Positions 1 through 64,000 of a stretch of 64,000 nt of DNA are shown piece after piece. Source of the stretch: Nautilus pompilius (lineage: Eukaryota > Mollusca > Cephalopoda > Nautilida > Nautilidae); the NCBI GenBank assembly GCA_018389105.1, contig JACATO010000974.1, forward strand, positions 434,001 through 498,000, in the 5' to 3' direction. The notes beneath the pieces were generated by a model. It worked only from the letters and a program-made list of their open reading frames with translations, was not told where the DNA came from and ran no database searches. The position numbers were made by a program, and so were the translations under genes. Position 1 is the first letter of the stretch, and each line of letters starts with the position of its first letter.

Positions 1-1267
1 ATGTTTTTTTTTTTTTTCATGTGTGATTATATATATATATGAACATTTAGGTAGGCAAATAATCACTGTACACTATTACCATGCCAAAAACAAGCACATC
101 CTGTGATGGTTTTCTATTTACCTGAAGTTATGCTTAGACTATAACCAAATGATAATGATAAATTTCTGAAGATTAACATTTTCTCATGGATTTATAGATA
201 ATAATATTGCAAAGTTCACCAAGGCAAATCAATCAATGATGCAGCAAACCAACCAGAAAAGCATTCAGCACTGATGTCATGATAAGAATGTGCCATTACT
301 TACCATCAGAATTATCTTGGTGACATTGCCCATGCAATTAAAATGAGCGAAAGAATAGCCTCAATGATTTAGCTCATAAAAAGCCTCTTTGTTCCATAAG
401 AATAAAATGCTTCATAACATCTGGTCAAAAAATATCTGGCAAAAGTCTCAAATGCTGGCAAGTGTATTCTCCTCTGAGTCCACATTCTCTCAATTCACAT
501 CTGGAGGGCCACCTGGGTTTGGTGAAGACCTAATAAAAAGCCTCAGTGCCTTTAGCCCACAAATAAACTATGGACACAAGAGCATCAAGGTATTGGCTAC
601 AATTCGGCAAGGTGCATGAGCAAAAACGAGACTTAACTGTCCATGGAAACATGTCTGATTTCCAAAATTCTTGACAGGAGAATCAACACTTACATTCAGT
701 TCTTGAGGTGGTGAAAGAACTGGCAGTTTCCCTTTCCCCATCTTGAGCACTGGCAGATAGGTCAGCCCAGCTAAACTTCAGATATACCAGTGACTGGAAT
801 GAGTACCTCCTACTAATCAATGTATTTTGAAAATCCACTGGAAGTAAACTTTTCTTTCTTCTTCCAAAATAGTAATATAATATTGATATATTTAAACATT
901 TAAAAAATAGGCTTATGTTTTAAAAAAAAACCAACAAAAAATGCAGTTCATATTTCTCTTCATAATGTTTTTTTTATATATTTATTAATTTGTTCTCACT
1001 GCAAAAAAAGCATCCAACTAATTATTTATATCCTTTTATTGCTAAGCAATTCACAGTTCAGATATTGGTGCCATGTATACACATAGCAGTAGATAACTTT
1101 ACTTTCAGGAAAAAATATCCTTATTTAGTTCAGGGAGGGTATCTACACAAGAGGAACGAAATCGCACATAAAGATGATTAAACATTACATTATGTGCAAG
1201 GTCATTAACGAATAACAACTGAATGTGTGTGTTTTTTTTTTAGAAAATATGGTTTGTTTTTAACAGG
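1..1267. other. AT-rich non-coding stretch
   Basis: It opens with a T-run (4-17) and a (TA)n tract at 28-40. The only departure from AT-rich background is a GC-richer island at about 470-795, which includes an exon-like segment on the minus strand at 694-793 (described as a finding). Open frames here are short and unremarkable for this base composition. I see no RNA gene. Confidence 0.5.
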
Positions 1268-1474
1268 AGAGTACTGGACTACTAAGGTCAGGGACCTAAG
1301 TTAGAATCCTGCTAAGGAATGACTTAGTTTGGTACCTCCTGGCATGGTTGCTTCTCACTTTTTTTCCTCAACAAGTTGGCAATGTGGATTTCCTCTGGGC
1401 ACTCCAATTTCCTCCAACACTAAAAAGAACGAAGAGTTCTAGAAAGGATTTTCCTGCCAAAGTTGGAAATTCTA
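1268..1474 (+). mobile_element. tRNA-derived SINE copy
   Basis: A tRNA-like head ('gtactggactactaagg', B-box-like 'agttagaatcc') is followed by 'catggttgcttctcac', then a central block 'ggatttcctctgggcactcc', and a tail 'gattttcctgccaaagttgg'. The same order of blocks recurs at 17961-18200 and in several minus-strand copies, which defines the family. The central block resembles conserved blocks found in many metazoan SINEs. No flanking target-site duplication was identified with certainty. Confidence 0.6.
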
Positions 1475-2324
1475 TGCATTTATTTTGATTTGATAAAGTT
1501 GAAATTTTCAGTAAACTCAAGACATTACACAAAATTTTTCAAAAAAGGAACAGTGGTGGGGTGGAGAGAGATTAAAAACATCGGAATAAGTAACCGCCAT
1601 AAAACAGCGTGCAAATCAGTCACCCAATTGTATGCAAAAAAATCTTAATAAAAGAAAAGGTCTGGAAAGTTTTTTTTTTTATATATATATATAACCTAAG
1701 CATGCCTAACAAAACAAGAGCTATACTAAATTTTACAAAACATTTATTCAGACAAGTTGTTCTACACTATTTGCACCTCTTTATGCATGAATTTCATGAG
1801 GTTTTGTATCCTTGCCTAGTTGAAATTTTGCCCCAGATGCAAGGGCAGCCTTCAGTTGTTCTTTATCAGTGTTTACACTTGTGCTGCCCATTCTTTGAAG
1901 ACCAGTGAAGCTGCTCACGGTCTTGATGTCTCTTCCATTTAGTTTTGGCTATATGAAAAAAATGTGACTTTCAGAATGTGTTGCAAAATTAAAGGTAATC
2001 CTCATAAAACAAGATTGAGCAGCAAAGGATGAATACCAGCTTGCAGGTGTACAAAATTGTAGCCCATCCAAAAAGAAAAACAATGTGAAATGCTGGAATT
2101 TAAAGTCTTCAGAGATAAGAACAGATGCTAATTTTATCAAGGTTTTCCTCAACCAACTCTTGTGCTTTTGTCACTTCTGCAGATCTTATTGAGCTCTATT
2201 AGTGAGGGGTTTTATTTATGTCACTTAATGCAGCCAATGAAGAATCCACTGCGTGTTTCACTGCTCAAATTCATGGCAATTTTTACATGAACCTAAGGAA
2301 ACTTCATTATAGTACTGAGTATTT
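1475..2324. other. AT-rich non-coding stretch
   Basis: Contains a T10 run followed by (AT)6 at 1670-1692. Nothing else recognisable: open frames are at background length and no repeat family member was found. Confidence 0.5.
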
Positions 2325-2378
2325 GGTGACTCAGTGGTTAGCTTACTAAACTTCCAAGGCTGAGAACCTTGAGACTGT
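2325..2378 (+). repeat. tRNA-like SINE head fragment
   Basis: The sequence 'ggtgactcagtggttagc' has the spacing of a pol III A box, and 'gctgagaaccttgag' lies where a B box would be. The rest of a tRNA cloverleaf and the SINE body are missing, so this reads as a truncated SINE head rather than a functional tRNA gene. Confidence 0.4.
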
Positions 2379-3607
2379 TTTACTTTGACAAAACTAAACT
2401 GCTGAAACAAATTTGGATACATCCCAAAACCAATCAAACCATCAGAAAAAATTTTATTTTGGTTTTCCTCATAGCAAGCTTGCTGACATTTCTCCTTAGA
2501 TCAAGTTATTTTGCCATCCAACTTACATCAAAGAACTTCTTGCTTGTTAGTTTTGGTCAGCCAAACTCAAAGAATCGCAGGGAGAAGATCTGCACAGACC
2601 AAGTCTTTATATTTTTTTTTTGGTTTTATCTTCTACCAAAGTCTGGCTAATGTTCTGCTCCAAAATAATTTGAATTTGTATAGTACAATAATAAAATAAG
2701 AAAATTTAATTTCTGTCAATATTTTTTCACCCTCCAGAAATCTTAAAATATTAGGAGTTCTAGAGCAGTAACAGTTTGCACAATCACATGATAAACTTTA
2801 ACCAATGCTACCAGGAGATATCAACATTGCAGCAGCTTTAACTATAATTTCTTAATTTTAGAGTGAACAAAGATGTCTCTTACGTGCTTAAATAACAAGA
2901 TTCATACAAGTACTCAAGTGTAAAGTTTCAACAATATTTCTACATTGACCAATGTGGTTAAAAAGATTTGAACTGTATGCACATCCTCTACTTAAGCGAT
3001 AATTAACAAGTTCTAATCTTTTTTTATTATTTACAGTAGGTGGGGAGGCACAAATGCAATTTGTTGCAGATTGCTACAACAGTCTATTTCTAAGGATGGA
3101 ACCTTATTTTTGTGTGGGTTTTTTTTTTGGCTAACTGGTAGATTACTTGCCACTTTCAAAATGTTTCATTATTTAAATTAGCAAATTTTTTCCCCCTCCA
3201 AATAGTTGCATAATCAAAGATTATTTTCAGTAAACTAATAGTATAACAGCATAAAATCGATACTACAATGCAAAAAAACTGTGCCGCATGACAAGCAATA
3301 ATCAGACAAGTGAAGCTCTCTAGGCATTGAGTCACCTTATAAAAAGAGAAGACAAAATAAAAGGGGGCCATCACAAAGTTCGTTAGTTTGCTTACTACTA
3401 ACATCATGATGAGCAATGGACCTACTTTCTGTAAATACCACATCACCAATAAGTTTCAATTCTTAATTTTATAGAACTACTGAAAAATTGATTTTAGTCA
3501 CTGATTATAAAACAACAGTTCATTAAGGCTGCAGCATCCAAGCATGGATTGGGAATAAGTTAATTATTGAAGCAGTATTTTGTTTCCTATCTTACTCTTT
3601 ATCACCA
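2379..3607. other. AT-rich non-coding stretch
   Basis: Low-complexity AT-rich sequence with T- and A-runs. A 97-codon minus-strand frame at 3156-3449 is hydrophobic and Phe/Ile-rich, as expected from AT-rich DNA, and I do not support it as a gene. Confidence 0.45.
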
Positions 3608-3690
3608 GCCAGCTGCGTGAGTCTTTTTCCTCCCACAACTGAAAATAAAGAATTCTAGTGAGGACTGTCACTCGTGGCTGCCCATGCTAA
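3608..3690 (+). repeat. SINE tail fragment
   Basis: 'ttcctcccacaactgaaaataaagaattctagtgagga' matches the distal part of the SINE at 17961-18200 ('acctcccacatctaa...ttctagtaagga'). The head is missing, so this is a 5'-truncated or decayed copy. Confidence 0.45.
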
Positions 3691-6600
3691 GTGGTTATGC
3701 AAGCCACTCAGTATGTAAGCAAACAGTCCCTAATCTTGTAATCAATATAGGGGTCTTCAACTCCAAAAAAATTAATAAATCACTAATTTTGAAATTATGT
3801 CTACTAAAAAATGTTCACCATAAAAAAACTATAACAGCACAGACATGTTTATCTAGTGTCAAAACATCTTAACTACAGAGTCCAATCTTATTCAATTGAT
3901 AGTGAACTACTATGAAAAAATAATAAGATCTTACCTTTCAGATAATGTAATCTTAAATATTTTAATAAAGCAATATTCTTTAAAGTTTCAACCTCTATTT
4001 TTAAAATGAACAAACTGAAAATATATGGAAACCAAACTTCAAACAAAACAATGATAGGAGATAATGCAAATGTTCCTACATTTATATTTTCAAGTGACTA
4101 ATCATGTGTTCAAACTTTGAAAACATGTGAACAAAGGATAGCAGCTTTCTATAAAACTCACATTTTCCTTTATGCAGGGAGATAACAATGTTTTACCTAT
4201 TTCTGGCTTTGTTCACCATAGTTCAGTTAAAAAGATATATATATATATAATTGTAGTATGGAATCAATGTTGCAAAAAAATGGCTTTGCAAATACTGAGG
4301 ATACATATTCAGAACAGAATGCTTGCTTTACACACCACTGGCCACAATAAAGTATCTACTACAATATTAAGAAGCAAAAGTTGTTTCAGTTTAAGTTGTT
4401 TTTACAAATAAATAATGATACAAAAATACAGAAATATAGTGACTAAAAGATGAACTGGTGTCCATTTAAAGATTTAAAAAGCTTTCTTTTAAAAAAAAAT
4501 TGAAACTCAAATGTGCTAAGGGTTCATGGCTCTGTAATATTCATAGATTTTATTTGAAGTAGAAAAAATAGTTTTCATGCAATTTCAGACAAATAATACT
4601 ATGAATTCTGTTAAATAAAAATTTGAAGACCTTTAACATTATCAAGAGGCTCAAATGGAAATGTGGAAGAATAAGAAATCTCATTTTTTAAAAAAAAAAC
4701 ACAAAAATCAAATTTAAAAACTTTCCATACTCAAGTATATGATTTCAATATTATTTACAAAATAAAACAAAAATAGTTGATTAGTTTTATATTATACAAA
4801 ATGCAGAATTTTGATATGTAATATCGTAATATCACCTCATGACAACAGTAACCTTTTCATCTAGTTCACATTAACACATATTTCATGAAATCAAAACTTT
4901 ACTTTTTGTTTTAAATTATTAACCATCAAAATATGGCTACTGCATCTTTTATAAAAGTTTTTGACTTGTAGTTAGGTGTTTCAGCTCTGGTCCTTCCTAA
5001 GTTTTTGATCAGAGTATACAACAAATTAATAGAGAACAAAAAACAAGGAAACTATTTTGAAATTAAAAATACCACCATACTACTAATTTGTTACACCTAC
5101 CCTATAGGTGGTTTCACACATATTTCAATTAATATTTTAAATAAAATCTTGAAATAAATGAAACTCCAAACATTTTCACCTGTCTCTTCTTTTGCAGCAC
5201 TCCAATTATTTGGGCCAAAGTGAGCCAGTCAATCATTATTGCTCATGAGGTCAAATCTTTTCAAGTCTAGTTTTAAGAATTCTCTCCATTGTAAATAAAT
5301 TATACCAGAGTTAAACTCAGCACAAAATATATTTACATATTCAGCCAAGATGTCAATATATAGTGTCAAAGTTTAGACAAAAAAAAAAAACAATTCCTTC
5401 TTTACATCAAAGCAGAAATAGCAGGTGAGTGAGTGTAAAATTTAGGGAAAAAAAACAATTTTTTCCTACAGAAAGCTTCAAGTCAATCCTGAATTGCCAA
5501 GAATTTAAACCCTATATCAATTTTCATAACATAAAATTCTCTTTACAATTTCTTTCTGCATTGTTCAAACCATCCACCATTTCTTTCATACTTTTTAAAA
5601 TCCACACATTCAAGAAATGTCCTTTTCAACCAGTATATTGTTTAATCATTCACTAATAACTGACTGAAACTCGAACATGCACAAGGCAGCACTGTCCAAT
5701 TTGAAACTAAAACATGGAAAAGTCATACAGTTTTAACCCTTTAAATAATGAAGCCCATTAAAAGATATTTTTGCAGAAAAGTGATGCAACAAGCCAACAT
5801 TATAAAAGTTCAATTCAAAGTCGCCACTTTGCATGTAATTGAGCATCAATCAGATACACTGATGAGCAATACCAACATTACTGAATTAGGGATATAGATA
5901 AGCTCTCTGTAATAGTCAGAACTGAAAATTACAGCAGATATAGAAGTACATTTTCATTTTTAGGGAAAGGTATAACCAAAAATGGAATGGAGAAATTTTG
6001 TAATGCTAAATTGGAAATTATAAATACAACTTTGCTGAGATTAGATGTCAATTATTTGTCTTGCAGGAAACTCTAGTATATCAATTTTTTTAAAAAACAG
6101 AAAGGAGATTAAATCATGAATTAATTAATATTATTTTTTTTTATTTTCATCATTAAAATGAAGTAGCCACTCAAAACAAACTAAATATAACAAATTTTCC
6201 ATATACAGTATTTAACATATTAACCTAAAATTAGCATTTAACCTGGTGTTTTGCATTTGGGCCAAGCTATTAATCTATAATTTACAATTTTTTTTGGCAA
6301 AGAGAAGAAAAGCAGCCACACACACACGCACATGCGTGTGATCAGATTACATAACACTTAAGTAACATCCATATAAATGTTTTTCTGAAGTAAATATATT
6401 TCAAGGAATTTTTTTAAAATGTCGAATCAAAACCAATTCTTACGCTGAATGGAAAATTAACCAGAACAAAATAAAATGATACACACCTTCCAGTTTAAAC
6501 AATATTGCATCATTGCTCCTGAATTGAATATCAGGAAAAGGTAAAGCCACAAAACAAACTAGAATGAGTCAGCTACTGTTTGCATCTTTGGGAAGGAGTT

Positions 6601-8217
6601 AAACTAAGACATGCTGAAATATGTAATGATTGTCCACACATGACTTAAAACATGCTTCTCCACGTTTGACCCCAAGTTATGCTTTAGTGCCAAAAAGCTT
6701 TGCCACGACCAAGTTATGTACTTGACATCATAGCAAAGTAAATCATCGACAAACTGCTTGTCAAAAAAATTTTTTTTTGTAGACACCTGTACACATTTAC
6801 AGTTATTGAAGTACAGTAGAGAATCTACCAAACCCATTGATTTTTAGTTTATAATCTGTAAGCTAAAGACAGATGATATACTCCAACATTAAAAGAAAAA
6901 AGAAACATTCAGCAGCAAATAATAAGATGAGAAAAACTAACACAAACTAATGACTGTGATAAATGAATATATTAAAGGCAAAACATATTAAAAGAAGTTA
7001 TCATGCAAAACATTCCTATGCTTCCTTGCATAGATTACTGAAGATGTATTAAGTCTATTTTGTTGATCTTTCTTGTGATTTCCTTTTATCTGTAACATTC
7101 TCCTTTAAATTGACATGGTCTTCACATATAGCTATTATGCTCATCAAAACTCTGCATTATTACTGACAAATGTGTTTAGCCAAGCTTGACACTCAAAATG
7201 TGAACAACAGTAAAATGATATGAAAGGATATAACTAAGCAATAGTTTTTGACATATCTGGGTAAAACTATAATGGTTGGCAGAAACAGCTAGTTTACATT
7301 AACAAACATTTTGTAGTTTCTATAAATCTACACAAAGGCAAAAGGAAATTTGGCATCAAACTTGGTCAACAAATGCTCAATGTCAAGAAATGCAAAATTA
7401 TTAACACATTAAACTGAACACAATTGAGCTTATGTACCTCCTCAAAATAAAGCTTGTAAATGTCTACTATGTCTATGTTCCAAACAAAAATTAATAATAA
7501 ATAAATAAAATTACCACATTACAACATGCTGAAATTAACTAAGATACTTCTATGCAATATTCGCATGAATATCTAAAGACTCACAATTATAAATAAAGCC
7601 ACCTTTTCCCCTAATAGGACACCAGTATTTTCAAACAAGACTATTCTCTCCATTTACACTAAATAACTAAGAATTATCAAATTCTTATTATGTGCTTTAT
7701 ATTAATTCATGAGCTTCAACAATATAGTTAGTTTTTAAAACAATCAAACTGTAAATAGCACAAAGAACATCTGAAGCAATGTTTTAGCAAACTGTCACCA
7801 TCTAGTAAAGATATTTCACAGTGAAGCCATTAAATTGTTTACAAAAGATATTTATTTTGCATATACAGTGTTAGCCATGTTAAGTATTCTCACTTACAGA
7901 TAATAGATAATTACAACTGGAATTTATCATGAGTTTGTCTGGACTGGACAATCATTAGTATATGCAAGTTTCTCTATCTTTGCTGCAAATTTCAAATTTG
8001 GAAGAACTTCCATGCTTCTCAGTTAATTCATCTGTAAAGTTCATGGTTGTATGAATAAGTTACGTACATCTATTTTGAGTTTATACCAGCTCAGGCTGAA
8101 AATGAGGCCAAGGGTCTCAACAAAAAAAGGGGTAGGCAGATTAGAATAAAAGCACGTGGACCAAGAGCTATGACTACAGCTAAACTAATTACTAAACAAA
8201 AGAACCCACAAAATATT
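3691..8217. other. AT-rich non-coding stretch
   Basis: About 4.5 kb of AT-rich sequence with an (AT)n tract at 4235-4249 and a CA/TG-rich patch at 6319-6340. On the minus strand, 3935-4014 has a good-looking acceptor and donor with an open frame. Pairs of this kind are expected by chance at this base composition, so I do not call it an exon. No transposase similarity or RNA gene seen. Confidence 0.45.
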
Positions 8218-8223
8218 TTTATT
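8218..8223 (-). promoter_or_regulatory. possible polyadenylation signal AATAAA
   Basis: On the minus strand AATAAA lies about 115 bases after the stop codon of the candidate terminal exon at 8339-8395, a normal distance for a short 3' UTR. The hexamer is common in AT-rich DNA, so its value is only as support for the exon chain. Confidence 0.3.
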
Positions 8224-8338
8224 ACAGGTGTAAAAACAATCAACAAAACAAAAAACAACTAAAGGAAACACATGAAGAATAAGAAACCATGACGATTAGA
8301 TCTACTAGAAATCGGCAAACACAGACAAATATATTACA

Positions 8339-8395
8339 CTACTGCTGCATTACTGTACCACCCATTTGCTTGAGAGATACTTTCACATTGGGATT
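8339..8395 (-). CDS. candidate terminal coding exon (exon chain, last)
   Basis: Minus-strand frame reading NPNVKVSLKQMGGTVMQQ then TAG. It starts in phase 0 directly after an AG, which fits the phase-0 end of the candidate exon at 9124-9195 across a 728-base intron. An AATAAA follows about 115 bases after the stop. Base composition is richer in G and C than the flanks. The acceptor has a weak pyrimidine tract, which is the main doubt. I do not recognise the protein. What supports it is the unbroken phase across four consecutive segments, not any single splice site. Chance assembly of AT-rich pseudo-exons remains possible. Confidence 0.33.
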   Translation of the reverse strand, partial: NPNVKVSLKQMGGTVMQQ

Positions 8396-8605
8396 CTTGT
8401 TTCAATTCATGCTCTTAATATCTTAAATCTGCATAAAAGATTTAAACTCGTGTCAAATGCAACGTTTCAAAACTAAAAGTAATCCTAAATTTCAAACAAT
8501 CCTAAAATCCTGAACATGTTTAAATTTGAATATTATCCAATATAGATCCCCCCTCCTCTTCTCTCTTCATTAACCAGTATTTCAAAGATTCATCGACTTT
8601 ATAGA

Positions 8606-8660
8606 AATGTTCAAATAAAACCCAGCTGGATACATTTACAGCTGGGTTTTATATGAAATC
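8606..8660. repeat. palindromic MITE copy with perfect 14-bp stem
   Basis: Bases 8615-8628 and 8639-8652 are exact reverse complements (ATAAAACCCAGCTG) around a 10-base loop. The outer bases 'gttcaaat' and 'atgaaatcc' match the longer copies at 42655-42730 and 57651-57728, so this is a shortened member of that palindromic family. A structured-RNA role is not implied. Confidence 0.55.
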
Positions 8661-9123
8661 CATCATACATTTGTAATAAATATTTACTTTCTATTCATAA
8701 CCATTAATCATTGTTGAAAAATAATGATCAACATTACTTGAAATAGAATTATACTGTGTGTGCATATGAACCACCTTAACTAAGTCTCAAATAACCACAC
8801 AAGAACATACAACGATAAGCAGGTATTTTTCACAATTCTTTGGCTGGGAGAGGATACTTCACAAATTGCAGTGGCTTTTAAACTTTTCTACAATTAAAAT
8901 GTATAATTAAAGAAAGAAAAACAGTTATACATATATACTTACTATCATTCTGCTGATGCAAAAGTTACTGTACAAATAGAAGAGTTTTTTTTTTTCATAT
9001 AGAGCTATTATTGTTCAAAAAACCACCCACCCCTTTTGAGAAAAATTACTAAGCAATCGCCATCTGTCGCAGTAAACAGGAAAGCTAGAACCTACATTTT
9101 CATGTCCCAAGCCAGTGACTCAC
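8661..9123. other. AT-rich intron-like stretch
   Basis: Lies between two candidate exons of the minus-strand chain. It includes a T10 run near 8985 and nothing else recognised. Confidence 0.4.
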
Positions 9124-9195
9124 CTTATCATTGCTAGCTATTGTATAAAGTGACACCACTAAAGTGTGTCTCAGCCTAAGTCGATTGGTACAGTT
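9124..9195 (-). CDS. candidate internal coding exon (exon chain, third)
   Basis: A 24-codon minus-strand frame, NCTNRLRLRHTLVVSLYTIA followed by SNDK. It is preceded by a pyrimidine/TG-rich acceptor ending '...tttgtgtgtacag' and followed by a strong donor AAG|GTGAGT. Phase 0 at both ends fits the neighbouring candidates at 9544-9601 (348-base intron) and 8339-8395. The frame stays open upstream of the acceptor for a further 12 codons, so the true 5' boundary could be further out. The mix of charged and hydrophobic residues is not that expected of translated AT-rich noise. Family not recognised. Confidence 0.38.
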
Positions 9196-9543
9196 CTGTA
9201 CACACAAATCTGTGTATACTTCCCACATCTCGACTCAGGCAAGCTTTTCTTAGTCACATTTTTTAAGGGAAGGGAAACGTATATAAATAGTATATGCAAA
9301 ATGCATTGCAAACATCAGACAAGATGAAACAGAAGGTAAGTGGATAAGAAGATGAAATAAAGGAAAATAGGTCAAAGTTCTCAATATCAACAAATGACTT
9401 AGTTCTCTAAAAACAGGATGTATTCTGCCAGCCAGATAAATCTCTATGAAAGGGGTAAGTCAAACACAGATACTAAAAAGATAGCAACAGTAAATCTTAG
9501 ACATCAGATAATGCTAGAAGCAGCATAAAAATTCAGTTCTTAC

Positions 9544-9601
9544 CAATACATTTATGAATTCTCTACACATTTGGTTTAATTTGGCTTGGTCATCATAATT
9601 T
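9544..9601 (-). CDS. candidate internal coding exon (exon chain, second)
   Basis: A minus-strand frame reading NYDDQAKLNQMCREFINVL, ending at the donor TTG|GTAAGA. One leading base completes a codon begun by the exon at 11384-11493. An alternative acceptor ten bases further out (to 9611) also stays in frame if the previous exon ends at its earlier donor, adding GVYR. Both solutions keep the reading frame through to the stop at 8339. The residue composition is soluble and helix-like. No domain recognised. Confidence 0.36.
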
Positions 9602-9844
9602 CTATAAACCCCTTTAAGGTTTTAGTGCAAAGAAAAGCTGACTGCATGTACTTAGTAATATGCATGAAAATATTTAAACAAACAAAAAAGTAAAAGGCAA
9701 GATGAATGTAGACAAAATATATATATCATACAAGAAGGCTAAAAACAGCTTCTGAAGTCTTTTAGCCAAATTACAAACTGAAATAGATTGCCATTTAGGC
9801 AAATCTCTAAATTATTAGTCAAAAATTTTCTGTTAGGGCCGTAC

Positions 9845-9955
9845 AGTATTCCAGTGCTAATATCCTAGTTCACTTCCCTTGGCATACCACCCTAGCATTG
9901 TTTCTTTTCACTATTCTTTATCAGCTAGCTGCAAAAGAAAGTTTCTGCAACATTT
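9845..9955 (+). repeat. SINE 5' half
   Basis: 'gtacagtattccagtgc' then 'cctagcattgtttcttttcac' and 'tatcagctagctg' follow the block order of the SINE at 17961-18200. The distal half is not recognisable. Confidence 0.4.
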
Positions 9956-10432
9956 AAGAATGAAAGGCTATAGGGAGACTTTTGCTATTGTACACAACTA
10001 CATGAATGCTGCAGTGAGACTAAGCAACTCATACAATCTGATGCTGAAGGAGGGTCTGGGCAGCCACCAGCACCTAACATTGCTCTCCTGATAGCTTCCA
10101 ATACCATTTTCAATTGACTATCAGTTGCTGTTAAAAACATTTCATTTAACACCAAATTTTTTTTTGTTTTAAATGAAAATGGCTTAATAAAGCTAAACTG
10201 TAAATGTCAGGAAAAGATTAGAAAGTTTTACAAAAATGGTTTAAATATACCACTCAGTTTGATGAAACAATTCAACAGAAAACAAAGAAACAGAATTATC
10301 ACATGCGATTAACTTTTAAAACTTTTCATTAATAAACACCAGCACAGATATGGAATAACATTTTCATATTTTAAGTATAGACATATATATATATATATCA
10401 GCAGTAGATGTATGGCCTCAGCTACATTTAAT
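9956..10432. other. AT-rich intron-like stretch
   Basis: Includes an (AT)n tract at 10383-10398. No gene seen. Confidence 0.45.
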
Positions 10433-10749
10433 CTTTATTACCACCTGGGGTACAAATGCACCAAATTACTCTCCAAATCTGTATTACTCAGCACAAATTG
10501 AGCCACAGGGGCCATGATTCAGTCAGTACCTTCCTCATTAATATAACCTTTTGTAATGACATTGAGCCATAGGGGCTATGATTCAGAAAATACAAGCTTT
10601 CTTTAATGACAAATCTGTATCACTCCAACCCCACGTGTTTTGCGCCATAAGTACATCGACTAAATAAACGGCCAGTTAAACAAATACTAACCAGTGCTTC
10701 TAGGCTGATATGCAGAAAATAAGAACTACAGTGACATATGGAGGGTTAA
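10433..10749 (+). repeat. interspersed repeat, copy A (ends GGGTTAA)
   Basis: Aligns along most of its length with 38007-38258. Shared words include 'aaatctgtatta.tcagca', 'taaccttttgtaat', 'ggccagtt.aaacaaat' and the terminal 'gagggttaa'. Copy A carries an internal duplication of about 62 bases: 'attgagccacaggggcc' near 10497 and 'attgagccataggggct' near 10559. The GGGTTAA end suggests a piggyBac-type (TTAA) element, but the other end is not clear. Confidence 0.55.
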
Positions 10750-11383
10750 ATATTAACCTTAAATCAGTGCAGCAGCAAAGTACTGTTTTAGAGTAAAGCA
10801 ATGATACACAAGAACAAAATTATCGTCTACAAACTGCTTGGATTAATTAAAATGGCTGAACCAAAACAATTTCATATCAAAGATTTCCTTCCTGAACCAT
10901 CACTAAAAATTAAATATAATATTAATGCTAAAGATGATTTAAAGATACCAATTCTATTTACAAAGCTCAACTGACAACCCATTTAATGAATATGCAATCC
11001 TGTTACAATAAACAATGTTTCTAAACATTTCTAATATTATGATTTATTTCAACTCCCTGACCCATAAAAAGTGTCATTCCATTTCAGATGGTAACAGTGT
11101 ACTAGGAACTAGCTGAAAAATCAACAAAACTGAAGAAATTTTTGCTGAATTGTAAACAGGTTCATAATTCATACTGTACTTGCATGAAGTCCACATTCAA
11201 GATGACAATGGATTACTGGAAAGAGGTTCAGCACAGATTCTCTGGAATGCTACCAGGTTCCAACCATTTAGATATAAAGAAAAATTTAAAGCCTAATTAC
11301 ATTAACAATGGTTTTTGGTTTTTAGAGAAGAAAATTATTTTCAAAAACAATAGCATGTAACTTTTGCATATGGAGACAGTAAC
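10750..11383. other. AT-rich intron-like stretch
   Basis: No repeat or gene recognised. Confidence 0.45.
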
Positions 11384-11493
11384 CTATGGTTTCCACTGTC
11401 AGTTTTAACTGTCATTAAACCAAGCAAGGAAGCTAACTTTGCCTCACCAAAAACTTGCTGTCCAGGAATTGTTCTGGCAACACATGCTGCCAC
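11384..11493 (-). CDS. candidate internal coding exon (exon chain, first)
   Basis: The minus-strand frame starts VAACVARTIPGQQVFGEAKL and continues ASLLGLMTVKTDSGNH. The acceptor is excellent, with a long pyrimidine tract (minus strand 'actttttctttctgttaaatcagttacag'). Two donors are possible: TAG|GTTACT at 11383 or the better-looking TTG|GTGAGG after codon 15. Each joins in frame to a matching acceptor near 9601-9611. GC is about 44 percent against roughly 33 percent around it. The run resembles a helical-repeat protein in feel, but I recognise no family. Upstream exons of this gene were not found. Confidence 0.4.
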
Positions 11494-14400
11494 CTGTAAC
11501 TGATTTAACAGAAAGAAAAAGTGGGACTGGTAAAATGGTAGTATGAATTATAGTTATCCACAAGGCTGCTTGTGACTGCTGATTCTTTTGCAGCTACTGA
11601 TAACATTGCCATAAAACTGAAACAAGCCAAATATTGAAATCCTCACCATTATTCACCTTTCTGGTGAAATGTGGTATTGCTGTTAATAGACACTGAAAGA
11701 ACTTGAGTCAAAACATTGTATACAAGGTTTTCTGACATGCACTTATAATAAAAATCAAGTAGCACATGATACAAAACAACAACAAATTACTATATTAGTT
11801 TTACCTTATTAAACACTAATTCCTTAACAGCACAAAATGCTTTGTTTAATCTCATAGGACACCATAATGGATAACATGTATAAAATTAATGCTTATTGCA
11901 ATGCAAAATTTCTAATTTACTGTTTGCTGGTACATTTAGAAAATTCAAATGCAATGTACAAGAATGAGCAATTTAATTTGTCCCTTCTGAAAATTTCTAA
12001 AACATCTTTAACAGTGCAATCATGTAAGTGTACTATTATCATATGGGTTATGTTATTAAACAATTTCAAGATGTTGCTATGAATGTTACCTTACATTTTT
12101 CATTTTTCTTATTAGAAAAATCTGACCAAAAACAAATTGTAATTAGTCTTATATAAATTTCTTCATATGGTTTTCTGTTTGCATGCAATGGTCATTTTGA
12201 CAGAAACTGACTTGAACTTCATCAAACCTGAATTGGGGTAAGGGAATTAATGCCAGTACTGATGGTCCAAGAGTATCAGTGCTCTACAACCATACTGGTA
12301 TTGAGAAGCAGGTATCCTCACTAATTGGTAATTTGTGATAATCAAAGCTTTGATTTCTGCTAGAATGAAAGCTATGTAGAAGCTCACATAACAGACTTGT
12401 TTGATTCACAAAAGATTTTTATCATGCAAACAGAAGTTGACATCATCTCCAGATTCTAATCTAAAAAAAAAAAAAAACAAAATCTTATTTCTACATTAGA
12501 AAAAGGATTCTGTAAGTCCCAATGTAATAATTGGCTAAATTCTATACATACAAGTTTCAATTCCAATGAGATTGAAATTTGGAAATTCACTGTTGTAAGA
12601 GTTGAAAGATTTTTTTTAAAATCCCTTTCTTAAATATATTCTAGCATAAGTCTTATTTGGCATATGTTTCTTTAAGATATTTACAAGAATTTTATTTTTA
12701 AGAAATATTTGTGTGCACATCATGTTACTGATTTAATACTGTTTTTGTATTAAGTTTATATAAACAAATATTAATCCTTTAAAAAATTCTTTTTAGTATT
12801 GATTTCCAAGTTAGTCAGTCAGTCAGTCAGTCAGCCATTCACTGATACATATTCATCACGTTGCACTGCTGGCAGGCTGTTTTTTGAACTGGAAAATTGT
12901 TATTTTTTTCTGTAAGGAAACTACAGAGAAAGGAGTCTCCTTTTTTTTTTTCTTTTTTTTTTTTAGTATCTTCTACACACCTTTACTGTACTTGGATGAC
13001 TGATTTACAATTAAGTAGAAAGTGTTTTTTTTTTTAAAGATCAAGGTCAATAAGTTTAAAAACAACTTTAAGAATATAAATAACGCTGATTGTAAACATC
13101 TCAGGTGTAAACATAGTAAATGCCTTTTTAAAAAATAATCAATTGGATTATTTACAAAGAATGAAAAATTACTTTAGTTTTTAATTCGTATTTAAATCTA
13201 AAATATTTTTTGCTAACAGTATCCATAAAGGAATGATAAAGGGTGTACCTGTCAATACTGATTTAATCTTCAACTGTGCCTGAGCAAACCATACCACAAA
13301 TCAATTGCCACCTATTTATCCAGATAAAATCACTTCAAGCAAATGAAAATGTTACCACATCAAAAATTACTTAATTCTATATCATAAAAATTGTGTACAA
13401 TCTGATCTCTAATGCCAGTAAAGACTTTTTTAAAATAAAAATTAAATTTACCTAATTGCGCTTTTTGCTTGTTTTTTTCTTTCTAAATTACTTAACTTAA
13501 TCAAACTCCATATCCAAAAGAACTGAGTGTATATATAAATATGATATACATCATCTACATTTTTCAGATAAATATATTTGTATAGCTCTTGACTTTGTGC
13601 TTATAGTTTGTTTACAGTAGGCCCACCCAACAGAACTCCTGATAAAAAGTTCAATTAAATCCACACACTAATTTTAGTGCACTATTAGAATTTCTGAAAT
13701 TTAGAAAACAAACATTTTGCATTTTTTTCTCAACATGCATGATGATCCGTTTGCCATCAGTGCTCCAGTGACAGCATGATGTACTAATCATTGTTTAACC
13801 TATAGCTTGACAAGAAGGTCAATATGTCATTCAACCTACACATACACAGATATGTAGATGAAAGAAGTGTTTTAAATTATAGCTTGTGAGCATTATATTA
13901 AAAAAAGTGAAAGAAGGAATAAATTAATGCTGCCTACACTGGTAGGTTGGTGACAAGAATATTTTGGACAGCATGGAATATCACTTAATGATCTAGCAAG
14001 AAACTCAAGCACTAAAAGTCTGTTCTACAACAAGAGTTCTCAACCATGTCAAGAAACAGACCACAATCAGCTTTTATACACTTCCTTATTTCTACCATCC
14101 CTCCTATCTCTAGAAATATTAAATATTATCAGAAGTTCATTGCAAGCAAAAGAATTAGACACTTCCCCCATTTGTTTTTCTTGATTTAGCATCGGAGTGG
14201 CATAGCCAGTTTTTTCCTCTTAATATTTATTATCAGATGTACATAAATTAAAACTTTTAAATATAAGATAAACAATCTAAAAACCAAAATGATTTAAAAT
14301 CTACTTCCATTATTTTGCTTTTTATTAGATAGCAGATAAACACTAAAAATGTAGTAAGAATAATTAGTAAATGCAAACCTATGATAAATATTTAAATTTA

Positions 14401-15011
14401 CATTGATTGCATATTTTCTGCATTATTTAAATATTTACAGGAAAGTGATGCCAGAATGTACACATTGCATGGCTGCTTTTACTAACAACATTAAGTTATT
14501 TGTAATCAGTTGTAGAGAATCCAAAACATGACAGATGCCTTGTTGAGTGCCCCAGAACTCCAACAGTCAGTCAATAGGCCATGTGAATTCTAGTTTGATT
14601 TACCAGAGAACTGGATGCCCAGATGCATGGCTACACTGGGCCAAATATCTCATTATAACCTACAATAACTGCTAACAAACAAATAATTTATGTTTATGTA
14701 AAAAAGTAGGTAGTAAATATAGCACTGGCAAAGATTTTCCAAAATTCCATCTGTCAAGTACATTTGTTTATACAACTAAAAAAGTAAAATACAGAACGGA
14801 TAAAATTACTACTAAAATAATACTTATCTGTTTGTAACAATGTTTGCAGTGAATACTTATCTGAATTGAAAGACTAATGTGCAAATGCAATTTTTTTTAG
14901 CACTAAAATGCAGTAGTTTTCTCAATTTACTAATAAGGTTCCATGAATGTTTAGCTAGTTATATATAAGTTGCTGTGTTGTATGCCAATCTCAACGATAG
15001 AGATAACCCTG
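11494..15011. other. AT-rich stretch, no supported gene
   Basis: Holds the (AGTC)n microsatellite at 12813-12834 and T-rich runs around 12940-12965. Several short minus-strand frames with splice-like edges (for example 13249-13279) were seen but none can be told from chance. No transposase similarity. Confidence 0.45.
12813..12834. repeat. (AGTC)n microsatellite
   Basis: Five and a half uninterrupted tetranucleotide units. Confidence 0.9.
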
Positions 15012-15218
15012 TTGAGGAAGTGTAGTGCCAATCTGTGCTGCACCACAAGAGTTTTGGCACAGAAAACCACAGCACACATAAAAAGCTCATACGACTAGCT
15101 GAGAAGTCATGCCAGAGAGGGGTATGCTAAACTAAGCCAACTCAAACTGGGAAATAAACTCCGATTCTCAGGCCTTGGTAATCCAACAGTCCAACCATTT
15201 GGCTACCAACTACCCTTA
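15012..15218 (-). mobile_element. tRNA-derived SINE copy
   Basis: Read on the minus strand, the head 'gtagttggtagccaaatgg' and 'cctgagaatcggagtt' supply A- and B-box-like motifs. These are followed by 'gagttggcttagtttagc' and a distal 'gtgcagcacagattggcac' block shared with the copy at 44266-44440. Confidence 0.55.
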
Positions 15219-16419
15219 TTACAAATATTCATGAAGATAAATTCAAAGATTCTTAGGACATCAAAAAACAAAATATCATAGTTTACTGAAAATTTTCTGT
15301 TGTAACCAGATGGGGAAAAAGTGGAAGCTTTAGACTACAAGGCATTGTTCAGTTTTAGCTATTAAAGTAAATGGATGTTTTATTGTGCATCAGTTGACAA
15401 TTAATAAAGTTTATTATCAAAGGTTTCTTCTAACATTATCTATACACCCATGTATGACCATAGGGAGCAACATGGCTGGAAATGGGGATTAGAATCTTTT
15501 AATCAACATGTATTCATGCTCCCAGAAAAACAAAAGCACATGACCACATAATAAATTATGCAAACATGTAAATAAAATTTAGAAATGACTTTGTCAAAAC
15601 ATCTCAGTTTCTAAAAAAAAATTAATTTTAGAAAAAAAGTCCCTCTGTAGTGCCAAGAGCAACTGACAGAACCTCAAAACTCATTTAGTAATTTACATTT
15701 TGTTAACTTCCTTTCAGTATTAGAAAATAACTTGCGATCAAAAGGAAGATTCACACCCAGTTAGGTTTCACTTTTTTTTAGACTCTCTTGACAACCTCAT
15801 ATCCATTGGCTTTTCTGCTCCATGTGCTACTTTAAGTGCAGAAGACTGTCTGAAAAAGTATGTTTCAGATTTTGAAAAATTAACACTTTTTTCATAAAGA
15901 GCAAATAAAATTTAATGTACAAACAGTAAGTGTAAATAATGTTTACTTATCCTAGTTTGTTAATCATCCCAACTGATATCTGCTCTATACAATTTAAATA
16001 GTACAACAGACCTGCATTATCCAAAAGGAAGACATGAACAGAAGAGTAACAATAATAAATAATTCAACAAGAAAACAAAAAATTTGTAAAAAGTACAAAC
16101 TAAAAATAAACAAAAGTAGAAAATTTAAGTTTGTTTTCTTTGAGCTATAGGTAACTTTTCTTTAATTAGCAGTATTTAAATAATTTAAATTATGAATTTA
16201 TCATTTTTGATTATGAAATTGCAGCTGATTTCTCAGGAAATTCCATCACTAATTTTAACCACAACAAACTAGATTACAATAGTTGAAAACACTACACTCA
16301 TGCACATTCTGGAAATAATTAGGGAAACAGGCAGGATGTGTACAAATAATGAGTAACCAACTGAGAGAGAGACAATAGATGCACAATGCATTATTACAAG
16401 AAATGTACAAAAACAGAAT
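15219..16419. other. AT-rich stretch with an ambiguous exon-like island
   Basis: At 15781-15890 both strands show a splice-acceptor-like edge and an open frame of 25-38 codons. Because the two readings exclude each other and neither has a partner exon, no CDS is called. The remainder is AT-rich. Confidence 0.4.
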
Positions 16420-17310
16420 ATGTTATACATTGCATTAGCATTTGATATGAGAGCCCTTTCCTCTATTTTCATGCTCCCATACAGGTAATCAGCATATGAT
16501 GGAATGCTGTTCCAAATATCCACTTTCCACAATTCATCCAAAACATTTGGTTGCTGTCAATACCCACATAACCCCATATTGTGTCAATGATGTTAATTTC
16601 AGGACTTTGTGCAGACCAAGGCATTTTGTGAGTTTTACATCAGCCTCTACAATTTGGATAGTTTTTTCAATACATTGGCTATGCGCTTTGGGTCATTGTC
16701 ACATTAGAAGAATCTCTGCCAAATGAGATGTTTTCCTGAGGAAATGGAAGACAGATGAGAACTTGCCTATACCTGTTGGCAATCAGTATGCTTTTAATTT
16801 TATGCAAATTCCAAACACCCGTAGCTGATTTGCAGTGGTACACTTGATGATCCACCTCCATGTCTCAATATAGCTGTTGTACACTGACTTATATTTTTCA
16901 CCAGTCTGCCTTTAAACAGAATATCGTTGATTATTGCCAAACTGCTCAAACTTTGACTCATATAAAGAGCACCATCTTCCAGGTTTGTGCATCTGTTTCA
17001 TTTCTACTGCTCCTTCCAGCCTTGCTGTTGTTTGCCTCTTCATAGCAAAGGTTTTAGATAGCTACACATCCATCATAATCACTTTGCACTAATGTGCATC
17101 TTACTGCTCTTTTAAAAAAAAAAAAAGTTAATACCTGTACTTATAGCTTGGTTTTCACAAGATCTTTACTGGCTCATCATCTATCCTGTAAAGAAAACCC
17201 TGAGGTGCATGACATCACTTTATAGAGAATTTTGGCTCTTCTTCTTCAACCTCATCTATTGTCAACATTACTAGTTTCGTCTATCCTCTTTGGAGTCCTA
17301 TTTACAACTC
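16420..17310 (-). pseudogene. Tc1-like (IS630/Tc1/mariner) transposase remnant
   Basis: A DDE-type cut-and-paste transposase, inactive here. Reading down the minus strand and changing frame as needed, the Tc1 landmarks appear in order. There is a K-R-rich N-terminal segment near 17260, then 'ESKFEQFGNNQRYSV' near 16930, 'RHGGGS' near 16855, and 'VWNLHKIKSILIANRYRQVL' near 16780. The DNDPK motif near 16690 is in a shifted frame, 'WSAQSPEINIID' lies near 16600 (E replacing the usual D before L/I-N), and the C-terminal 'DELWKVDIWNSIPSYADYLY' near 16520. At least four frameshifts or stops break it. Length fits a complete Tc1 ORF of about 340 codons. Terminal inverted repeats were not located with confidence. 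A Tc1-type end sequence at 18796-18840 may or may not belong to it. Confidence 0.8.
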
Positions 17311-17960
17311 CTGAAATATAAGTTACGCTGTAATCTACCACATGGAGTAGTCTTCACTTCACCAGTTAACACTGATTTCTGATTTCTATATGTTTGTCTT
17401 GTGATATTTCTTTTTTCCCAAGAGCCATGGTATTCATCACAATACAATTATATCACTGCATAGTCCTTATGCAAGTGTGACACTTTCTGAATGCTTGCGT
17501 CACAACAATCAGTGGACTACATTTCCATATTTCCAATACTAGATGTATACACACACACGCACACATTTACACCTTTAGGATTTTGCCTTCTTGCATGAAC
17601 TAAAATAGATGAATATTTTAAAAATGTGGGTTTTCTTGTTTTTTTTAACTATGATAACTAATTTTGTTTCTATCTTGCTAAAAGATAAAATCCACAATAA
17701 ACCCCTTTTTTCACTCTTACTGTTTACAAAGGTTAGTTATTTTTTTTTTTTTTTTTGCAAATGGACCTAAACAAATTTTATACTGTCATAAAAATATCAC
17801 TGAAAATTATTATTCATTCTAGTTTTATTTTTAGATTGTTTAATTCTAATTCTGTAACTAATTTTGAGGATAGTGGTTTATACTCGCAGTATCAGCATCG
17901 TTATTGCCACAAAAAATAAATAAATAAATAGTTAAACAAATTCTTATGTTTGTAAAATAT
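17311..17960. other. AT-rich stretch
   Basis: Contains a CA-rich patch near 17550-17572, a T-run near 17740-17755 and an (AAAT)n microsatellite at 17913-17931. It may include the decayed 5' flank of the Tc1 element. Confidence 0.5.
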
Positions 17961-18200
17961 GAGCAGCATGGTACTCCAATGATGATCCTGCTAGACTGCT
18001 CAGGTCAAGAACCTGAATTCGCTTCCTATGGGAGCAAGTCAGTCTGACATATTTCCCTAGCATGGTTTCTTCTTGCACTTCTTCCTTAGCTGCTGGGTGT
18101 GTGGATTTCCTTGAGGTACTCTGATTACCTCCCACATCTAAAAAAAAAAATTCTAGTAAGGATTTCCCTGCCAAAATTGGAAGTGTCAGGTGTCACATGG
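17961..18200 (+). mobile_element. tRNA-derived SINE copy (most complete)
   Basis: The head 'atggtactccaatgatgatc' is followed by 'gtcaagaacctgaattcgct' (B-box-like), 'ctagcatggtttcttcttgc', 'gtggatttccttgaggtact', 'acctcccacatctaaa' and the tail 'ttctagtaaggatttccctg'. This copy was used to identify the other members. The A-run inside the tail is typical of the family here. Confidence 0.65.
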
Positions 18201-18795
18201 CAAAGTACTGCCAACACTTACTGACAAATGGACAATTACAGTTTTACACTCCCTCACCAGGATTGTCTACCTTGTAAGCATCAGTGTATACCAAAAACAG
18301 TAATAAAACCGTTTTAAAAATTCTTTAGTTCCTGCAGATAACACAGACACTAAAAAACTAAGAAAAAGTTCTATATTATCAAACTTCCAGATACAAAGTC
18401 AAATTAGGAAAGATAATCCTTAGTGAAGATCAAAACTAAGAATTTAATCAGTAATATCTAATGAAAGTGATAAATATATTTTTTTAAATTATACAAGGAA
18501 CTTTCCTCCCAAATATAAAAAATAAACAAACACTTAATAATTGACAAATGAAATATTTACACTAACTACTTTAATGACAAATCCAAATTTTAAAATTTGA
18601 TACTGATCCAACAGTACAAAATGCAACAAACAACACACTAAATAATTTGGCTTAAAGATAGTGGTACAATCAACATTAACATATGAGAGTTTGTTGCCGA
18701 TTACAGCAGCGAGAAATTTTGAACTTTTTCATTAATTATTTAACATTTAAAATAATTAACCTTTGAAGTACTTTTTGTCAAAAATCATTTACATG
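18201..18795. other. AT-rich stretch
   Basis: Nothing recognised. Confidence 0.5.
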
Positions 18796-18840
18796 TACAG
18801 CCATGGCCAATGGTTTTACATCACTCTAGAAATAACAGTA
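18796..18840. repeat. Tc1/mariner-type terminal repeat remnant
   Basis: 'tacagccatggccaatggtt' followed by 'ttacatcactctagaaat' resembles the CAGT-x-GTGGCCAAAAGTTTTG ends common to animal Tc1-like elements, starting at a TA. No matching second end was found nearby, so it is a solo end or part of a decayed MITE. Confidence 0.4.
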
Positions 18841-19226
18841 ACAAGAACTATCTTCAAATCATGTTCCTATAACTTAACACTAAACCCATGACCATTTCTA
18901 ATCAAGTCACACCTGTCATTATCTACGAAGGCCTTTTCAGAAATCATGCATATGCATGCTAGACTTCAGAATGTGACCTTTTTTTTTCAAATTTTTGTGA
19001 TTTTCCCATTAAGTATGCAGAAAAATACAAAGCGGTACATACTTCAACATGTTAAACAGGCCTGTCCCTAGGTTCCTTGCAGCCCTTTTCTTTTGAAAAG
19101 CAATCAATGAAATTTTGTTCTAAAATTTTCATTTTTCATTTTGCAAAATCTTGTAACTTTAGGATGGAGACTTTGCAAATAATTTATTGAATACATCAGA
19201 AATGAAATAATGGAATTTATCCATCT
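18841..19226. other. AT-rich stretch
   Basis: Nothing recognised. Confidence 0.45.
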
Positions 19227-19347
19227 TTAACCCTCAAAGTACCAAGCTGGGGATGACTTTAAAAATCCACGATTTTATTTTGGGGTCAAGTGACCTCAGC
19301 TTGGTACTTTTAAGGTGCTAGAAAAAATGTAGTGCTGGAAGGGTTAA
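19227..19347. mobile_element. TTAA-bounded hairpin MITE
   Basis: Starts TTAACCCT and ends AGGGTTAA, the TTAA target and C-rich ends expected of piggyBac-type elements. Inside, AAAGTACCAAGCTG (19236-19249) and its exact reverse complement (19297-19310) form a 14-bp stem. There is no coding capacity, so it would need a transposase supplied elsewhere. Confidence 0.55.
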
Positions 19348-19521
19348 AGCTGTATAGAGATACATTTTATTCAGTGTAATCAGTGAAAGAATAAAATCAT
19401 AAATGATTAGAATTACATGTATATACATCATAATCATAAAAATGCTTTGAAAAAAATCATACTTATATTATAAACATAAGAAATAAAATGTTAAAATATT
19501 AAACAAATATGAAAAATGTTT

Positions 19522-21926
19522 CTATATACTAAATTTTCTGGCTTTTGATATTGCAGAATCATCTACAAGCTCTTTTAAATTTAAATCAAGCTAATTTTGA
19601 TTCAAAGTCCAACTAATCTTTCTTCAGTCATAGTGGACTTCAAATGATTCTTAATGAGCTTTAATTTCGAAAATGGTCTCTTACCTCCAGCCACTGATAC
19701 TGGTATTGTTAGCAAAAAACAAAGCTATTGTGGTGTTAGAATACACTTCTTCTAAATGGCAATCATAAATGAATTTCAAAATGTCTTTTGGTCCTTTATT
19801 ATCTTCAAGTAGTTTGCAAATCAATTTCAATTCTTCAAACCAGTTTTACTGCTTCAGTATCAGATTCTTTCATCCGTCATTAGAACAAATTCCAAAGCTT
19901 TACAATACTGAAGCAAGATTTCAGGCTGGCAACTGGTCAATGGTTTCATGTTATATAGAAAGCTAAAGTGAACACTATAATTTTCTAGTTGTTCAAATCA
20001 GTCACTTATTGATGCTATAGCTGCATCAACAATAGTATTAAAAAATTCAGTCTCAAATCTTTTTTTTTTTTTTTCAGAGTTTTGTAGCAGCATCTCATCT
20101 AAACTTTCATAATCGAAGGGTCATTTTTTCTTTTTTTTATCATTTACAAATCTGTCTTTCAGGAGGAAACTTTGCTGGTTTTTCAACAGCATCTGCAAGC
20201 TCCTGAGCAGTAATTTTCATTTCGATAAATCTGTTTTATTGGTAGTTTTGTAAAAATTTTAATACTTCTCCATATGATTTGACAGCAAAATTAATGTCAA
20301 TATTTACTGACTGCAATTGTTTGCTCATGGGATTTTTGTGCTTTAAATTTCATACCATATTATGATACAGCATATAAATTTGTAGTTGGCTGTGTTTTTT
20401 TGCTAAAGATTCTGCATCAGCTCTTGTTTCAAAACCATGTGGTCCTTTAAAGTTTTCATCATTTTGATGAACATTGAAGCATCTTTGATTTCTCCCAAAT
20501 GAAGTCTTGGTTGTATTGTATCTATGGATGCTGAGATGTAGAGTTGTTGTACTAAACCAAAAAATGAATTAGAGCCTAAGTTGCATTTTACTGCATCATT
20601 TACTACTAAGTTTAATGAATGGGAACTGCATGGAACATAAAATGCTCTTGCAATTATATTCAGTGTTTTGAACTCCATTTTCCTTACCAATTATTTGCAC
20701 CATAGTCATAACATTGACCATGCATTTTATCTATATTTATATTAAGTTTGAAGAGTTTCCCCATTATTTGTTCACTCAGGCCTCTTCCGGTTTTATCATA
20801 GATTTCAACAAAACTCAGGAAATGTTCTTTAATATCACCAGAGCTTGTACATACAAACCATACTATAATGGTCATTTGTTCCTTGTTGCTAGAGTCAGGG
20901 GTGCAGTATAAAAATACAATGCATTTTGAAATATAATCAGAATTTCATTTTTAACTTTTTGTGACATCAGTTGAATCAATTCATTTTGGATGCAAGTACC
21001 TAGGTAATGTACACTTTATTCCTTATTTTCAATCCTGTCCAAATGATCTTTAATTGTACTATCAAACAAGGTGAACAATTCCACTATTTACAACAAAAAA
21101 AAAAAAAATGTACATTATCAGGTGTGTTTATTCTAGACAAAGAACTGCAAAGTACAAGATTCTGAGTAGCTATACAATGTATTATTGCACATAACCAAAT
21201 TAATACTGATCTCCAACACTGAGATTCTTTACTAATAATTTGATTTTGTGCGTCTAGGGTTTGAGCCAATTTTAATCGAATTATCATCTCTTGCCAATTT
21301 GAAAAATGTGGAATATGAGCATTTGATTTTTTGTGGCATTGTAACATATTTGAAAGATTCTTCCAATCTTTAAACTCAGTTGTTGATACTATTCCACTGT
21401 CAGTGATTTCTTTTGCAAATATTCTATAGCAAAAACAACAAACAATCATTTTTGACTGAATATACAAGCAAAATTCTCTTGATGACTTCATCACTTTTCA
21501 AGGTACAATGAATGCTCTTGAAAATTTTCTACTGGTTTTATTTTGTAGGAAATCAAACATTTTTATTTTCACTGGTCCTTTTTAATGTAGTGTACTCTGA
21601 TTGCATCTGAAATTATCAATGACCACTCACCTAGATCTGATACTTTTATTGTTTCTGTTACAAATTTGAAGGACATTTCGTTTTCTGTGTTCTCTGTTAT
21701 ATCATTTTTGTCAACCTCAACAATTTTTTTCATCATTGGAAGGTAATAGTTCTCTCATATCAACTGTAGGAGCAGGAAGTGGTTTTGATGAAGTTAATGG
21801 TCTAGAATCCACTTCCGATACATTATTGCTCTCTTTTTTGAAATATTTTGTAAGACATGCTTGACTTTCAACATCCTTCCATTTTGCTTCTCTAGTTTTT
21901 TTTTTTTTTTTTTTTATATGCTGCAC
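19522..21926 (-). pseudogene. hAT-family transposase remnant (ZMYM1-like/TTF-zinc-finger type)
   Basis: A domesticated-looking but broken hAT transposase. Landmarks in order on the minus strand: a K-rich N-terminus with 'SQACLTKYFKKE' (near 21880); a TTF-type zinc-binding region 'MIVCCFCYRIFAKE' and 'FKDWKNLSNMLQCHKKS' (near 21330-21450); 'ATQNLVLCSSLSRINTPDNV' (near 21110-21170); 'TSSGDIKEHFLSFVEIYDKT' and 'INIDKMHGQCYDYGAN' (near 20700-20850); 'YVPCSSHSLNLVVNDAVKC' (near 20590-20640); and a hAT dimerisation segment 'RPFSKLKLIKNHLKSTMTEE' (near 19640-19690) before a TAG at 19522. Multiple frameshifts and stops interrupt it. Length of about 2.4 kb matches an intronless ZMYM1-like hAT ORF of about 800 codons. 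Terminal inverted repeats were not found. Confidence 0.88.
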
Positions 21927-24900
21927 CAGATAATCATTTACAAGGATACATCTTTAGTTAGCTGAAATCAAATTTTATTTGAGGCCCAAATTAAAAAATG
22001 TGTACACATCTGTTATTACACTGTTAATGTATTCTATGTACTTTTCCTTGAGAACTAACTACCATGATCCTATCTCAAAATCTACAGAAAATGTGAAAAA
22101 ATCTGTATTAATTGTAGCAGCACATCAAAAATGTGTTTTCATAAGTAGGCCACCATCTTGAGAGCAGTCAGCAAATTCACCCGATCAAAACAGCTGAAAA
22201 ATGGAAGTGATCGAGTAAAATAAATGTAGAAGTGTTATTTCATTATCTGTGGCACTGCAAGTTTGTATGGAAGGCCACCAACATCTTTTAAACATGGAAG
22301 TCGACCATTTGACCAAAAACCTATTATTAAAAGGTGGTGGACAAGTTAAAGCTTGCAGTCTAGTTTTTTTTGTTGAAAATAGTCATCTCCAATAAAAGAG
22401 CTATTGTGTGCTTAATATGCATGTTTCATCAATAATAATACAGACTGGGAGGTTTATCTGTATTTGATTCATAAATTATTTAACTATAAATATAATGAAA
22501 AATGAAATTACTATGATTACATTATGAAATGCAGTAAATTACAAGCAATCAATTATCTATTATTTTTTTCAATTTTGCCACCCGGTGATGGTTGGCCCTG
22601 CTTGTGCACTAGGTACAGGGCCTGATGTTAACATGACATTAATTTACCTTGCTGAATTTAGGTATCAGACTTTCAAACAAAATTTTAAAATTCCAGGGTC
22701 ATGCTAAACTCTTGACCTTAGCTATAGATACAAATTAGTAATCAAAATATTTTGATGAAAATGACAAAACAAGTTAACCATTTAGCAAAACACTGGTTAA
22801 AACAAAACTATATCATCATTTATTTACCAATCTATTTTTCACTTTCCTTGTACTGTTATCCTCTGAAAAGCCAAAGATTGCATTAAATAATAAGTATTTT
22901 ATTTTAATATTGCCACTAAATTCTACACAGACAGACAAACAGATTTTATATTTTTAAAAGATATCCAGAACAATACATAATGCAGGCAAACAAACATGGT
23001 TATTACTTTGCAATACAAAATCTTTTCTTTATGTAAGAAAGCAGCAGCACATTGAGACAGTGTAGATGAGATCAATAATCCTGGTCTTCACAGAGCTTAT
23101 TCCTAGCAAAGAATTTATATTAGGGAATCCTGAGAAGTGAGTATACAGACATATGTTTGTAGGTATTAGTTAAGGATGAATCCCATTAAGTGTATGTGAA
23201 TTATGTCTAATGACTGGCAAGGCCACAGCAGAGTTATGCTCAAACTTTTTTCATCACTGCATTGCATAGGTGATATGAACTGGACACCTTTTCCATAAAA
23301 ATAATGCCTTCCTTGGAAAAATGGCTATTTACATAAACAAAAAGTCATATCTCTCCAAAGGTAGATATCAAATAGACCTTTGTCCACAGTGGCCCAAATC
23401 ACTCCCCCCAAAATGACTGCCAACCTTATTGTTGTGACTTAGAAAACTTGAGAAATGCTTTAAAAAACTTTCATTTCTGATTGTATCTATCTTAATCAAA
23501 TGTTGGCCCATCTAATATTTTTATAGTATATATATTAATGATTTAAAGTATTAAATTTACTACCAAATGCACGTAAGGAGAGAGAATCTCAATAACAGTT
23601 TAAATTAGCTACTACTATAATTAATTCTCTGAGGGACAGCTTATGGGTGCAACCTTTATCAAGCAAAAAATGATAACTATCTAAAGCAAACATCTTGGTG
23701 ATACTATAGTTTCAATGTGGAGAAACAAACTGATAATCTGAATGTCAATCACTGGCCAATACGAAGCCTGTACATAAATACTAATGAGCAAACTGGCAGT
23801 GTACAGGCCAACAAATGTCATTGAAATGAGAGACAATATTCCACTTAATTATATTTAAAAACTCTAAAGGACAGACAAATGAGGTAAAACATGGTAACCA
23901 AAAAAAAAAAAAAATGAACATTTTATCAGTACTTATACAACAAAATAAATGATGAATGCAATTTAAAATTTCATGCCTACCTCCCTTGTACAAACACAAA
24001 AGAAACAACAGCATTGTGTCACAACTTTATTCTTTTTTGATATTATGGAGAAGATATTGAAAAAAATTAAAAAATAAGAAATTGTTAGTTATCCTTTATC
24101 TTTATTTATTTTAAAAATGAGTTTTCTGCATATTATAGGAGATATTTATTCTATGGCAACATTCTAGGTAAACAAAAATCTATGGCTTCATAGAAAAACT
24201 AGGCTTCATTTTGAAAATAATGAGAAAGTAACATTATACTAAACTTTACTTCATTAATTTTCCAATTACCAGCCATCATTTCTTTGTTCTTTCAGTAATA
24301 TAGATAGGATAGGTAACTTGCTTTCTTTAAGCACAACCTGTTATCTCTCATCAAGTAGAAGCTGAACCCAGTGGACTATAAACTAAATTCAAAATGTAAG
24401 AATTTGATATTTTTAAAAACAAGTATTTAATATTACTAACTAGTTTCTGTTACCAAACCATTCTAACCTCAAAAGGTTCCAAATAATTGAATATAATGGA
24501 AGAAAATGTATGATTTCTTGTTTACTTTAGTTCTTAGTTTCTGAACTTGATTTTGAAGGTAATACCAGCAAATTAAATCTCACTGCAGAATTCATCAAGT
24601 TAATTAAAGTGAATAAATAAAAAGTATTTAGACAAATTGGAAATAAAAGCCAATCATCCCAGCAAGCATTGGATTTTCCTCAAATATTGACTTTTCTCTC
24701 CACTGCTGCAGTTTTGGTTCATTAACATAGAAAAATGATTTCAGATACAATATTCACTACTGGCTTCCATAAATCAAATTCATCATCAATGTATTAATCC
24801 ATCTCAAAATCAAGAACTCGGCTGCAGTTTACTACATACTGCTGAGCATTCTAACAACATACCATGTGATCTGAAGTTAATTGTAAGCCAGACGGAAACG

Positions 24901-26390
24901 GAATACATCATTTGGCATACCTGCTACATTGGACACTCAAATGAAACCTGACTGAAATAGCAATACCATAATGATACCTGGCACAAGCCCTAGTATTACT
25001 AAAATAACAAAAAAATTAAATGTTTCAATATAAACTTCTCTTTTTTCCTTTTTTCTTTTGATTAAAGCAATGCTTACAGTATTTCATGGGTTCTGGTTTT
25101 AATGTGTCTTTGATTACATAAGACAGAACAAAAAAAAAAACAAGATGTATTACAAAAGCCATATGACTTTAAAAAAAATTTTTTTTTTTTAACCAATGCT
25201 TTAAATACATTCACCTGTGTAAATGACGTGACTGAATAATTACTTTGATTTGTGCCTTTTATCAACTATTTAAAAGGATGTTCAATTCTTGTGAGATTTG
25301 GTGAATCAAATCCTGTAGGCTTCTTGGAAGTGCTTCTTCAACAGCAGCTGTCATGGTCTTCTGACTGGTGCCTGGTCTACCAAAACATTTTTTTTATCAT
25401 TAACTCAACCTGTTTTCTTACGTCTCCACCTCCTAATGGAGTTGCCAGGTGATGAATTCTTATTGTAATATGACTTTTGTTTCACTGAAGTAAACAATTT
25501 CAATTCAAGCATGTCACAGGATGCAATTAACCTTCTCAATTGATGCCCTTTTGATTTCAGAACAGTCTGAACAATAAAACAAAAAGAATGAATACAAATT
25601 TAGCTTTCTTTTGTTCTAACTTATTAGTTGAACAAATGTAAAACACTGAAATTTCTAAGAGTTAATAAGCACTGAAGCTTCTTCAATATGCATTTTTAAA
25701 AAAAGCGAAAAACAATGAAAAGCAGATCAGCAGTAGGCCAGAATTGAGAAGAAAAAAGGAATTTATCGATTAAAGAATTGTATCAATTTACACAGCCAGA
25801 CCAGATTTCATCCAGGACCATTTCATTTATCTGCTTTATCCCATATCCGAATTAACCACAGATGTCACTTTCTCTAAATAAAGTCAATTGATCACAACTG
25901 GCCAAACCAGCTTTAGGACTTTTTTTTTGTTCTCCTATTAGATTCCATTGTCATCTTTCTCTGGTATCATCTATAACGATAAGATAGTGCAGACTTTTAG
26001 TGTTAAGGGGTCTATGATTTGTTACTGTTATAATTCTAATGATGCTAGAAGGCTCAAACCATCCAAATTGTGCATTTAGTGCTATATCATATTTCTTTTA
26101 CACAATCTGCAGTCATTTGCTGTTTAAATTTTGCACTATTTTCAGATTTGGTGCTTTGATTTATTAAGACAAAATTTGTTTAAATCTTCAATGTTTCTGA
26201 AGTTTTTTTAAATGGCAGATAAGATGGTTAGTCAGAGTCTTATTATAACCTAAGCTAAATTGAATTAATAAAATTGATCAATCAGTGACCTTTTATGGTG
26301 CTATCTCTTATACAGATTAAACTAACACTACCTAAATACAAAGAAAAATGCACTTTATTTAAATATACATGTTAAAACAAAACTTAATGT
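21927..26390. other. AT-rich stretch, no supported gene
   Basis: A GC-richer patch at 22575-22625 could be an old repeat, but I cannot assign it. The rest is AT-rich with A-runs near 23900, 25135 and 25175. A 77-codon minus-strand frame at 23781-24014 is Phe-rich because of a homopolymer and is not supported. Confidence 0.45.
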
Positions 26391-27601
26391 TTATTCATCA
26401 AGATCATCTGCATCTTCACTACTAAAATTATTGTAAAATCCATCAAAGCTATCATTAGAATCACTCATCTTTACAAACTTCCATGACTGCTACAAGTTGT
26501 GATTCCTTAACTTCCAAGTTTTTGTTGTCATCATCTTGTTCCTCGTTCTAGTGAAGTAGTCTAGCCTTGTCAAATCCATTACATATGGTTGCTGGTGTAA
26601 TCTTCTGCCATGCAGACAAAATCCATTTACAGGACTCCATGTATATTGCTTGACACTGCTGTTCTGCTGAAATGAATGCATGTTTTACACACATCATCCA
26701 TTCATCCCAGATAGTGCTTGAAATAGTGGTTTACAGTTAAATCCAGGGGCTATGGTTTGCAGGTTAATCTACATGTGCAACCATTACATAAAAACCCAAC
26801 AGTAACTTTGAAGAGAAGAGAGATAGGCTGGATGAAATGATGTGATGAAGCTCTGGATAGAGAAATACTACATAGCACAGCCTTTCTTCTTGTCACAATG
26901 GACAACACCATCAGATGGAACTTTTTTCACAAGAACATCATGTCTCATATATATAAACAAAAAAAAACAATCACTATGGGCTTAAATTATGCCACTTGTA
27001 GTACAGGCAAAAACCACTGTGAAACAGATTCACTCATGTACTGTTGTAGCCATTGCAACTGTTTACACTCCAATCTTAGCTGTAATAGTGTAGATGGAAT
27101 ATCAGAAGATATCGGGACTTTATCCACGTTCATGATATCTGCAGGTAAGATGCACAGTTCATCTACTACTTTCTCAACAAAGGTTTGGAAGCCATGCAAT
27201 TTCTCCCAATCCTGGAGCAGATGTTGGACCAACAGTCATTCTCTTACATACTAATAGCTGTTTTTTTTTTTTTTTTCATGAATTTGTGCACCCAGTTACT
27301 GCAGTCTCTGAATTCAGGAATGCGTTTTTCATTTGAGCAGCCAGCAATAGTGGACAGTTTTCTTGCTGAGGAAAAATCCAATTCTGCATGCATATCTTCT
27401 TCCAAGTGTGGTAATTTCACTTTTGGTCCTTTTCATATAATGTTGCTCAGATTCATCTTTTCCCAAGTTTCTTCTTCCCTTCATTCCCCAACTGATTTCT
27501 CATGAACAGAAAATTCATGAGCAGCTGCTCTGTGCTAGTCTCAAGAGCTTTACCAATAACTGTTAGCTTGAAATCAGATTATATGATTTACCATTAAGCA
27601 T
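26391..27601 (-). pseudogene. pogo/Tigger-type (CENP-B-like, DDE) transposase remnant, nearly full length
   Basis: A Tc1/mariner-superfamily transposase of the pogo/Tigger group, inactive. The chosen start ATG (27599-27601) opens 'MLNGKSYNL'. An N-terminal helix-turn-helix follows, with 'FKLTVIGKALET' and 'AAAHEFSVHEKSV'. Then come 'KVKLPHLEEDMHAEL', a second DNA-binding region with 'SNWVHKFMK', and 'LHGFQTFVEKV'. The catalytic-core entry 'NVDKVPISSDIPST' keeps the first aspartate. Next is a decayed 'RFTVVLxC' region near 27020 and 'WNEWM'-like helices near 26700. An acidic tail, DSNDSFDGFYNNFSSEDADD, ends at TAA (26391-26393), with AATAAA shortly after. About 400 codons in all, the usual size. 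Several stops and frameshifts are visible, and terminal inverted repeats were not identified. Confidence 0.85.
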
Positions 27602-28109
27602 GATCAACCAGGTATGCCGACAAAAGTGCATGACAAATGAATGCAATGATCAAATAATAATCTGTGAAAATCACTGTGAATAAGGAAAGTTGGGCAGCCA
27701 GGTTTGAACTATTTCTCTAGTATCCCTTGAAAGACTGAATAGTAAATCTAAATGCATCAACCTTTCATCTCACAAGCATTTAAATATGGTAGCTGAAAAT
27801 TGAAGCATTTGGCCAGATCATAGTTGCCATCCTACCATAAAATTGTTGTCGTTGTTCATAATCTGAAATTTATTAAATTTCTGTAAATCTCTGCCCGTTT
27901 ATTTGCGATGCTCCTCACAATAATGTTTTGACACTTCAGCCAGTTAGGTATAAGCAGGCTACAGTGTATGTATAGACAGAGTATGTGCAAAATACACTAA
28001 TGCCAGTCAGCTGATCAGTATGTAGCAAATATTAATCATCTAGTAACAATACTAATCTAATATTTGTAAAAATCCACCTGCTTGTAAATTACAGCTTTTA
28101 AAAAAAAAA

Positions 28110-28126
28110 CTCTCTCTCTCTCTCTC
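28110..28126. repeat. (CT)n microsatellite
   Basis: Uninterrupted CT dinucleotides after an A-run. Confidence 0.85.
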
Positions 28127-31100
28127 TTCCTCATGCTATATAAGTCTCAGAAACAATGACTTAGAAAAGCTAAACAACAAGGCCAGGTGTGTTCCCAAAC
28201 AAAACAATGAGGAAGGCCATTTGTAGTAGTAACAAAAACAACTGCATATTGTGCCATGATCAAAGACAGGGAAAATTTTGGCAGCCAACCTAAACACATT
28301 TCCAAGCAAGCTGTGCTCAAAGAACTTTCGTTAATTTAATCCAGATACATTTATTAACCTGAGCAACAATAAAAAAGCCTTTAAATACCTATTTAAAAAA
28401 AAAAAACTAACTGATTGGCATCTTTTCTTACATCTGTGTACAGTTTTACTTACACAGGTATAAATTTGAAGAAAAGAAAGATAAAAAAAATCATTCTTTC
28501 TTTTAACACGCATGGCATTTTGAAAACTAAGCCATTCTAATACTCTGGGACACAAAGTTTAGAAATTTAATCCTGTTTCTTTTTTGTTTTAATTATCAAT
28601 ATCCTACTTGGACTCAAATTCAATGGTTAAAAAATGTCATCTACAACATACAAGTAATAAAATTTTAACATTAACAAAAAGATTTATACAGCATTTCTAT
28701 AACATAAGATATTCAAAGCTTTGATTAGACCTCTTCTAGACTCATCTGGATCTAACATCCTTATTTCTATTATTTACAATAATAGCAGTCTAAACATTAC
28801 AAGTCTCTATACACATGAATGGACATTGACGCCATTCATGTTTTTATCATGCTATACAACTAATACTTTTTATTGTGCACAAGAATTTTTAACTTTGAGG
28901 TCTACGCTTTAAATTCCAAAAACTGTTCTAAAATTAAAGATGCTACAAGCATGGTGACTATGAGCTGAAGGTACAGGAACTATGCATCTACATTAAAGAC
29001 AATCAAAGCCTGGTAGCCATAAACTAAAAAGTATAGGACCATGTCAGCTGGCCATGGGAATATAAAATATTTTTCTGAGATATATGCCATTTTTTTTTTC
29101 TGAGTGAGATTTATACTTTAAAATGTACTACATATCTTCTTAAAGATCAAGCAAAAGAATCATTTGTTGATATAAAACCTACACAAACACCTAACTCTAT
29201 TACGAAGAAAACAAAATCAAAAGTTAGCTTGTGTGTGTTAGATAACGAGGTGAAACAACATGTCATTCAAGATTAAATATTTCCTAAAAGATTTTTTCCC
29301 TTGTAGACAGTGCACACTTTTTGTAATTCCCTTTGCTCAAGTTTTAACTAAAAAGAAAAACTGAGAAACAGTTGTCAATGTCAATGAAATAAAATTAATA
29401 TAGTAATTTAATTATATAAAATTTTTTTTTAAATTGTAGATTTTCAGTACTTGATTACTTATTACTGTAGTGTACATTATAAATTTTATGTATGACAGTG
29501 ATTCAATAAGTAAAGCGTATTATGTATGAGGCTCATTTAAAAAAAAAAAAATGTAGCAAGATCCCAAATTAAAATGTCGAACACCTTGAAGTATCTTTCC
29601 AGAACTAGCTGCACTTTTTGACATTCTTGGCTTGCAGGGTTGTTAACAGTTTGTATTACTAGTTCCAATACTTGCTTTCTGGTTCAAAGCAATACCTCCG
29701 TGTTTTGTCAATTATGTTGATATAGCAAAGAGATATTCCTCCTTTGCCTTAGAATCACGTGAATGACCAAATCCTGGCCTATGCACAGCCAGCTCACCAT
29801 GTGTAAGCTGATTAGGTGCCTAATGTGCATAAACTTTATTTAAGCCCCAGGTGATCACGGACTATTGTATAGCTTGTAATGCAAACGGCACCAGGTTACA
29901 AACTGAAATTGTCCAGAAAAATGTTTGCCTGTACTGCAAAATCATTGCTTCTGCCTTCATTACAGCATCACATATCGCCATAGACACTACTTACTTAATA
30001 CATATTTTAAGGAAGTAACTAAAGATCCCACTTCTGGATCTTTCACACCTGACGTACGTGTTTTAAGTGAGTTGCTGCCATATCAGACTTACATTTGGTT
30101 TGATTACCCCAGCATGTCACCAATGCTACGTGACAATCTCCAAAAAATGCACTATAAGTGTACTTCAAAATGCAAACTAGATTTTGTCATCATGTGCATG
30201 CATGTGAGAATGAATATTGTGAAGTTAAACATTTTAAAACTGCTTCCTTAATAAATGCTAAAGATTTCATTATTTAAAATCAAAAAAGTAAATAATTATT
30301 AAAAAAAAGGAAAAAGAAATTTCAATGTGATTATTTTGGTGACTTGGCAGAAAGTAAATAGAATTGTATGAAAAAGAAAAAGAAATCTGCCTATGAGAGT
30401 GTAATCAATCATTTTTCTTTAAATTACACACGGAAGTCTGCAGTATGTGTATACACATGTATACTGTTGCTCATTTTATCACATCTTTGCAAAATATTGC
30501 TGCTTCTTTTTTTTTAAGTTTTCATGCAAAAATTTCCTTTGAGAATAAGAGTGGAATAGAATCTTTAGGATTTTACATAAGCATAGTTACTATTTCACCA
30601 CAAAAATAATATTATTGCATGATCAGGAAGTTAATTAATCTCTTCATAGACAATGAATATTATCATTTTTAAATATAAAAGATTCCAAATCAGTCCAAAT
30701 CATCAAATTTTTGGAACCAAATGAGCAATATCCCACTGCTCATCATACACTTGCAGCACACCCACCTATTACGAAGCTTTTATAAACTAGATGCATTGTT
30801 GACTTGCTTTAAAAGACTATTCATTGTATTTCATTGTCAATTTCTATAAAATGCATGATGGAACTTTATGAAAGACAATCAAAAAAATTTTTATGGGCGA
30901 GTTGCACATGTTAATAAATATTTTTAAAAGGTGGGGTGAGTGGGTTAAATGAAAGATTGTTCAGGGAAGGGTACAAAAGTTCAAACTAAACATTAAAGAT
31001 GTTATCTTGCGGTTTTAATGTTCATTTTAATCAACCAGTTCCTTGTAGCACACATCTTTAAGACATGAAAACCTGTTGTTATTGTAGGAGGGGGGGGCTG

Positions 31101-31419
31101 CCTCTTTGGAAGGTTATTAGATTTTAGTCTGTTGAAATGAATATCAGATTCGTGTGTAAAATAAAAATAAGTCTATTCTTAAAATCGAGCAGCATCAACT
31201 GGTTGTAATGTCTGGCCAACTCTTCCACCAGGCATCATGACAGATGACAATACCATTCATTACCAGAGGAGATCTCATGATGCGGGGAGGGGGGGGGGGA
31301 GAAGAAAAAGACTACATTTGGAAAACATTTAATTCTAGATGGTCACTGGTGGTAAAGTTCTGGCACAGACTGCAGAGATGCTTACCATTTTAATCTGCAG
31401 GATAAAATTTCATGTAAAA

Positions 31420-31438
31420 AAATAAATAAATAAATAAA
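31420..31438. repeat. (AAAT)n microsatellite
   Basis: Uninterrupted AAAT units. A second tract of the same unit lies at 17913-17931. Confidence 0.85.
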
Positions 31439-33824
31439 TTCAAAAACTTTTATTTTGGCTGTGCAATTAGAAAAATAAATCCAGTTAATGATAAATCCCC
31501 CACACCAGAGTTTTATTAGTCTGGTTCAGTGCATGCACCTCCAACAAATGCTTCTGTGCTTTACTTCTGTGGTTACTGTACTTTATGGCAAGCAGTTTTC
31601 AATAAACACTGTTACCAGCAGACTGTCCAATCAACTTCACCAAAGATAATAGAAAAAAAGTCACCTGCAGTTATACCAATTACTCAAAGTTTAATACAGT
31701 TCATGGCCCCATCTAAAAAGAATAAATAATGAAAGGATTAGTTATTGCTTATAAGAAATATTATCCATATACACAGGAAATGAAAATGCTATGTATCCCT
31801 ATCAAGAGACTGGGTTTAAAGCAGTGGTTACCAGCAAACTTGAGATGAGTCACCAACAATCCCTTGAATAGATGTAACTATGCAGTGAGTGATGTTGTCC
31901 AGCATGCCACTAATTTAGTGAAGACCCCCCACAAGGAAAAAAGAGAGATGGAGAGAGAGAGAATTATTCCTGCATTAAAAGGTATTACAGTTAATAGTTC
32001 ATATAACAAATGGTTCGTTTCCCTCCATCCCTGTTGATGATAATGTCATTGGTATAACAGTAATCAAATGAATGCTGTAGTCCAAACTAAAGAGATACCT
32101 GTTGAGTGCATTCAAGAAATATGAATCTGTGCTAGATCCATCTAAACATTTTGGGAAGAAAATCTCTGTTGGAATAAAACTCACCCACATGCACAGACTA
32201 GTTCAAAGATAAAAGCAAATTACATTGCTAATAGTGAGTTAAAAAAAAAAACAGATTGGTACTGTTCAGGGGGCTTCTCTTGTCAATAGCGGGCTATGTT
32301 GTGGGTCCTCTCACACTTAGCCATAGATGTGAAAGAAAAGACACTCCAATGTGCACTACCTGCTGAATCTCCTATCTGTGTGCACCAGATAAATGCTCAT
32401 TGCCTTATGTATTACTAAGAGTGACAAAAGATACAAACCACCCATTACATAAAGCCTGATTCAAAGAAAAGGTCAAAGTTAATCAGAGAGCAGTCCTGGA
32501 TGGCCAAGATAAAGACAAATCTATTGAAAGTCTACAACCTGAGATTTCCAGCTAGAGGCTATAATATAGAAACTCCAAAATAAATAAAACTATTCATGGA
32601 TGTGCCATCAGTTTCAGCAGCGATGTCAAGAGTGAGTTGTAAGATTGGGCAGATGCAAAAGTAAGATTGCTGATAAGAATTATCAATGAAGACTACAGCA
32701 TTATCTATGCTGACAAAAAAAAACAAAATGGTTGCTCATTTTCTGCAAGACAAGGAGAAAACAAGAGGTAGAATAAGGTGAAGCTTATCATTCATAACAT
32801 CTAGCATGAAAGCTAACTAGTGTTGCAATCCACTGGGTAATACACCATACTGCTAGAATCGAGCATAGTCATGCAACACAAGAACATAACTAGGTTCTAG
32901 TTTTAAAAAAGGCTTATATGGCCAATGAGTAGACAGACAAAATGGCTGATCAGGCGCTGAAGTAAATCTGCATGTGCTGGGAAACAAACACAGAAATCAT
33001 GGATGAGATAGCCATCTTACATATCCAAAGTATAGAAGGCACAAGAAAAAGAGAGAGGCAGATACTCTAAAGGCAAAGCCACAATCAGAAATGGAAACCA
33101 GCTTGCTGTTGGGATTTTTAATTGGAATTTTTTTTTCATGATCAAATCTTTTTTTTTTTATAGTGGCTTATAAATTTGCCCCCCCTTTTTTTAGATACTT
33201 TTTCACTCACTAAAATGTGCTTTTCCCCACCAATCAATGTTCTAGGCCTCAAAGTCAACCTTAAGGTCTGGAATAAACATAATAAATCAAAAACTTAATG
33301 TTTAGCATTCCAAAAGTAAGACCCACATTTATACAAGTATTTTCCATGGCATCAACTAACATGCTTAAAATTAAAGCTGTTTCTGTGGTCTTGGGAATTA
33401 CATGATATATTTAGAACTTGTGCATTTCATCTTTAAGGAAAGCTGCCATGCTCACAAAGAATGCAGGTAACTCTGTCATCATGTGACAGCAATATACAAA
33501 GTAAACAAAATATGAATGTAGAATAACTTCAGTTACAACACATTTTTCCACTGAGAAGCAAACATTCAGTCCTGTTGCATAGTGAGAATGTGTTTCATAA
33601 TTCAGAAAATTTCCTTACCTATTTTAGCACTAAGATATGTTCATTTGTTTCTCCAAAAGGATAAATCTGAATTCAAAAGCACTAGCACAAGTACACCCAT
33701 GAGATCTTAAGTCATTAAGGCTGCCTGCCTCTTTGTAATAATCTAAGTCATAAAGCACACTAAAAAACCACTGAATATATAAAAGATAGATGAGTGTTCT
33801 AAGTGTGGCATCTTAGGCTGAAAA

Positions 33825-34055
33825 TAGTTCTTGGTGGGTGGCCAAGGGTTTCCAAGACAGTATCACCAGCACTTTTGCTGCTGAATAAATCTAACAAGTC
33901 TCAACCAGAATGCTTCATTTTTAGATGTGGAAGGAAACTTAAGAGCAAGAAACCCTGCCGGGAAAATGCACCAAGCCAAATCAGTCCAAACCGGGATTTT
34001 AATTTGGGTTCCTTCAGCCCTGGTAGTACAGTAGCCTAACTACTGGCGACCCTTT
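33825..34055 (-). mobile_element. tRNA-derived SINE copy
   Basis: On the minus strand the head 'gtcgccagtagttaggctac' with 'gggctgaaggaacccaaatt' is followed by 'gatttggcttggtgca', 'gcagggtttcttgctc' and 'tttccttccacatctaaaaa', the family order. Confidence 0.55.
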
Positions 34056-37000
34056 TGTAATAACTAAGAAAAAAATGGTATAATTTAAATTAAAATTGAT
34101 TTTATTTGGACACAACCAAAAGGTAAGTCTCACTAACCCAATTCTTTGTTTGGTATTCTGTTAACATCAGCTACTCCCCCACTTTCTTAAACATATAAGT
34201 AGCTGCTTTAACAAAACTACTAAGTTTAAAGCTTTCAAAATACCGCTGTTTGTTTGTCTAGTCTTCTTCCTCCACATTTTTTTCCATTTAAACTTTACTG
34301 TTTGTATTACATAGCAGCATGCATTCATAAGTTTATTTAAATCTCATTTTGGTTTTAGTAATACCCTCACTTTATCTTCCTTTCTCTTGCCCTCCCTTTT
34401 TTTTTTTTTTTTGTGAAAAAAACACAGATTACAAACCTTGTTGCCTGTGGCTGGTCTATTTGCTTTTGCAAGTATAAAAGGTTACAAAAACGTTTGTGTA
34501 TAAAGCATACGAGGAGGTAAGCAAAAGGAAACTGTAAAGGAAATGGTTTATAGTCCTGAATTTCAAGGTTTATAACAAATCAGTGTGTTATGGTAGCATA
34601 CAAACACTGCACCTTTTATACACAAAAAGTTATTCTTCTTGATTCTGTTTGTTGATCTTTTTTTGCCTTTGTCCAGCTATTCACAAGTTCTACAATCAAA
34701 GCAAATAACTGCCTGGCTCAAAAGGCAAACTCTCTGTGCTTGATGGCTCCTAGCTTCTTCGAAAAGTACAATCAATGAATCCCTGTGGCACATGCCCACC
34801 CAGGAAAACCAAATGTCAATCCCTGGCAAGAGTCATATGCTGTTTAGTAAGTAAAATTCCATCTCTGACACAACACCACCTCAATAGTTAGGTACACTAT
34901 TAGTAAACTAAATGGCCTCTCGGGAAGTATTACCAAGGGCCACTCCCAAACTTAATGAAGTCAGGGTAAAGAAAATAAAAATAAGATACAATAATTAATC
35001 AATTCTCCATTTCTGGAAATAGTGTTGTGAGGAAATATCATGGAGCATGTGTTTTTTTTAACAACTTAATTGTGGTACTGGCTTCTGAATCACTCATTTT
35101 ATAAAGGAAAAATAATTATAAAGCATCAAAGTATTAACTTAAAATTATATATAATTAAAGTATTATAAAGAAAGAAAAAGTTATGGTCAGGCACTGTCTA
35201 CAGAAAGGAAGAAGCTAGTTCACCTTGTTAGTTTTAAGTAATGAACCTACATTTCATAAAGCTGTGTAACCATCATCAGCATGAGTTAAAGGCAAACTTC
35301 TGATGAAGCAATTAAGTTTTAAATTCTTCCATATATGATAAAGAATGGAAGCAGGTGCAACAAAATTATACTTTTAATGAACATTGTGCTTTTTTTTTTT
35401 TTAGAGGCATGTATACTCACTAAAAATTGTGTAGATGACAAAAAAAAAAAAAAATGAACAATGAAGCACTCTCTCTTACAAACCAATTTTCTGTTGTAAA
35501 TGTTTCTAGCTCAAAAACATTTTCAGATTTATCTGCCAAGCTAAAACCAAAGCTTTTGGTAAATCTCCACCAGTGAACACTAATTTGGTTAACAAAGCCA
35601 GATGATGCATAAAGTGCTTTATTTCCAAATTTATGCTTTCAAAAGAGTCAATCTGTTCACTTGCTCATCTCAAAATCAAAGTTACAATGGTACTAATATT
35701 TCACATGTAGTATGTCAGGTTGGAAAATCCTTCACTAGGTTAGGAATTATAGAATAGCTCCAAGAAAACTCCTTTTCTTAAAAATTTCTTTTATATAATA
35801 AAATGATTTGAAGTTTAGAGACAATTATGGAAACCTAACAAATACATATAGAAGTATTTTGTGCTGCTATAAGTTTGTAACAAACAACTGAAAATAAAAG
35901 GGCTTGGATAAATGGAGAATATCTGAAGACTGCTCATAATGTTGGAATAGATCAGGCAGACAGCCATTTACACAAACAAGGGGAATTGTTTTTGGTGAAA
36001 TATAGTAGAGGGAAGAATCAGAAGTTTCCAAATAGAAACAAGCATCATGCAAGCAAGTAACAGTGGAAGAAAATTTTTAAAAATACTAATGTTAAAGTCT
36101 TGTGGACTGACAGACTAAAGTTCAAAACGAGAAAAGAAATCCGTGACAAGAAGAGCTAAGAAGTGCATATGATACCAAAACTATAGCCTGAAAGGAGTGG
36201 GAAGGGGGGGGTATTGCCTTCATGAAAATATAGGATATTGGGTAAGTAAGTATACCAAGAAGCTATCTCCATCCCTGCTGGAGAAACTATTCCCTGTTTA
36301 AAAAACTTTTTTTAAAAGAAATTACTTAGTTAAGAAGGAAGGAGTTCAATCTCATTAAATAAATAGAAGGTTGTCATCCCAAGACCTCACAAGCAAGCAG
36401 GACAGATTTGATAAATGACGTGGAGAAAAGAGGAGAGAGTTTTATCTTCTCCGTGCAATTTCTGTAAATATGCAGACACAAAAAACAATGTCTACATGTA
36501 ATCTGTAAATATTACTTGTTTTTATTGCTTTGCTTAGCACTTTTTAAATAAATAACAATAAAACATATATATATATACATAATTTTACATTTCCTCTTTT
36601 ATTAGATAATTACAATTATTTATTGATAGCCTAATTTTACAAAGTATTCTTCATAATTTTGCATTGTATTGTAAATAAAGAATGGCTAACGAAAGACTAC
36701 AAATGTTTGCTAACCTAGACATATTTAAATAATAGATAAATAAACTGCCTTTGTACTTTATTAACTTTCAAATTGTTCTTTCTTTTTTTTTTTTCTTTCT
36801 TCCATTAGCTGTTACAATGTTGCAAAATAAAACTAAAACATGGTGAGGTGCCAGGTTGTCAGGAATGAAATCAGTAAGATTGCCAGAGGCACGTAACTAC
36901 CCTGAAGGTTGTGCCTCTGGGAAAATTTTGAAAAATGGAGTTTAAAAAAACTAAAGCTGATCACCAGTGTGTTTGCTTGATCGAAAGTCTAAATGTATTC

Positions 37001-37507
37001 AAAAGAAGGTACTATCACTAGTTTAAGTTGGTGACTCGCTCGCAGTACAGTTAAGCTATCAACCATAGAAACTCTAAAGTGATCTGATAAGAGAAAAATA
37101 AAAACCAAAAAAACAAACAATATCTTTAAAACGATATCATCATGGATTATCATAATAGTTTACAAATTTTGTTCGTTTTAATAATTTTTCTGAGAGTTTA
37201 ATGGAATATACACTCCTAGAACATCAAATCAGCAAAAGATTATATTTGCTTGCTTATACGTACATATGCGTGTGCATCTTTACTTATGGTTTTTAGCATA
37301 AACCAAAAAATATACAAATTTTGGGATCTCTGAATGCAACATAAATATAAAATAGAGCCTTCAGTAGCTTCTAGCTAAACTTTATAATATTTCCATTTTT
37401 TTCCTCAATAAATTCATATCTGTATGAACAATGTTATCTTTTAAAACCAAGATTAGATTCATTATTATTATCTTTACCATCCAAATTTAGAGGTAATGTT
37501 TTGTACT
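34056..37507. other. AT-rich stretch
   Basis: T/A runs near 34397, 35390 and 35440, an (AT)n tract near 36566, and a 10-bp perfect hairpin at 36883-36920 (described as a finding). A TATA-like word near 34470 followed by a donor-like GAG|GTAAGC at 34518 was noted but has no supporting exon. Confidence 0.45.
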
Positions 37508-37567
37508 AAGGACATTCAAACAAATCCCAGTTTAAATAGATTCACCCCAATGGCATTCTTGTCCCTT
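37508..37567. repeat. palindromic MITE copy (short)
   Basis: 'aaggacattcaaacaaatcccag' at the left and 'ttgtcccttgta' at the right match the ends of the copies at 42655-42730 and 57651-57728. The middle is shortened. Confidence 0.4.
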
Positions 37568-38006
37568 GTACTTTATCATCACTATAAGAGAGATTGTAAC
37601 AAATTTCACCTATTTCAAAAAAGCTTTGTGACATTAACAGTAAGATAGCAACAAAATAATGGAGGAGATGGGAATCCCAGAACCATCAATCTGGGATTTA
37701 ATAGCATTTTTCTTCTTTAGCATTAACTATTTCAACAAAAGTTAAATGCAAGATTCCTGAAGTTCAGATATTATAGATTTTTTTGCTATCTTTAAAAAAA
37801 AACAAAAAGGACTATCCTCTTCATAATGGGTGTGTTATCAATGCAGTTATTAGACAAACCATCACTTAAGCATAAATCTTTATGAAGTATTTTCTAGGGT
37901 GCTAAAAATAAAAAAAAAAAAAACCTTACACTTTTTCTTCTTAAATTTCTGATTAAAAAGGTATAAATTGAGTCAGTCTGCACTTTACTTCTGACTAACT
38001 CTCTGC

Positions 38007-38258
38007 ATATTACCTAAGATGCATTTTCATCCACTTCCTATCAAATCTGTATTATTCAGCATGGGTTAAGCCACAAGAGCTGTGACACATAGTACATTCA
38101 GCTTTAACATAACCCTTTGTAATAAATTCATATTACTCCAATCCCATGTGATTTGCATTATATGCTGACTAAATGTACAGCCAGTTCAAAACAAATGCTA
38201 ACTAGCGTTTCTAGCTTAAGTGTAAAATGGAAAAGTGATGTGGTATGAAGAGGGTTAA
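38007..38258 (+). repeat. interspersed repeat, copy B (ends GGGTTAA)
   Basis: Same family and orientation as 10433-10749. It has a single copy of the 'gagccacaggggcc'-type segment ('aagccacaagagctg') where copy A has two. It ends 'agagggttaa'. Confidence 0.55.
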
Positions 38259-39201
38259 AAATTTATTAACAGTTCAAGGTATGCACACTATTTCAAAACA
38301 AATCAATCCACAACTGCAAGATAAGATTCTGTTCGTAATGAGTAGCTACTGGTTCTATGGTTTACTTGAGAGTATCATTTTCCTTCCATAAAGAGGGATG
38401 ACAGATCTAAGCTAACTACAAATAAAACTCTTACATTAAATTAAACTGGACGTCAATCACATACATGCATTGCTTGTTTGTTTTCTACTATCAACAAATA
38501 AAATCCTCATCATTATATCCGGCTGTTTCATCTGAACATCCCTGGTAACTTATTTCAAGAAAAATTTAGTAGGTAGCTCAAATCTTAATTTTGAATGTAT
38601 TGTGTTTCCTGGTAAAAAATGTTTATTTTATCATAACTAAATTCATTCAGAAGTTGTTTTTTTTCTTGATAACTTTGTTATAAACTAAATAAAAACTCTG
38701 TCACCTCACATTTCTTATATTATTCATTTTTTTTTTTTCTATATGTACATATTTTTTTATTTTGTCCAAATCCCTTGATGGTTATTAATGGATTTTCTTT
38801 TACCTTTTAAATCTCCAACCGACCAATCAAAATGTCCCAATGGAAATAAAATAAGTTTTTTTTAATTGATTTTTTTCTTCTCCTAAGCCATCATATTTTA
38901 TCTTTTTCTAATTCACTTTTTTTTTTTATTTCTGATTAATGTGTTCATTCAAATTTGTATTTTTTTTTTTCAAAAAAATTTTAAAAAAATCAGAATATTA
39001 TTTTTGTTAAGGGACCTTTAAACTAGCTTATCTCATTCAGTCTGTTCTCTTCTCTTTAAAACAGATATTGTTCGCTTGGTTGTCAGCTGAATGTTGCTGC
39101 TGGTTGTGCATATGAACAGTTCTGCTTAAAACAATAATAAAACACCTACAAATGAGTACCAAATTAATCTACAGAACAAAAATTTCATGTGGCAGGGACA
39201 A
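38259..39201. other. AT-rich stretch with T-runs
   Basis: T-rich low-complexity sequence between 38660 and 39000. No gene. It lies downstream of the candidate gene end at 39302. Confidence 0.5.
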
Positions 39202-39207
39202 TTTATT
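39202..39207 (-). promoter_or_regulatory. possible polyadenylation signal AATAAA
   Basis: Minus-strand AATAAA about 95 bases after the stop codon of the exon at 39302-39486, consistent with a short 3' UTR. Confidence 0.4.
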
Positions 39208-39301
39208 GACTGCCAGTGATGCAGAAAGATGAGAACACAGTAGCATGCATGTTTTGCTTCTAGCAAGCAAACAAGAAAAAAAAATGATTTACACCAGTTC
39301 G

Positions 39302-39486
39302 TTAACTTGATAACACCATGGTCCCCCTCATTCCATTCTCTTTCAATCCATCTTGCTTGTGCAACTTCTCAATGAAAGCCTCCAGCTTCTGTTTTCTACT
39401 CAGTTTTCTTTTGTAGAGATTTATCTGAGCTGCACCACCCAACTTCTCCACAATTTTTCCCTCTGCCATGCACACATCACCACCCT
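39302..39486 (-). CDS. terminal coding exon of an unrecognised gene
   Basis: The strongest host-gene signal in the window. On the minus strand an acceptor '...gacttatattttag' is followed by two bases completing a codon, then 60 sense codons and TAA. The product begins GGDVCMAEGKIVEKLGGAAQ, continues with a very basic helical stretch (INLYKRKLSRKQKLEAFIEK), and ends GTMVLSS. GC is about 46 percent against roughly 30 percent in the flanks. No usable donor interrupts it, and an AATAAA follows. The basic, helix-forming stretch suggests a C-terminal coiled or nucleic-acid/membrane-contacting tail, but I do not recognise the family. Upstream exons must lie at higher coordinates and end in phase 1; none was identified with confidence. 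Confidence 0.55.
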
Positions 39487-39544
39487 CTAAAATATAAGTC
39501 CATACGCTACTGATTCAGTGAATACACAATTCTGAGTGGTGTAG

Positions 39545-39720
39545 CATTCCAGTAGTAGCATATTGGATGGGCAGCAAAGGACATAGACCCAAGTTAGTTA
39601 CCAGCAGCTTGGTGCATATCTGGGTATGGTCTTATCTTTCTCCTCTTCAGCTAGCCAGCTATGGGTTTCTAAATAGGAAAAGTTATAGTAGGGACTTTCA
39701 CTGGGCCAGTGAAAGCTGGA
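39545..39720 (+). mobile_element. SINE copy (diverged)
   Basis: 'tccagtagtagcatattgg' and 'acccaagttagttacc' occupy the head. 'tctttctcctcttcagctag' and 'tatagtagggactttcac' follow in the family order. It is more diverged than the copy at 17961. Confidence 0.45.
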
Positions 39721-42654
39721 ACATATCAGGCACTTTCGTGCTGAATTTAAGTTCCAGTACCACACATTTCCTTCTCCCTACCTGGCTGATGTTTTGGGTG
39801 TTTTCCCACATTAATGATCGGATTTAACAAGAGAAGAAAGAAACAGCAGCAGAAATATGAGTTTCTCTTTGAAACTTTACTTAGAATTATCAGTAGTTAT
39901 GCAATGCTTCAGGCAACAATTAAAAAGAGACAGACAGACAGACTAAAAGACAGAAACTTAGAGTTCTTATTTCTATTGAATGCTATTACAGGAGAATGTG
40001 TTTGAAATGAAGTATTTCAGTACCCCAGAATTCTAGTCAACCAGAATTGTTGTTATCTAAAATGACCAAAAAGAACAAGTAAAGCCAATACAAAACAAAA
40101 ATGAGTACCAATTTTCTTTTTTTTTTGGTGGTGGGAGGAGCCTAGTTTCAATCTCAAGTGGCAAACAAATGTATTCCTGGCAGTAGACAACTGTTGCTTA
40201 TAAAATCTTGTCCTTTTTTAAAATTTATATAGCATAATGGAAAAGATTACGATTTTACAAACATTCAAGTTTCTTCACATAAAAGAAATTAATCATTTTA
40301 GTAGCATTAATTTTCCATAACTCTCTTATTAGAGTCATCATTTTTGCAAATAATTATTCCAGCACTGAGACAAGTCTTTGATATCAATTAAGATTTGCTT
40401 ATGTTCAATTAATAACAAGTGTGTAGTGTCTAGGTTTGGTGCCTGAACAGCAGAAAAACCTTAGACATTTCCTTACTGTTTACCTAACAATAAGTAGACA
40501 TCTTGTTGTTAGTCAATTGGCAAATCGCTTTCTGAGGTATAGTCCTGCCAGTGCAAGTGGTAAGTTGTCTGGTCTTCTTAGATTTTTTTTTTTTTTTTTT
40601 TTACACTGGCTGCTGAGTGGGAAGCATCTCCAACACTATACACAAATTTATGCACTTGGGTATTTTCAATGTGTTTGTGAATAGCTATCTTCAGTCAAGA
40701 AGGGCAGCCATTATCATTATTAATATCATAAAAGCAATAATAGTTACACAGAAATGTAGAAGCAAAAATATGTATTACAAATCAAAATGTTATGACAGTG
40801 TTTCAAAATAATTGCTTACTGAATATAAACTTAATATTTACAGGGGATTCCAAAAAAAATGTTATAGCTGACAGCTAAAATAAAGTCCACAATAGAGAGG
40901 TCAAGTGGATTTTTTTTGCCTTCTAAAAATCCCAAAGCTTGATTAATTAATCAAGTATCTAGAAATTGTTTTCTGTTGCTCACACTGGAATTCATGGTTG
41001 TATTTTTTTATGTGAGGCCTTACATAGCTTCTGAAATGCTTTCATTTGACTCAATTTTCTGTCCTCTACTGTCCTGTCTACTCAAAGCTACCTACTGAGC
41101 AATGAAGGGAACACTAAGAAGTTCAAAAAGTGATCTCTTTTGTTATGAGTGGTGAAATCCAAAGGTGCACCCTTACAGATTGAATCTGCGTGGCCAACTT
41201 AACTGTCTGTATCAAAAGTTTGATTAGATCTCGCAGTCTTTATGCTGTGAGTATCAATTCTTTCCACTAATAGTAAACTTTCACTTTATTTCACTTCTTT
41301 TTGCATCCTTTCATGTTCTTACATTTATTGTGGCACATATGCGTCACTTGCTCATTCCATCAAACTTTGAGAGTACAGATCAAGAATATCACTTTACTGA
41401 ATCTTTTAGTTGTCCAAATATGCAAGATAATGGTCCATTCAGGTTCATGCAGATTTTAGAAAGACCCTCATTAGCTTGGCCATGGTTTTCACAAAGGTAT
41501 CATGGATGGTTATCAGGAAAGAGTTACCAGCTAGATTGTTCACCAAAATGGCAACCATATTTTTGGATCCCTCATCATCTATAATAAACATTTACTACAA
41601 ACTTAGCCTCACTGTAGCTTTATTCTTTCCTTTTATTTGTACTAATTCTCATACATATGCAACAAGAGAAAGACAATCTAATTCCAATTTAGACATTTAT
41701 AAAAATTATTAAATTTATTCATTTTTATTTTTAAAAAAATATTTTTAAATGTAAATATTAAATAATGTCCATAATAATAAACACAAGATATTTTAAAAGT
41801 AAATTTAGAGTAAGAGACCATTTCAAGTTCTTAAAATGTTTTATCTTTTTCTAATTTATTTTTCATGGCATACTGAAAAGTATTAAAGCATATGCAAAGT
41901 ACAAATACATAATTTGTAGAAATTTTCAAATAAGGGCTAAGCTATAAAAAGATATGGAGCAGGTATGTCTCATCTCTGACATGCAGAATTGGTAAAGACT
42001 TTTAGAAGTTAATTAAAATTAAACTCAGCCAGCCCATAATCAGTAAAAACATTATGCTTGTTGTTACAAATAAGGCAAATATAGTATAAAAAAAAAGATT
42101 TTAGCCAACTGACTGCCATATTTCACTCCATTTAATTGATTATGTTAAAAAAGAACCACTATGATGATTATAGAAAGACTTAGTGGAATTTAGCTAAGAT
42201 GCTAATGTTGAGCAAACTATCACTGTAGATGCTACAATTTTCTGCATCCAAGGAAAGTATATCAGATTCTTCTGATGACAGATGTTCTTTGATATGTGAA
42301 CTAGACTAAGACACTGATGGTAAGAAAGTTCTTACTTGTTCTCAAAATGCTATGATTTGTATGAAAAGATTCAACTTGGCAGGGCCTAATCCATTGAAGT
42401 AAATGAAGCAAAATGTTGTTTGGAATATTTATATATTTTATCATTAATTACCAGTTAGCATGAGATAAAGTTACAATACTTTATTGTTAAATAAGAATAT
42501 CTGAATATAAAGATGCAGGAAAATGAAGGAGTTTTGGAACAAAACCTCACAAAGTCAAATCAAAATCACACACCTGACAGTAGGGTGAACACTTTTCAAC
42601 AAAATTTTACATAACCTAAGCAATTAGCTCCACATATAGCTAACACAAAATACA
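39721..42654. other. AT-rich stretch, no supported gene
   Basis: An 82-codon plus-strand frame at 40436-40684 runs through a T-run and is not supported. 'caggggattccaaaaaaaa' at about 40842 resembles a mariner-type end but stands alone. CAGA-type short repeats occur near 39930. Confidence 0.4.
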
Positions 42655-42730
42655 GGGGGATGTTCAAACAAGACTTAGTCGAATACCATTCTGATGATAC
42701 TATTACAGCAAGGTTTCAATTGAATGTCCC
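42655..42730. repeat. palindromic MITE copy
   Basis: Left end 'gggggatgttcaaacaag' and right end 'tttcaattgaatgtccc' form an imperfect inverted repeat. The same ends recur at 57651-57728. Confidence 0.5.
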
Positions 42731-44265
42731 TAGTATATTCTCCTTGACATAGTCTTAGCAAAAGCTAGTTTCATTCATGATTACGAATTCAAAGAAAAAA
42801 TATTTTTAGAATGCATGCACACTTTGATTTCTACAGAAATAGAACATGGTAATTTGTTCCAAATTCAAATATAATTTTAACATACAATATCCAAAGCCAC
42901 AGGTAATTTATAGAAATAAAGTATTTAAATTTATATATTTTTGAATGGTAATATTTGTAAAACACCTACCTCACAAGACTTTCAGTAGAAAAACTACACT
43001 TAATGTTTACAATTTTCCTTTTCATTTAATTCTGTAGTCATAAATATAAACTTTAAAAAAAACACTTCACTATTTAAAATAGTGAAGATAAACATGCTAT
43101 ACATTTACATAATTCTGAAAGCTTCTAGCCAACTTAATGCAATTCGTGATTATTAAATATATCAGAGCATGCTTGCTGTATTTACAGAGACAGCGTATTC
43201 AGTACTGACCACAAATACTGCTAAAATAAGTCATTACATAACATTAATAATTTTATCATCATTTTTTTTAAAACATTAAAAATCTTTTCTTCTTTTCTTT
43301 CATAATGTTTATTTGACAGGACAGGACAGGACAGAACACATGCACATGTTCAGTTGTATTAACTTAGCCTGGTAAGTTGTTTTCTTTTTTTTTCAGACTA
43401 TAATAAAGAAATTTAACATGTGAGGTAACTTCAAAAGTATTAGTCGCACTTGGTCCAACCCACTCCCCTCCCTGCTGCAGCCAGTCATTAATGCAGGCCT
43501 GGAAACAATGGCAGGGATTAAACTACCTGATGCTTTCCAACTTTGAACCCCTAGCAAAAGTACCCGCAAACAGACCCTTAACCATAGAAAACCAGCATGC
43601 TATATTGGCCAACTGCCATGCCAACTGAATCAATTACACCTAATGACTACTTCGTAGAAAACTATCATAGTTAGTCATTTAAAGAGACTTGAAGAATCAC
43701 TATTTGCATTTTTTCATTTATATTAACAAACACTTTTTCAAGCAAATTATGAATCTAATGGATCATGCCAAGCATATAGTAGTAATCTGTTGGAAAAATT
43801 AGCTATAAATTCTTTTATTTTTTTTTTTTTTGCTTCTTTAAGCAATTTCCAGCAGTGACAAGAATTCTGCTGCTGATAGCAACAATATACAAGGGGGAAA
43901 TGATGCTGTCATGCTCAGATTAATATTTTTTGTACTTTAAAAAAGTTTTATCATGAAAAAGAAAGCAACAAATTACACTGCACTATGCCTTTATAAAGTC
44001 CTAAAGCTGTCAGTCATTCAAGCAATGACTACAGTTCAAAGAAACACTAGACAATGTACTACAACTTTGGATGGCCAAAGGATGACCAATGCAAGTTTCA
44101 AATTATCTGACCCAACAATACAGACGACGACTAAATTCAGATTAGTGTAAATCACCTGTAAGTTCAATTCACCAAAAAACAAACTTTAAATAGCATTGGA
44201 TTTTAGCTCTGTTGATGTTGGTGTCACATACCAGTGTCAACAACATTGAAAACTACACTGGTGAG
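42731..44265. other. AT-rich stretch
   Basis: Contains the (ACAGG)n microsatellite at 43315-43334 and an unassigned GC-richer segment at 43445-43600. No gene supported. Confidence 0.45.
43315..43334. repeat. (ACAGG)n microsatellite
   Basis: Four pentanucleotide units, the last followed by an imperfect unit. Confidence 0.8.
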
Positions 44266-44440
44266 AGTGTGTAATGCTGAGGTTATCCACTAGTGTGCTG
44301 CCTAACCTGCACCACAAGGGGCCCAGCACTTCCAATGTTGGCAAGAAAATCCCTACTAAAACATTTTTCGATGTGACAAGAAACCATGCCAAACCAAGCC
44401 AATTCCAACCAGGAACCAAACTCTGGCAGCCCTTGCCACA
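44266..44440 (-). mobile_element. SINE copy, 5' truncated, abutting the TIR element
   Basis: On the minus strand 'gtggcaagggctgccagag' is followed by 'tggttcctggttggaattgg', 'ggcatggtttcttgtcac', 'tttagtagggattttcttgc' and 'caacattggaagtgctggg', the family order. Its head end lies about 30 bases from the left end of the inverted-repeat element at 44470. Confidence 0.6.
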
Positions 44441-44469
44441 CTGGATATTTTCATTAGTTTCGAAAATGT

Positions 44470-44796
44470 CCCACAGGCAGAATTTTTTTTGCTCAAAAGT
44501 TGTCTAAGTGTGTCTAGAGCACAAGAAAAAAATTTTTTTTACTTACTCTTCCGGCAAAAATTTTTTAGGTCGATTTTTGTATTTTCACCCAATCTTCTAA
44601 ATTATGTGGAGATTTCTGCGGAATAATTTGTTCTAACTTTTTTTAAAAAGCAATTGACTAAAATCTGGGGAAAAAACTGCTGATCAGCTTGATTTGAAAA
44701 GTTCAAAAAACAAGTTTTTTGAGTCAAATTATTGCAAAGACCAAAGGTTATCCCAAAAATTCGTATTTATTCCAGAGTTTTTTTCATTTTCACCCG
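44470..44796 (+). repeat. left terminal inverted repeat
   Basis: Includes 'gctcaaaagttgtctaagtg', 'cttccggcaaaaatttttta' and 'gcttgatttgaaaagttc'. Each is found in reverse complement in the right arm with a few substitutions. Confidence 0.85.
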
Positions 44797-45274
44797 TACA
44801 CCTCCACTCCCGTGATCCCCTATGTTCTTTGGACACCACAAAAGTATTAGACATATATTAAATCTTGTGATTTTGGAATATGCATAAAAATGGTGATGTT
44901 GAGAGGATTTTTTTTGTTTGTTTGAAATTCTAAAACAGTAATATTGTACATGATATGACTGTGTTGTACTTGTTTGCTTTTAGACGACTGAAGTGAATTT
45001 ACATTCAAGCGGTGGACGGGTTGGCCAAAATCTCTGCGTGTGAGGTTGTGTCGGAAAAAATCCAGGGCCTTCAACTTCGCCCTACCTAACTGAATACCAC
45101 AAAACTCATTTGCCTTCTCATCTCATGTATGGCGTCGTTCAGCAAAGTGGTGTCATTTACAATGTGCCCTTCACTCAATCCACAATGGTCCCAATCAATC
45201 GATCAATTCACAGATGATTTTGATGCATTTTCACAGCTTACCTCAAGAGCTTCCCTCGTCATTCCGGGTCAGAG

Positions 45275-45907
45275 TTGGCAACACCAAAAATCCGAGTCCT
45301 CACACACGAAATGCGTCAATGGATATTTGCAAACAAATGCTCACTCAGCAGAATCAGCGAGCAACCATTCAAAACAATCCACAAGTCTTTTCTGAACTTC
45401 GCCTCAAGATACAGCATTCTGAATACTGGAATCAAAAGCAAAAGCCCTTCTCCAGCTCCTTCTTCGAGCTCATCAAAAGTACACACTCCATCTCTTAGTA
45501 CTCGTCAATCAAAGTTAAAACTGCCTGCAAAATTGAAGCCAACTCGTCAACAGCGATCAATCCCTCAACCACGCAAATGGCCAGTCTTGCCTTCTCAAGT
45601 CTCTTTAAAAAGAGTTGCCATGAAAGAACTACAAAATGAAAAACCAACAAAATATTCCAGAGATTCCAAAAAAGCCTCCAGCTCCCCAACCCGCTATGTT
45701 GGCAACATCCAGTACACTCGGAAGCGTCACCTACGTGCAGTGATCGGGTACAATCAGTCACATCTACCGCTGTCTCCAGAAAGTATCACTCAAATGAGAA
45801 TTGCAGTAAAGATGTTCACCGATCGTTCCAAAGGTGGTGACGATCTCAGAATTGATGGTTGTGCCCCATGGAACCCTGGGCCACCGTCGACATCATTGGT
45901 ATGCTGA
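45275..45907 (+). CDS. 210-aa basic, Ser/Pro-rich protein of unknown function inside the TIR element
   Basis: The longest open frame in the window, far longer than expected by chance at this composition. Residues 1-45 are mixed and begin MATPKIRVLTHEMRQWIFAN. Residues about 50-70 are Ser/Pro/Lys-rich (KSKSPSPAPSSSSSK). Residues about 75-140 are strongly basic and probably disordered. A more ordered-looking segment, KRHLRAVIGYNQSHLPLSPE, lies near residue 150. The C-terminus reads WNPGPPSTSLVC. No membrane segment, signal peptide or known catalytic motif. The start is uncertain: neighbouring frames at 45129-45395 and 45214-45498 overlap, so a frameshift or a spliced 5' part is possible. It could be an accessory or DNA-binding protein of the element, or one exon of a longer transposase. 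Confidence 0.5.
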   Translation: MATPKIRVLTHEMRQWIFANKCSLSRISEQPFKTIHKSFLNFASRYSILNTGIKSKSPSPAPSSSSSKVHTPSLSTRQSKLKLPAKLKPTRQQRSIPQPRKWPVLPSQVSLKRVAMKELQNEKPTKYSRDSKKASSSPTRYVGNIQYTRKRHLRAVIGYNQSHLPLSPESITQMRIAVKMFTDRSKGGDDLRIDGCAPWNPGPPSTSLVC

Positions 45908-46053
45908 CTTGTTTGATAAAAACAGTTGTGGCTTTTGTAAATGTGATTTTTCAAAAACATTAGCTTTCGACTGCACACGTGCATGAAATATTAGCACCAT
46001 GTCCGCGGAGATTTATGTATCATGTCCAAGATTTAGATTTGTAATTTCTTGAG

Positions 46054-46373
46054 ATGAAATTGAAAAATGCTGGAATAAATACGAATTTTTGGGATAACCT
46101 TTGGTCTTTGCAATAATTCGACTCAAAAACTCGTTTTTTGAACTTGTCAAATCGAGCTGATCAGCAGTTTTTTCCCAAGATTTTAGTCAATCACTTTCTA
46201 AAAAAAGTTAGAACAAGTTATTCCACAGAAATCTCCGCATAATTTAGGGGATTTAGTGAAAATACAAAAATCGACCTAAAAAATTTTTGCCGGAAGAGTA
46301 AGTAAAAAAAATTTTTCCTTGTGCTCTAGACACACTTAAACAACTTTTGAGCAAAAAAAATTCTGCCTGCGGG
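46054..46373 (-). repeat. right terminal inverted repeat
   Basis: Reverse-complement partner of the left arm. The inner edge lies near 'tggaataaatacg' and the outer edge at 'ctgcctgcggg'. Confidence 0.85.
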
Positions 46374-46578
46374 AGATTCATAAATATCCGGTGTGTTGCT
46401 ATATGAAACTGAAAATTAAAACAAAAAAAAAAAAAAAACTTCATTTTTCACACAATATTTCTGCAATAGAACATAATAAAAATGAATTATGTATTTTTTT
46501 ATTATTGTTTATACTACTGTTAAACCAAGTCCTCACTGCCAGTAAAATCACATTTCATGTTTGGCATTATAAAATAAG
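46374..46578. other. A-rich spacer
   Basis: Contains an A-run near 46423-46438 just outside the right arm of the element. No gene. Confidence 0.5.
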
Positions 46579-47001
46579 CTATTGTCTTTTGTCATTGTGA
46601 CAGACATTCTGATTTTCATTCTTGTACATGGTGCACCCTGCTTCATATAATGTTAGGAGTACTGTGCAGGAAGATGGTCCAAGAGGACAAGGCTCAATTT
46701 CCTTTTGCTTGTGCGTCACCAGAATTCCTGCGAGTGGTAAATATCCATTATCACAGCTAGCAGCATATGCCAAGTTCAGCTGGCATAGCTCAATGTTGTA
46801 TTGTGCACCATGGCTCCACAATCCCCATCTACATACTTGGAGAGCTCTTGTCTGAGATGATGTACTCTTGAAAATCATTATAGTAATTACTCTAGTCAGT
46901 TGAAACTCTGACACCAATTCATGAAGTTCACATGAGATGCAAAGATAAAACCCACCAACAACAAGCCAGACTTTATTTTCAACAAGTAGAGTCAACAACA
47001 T
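46579..47001 (-). CDS. hypothetical 140-aa open frame
   Basis: The second-longest unexplained frame in the window and longer than AT-rich background usually gives. The N-terminal 50 residues are hydrophobic (LLVENKVWLVVGGFYLCISC). The remainder is Cys-rich with patches such as NIELCQLNLAYAASCDNGYL and KEIEPCPLGPSSC. The underlying 46620-46860 segment is about 46 percent GC and is also open on the opposite strand for 77 codons, so base composition may account for part of the length. No family recognised and no clear splice partners. It may be an orphan exon, a fragment of a mobile element or chance. Confidence 0.25.
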   Translation of the reverse strand: MLLTLLVENKVWLVVGGFYLCISCELHELVSEFQLTRVITIMIFKSTSSQTRALQVCRWGLWSHGAQYNIELCQLNLAYAASCDNGYLPLAGILVTHKQKEIEPCPLGPSSCTVLLTLYEAGCTMYKNENQNVCHNDKRQ

Positions 47002-50000
47002 CCAAAATTTCTATGTCAATTAAAGTTCTACTTACTGTAAAGCAATATTTTTTTTAAGTATTTGCTAAAGCATGATTAAAACAAAATTATACTTTATCCC
47101 CATACAAAGTAGCACCATATTTAAGTTACTAAAAGTACAAGAAAATTCATGTTTATCATCAAAAATAAAATCTCTCAGCTTTAAAGTATGTAGTTATATT
47201 TTTTAACAGAACAGTAAACTCTAAAAAAAAAAAAGAAAAGAAAAGCATTAGAATTTAAAACTGAAAAAAAAAAAGCACCCAAACATGAATCCATATTTCC
47301 AATAGTCCAACATTTCTTTATATAGAAGAGCATTTAAGATTATTTTTAGCCTTTAAACTAATTGATCATTCACAAAGTTATTTGACTAACTCAGAATCAA
47401 GTAATTCTTGCCAGTTTTTGTTCCTCTCACATTTCATTACTGAAGTCAACAGAGAGAGCGAGAGCATGTGAGAGCGTAAGCTGTAATAAATAAAATGATT
47501 AATGTCAAAAAGAAAGAAATGTCATTTCCATTTGTCGCTTGTTAGTCAATGTAAAGCTGAGTGTTTACTAATGCAAATCAATTGTGAATGCAAGCTCCAG
47601 GCTTTGCAGTGATGTACGATTTTGCGTCAGAAATGCATAAAATGGGAGAAAGTATGAATGACGCAAAACTTACTAACCTTACTTAAATGATGACGCAAAA
47701 CATATTTATAAAACTTAATTATCAGCAAATTAACATTTAAATTTGTTCACTAATGTGATGCAAAATGTCAGCATTTGGCATTTTCTCATTTTTAAACACT
47801 TTTTATAAACTTAACTATACAGTTCAGAGCTAATGTTTACTTTCCAATAATCATCTCCAATTGTTTTGTTTGCTTTTTTTAAACAATTCATTACTTCATT
47901 TGTACTTTTTTTTTTTTTTTTACTGTTGAACTAGTTAAGCAGCACTAAGATCTATCCATTTATTTTCACAATGTTTGCTGCATATGTTAATCATAGATGA
48001 CGAAACAATGATTCGAATATGGAAATTCTACCTATGTGTAACCAGCTACAAACCATTAAAAATGCATACATAAATAAGAAGTATAAATCTTGCCTCAAGT
48101 TGTAACCAATGCCATTGCAAAGTTTATATTAGTTGTTTTTTTTTTTGGTAAAATTCAAAAGAAAGAGTGAACTAGTACACCTTTAAATGAGAATAAAGCA
48201 ATGCAAGTTGCTGAATATTTTATTCTCATTGAATGGCTATAGTAGTAGCATGCAACAAAAGAGTTTCACAAACTTATTCAAGCTGTCATATTTAAGTTGC
48301 TGACAAACTGAAAGGAAGAATCTAATGTTTTTTTAAGGGTACAATAAAACAAAACAAAACAAAAAAAAAAGGTGCTTAATAATATCAAAGCCAGTATATG
48401 GAATCTGAAGCAAGTTGATTTTAAACATTATCCCACAATACAATGCTCCAAAGCCAACCATTCAACACAGGAATGATCCTGAACCCCACTCACTCTCTCC
48501 CATTTGAAAATATTCTTGCATTTGTAATGTCAACAATTTGCAACAATAACTACATACTTTTAGTATTTTTCACCAAATGTAGAGCAGTTTGTCAGTTTTC
48601 ATCATATTGTAATGTGAGAATGTTTTAATTACTATCAGACAACTGGTTTCAATTTTCTAGAGAATGCAACTTTAAAATGAGTTTTTTTAATAATATACCT
48701 AAGTGATTGAAACTTGTATGTATACATAAATATACACTGAGAATAATATACCATTACTCCTAGCTATAAATTGTCTACAGCATAAATTCCATCCTTTATT
48801 ATTGATAATTATTTATTCTTTTAGCATACACTATTGTAGACTAAACTGTTATTTAAGTGCCATCAAATTTGCATAATTGCTAATTAAGTAACCTTTTAAA
48901 ATATTCTCAATGCAGAGTTTCCTAACATATTTTTCAATAATTTTTTCATGTGAACAGTATGAAGATTCTTTAAAAAAATGTTTTCCAAGTCTTAAAGAAG
49001 CTGAACTTCTTTTATATATCAGATGCAACATGAAAATTTCCAGTATGCTGCATATTCTGTATAAAGGATACATGGGATACATCATGTAATGCCATTGAAA
49101 ATCATTTATCATGTTTTCCATTACAAGGACTTATAACACATTGATTTTACAAAAAGATAAATACAGTGAGCAGATTTCTCTTCTTGCTCAGCAAGATACC
49201 TTTCAGTAATTTGACAAAATATGCCAGGCATGCTGTTTGTCCTGTCAACTACTCAAGGTCAATATCTAAAAAAGCTACATCATATCTGGCAAGGAGGTAT
49301 CAAGTTGCAACATCAATGTGGCATCATTACTATCATTTGATTTTATAAGATCTAATCTTGAATGAAAAAGTGCAATTTCTTTCATTCTTGGAAAAGAATC
49401 AGAACTGACATAAAACAAGAAGTCTGTGACAACAAATAAAATATTCTAGTAAAAGTGATTGTCAGAACTTTCATGGCTTTTTAGAGAGATAAATCTAGCT
49501 TGCATCGCAATGAAGTGCAGGATTAGCACAAAGTGTACAACATACAATTTCAAAGTCAGGATTATTCAACATTCAATCATCATCAGTGATTTGGCATCAG
49601 GAACCAGACAATCATATATGTTCAAAACCATTGGAAGTCCAGAAAACAATGTAGCTATTTTAGATAAGAAAAAGGAAAAGGCCAGTGACAGAAATTCTTG
49701 TAGATAGGTGAATTCTGCATTCAAGAAAAATTGGCTGGTACAAAATTTTTTTTTTTAATTCTACAGCACACGGAGGGGGTATAATTAACAAGAAAAATTA
49801 TTTAATTGGAATTCAAGATTATGCCAAACTAAAGATTTGACAGAATGCCATATGTGACTTTCATGAAATTTGGAAAAAAATTAATTTTTAATGTTTGATA
49901 TAAATCATACACCCTTTGCTCAAATTTACAAAAGTATGAAAACCTTTAAAGTACAAAAAATGGTGTTCCTCTACTTTGCAGATATTCTTTCAACAAATTA

Positions 50001-51079
50001 GATGTAAGCTTTAGATTGTTATTATGCTGTTGTCTGTACGTTAATTACAGAATTAACACTATTAATTCAGAGTTTTATATTGTTGTCTCTATAATTTTTT
50101 CATAATATTTAGAAAACTGAAAAAAAGAAATATATATATATATAAGTTTTGTTTAAATAAAAAGAGAAAGTACACAATATTGACAGGAAGAAAAAAAAGC
50201 TATTTCTGTACAGTAAAAAAACTAACCTTTTTCTTTACAAATATGAGGCACATTGCTCCTGAGGCCCTGGGCAGGGCTCCAAGCAACAATGTGTAAAAAG
50301 ACATTTTTTGATAAATATAAATATTGTAATGATTCTGGCTGAGTTTTGGGCTTATAAAAAATTTTTTTTAAATAGATCAGCTACATCTGACTTCTGTCTG
50401 TGATGAACATTAATTCCAATGTGCTTTAGGAAATTGACTTTTCAGATGTCATTCAAGACTCCACTGCCCACAAATCCAGAAAGCAGCATCTTAGATGTAC
50501 ACAATACATGCAAAACCTTTTCTATTAACAGTATGATGTGTTTTGGTTTGCAATAGAATATTCTACTGTAATATGGTAGTCCCCCCCCACCTACCACCCT
50601 ATTTACACTATGTCCAGAGGTCTCCAAAGTCATTTAGATGTCACAGAAGATACTCCCATCATAAAGTTGCACCACTTATTCCTAATTATTTTCTGTTTTG
50701 GCAAAAATGATGACGTACTCTGAAATATTTTCACTGCATGATTTCCTTCAAAATTTTCTCTCTGTACAAAATTTTAAAAATTATTTTAAATATTCCACTG
50801 TTATGTTAGAATAAAGCTTACAATGATACCTTAGTATATTACATTATTGCATTAGACTGAAGTCGATAATCATTGCTTAATTCTAACTTTAAAACTAGTG
50901 TCCAGTTTGTTTTTTTTTATTATTATTCATCTACCTTCACTCTTATTGGCTTATTTACGGTAAAATTATCACAAATGTTCATATACCTCTTTGAAAACCC
51001 CCATCCTAACTTTCAGATCTTTAACTCATGCATCTCACAAGTGAGCCAGGTGGGAAAGATGAGGGGGGCATCAACCTTT
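47002..51079. other. AT-rich stretch, no supported gene
   Basis: Holds a cluster of TGACGCAAAA motifs at 47619-47767 (a finding), purine-rich simple repeats near 47450, A/C runs near 48345-48370, an (AT)n tract near 50133, and a short GC-rich patch at 50243-50290. Frames at 48849-49121 and 49459-49707 are at chance length. Confidence 0.45.
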
Positions 51080-51303
51080 GTGACCAAGTTAGTTACCCAA
51101 GTACAACTAGGAGCTCTTGAGTGGTGTCCACAAATTGTCCACAGAACCTCCACCACAAGTACTCAAAAAATCATTACCAAAACCGTTTCTGATTAGCAGC
51201 AGAAGGAAACCAGAGTGCCCAAAGAAGATCCATGCAGATAGACTAGCACAGAAAAGTGAGAAACCTTACTGCAGAAGATCCCCAGACCTGGGTCCTTAAA
51301 AAC
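51080..51303 (-). mobile_element. tRNA-derived SINE copy
   Basis: Minus strand: 'ggacccaggtctggggatc', then 'gcagtaaggtttctcac', 'gatcttctttgggcactctg' and 'gtttccttctgctgc'. This includes the central block 'tttgggcactctggtttcc' seen at 1268-1474. Confidence 0.5.
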
Positions 51304-51855
51304 ATTACACATGTTCCTGGCAAGCGCGAAGCAGTTTTGCTTTAGTTTATCACCATAAACAAATATTTTTTCTTATGAATTTTAAGTTTTTTTGTTTAAC
51401 TGAAAAAAAAAAAAAAAACTCTTCTTCCATGCCAGCAACAGATAAAATTTAAATTAACCTATAAAACACCAAGATACAATTCTTTTCAGTCTCAAATATA
51501 ACCAGATTCAGCTAAAATACCAAAGGAAAGAATATTTAAACAACAACAAACCAGATTAATATAAAAATACTCATCCAAAACTTTAATAGCCATTTAAAAG
51601 CAATTTCAGTTGAAAGTATTTCTAAATCATTCACATACATAACCAATAACTTTTATAGAGATTTTAATGCCTTTCTGCAGAATTTCTGAGTAGAATTCTA
51701 AACTACAGGGCAAATCGTTTAGTTATTTTACTCAATGGAGATTATACTAATTGTCAGATTTATTTATTACAACAGAACATTAATAAAAAGAGAGACCTAT
51801 TTTATTTATCAACTATCAGAGTTAAGATACTGCAATAATTAATGTAAGTACAATA
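51304..51855. other. AT-rich stretch
   Basis: An A-run near 51402-51417; otherwise nothing recognised. Confidence 0.5.
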
Positions 51856-52482
51856 CAGCACAAACTCTCAAATCTGAAATACCAAAAACTGAAAAACTCC
51901 CAAACTGAAAGTTTTAAAAAATATTCCATATAAATTCAAAAAATTTATTCTGAAAAACTTGAAAACAAAAAAAAAAAAAAAACTGACATGTTGGAGATTC
52001 TCAGCCTTGCTGCTTCGTTTTGGTGCCATTGAGGATCCCAGCTGTGTTTACATTTGAACACATGATCTGACCCTTTTGGAAGTGCTTGTTCAATTGTGTT
52101 TTATTCTGTTTTGAGCCCTTCATCTTAATCATATTGAAAAGCAAGGGAGACATGGATGGGGGAATATTTTAAAAAGTAAGAGAAACACATCACGCACTAA
52201 GTATTGCCAAGAACATCAAGTTACTTAAGAAATTAGGTTGTAGTGCATCAGTCAAGCAGCTGTGAGAGGAGTATGATGTTGGTACAACAACAATTTATGA
52301 TCTGAAAAAACAAAGAAAATATTGTCATTTTATATTGAGAGTGATACTAGAAAGCCATGGACAGCCACAAAACTTTGCACCAGCAAAAAAATTAGTCATT
52401 ATTATATATATAAGGGTAACCTATCCTGAAATCTGAAATGGCTTGGATCCCAAGCATTTTGGATTTGAGAGTTTTTGTACTG
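51856..52482 (+). mobile_element. internally deleted pogo/Tigger-type element
   Basis: The ends form inverted repeats: 'cagcacaaactctcaaatct' at the left and, on the minus strand, 'cagtacaaaaactctcaaat' at the right. A TA precedes the left end and a CA (probably a mutated TA) follows the right, fitting the TA target of this superfamily. Only the DNA-binding start of the transposase is kept (see 52179-52330). The right arm follows almost directly, so the catalytic part has been lost. At 627 bp it is a non-autonomous derivative. Confidence 0.75.
52179..52330 (+). pseudogene. pogo/Tigger (CENP-B-like) N-terminal helix-turn-helix remnant
   Basis: Reads RETHHALSIAKNIKLLKKLG, then CSASVKQL, a stop (TGA), then EEYDVGTTTIYDLKKQR. 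This is the characteristic N-terminal psq/CENP-B-type helix-turn-helix of Tigger and jerky transposases: 'LS...K..LLKKL', 'S...L...Y.VG..TI.D.KK'. The frame decays after about 50 codons. It is a different subfamily from the remnant at 26391-27601, so at least two pogo lineages have been active. Confidence 0.75.
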
Positions 52483-54739
52483 CACCTTAATTATGAAACC
52501 AAATTTCTGAATTATACATCATACCTGAAATTCATGGATTGGGTATATAGGCTAATACTGATCCAACCTATTTCGGTTTTTTTTTTTTTTTTTTAAAATC
52601 GGTCCATGAAATGCTTCTATTTTGCATTCAAGCTGGTTATTTTCTTAATACAGCTTTTTTACACCACACCACCCCCCCAAAAAAGCTCTTGCTAAATACA
52701 GCATAGGTATTGCAAAGCATTTCCTGGTTATAGTCATTTTGGTCACCGTATCCTGGAGCATATTTTTTTAATATTGACAAAACATCTGGCAACGCAGATT
52801 ACATCCATCAAATTTCAATGTGTAGTTGTTTTTTTTATTCTACAGTATTTTGTTTTTTGCTTGCTCTGAATTTCTGTCATTTTGTTTCAACATGTATCTT
52901 ATCTTCCACCTACATCTTTTTTTTTTGTTTTGCTTTGTACCAAGTAAGAATTTCTGCAACCACAATTGACTCTAGTTCAACAAGAGAGTAACAGTGTCCA
53001 ACAACAAAACTGCAGTAAATAATACCAACTTGCATCACTTCCTCTTATAGAAGTGACAATGTGGTAAAGTGGAAATGAAACATTTTGATGTTTATCACAC
53101 TAGTGTCAACCAAAACGTATTACCTCCTATCCCAACTCCCTCAGGATGTTTGTATTGAACAATGACTAAACCAACCAATGACAGAGATATAGCTTTTGTA
53201 AACTCAGATCTATTTTTCAAAATATGTAATCTCCATCTCTTTCGTAAGATGGCTGTCATGCAAGCATTTTTAATGGCATTCTACAGGACAATGTCATCTT
53301 AAAATTCTGTATAACCCATCTTTTAGAAAGCCAAAAGGATGAAAATGAGAATAACTGGTTTGTGTTGAGCAGGCCAGCAAAGCATAGCCCGTCTGAATAA
53401 AGCAATTGCCTTGGAAGTATTTATCCTCTAGCTGATGGATAGCCTGTTATTATGATGCAAAAGTATATCTGCCATGTCCAAATTGGATAGAGTTCCCATC
53501 ATGTAGATTATTCTTTTTTTAACTTCTGCAATGTTTCAATACACTACTCATCAGTTTGTTGTTGCACCTCTAGGCATGAGATAAATACTGATGCCAACAT
53601 TCCAGAACCTGTGCTGCATAATTTACCAATCAATGGAGATAGGCCTAGACATGTGAAAAAATTGAGCTTTTCATGACAATCACCTGTTCACCTGGCCTAT
53701 TTATTTGCTCTTCATACTTTACATACTGCTCACATCAATAAAAGGCATTTTGTACATAACTTCCAAAAATTCTAGAATCTCTATCAATCAGCCTTTGTCT
53801 TCTGCTGTTTGAAACTCAATGCACTCTGCATAACACAAACATTAATTTATAGCCACCATTTTTAATTCCTGAAAATTCCCTGCCCTCTGTTGGAATTATA
53901 CTGCTGGTGGGAGATATGAAAATTTCTACAGAAATGTTTTTCACTACCTGACTGTACAGAATTTCAATGGAGTTTTCATATACTGAGTGTTGTGAATCCT
54001 TGCTATAGTTTTAAAACATAAGTTAAAAAGACCAGTGCACCAACAATGTTGATCACTTGAGCATAACAAAGACCATAGTGAGCAGCTACAGCAGCAGTAC
54101 TGTTGATATTCGTACACCTTGAAATTAAAGAGAGATCAGACTTCAGTTTCAGACACCCACACACCACTAGCAAGAATGGTTCATGCCACAACTCATTCAT
54201 TTAGCTTTTCCAGCCCCTGCTCATTGGCAAAGGTTAGCAAATACTTCACGTATCCTTTTGCAAGCTATTCTAGCCCTGGAAGCAATAGTATTCACACATT
54301 GTATGCTGCATTAAGTTTTAGTAGCAGTCATATTCAAGATTTTAAAGCATCAGAGAATCCATCAGTGAAGAAGTTCCAGCTAGTCAGAAGACTGGAGCAA
54401 GAGATATGTTCATTTCAAGAAAGTTGGGAATATGAATAGAGCATTTTGGAAAGTAGTATCCCTGCTTTTCCAGGAAACTTCCACCTGCAAAACTTACGTC
54501 ACATGACATTATGAAACTCTTCATGGTGACTTAAAGAAAATTTCCAATTAATTCTGTAAATGGAAAAGCCAAAATTCTGTACCCGAACCAAAAGGGTACC
54601 ATGCAATATAATGAATGACAAAAATTGTAAATTTCATCCACACTTAAGCATTCAATCATCACCAGTTTCAGCTTCTGGTGGAGTGGAATACAAATAGATC
54701 TTGTTCTATTCCAAGACCTGTTGCCTAAGCTGAAGCAAT
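52483..54739. other. AT-rich stretch, possibly decayed hAT 5' part
   Basis: It precedes the hAT remnant below. If that element was once full length, its N-terminal 1-1.7 kb should lie here, but I could not recognise the BED/TTF finger or the central hAT blocks. A T-run lies near 52578-52594. Confidence 0.35.
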
Positions 54740-55550
54740 GCCCAAAGATTTGTCTCTCTATTCAGCAAATCATTTTTCTGAAAATTAAAGCAAAAATTCT
54801 CAAAATTTTCTACACTGGAAAATAGATTTTTCAGCGATGCATTTTGTCATATAACCGAAATCTCTGGACTCTTTAAATGAATTGTGTCTTTGCTTGGACA
54901 TGAGAAAGTGATTACTGATTTTTTTTTAAAAGTGTGTACCTATTTCAACAGAACCAAGATTTGTTTAATGGCCAAATGGCATTATAATTTCACCCATTTC
55001 CTGTTGATAATGAGATCTTATGGTGATAGCAATTTCAAAAACAAATGATGTATTGACTTCCTGAAAGAATTGAAGTTGAAATTTTACTATAAATTCAAGG
55101 ATTTTGACAATACAGATCTGGCATTATCTTTTCTAAATGATCCTTTCTCCTTTGCTGCCAAAAATATGAGTTGAAGGAACTGTTATCTCTTGATTCAGAG
55201 CATTTTGAAAATAAATTGCTGCAAGCTTCAAGCAATGTTACAGAGTCCAATATCCTGAGCACCTAGCCTAATATATTTAAGTCAGAAGGTTATGATGAAA
55301 TCCAATCTGTTGGTGCCAGGCTGTTTTCTGTTTGAATCAATTTATCAGAGAACCCACTTTTTCAACAATGAAATTTCTGAAATCGAAATTCAAGAGCAAA
55401 TTAATAGGGAGAAGCTGGAAGTTCAGTTACATTGTGCATAAAGTAAGTCAAATATTCTATTTTTCAACACCTTCAATGGATCTTATTCTGCAGATATTAC
55501 ACCTAGGTAAAAAAGCTTTTGAAGAAAAAAAACCTGCTTCCATGGTGTGA
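54740..55550 (+). pseudogene. hAT transposase C-terminal remnant (ZBED5/GTF2IRD2/SCAND3-like)
   Basis: Plus-strand fragments in several frames follow the order of the C-terminal half of this hAT lineage. They are 'LLGHEKVITDFFLKVCTYFN' (near 54890-54950), 'LKELKLKFYYKFKDFDN'-type sequence (near 55050-55110), 'LSFLNDPFSF' (near 55125), 'ELKELLSLDSEHFENKLLQA' (near 55170-55225) and the dimerisation segment 'TFSTMKFLKSKFKSKL' (near 55355-55405), ending before TGA at 55548. Stops and frameshifts are frequent. It differs from the ZMYM1-like hAT at 19522-21926, so it records an independent invasion. Confidence 0.8.
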
Positions 55551-57650
55551 TAAGTTTGTAGGTACTGTTGCTGTATTAGTCATTAGTTGTAAAAATTAAA
55601 AGGAAATATTGATATGCCTTGTTAGATTTGCTTCTGCATTAGTTATTTTGTTGAAAACTTGAAATATTTCCTATAGTACAAAATTTACAGATGGTGGCCT
55701 TTGATCATTTTAGTGAATCACTACAGCAACCACTGGTAACTTTTGTTTGTGGCCCCTTATCTCAAGTGTCGACATTTGGTAAGTACCAGCAAACATACCC
55801 ATTAATCTAAATATTCAACTTCATTGTCTTGTTAAAAACACTCTCCCATTTTCATTTAATTTTACTGCAGAAATCCCACATGATATAATAAAAATTGAAA
55901 TTATTTCCTTATATAGGAAACATAGTTTTAAAAACTTAACTCAAATACCAAAACTTTAAAAATAGAACAATTTTCCTAAGAAACCATCAACAACAAAATT
56001 AAAACACGTGCCAGCCAAAAAGAAAAGTGCAGATAACTCCTGCTGCAAACTTGAAAATAAAGGCTTTTTTGCCAATATTGTCTCAGTACCATTAAGTTAA
56101 AAAAAAAGAAAAACATTTTTCTAATTTAAAAATCCCAATGTTTATGTATCTAGACCCTCCCAAAAAATATTAGTACCCAATTTCAAGATTGTTTTAGATA
56201 CAAATAGTTTTACATAAATAACTAACCTGTCAAAATCATTTAGATCAATTATTTTTTTAAATTCCATAAGACTATCCCAAGAAATTGGCCTAATCTGAGA
56301 AAATATCAATTTTATCTCCCAAAATTAGTGACTAATTAGTTCTAACAATGCCTGTTAGATAAATCATTACTGTTACAAATTAAAGCTAAGGAAGCCTGAT
56401 AGTAAAAGGGTTAAGTTCTAAGAATCTACAAGCAGTTACAAGATTAATTTTTAAAGTTGTGATGTAGTTTTAACATTCCATGTGATTTTTTTTAAAAAAT
56501 CATCTATGCACTGATTTAGTATTGAATGCTGACAAGCAATGGAAGCATTTGAAAGTTGCACAAACTTGCTGTTAAAAATTTTGAAGGAATTCAAACAAAT
56601 GACAATGGAAGGGAAAACTATATTACACTCAGAGCACATTTTTTAGATGAGAATGTAAACAACTCAAATTATCAATTAGATGGTTTCTCTATAGTCTCTG
56701 TAAATCAGTTAATTTTTTGATAAATTGCACAAGATTTAACATATGCTTCACTAAAAATACAGTAGATTATGCTTACAAATAATACCCACTTGATTTCTGG
56801 TTAAGAACTTGATATAAATAAAATGATCATAAATACAACTAGTGTTTTTTTTTTTTTCCATTTTATTATTATTTGTACAGAGGCTACAAATTTCAAAATA
56901 AATTAAAGGTATACACACCCACTCTCCAGCAAAGATCAATGAACCAGCTGTGGTTTTCCTTTATTCTGCCACATTGTGACAACAAGACATTACACAGTTG
57001 GCACAACTTAAAACAAATCTTGAGCACCTGTTGTATGAGTATTAATATCAGTAAAACAGTATAAACAATGATTTTAAAAAATTCAAAACAATGTCTAGAC
57101 TTGTTTCATTTAGATGTCTATGCATGTGTGAAATACATCTACATATTATAACACACATGCATGGTAACATATGGTCTCATTATGTCCTGGATTTAAAATA
57201 CAAAGTTAGATTTTAGATTACTTAATTATGAGAAACTTTTTTTTCTTTTAATAGTATGCTGCTTTATAAAAAATTCTAAGTTGCTTACAAATCAATAGTG
57301 ATGTCATGGAAAACTGCGATTCAATCACTCCACTGGCTCTGGTGGCCAATGATTATTTGGTGATAGTTTGTAACATAGTAAACACTCAAAACAAAACAAA
57401 AAAAAATTAAACAGCCAAATAAATGACAATTTCTTAAACAGGTGCAAAGTAAAAATTAATGGAATTTAAGGCAAATTTTTTTAAGAAAATTAGTAACTAA
57501 AATATTCATCAAATAGGTACTCTGTGCTATAGTGTGTACAACTTTTGCAGGTGTCGATGCATGTTTCTATTGTTCTCTCTCCTCCCCCACCACGTCTCTA
57601 GATCAAGTTATCACCTGTAGAATTGCTCTTTCTTTTACTCACATTACATT
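55551..57650. other. AT-rich stretch
   Basis: A candidate minus-strand exon at 56227-56294 is described as a finding. The rest is AT-rich with T-runs near 56846 and 57238. Confidence 0.45.
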
Positions 57651-57728
57651 AAGGACGTTCAAATGAAATCCAGCTAAAATAATATTATGGTAACAGTATC
57701 TGACCAGGTTTCCATTTGAACTGTCCCT
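57651..57728. repeat. palindromic MITE copy
   Basis: 'aaggacgttcaaatgaaatc' and 'ggtttccatttgaactgtcc' are imperfect inverted ends. This is the best-preserved full copy of the family also seen at 8606, 37508 and 42655. Confidence 0.55.
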
Positions 57729-58602
57729 AGTATGCATTCTAGTTTTGGAAAAAAAGGCTTCATCATTGCTCTTTCTTATCTCATAACAGTGGTGTACAGC
57801 AATGGCTTTCATTACATTAGCAAAACAACAAATTGTAATCTTTAGAATCCTTAATTTTCTCTCTCTATCGCTAAATAAACTTTCTGAAAACAGCTGTGAA
57901 ACCTCTTTATCAGCTTAAAAATGGCATTACCAACTATCCCTATTAACTAGCAAAGGTCACTAAAATCTGTAGGTTTCTTTTACATATCTTATTAAAAGGA
58001 GAAGAAACTTTGCAATTATCACAACTAACAAGCAAATAAAATCATATATTAAACAATAGCCAACTTTCTGAACATAGATGCCATAGTTGAAGTGCCTGCA
58101 TTTATACAAACTAATTTAAAATTAAGTGTTCTATTTTAATTTTGGATTCTTTTAGAATGAACAAATGAAAAACTTTTCCAAACTAACACCATTATCTGGT
58201 GAATGCAAAGATGCAAATTCTCCCCATCAAGCTTGACTGGGTTATTTATGCACATCCGAGTATCTTTATTTCTCAGTTTTATTCTATCCAAAAAAATGCA
58301 GAAATCACAATAAGATGTCTGATGCGTAACTGTCACATAATTTTAATAGGTATTTTCTGATATTTCTTCATGAAAATATCTATTGTTTTCAGACATATTT
58401 GGTGGATACCAGAAGTGAACATGAACATTATTGCCACACGTGTTAGCTTTACTACAGTTACAAAAAGGTTTAAACAGAAAATTTCCCTCAGTATCAAGTT
58501 CGCAGAGTATTTACCTCACTCACAAACAAATTTAAATTAGTAGATTTTGTAAACTCTCATTCTTCTTGGTGCATTAGGGAGGTTTGTATCCTGATGCCGA
58601 CA
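57729..58602. other. AT-rich stretch
   Basis: No gene or repeat recognised. Confidence 0.5.
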
Positions 58603-58905
58603 AGGGAGATAACTTTAGTGAGAGAGAGAGAGAGAGAGTGTGTAGTGCCGCAGTTACCTGTGGGTAAGCATTGCCAAGCCCAGCACTTCTAACAACCAAA
58701 AAAAAAAAAAAAATCCATACTAGAGCTCTTCATTTTTTAAGATGTGGAGAGGAAGCCAGAGTTTACAGAAAACCCACACATCTGGTTAGTAAACAAAAGG
58801 GGAAAAGAAACTATCCCTAGGAAATTCACCAAACCTAGTCAGTCTTCTGTGGCAATCAAAGTCAGGCTCTCAACCGTAGCAGTCCAATGGTCTATCATAA
58901 CACCA
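58603..58905 (-). mobile_element. tRNA-derived SINE copy with AG microsatellite tail
   Basis: On the minus strand a tRNA-like head ('gaccattggactgctacgg', 'ttgagagcctgactttgatt') is followed by 'gactaggtttggtgaattt', 'agtttcttttcccc', 'cttcctctccacatctta' and 'gctctagtatgga', then 'gaagtgctgggcttggc'. It ends 'gcactacacactctctctct', running into an (AG)n tract at 58618-58638 on the plus strand. 'gggagataac' sits at its outer edge. Longest copy, about 300 bases. Confidence 0.65.
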
Positions 58906-59112
58906 TTCTCAGTGCTTCAGCACAGAAATACACAAAAACACCATACCTCTGTTTTGGCCTGGTGGAGTGCAAAGTAAGACATAGTAGAGAGTAGTGCCTA
59001 AAAGCCCGAGGTGGAGGGGGACCTTTCCTCCCCTCATGATGAGAGGGGTCTGGTTTGTTTGTTTACCTCTATCAAAATCAGACAGTCGGTAATGAACCCA
59101 TCGCCCTGTGAT
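58906..59112. other. GC-richer segment between SINE and piggyBac-like fragment
   Basis: Includes 'gaggtggagggggacctttc'. It may be the continuation of the piggyBac-like fragment, but no motif is visible. Confidence 0.35.
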
Positions 59113-59324
59113 CATACAGAGGCTGAATGCATGGGCGGAATGGACACAGCTGGTGGTGGCATCCATAGCTGACCACTACCCTCCTCATGGTCACTCTCTG
59201 AGTCAATCAAATCACCTATCACTCGATATTTTTCTTCACTTTCCCCACCAGATGATGCATCTCATATTGAGTATTCCTCATCATCCAACATTCTCAAAAT
59301 TTTCTGCAGGTTCAACGTGAAATG
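59113..59324 (-). pseudogene. probable piggyBac-like transposase N-terminal fragment
   Basis: Minus-strand frame: 'LNLQKILRMLDDEEYSI', a stop, then 'DASSGGESEEKYRVIGDLID', 'SESDHEEGSGQLWMPPP' and 'AVSIPPMHSASV'. A short helix followed by a long Asp/Glu/Ser-rich stretch is typical of piggyBac-family N-termini (PGBD-like). The catalytic domain is missing, and a SINE lies where it would be expected, at lower coordinates. The TTAA-bounded element at 19227-19347 fits past piggyBac activity in this genome. It could instead be an acidic exon of a host gene. Confidence 0.42.
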
Positions 59325-62300
59325 TCGAGGGACATGCGTCATCCATGATGATTAGCAAGTTATGAAAGATACCAGGGAACATTTCCTGGCAGCAGTGACC
59401 TCCATAGGCCTCTAAATGTTGCCATAAATTAGTTTGGAATTTAAACAGAGGCAGGAAAAGTTAAATTGTCATGTGATGATGGCCACCATTTAAGGGTTAA
59501 AAAAGGATTAGTTTTATAATCAAATCCTGTAAATGAGGTAAGTTTACTATTCCAATACTTAAAAAAAATAAAAAATTTTGGAAGTAGAATGTAAATTTCT
59601 CATAGAAAAATTACTCTAAAAAATTATGAAAAATCAAGCAGAAAAATATATGTTCATTAAAACTTCTGCAACTATTATTATAAGGAAATACCAAGAAAAA
59701 CCAATCACATTTTAAGCAGTATTTTAAAAGAGCATGATTGGTGGGAAGTTAGTGTAATGCAAGCTTATCGTGATAGAGGTTCCCTTTATCATCCCTGTTG
59801 GATCTTGGCTACATACATGGCATCTAGCCAATCACATGCTCTCTTTCTCTTGCTCTCCTACAGTTTGTTTCAGATTTTTTTCAATACAGTATAATTCCGT
59901 TAATGACAAACTGGTACATTACTTAATCTGGCACTTATGTGGTCCATTACCTATCCACATAGTTAAATAGGCATAATTTTCTTATAATTCAGAAAACAAC
60001 AATAACTCACCTATAATAGTAATGTATTGTAAACATAATAAACAATTCTGTAATAAAAACTCATCTATATTAAGTAAAGAATGAAAAGTTGTGTGTAGCA
60101 GACATTGGTTTTCCTAATGTACAGTACCAGCAGGACTGAGCACTGTATGCCTGTACCATAGTTTTATTAGCATTAGCCTCTCTTCCTTTTCATTCCATGG
60201 CTGGTTGAAGGGCCGTTCCTTGAAGGCATTATGAAAGGATTCAAAAAAATTAATGTTTATTGGAGAAGTAAGTAATTTAAAATATTTTCACAGAGCATTA
60301 AATATCCAAACACATGCACAGGCAAGAACGGGTAGATGACTGGTTCACAGCTTACAGGATTAAACAAATCTTACTGTAATACCTTCTGATTAACAAGTTG
60401 TCTTTCCTTAGGGTATCAGATTGGTTCACCAAACTATTTCAGGTACCATTCACACCCTTTTCCTTACCTGCTATTTCCCCAAGTGAAACCCTCCCCTTTC
60501 AGACAATCATTAGGGAATACAACAATAATCATGATTGTAGGCATAAAGAAACATTATCAAAGAAATTGTCCTGGGATAGAGAGTGAAAACGCAGGAGCCA
60601 TTTTATGGGACATGCAAAGAAAGTTAATTTTAAACTAATATTCAAGTAAGATAATGTCTACTCAGACCCTCCCAAATCTAGTTAATTGAATAAGCCTCAA
60701 AAATAAAATATTTTGTAATTTTAAACAGATTAAAATAAATAATTTAATTATCATGAAGGTAGTTTTCAATGTCATTATGCAGTACAAACAAAACTATCAT
60801 TATCTCTACTAATTAAACAGCATAAAGCAAAAAATATCCATCTTTGCTGGAAAAAAATGTGAATGATTAGTCTCTTCTTCCTTATCCTTTATTTAGTAAT
60901 CCTTACATTCTCCGTTGTCTTCTAAAAACAATTCATATAACAACAATGATGTTAGCAGCTAGAGGACAGGTGCTGTAGTCACCTACTGGTTTTAGCCAAT
61001 TCTTTTCTTTACATCTGTTAGAAAATTTCTTTTAAAAAACAAAAGCAAACTAAAAAAAAAAGAAAAAAACCCTTTCAAATTTATTTGCACTCCACAAGAC
61101 ACCAAACAGAAAAAGCTTCAACACGCATCCCTAACCTACACCACTCCAATTGAACTGCCACTGCTAAAAACAGACATTATTTTGAAAAAAAATAGAAAAT
61201 AAAGCTACAAAGACTACGTGTATTTACCATGGAAAACACGTCAGAGGTAGACAGAATTTAAAAGGAGGGATGCACTATTATTTATAGAAAATATAATCAA
61301 ATGAACTTAAATTCCTTATATCTCAAAGCAGCAAAGCTAAGAATCACTGTGCCATGAATATTAGATACACTTGTAAATCTGAGGCTGATTGGCTATAATT
61401 CATCCATTGAAAATAGTGTCATGTTCTATTTCATTGCAAGGTAATTAATGTTATGCCATTATTTAAAAGAATCCTGCAGACCTGTCACTTTAACTTTAAT
61501 CAGTTAAAGAATGACTGTACAATCAATGAATCACTATTAAAATCAATATTCTCAGATTCCAGACTTAATTTTTTTTCTTTTCCCTCTCTCTCTCCAAATG
61601 ATATATTACAGGTGAAGAATCAAAGAGATAATTAAGCTTCTGTAAATCATCTGAAAAAATTCCTCAAGTTAGAGGGTTAGTTCCTACCACTTGATTAGCA
61701 GTTATTCAACTAACTAATGAACCCATTTGGCCAATCTTTCCCTGCTGCCATCATTAGGATTTGAAAATACTTTGGTGTGCAATGATGTCATTCTACTAGT
61801 AGATCTATTGCAATATTTTTCTCACAGTTCCATCTATGGATGCCCCTGGTGGTATAGCAAGCTAAAATATTGTTTAGACCATGGCATCTAAAAACTTAGC
61901 AGCCAATAGGTCAGCAATTCAGTCACTTGAAAAAGCAAAAACTTGACTCAGTTCTATTGAACTTCCAGTAGCACGATTTCATCTTGGTATTTCAGATTTC
62001 TCTCATGGCTAGAAAATTTCTCTGACTTTTCAATGTATGCCAAAAGGAGAACTTTTGGAGATATTTTTCAATTAAATATCACCTTGCTTTTTTTACATCA
62101 CTTCTCAGGTGTATACTAAGTCAAAATGCATACCTCCTGAACCTTCTGACCGACCAATGTATCAAGAACACTTCCATATAGTGGATGAATTGCACAAAAT
62201 CATTTTAATTCCCCCTAATTAATTTTAATGGGTTACATCCCTTGATAAGCTTTTTAATAAAAAAAAATTAAGATTAAATATCTCAATACTTTTCAAATTT

Positions 62301-64000
62301 GAGGGCATTTTTAAGAGCACTATGAATTTGCATTTCTGAATTTTTTCACTGTCTAAAAGAAACTAAGTATACACATATGGATATTTCTTTAAGAATGTTC
62401 TAGAACCACATTTTATTAAGCTTGATCTATAATCAGAGTGCCAGTTTAAACTGCAAGAATTTAATTGATAGATACAGATAGGTTAGTAACTTTTTGGATG
62501 CAGGAAATATTTGCTTGAGAGTACTGAAGATTCTATGAAGTTTTAAAAGTCTTCATATTAATCAGTTTTTGGGAGTTTTTTTAAATTATGTATTTACAAA
62601 TAAAAAATATGAATTTTGCTCTAACTGGAAAATATCAAGTCAGAATGTAAAATCCATGTATCCTACTACATGAGTTGCAAGAAGCTTAGGTATCTTGTAC
62701 TACCCAAGTTATGTTTATCAATACACAATTACCTTCTTGTAACAGATAGTGTGGAAATAGGTGGAACTCCCTCCTCACTTTTACATCTAAGCCAAAACCT
62801 GGCATCAATGATAATCTAATCTACAAGACTACTTTTTAGTTAGTAAGGCAACTGCAGACAGGTAACCGGTACTACAAAAGGCTAAATGTTTATCATCCTT
62901 ATCTTAACAGCAACATTCGTTTTTTTTTGTTGATTTTTTTAACTAAAATAAATCAAACTAAATGAAAATGAAACAGAAAATAAGGTGCAATTACAGTGTT
63001 TACTACATCTACTGACATCATGCAAGATAACTAAAAAAAAAAAAAAAATGTTCAAATTAGGATAGCATGCTGTTTAAAAACTCCAGAATGTGACTTTAGT
63101 AGTTACATACAAGTTAACAGAAAACCATCCATTGACTTACAAAAGGCCAAGAGAAACACTATCAGTTCTTTAACTAAAAATCTGTTTTCTAATATCAAGC
63201 TGTCAAAATTTTAGACGAGTTGTGATTATCAACCCTTAAGCAAAAATACAAAGGTGTGCTACTTACTACTAAAAACTTAGAAACTATGCTTGATTATTTA
63301 AATTTAAAAAAAAAAAACCCTATCAGGTCTCCTCTTAAATTTTTTTTAAGTCCAAACAAGAGAACACTAATATTTTTAGTTATTCAGTATGATCTGTTAT
63401 TTCTTCCAGAGTCTTGGAAATATCTAATTATAAAATAAGGTGAGAATATGAATATTTATACATATTTTCTATGTAGGAAAAAAAAAAAAAAAGAAACCTA
63501 AGTGAAAAAAAATTTTTTCAAGAGAGAAAACACTTTAATTTTGATAATCTTTAAGATATTCATGGGCTCCACTCAAATGCCAGTGATGCAGGTATTATTA
63601 CTGAGTTTACTTGGCCGAAGGGAGATAATTCCCCCATCATTTTTTTCTTCTTTTTTTTTGTAAAAAAATAATTTCATTCAAACTATTTCACAACTGGAAA
63701 AAAAATGAACAATACTATGAAAATATTTCAGTTTTACAAAATAAAGGGGAGATTTTTGCAATGCTAGATTCTCAATAAAATAAACTTGGGCATAAAAACA
63801 GTACATAATATTTTGTCTCTTCAGAACATTTTTTTAAGATTACATGCAAAACTTATTACTTATAATGGATAATTTATAGTCAAAATAAATCTCTTCTTAC
63901 AGAATTTTAAAAAGCCAATGTGTACTTTCTCTCACATTTTTAAATGGAGCCAAAACAAACACTTGCCACACAGATAAGCTTTAAAAAAATTAAATTAATT
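59325..64000. other. AT-rich stretch, no supported gene
   Basis: Contains A-runs near 63035, 63308 and 63480. Exon-like segments at 60470-60572 (minus) and 62109-62222 (plus) are discussed elsewhere. 'aagggagataattcccccat' near 63618 is another variant of the mollusc-type short word. No transposase or RNA gene recognised. Confidence 0.45.

Follow-up and report, generated by a model that had tools for sequence, protein, structure and literature searches.

An inverted repeat with long arms in the genome of Nautilus pompilius, enclosing a reading frame whose product resembles no known transposase, raises the question of what kind of element this is and what its protein is for. We examined it within a stretch of 64,000 nucleotides of contig JACATO010000974.1, referred to here as the window. 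A preliminary description of the locus had offered three readings, namely a new class II family, a non-autonomous rider with its own DNA-binding protein, or a captured gene. The second of these, taken as a rider with a protein of its own, comes nearest to what we found and the third is disfavoured: the locus is probably an internally deleted, low-copy, non-autonomous DNA transposon of Chapaev-like type, carrying the broken remains of a conserved element gene.

The arms are real and well matched, as first claimed, but the limits given for them (44470-46373) were too tight, with the repeat reaching 44437 on the left and 46395 on the right. From a gapped arm-arm alignment, the corrected element is 1959 bp long with inverted arms of 341-356 bp, in which 319 positions are identical and the differences consist of 16 transitions (7 of them CpG-type changes), 5 transversions and indels. 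The element runs from CACACTGG to CCGGTGTG, with TTGC directly outside both ends. Its terminal sequences are CACACTGGATATTTT on the left and AAATATCCGGTGTG on the right, and the end pair typical of the element is CACACYGGATATTTT / AAAATATCCRGTGTG. The core had been described correctly as GC-richer, at 0.42 (0.45 over 45000-45907) compared with 0.31-0.33 in the arms. An older dispersed repeat is also present in the window at 1338-1468 and 18056-18182 (74% between these two) and at 44327-44368, where an inverted fragment of it adjoins the element. The features of the locus are as follows, with A and B denoting two conserved protein modules that are described below.

44433-44436, unstranded: left target-site duplication, TTGC (sequence)
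44437-44792, plus strand: left terminal inverted repeat, starting CACACTGGATATTTT (alignment with the right arm; same left end in 8 of 10 other places)
44437-45106, plus strand: segment common to A-type copies (element ~1-670), comprising the left arm and the 5' part of the gene (blastn against the copies; breakpoint read)
44987-45109, plus strand: remnant of the module A N-terminus, 41 codons with one in-frame TGA (search of the same genome with the L013 protein)
45129-45904, plus strand: remnant of the module B gene, frame broken near 45237 (L014 alignment and translation; L014-L033 protein homology across the break)
45224-45907, plus strand: the open frame first reported, 227 codons from stop to stop (ORF listing; relatives)
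46055-46395, minus strand: right terminal inverted repeat, finishing CCGGTGTG (arm alignment; right end at most 2 bases off in 9 of 10 other places)
46396-46399, unstranded: right target-site duplication, TTGC (sequence)

Whether these arms belong to a mobile element was addressed by searching the assembly (728 Mb in 2558 contigs) with the left arm, which gave at least 20 matches on at least 11 contigs; the locus is not single-copy. Ten other arm-bearing places were fetched and compared with the window element by blastn, and the left end is shared by eight of them and the right end, to within two bases, by nine. With the window counted, all nine left ends start with CAC and seven of ten right ends finish with GTG, the rest reading GTA (L011), GGG (L014) and TTG (L020). 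Eight copies, the window's included, could be read at both ends, and in six of these the flanking 4-bp duplication is perfect (TTGC, GGTG, TGTA, CATG, CATA and CGAA). The duplication of L012 reads CGCA/TGCA, with three of four bases equal and a mismatch that a C-to-T change would account for, and L015 has none. The dispersed copies have inverted terminal repeats in common and duplications of constant length, at 4 bp, and the proposal that this is a class II element with terminal inverted repeats is borne out. Because the copies are dispersed and share their ends, and their duplications are short and varied, the family would appear to move by cut-and-paste through a transposase. Inside the 64-kb window there was neither a second copy nor an empty site for the joined flanks.

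The copies share their ends and fall into two types by their cores. Six of them (L011, L012, L013, L015, L016 and L018) share element ~1-670 and 1759-1959 with the window and hold another core; with two incomplete copies, L017 (cut by a contig end) and L020, there are eight of this A-type in all. The B-type is represented among the 11 arm-bearing places only by the window copy and L014 (on C1654), which have the same core and are 96% identical. L019 showed one arm only in the 7 kb fetched. The cores of L018 and L020 have gained a short tandem array, in which minus-strand frames repeat LCVTFGIHYFVSLLGSTT.

The element also stands apart from its surroundings in CpG content. Over the whole window the observed/expected ratio is 0.19, and within the element it reaches 0.74. 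Elsewhere, 292 windows of the element's size average 0.163 and do not exceed 0.343, and the ratio switches sharply at the element ends (0.08 just left, 0.11 just right). A CpG-rich element in a CpG-depleted stretch suggests an arrival that is recent relative to CpG decay, and escape of the element from methylation offers another account of the same contrast. On another contig of this assembly, C661, the ratio over 25 kb (L033-L035) is ~1.0, compared with 0.19 in the window, a disparity that perhaps reflects a mosaic genome, possibly with gene-body methylation, or else mixed sources. Given that other stretches of the assembly are not depleted and the contrast is local, it is not in itself evidence of transfer between species.

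Turning to the protein, the reported frame of 210 codons is present at 45275-45907, but position 45275 is a TTG, the in-frame ATG lying at 45311, and the open frame is larger, extending over 45224-45904 with 227 codons, the longest in the window. When the core and its GC-rich part were each shuffled 2000 times with dinucleotides preserved, this length was reached 2 and 13 times, respectively; by chance it is rare, not impossible. The frame has no codon-position signal (chi-square p 0.68), and in amino-acid composition it resembles shuffled DNA. The product, first described as basic and Ser/Pro-rich, has Ser and Lys in excess, and Pro and Arg near the shuffled level. In a control on one phage, which is not a fair one for eukaryotic exons, p exceeded 0.05 in 0 of 52 pieces (34/70 annotated features). 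Other frames backed by homology also fail the codon-position test, including the A-type ORFs of four copies (p 0.17-0.37) and two hAT-like pieces (p 0.14 and 0.07), and the module B frame of L054 gave p 0.049.

A protein search of the genome revealed relatives of the window frame, which we call module B, at two places on C2091 (49%, with an open frame of 251 codons), on C661 (L033, 48% identity) and in a repeat found on C764, C38, C678, C945, C2329 and C2508 (35-44% where the matches are longer). Conservation is strongest in the C-terminal segment, which ends in IDGC(A/T)PWNPGP and reaches 82-90% over ~21 residues in distant relatives. In the window, L054 and L057 the NPGP motif is followed by TGGTATG, a candidate splice donor. 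DNA homology to L033 starts near 45103 (element 667), upstream of the frame first described, and its protein homology enters from another frame; the L014 protein is homologous to L033 across the point at which the window frame breaks. Since a 1-bp indel near 45237 breaks the window frame relative to L014 and L014 itself has an in-frame TAG, both B genes are broken, at different places. Comparison of the window with L054 gave a pS of 0.745, which is near saturation, and a pN of 0.36, the first, second and third codon positions differing at 82, 56 and 108 sites, and L054 against L033 gave a dN/dS of 0.53, indicating mild constraint. Module B underwent purifying selection in the past. Between the window and L014 constraint is not discernible, with 3 synonymous changes (7.3 expected under random placement), 20 non-synonymous and 1 nonsense. 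A chance ORF had been suspected from the codon-position test and the composition and was rejected on the homologues, at 36-49% identity over the longer of their matches, and on pS being well above pN, and this represents a pitfall, in that single-sequence coding tests labelled a real protein as 'chance'.

Searches of Pfam, NCBIfam and PDB returned nothing above cut-offs for module B, and the frame has no above-cut-off match to a host gene, the other outcome that the preliminary description had thought damaging to a transposon reading. Matches to GldN (Pfam, E 0.01; 15.9 bits, the cut-off being 23) and to a PLEKHM1 chain (PDB, E 0.032) were not believed, nor were the Pfam and NCBIfam matches of other frames. 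Viral contigs yielded no relative of the ORF, of the A protein or of an alignment of module B (A1; five sequences, including fragments), nor any exact match to an arm pattern, and phage records gave short matches only (E 0.6) and no protein match. ARAGORN found no tRNA in the sequence and Rfam no family at the gathering threshold.

The A-type copies encode a different protein. Its ORF comprises 279-297 codons in four copies (L012, L013, L015 and L016) and is split in L011 and partial in L017, L018 and L020. The protein begins MTEVNLHSS, has the motif CVEKNPGP at residues 22-29 and carries Cys pairs in CIICF and CLSCC; a search with the L013 protein gave matches free of stops in L013 and L016. 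Comparisons of A from L013 with L062 and L054, two further relatives, gave pS values of 0.86-0.89 and pN values of 0.30-0.32, and among recent copies, compared in six pairs, dN/dS ranged over 0.38-0.92. Module A evolved as a protein and was under purifying selection in the past. In L011, L013 and L016 its reading frame continues into the right arm, as would be expected of a deletion junction or truncation. For the A proteins of the three copies scanned, Pfam gave only sub-cut-off matches to zf-AD (E 0.15-0.17), zf-BED and ACT_3, and PDB gave nothing credible, a match to 7pkt_y (E 0.24) not being believed. NPGP-type motifs resemble 2A peptides and might act in ribosome skipping. Such a reading of the motif in A is disfavoured because relatives have SHPGP or SHPRP at that position, and a literature search on 2A-like motifs in transposons found nothing that looked relevant.

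Several observations connect the two modules. In the window, ~41 first codons of A (C930:478987-479109, 85% identity) stand directly before B, and the window and A-type sequences diverge at element ~670, which is where homology to the B region of L033 begins (667). L054/L055 and L056-L061 likewise have an N-terminal segment of A upstream of B, in the same orientation. Three further element lineages carry module B; each has a related left end, and two of them hold A as well. L033, on C661, begins with the end sequence of the element and holds B; tblastn with A gave no match in L033, whose sequence is N from 5002 onwards. Another short derivative, L062, has the start of A only. No clear 4-bp duplication could be read for L054 or L062, and in L057 CCCT/CCCT flanks the ends CACATTGG...CCAATATG (read by eye). 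Protein searches with A and B gave matches only at the places discussed here; the numbers are lower bounds, and L033 is partly N. Most simply, these observations would be explained by a parental gene encoding A and then B, from which differing internal deletions produced the A-type and B-type copies.

As to the context of these relatives, L054 and L055 (C2091:195916-196476 and 357005-357565) each carry an open B frame and lie ~161 kb apart, in stretches that are 99% identical over at least 9.8 kb and that stem either from recent duplication or from an artefact of assembly. L056-L061 (on C764, C38, C678, C945, C2329 and C2508) belong to one larger repeat holding an A-B relative, matched over ~5-9 kb at ~97-99% identity on the six contigs.

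Can the family be placed in a known class? hAT, piggyBac, Tc1/mariner and Helitron elements have duplications of 8 bp, TTAA, TA or none, respectively, and Mutator-like elements are expected to have duplications of ~9 bp, long arms and captured genes. The 4-bp duplications of the present element, which vary in sequence, fit none of the first four, and its long arms and passenger sequence recall Mutator-like elements whereas its duplication length does not. Chapaev transposons are characterised, in the account given in PMC4079192, by 5'-CAC...GTG-3' termini and duplications of 3-4 bp, both of which are found here. The Chapaev3 duplication is TWA, of 3 bp (PMC4079192), and those of Transib are 5 bp (PMC4411706), so neither of these, nor the RAG-type elements grouped with Transib, fits an element with 4 bp, although the ends of Transib and TransibSU likewise start with CACA. 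In our own comparison the CACA ends also resemble the RSS heptamer (its letters taken from PMC3124419). Judged by termini and duplications only, the element is most like Chapaev, and given that these are published hallmarks of that group, novelty at the level of a superfamily, as raised in the preliminary description, is only weakly open.

The element differs from Chapaev in that no Chapaev transposase was seen between its ends and in having two conserved modules without an above-cut-off match in the libraries searched. The ORFs scanned, in the window, the copies and the fetched stretches around the relatives, contained no recognisable transposase, a CMC-group DDE included, in agreement with the first reading of the window, and the copies and stretches fetched included no autonomous, transposase-bearing copy. 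Elsewhere in the window, broken pieces of a DUF4371 protein, which may represent a hAT-type transposase, lie on the minus strand at 20353-21953 (Pfam DUF4371 for 20687-20944: E 2.3e-06, 28.1 bits, cut-off 32.1). Transposases of the Chapaev group have been described as bearing a complex zinc finger, the Chapa domain, in common with the N-terminus of RAG1 (PMC4411706), and the Aplysia transposon N-RAG-TP as consisting solely of RAG1-N-like sequence (PMC8355894). The A-type copies are similar in having a Cys-pair protein, as their main ORF, between transposon ends, whereas the window copy retains only 41 codons of A; kinship of module A with Chapa or N-RAG-TP is a lead only.

Taken together, these data are best explained by a class II family of low copy number that moves by cut-and-paste, has CAC...GTG ends and makes 4-bp duplications, and that would be most like the Chapaev group. 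Its parent gene would have had at least two conserved modules, A, with its Cys pairs and early CVEKNPGP, and B, an orphan. Internal deletions would then have given rise to A-type copies (eight, two of them incomplete) and B-type copies (the window and L014) with the same ends; internal-deletion derivatives have been reported from the Chapaev group, within the CMC clade (PMC4079192). We infer that the copies were moved in trans, given that the ORFs scanned hold no recognisable transposase, and the enzyme responsible would recognise the CACACYGGATATTTT ends together with the adjoining arm. Module B was once under selection and in the window copy is broken and decaying. Rather than being a host gene, it probably encodes an accessory of transposition or one portion of the transposase itself.

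The main competitor, which we consider unlikely, is gene capture in the manner of Mutator-like elements, whereby an unrelated gene fragment came to lie between the arms and its protein has nothing to do with transposition. That core B is found in only 2 of 11 arm-bearing places, that the core is GC-richer than the arms and that eight copies with the same ends hold another core would all be in keeping with capture. However, three other lineages whose left ends are related carry B as well, two of them together with A, and B has no above-cut-off match to a named gene or host-gene family, and on these grounds a captured gene is disfavoured. The suggestion that the arms are a local inverted duplication around a chance ORF, and not mobile, draws on the missing codon-position signal and shuffled-like composition of ORF B and on the lack of a second copy in the window, but arm matches dispersed over at least 11 contigs with shared ends and differing 4-bp duplications refute it, as do the CpG break and the protein homologues, leaving it with practically no probability.

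A class II family outside the named superfamilies, with a transposase of its own made from A and B and an unrecognised catalytic domain, would account for two modules that are conserved, were once selected and matched nothing above cut-offs, and for the lack of a conventional transposase beside them. We nevertheless think it improbable, as a known group already accounts for the termini and for the length of the duplications, the copies have the appearance of internal deletions, and alignment A1 of B, with five sequences that include fragments, contains no invariant acidic residue. Also quite doubtful is an undescribed lineage with CAC/GTG ends and 4-bp duplications, in which the parental gene would have combined a zinc-binding N-terminal module related to RAG1-N (Chapa) with the B-type module ending IDGC(A/T)PWNPGP, and the NPGP motifs of both might split a polyprotein. 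Our search of published papers found no description of such a lineage.

What had appeared to be an odd inverted repeat belongs to a transposon family with several copies and two conserved proteins, neither of which has an above-cut-off match in the libraries searched. The Chapaev group is usually described by its transposase, and were B an obligatory partner of that enzyme, it would add a second component to the group. Should the more doubtful possibility of an undescribed lineage prove true, the family would be an independent witness to how the V(D)J recombinase was put together outside its core.
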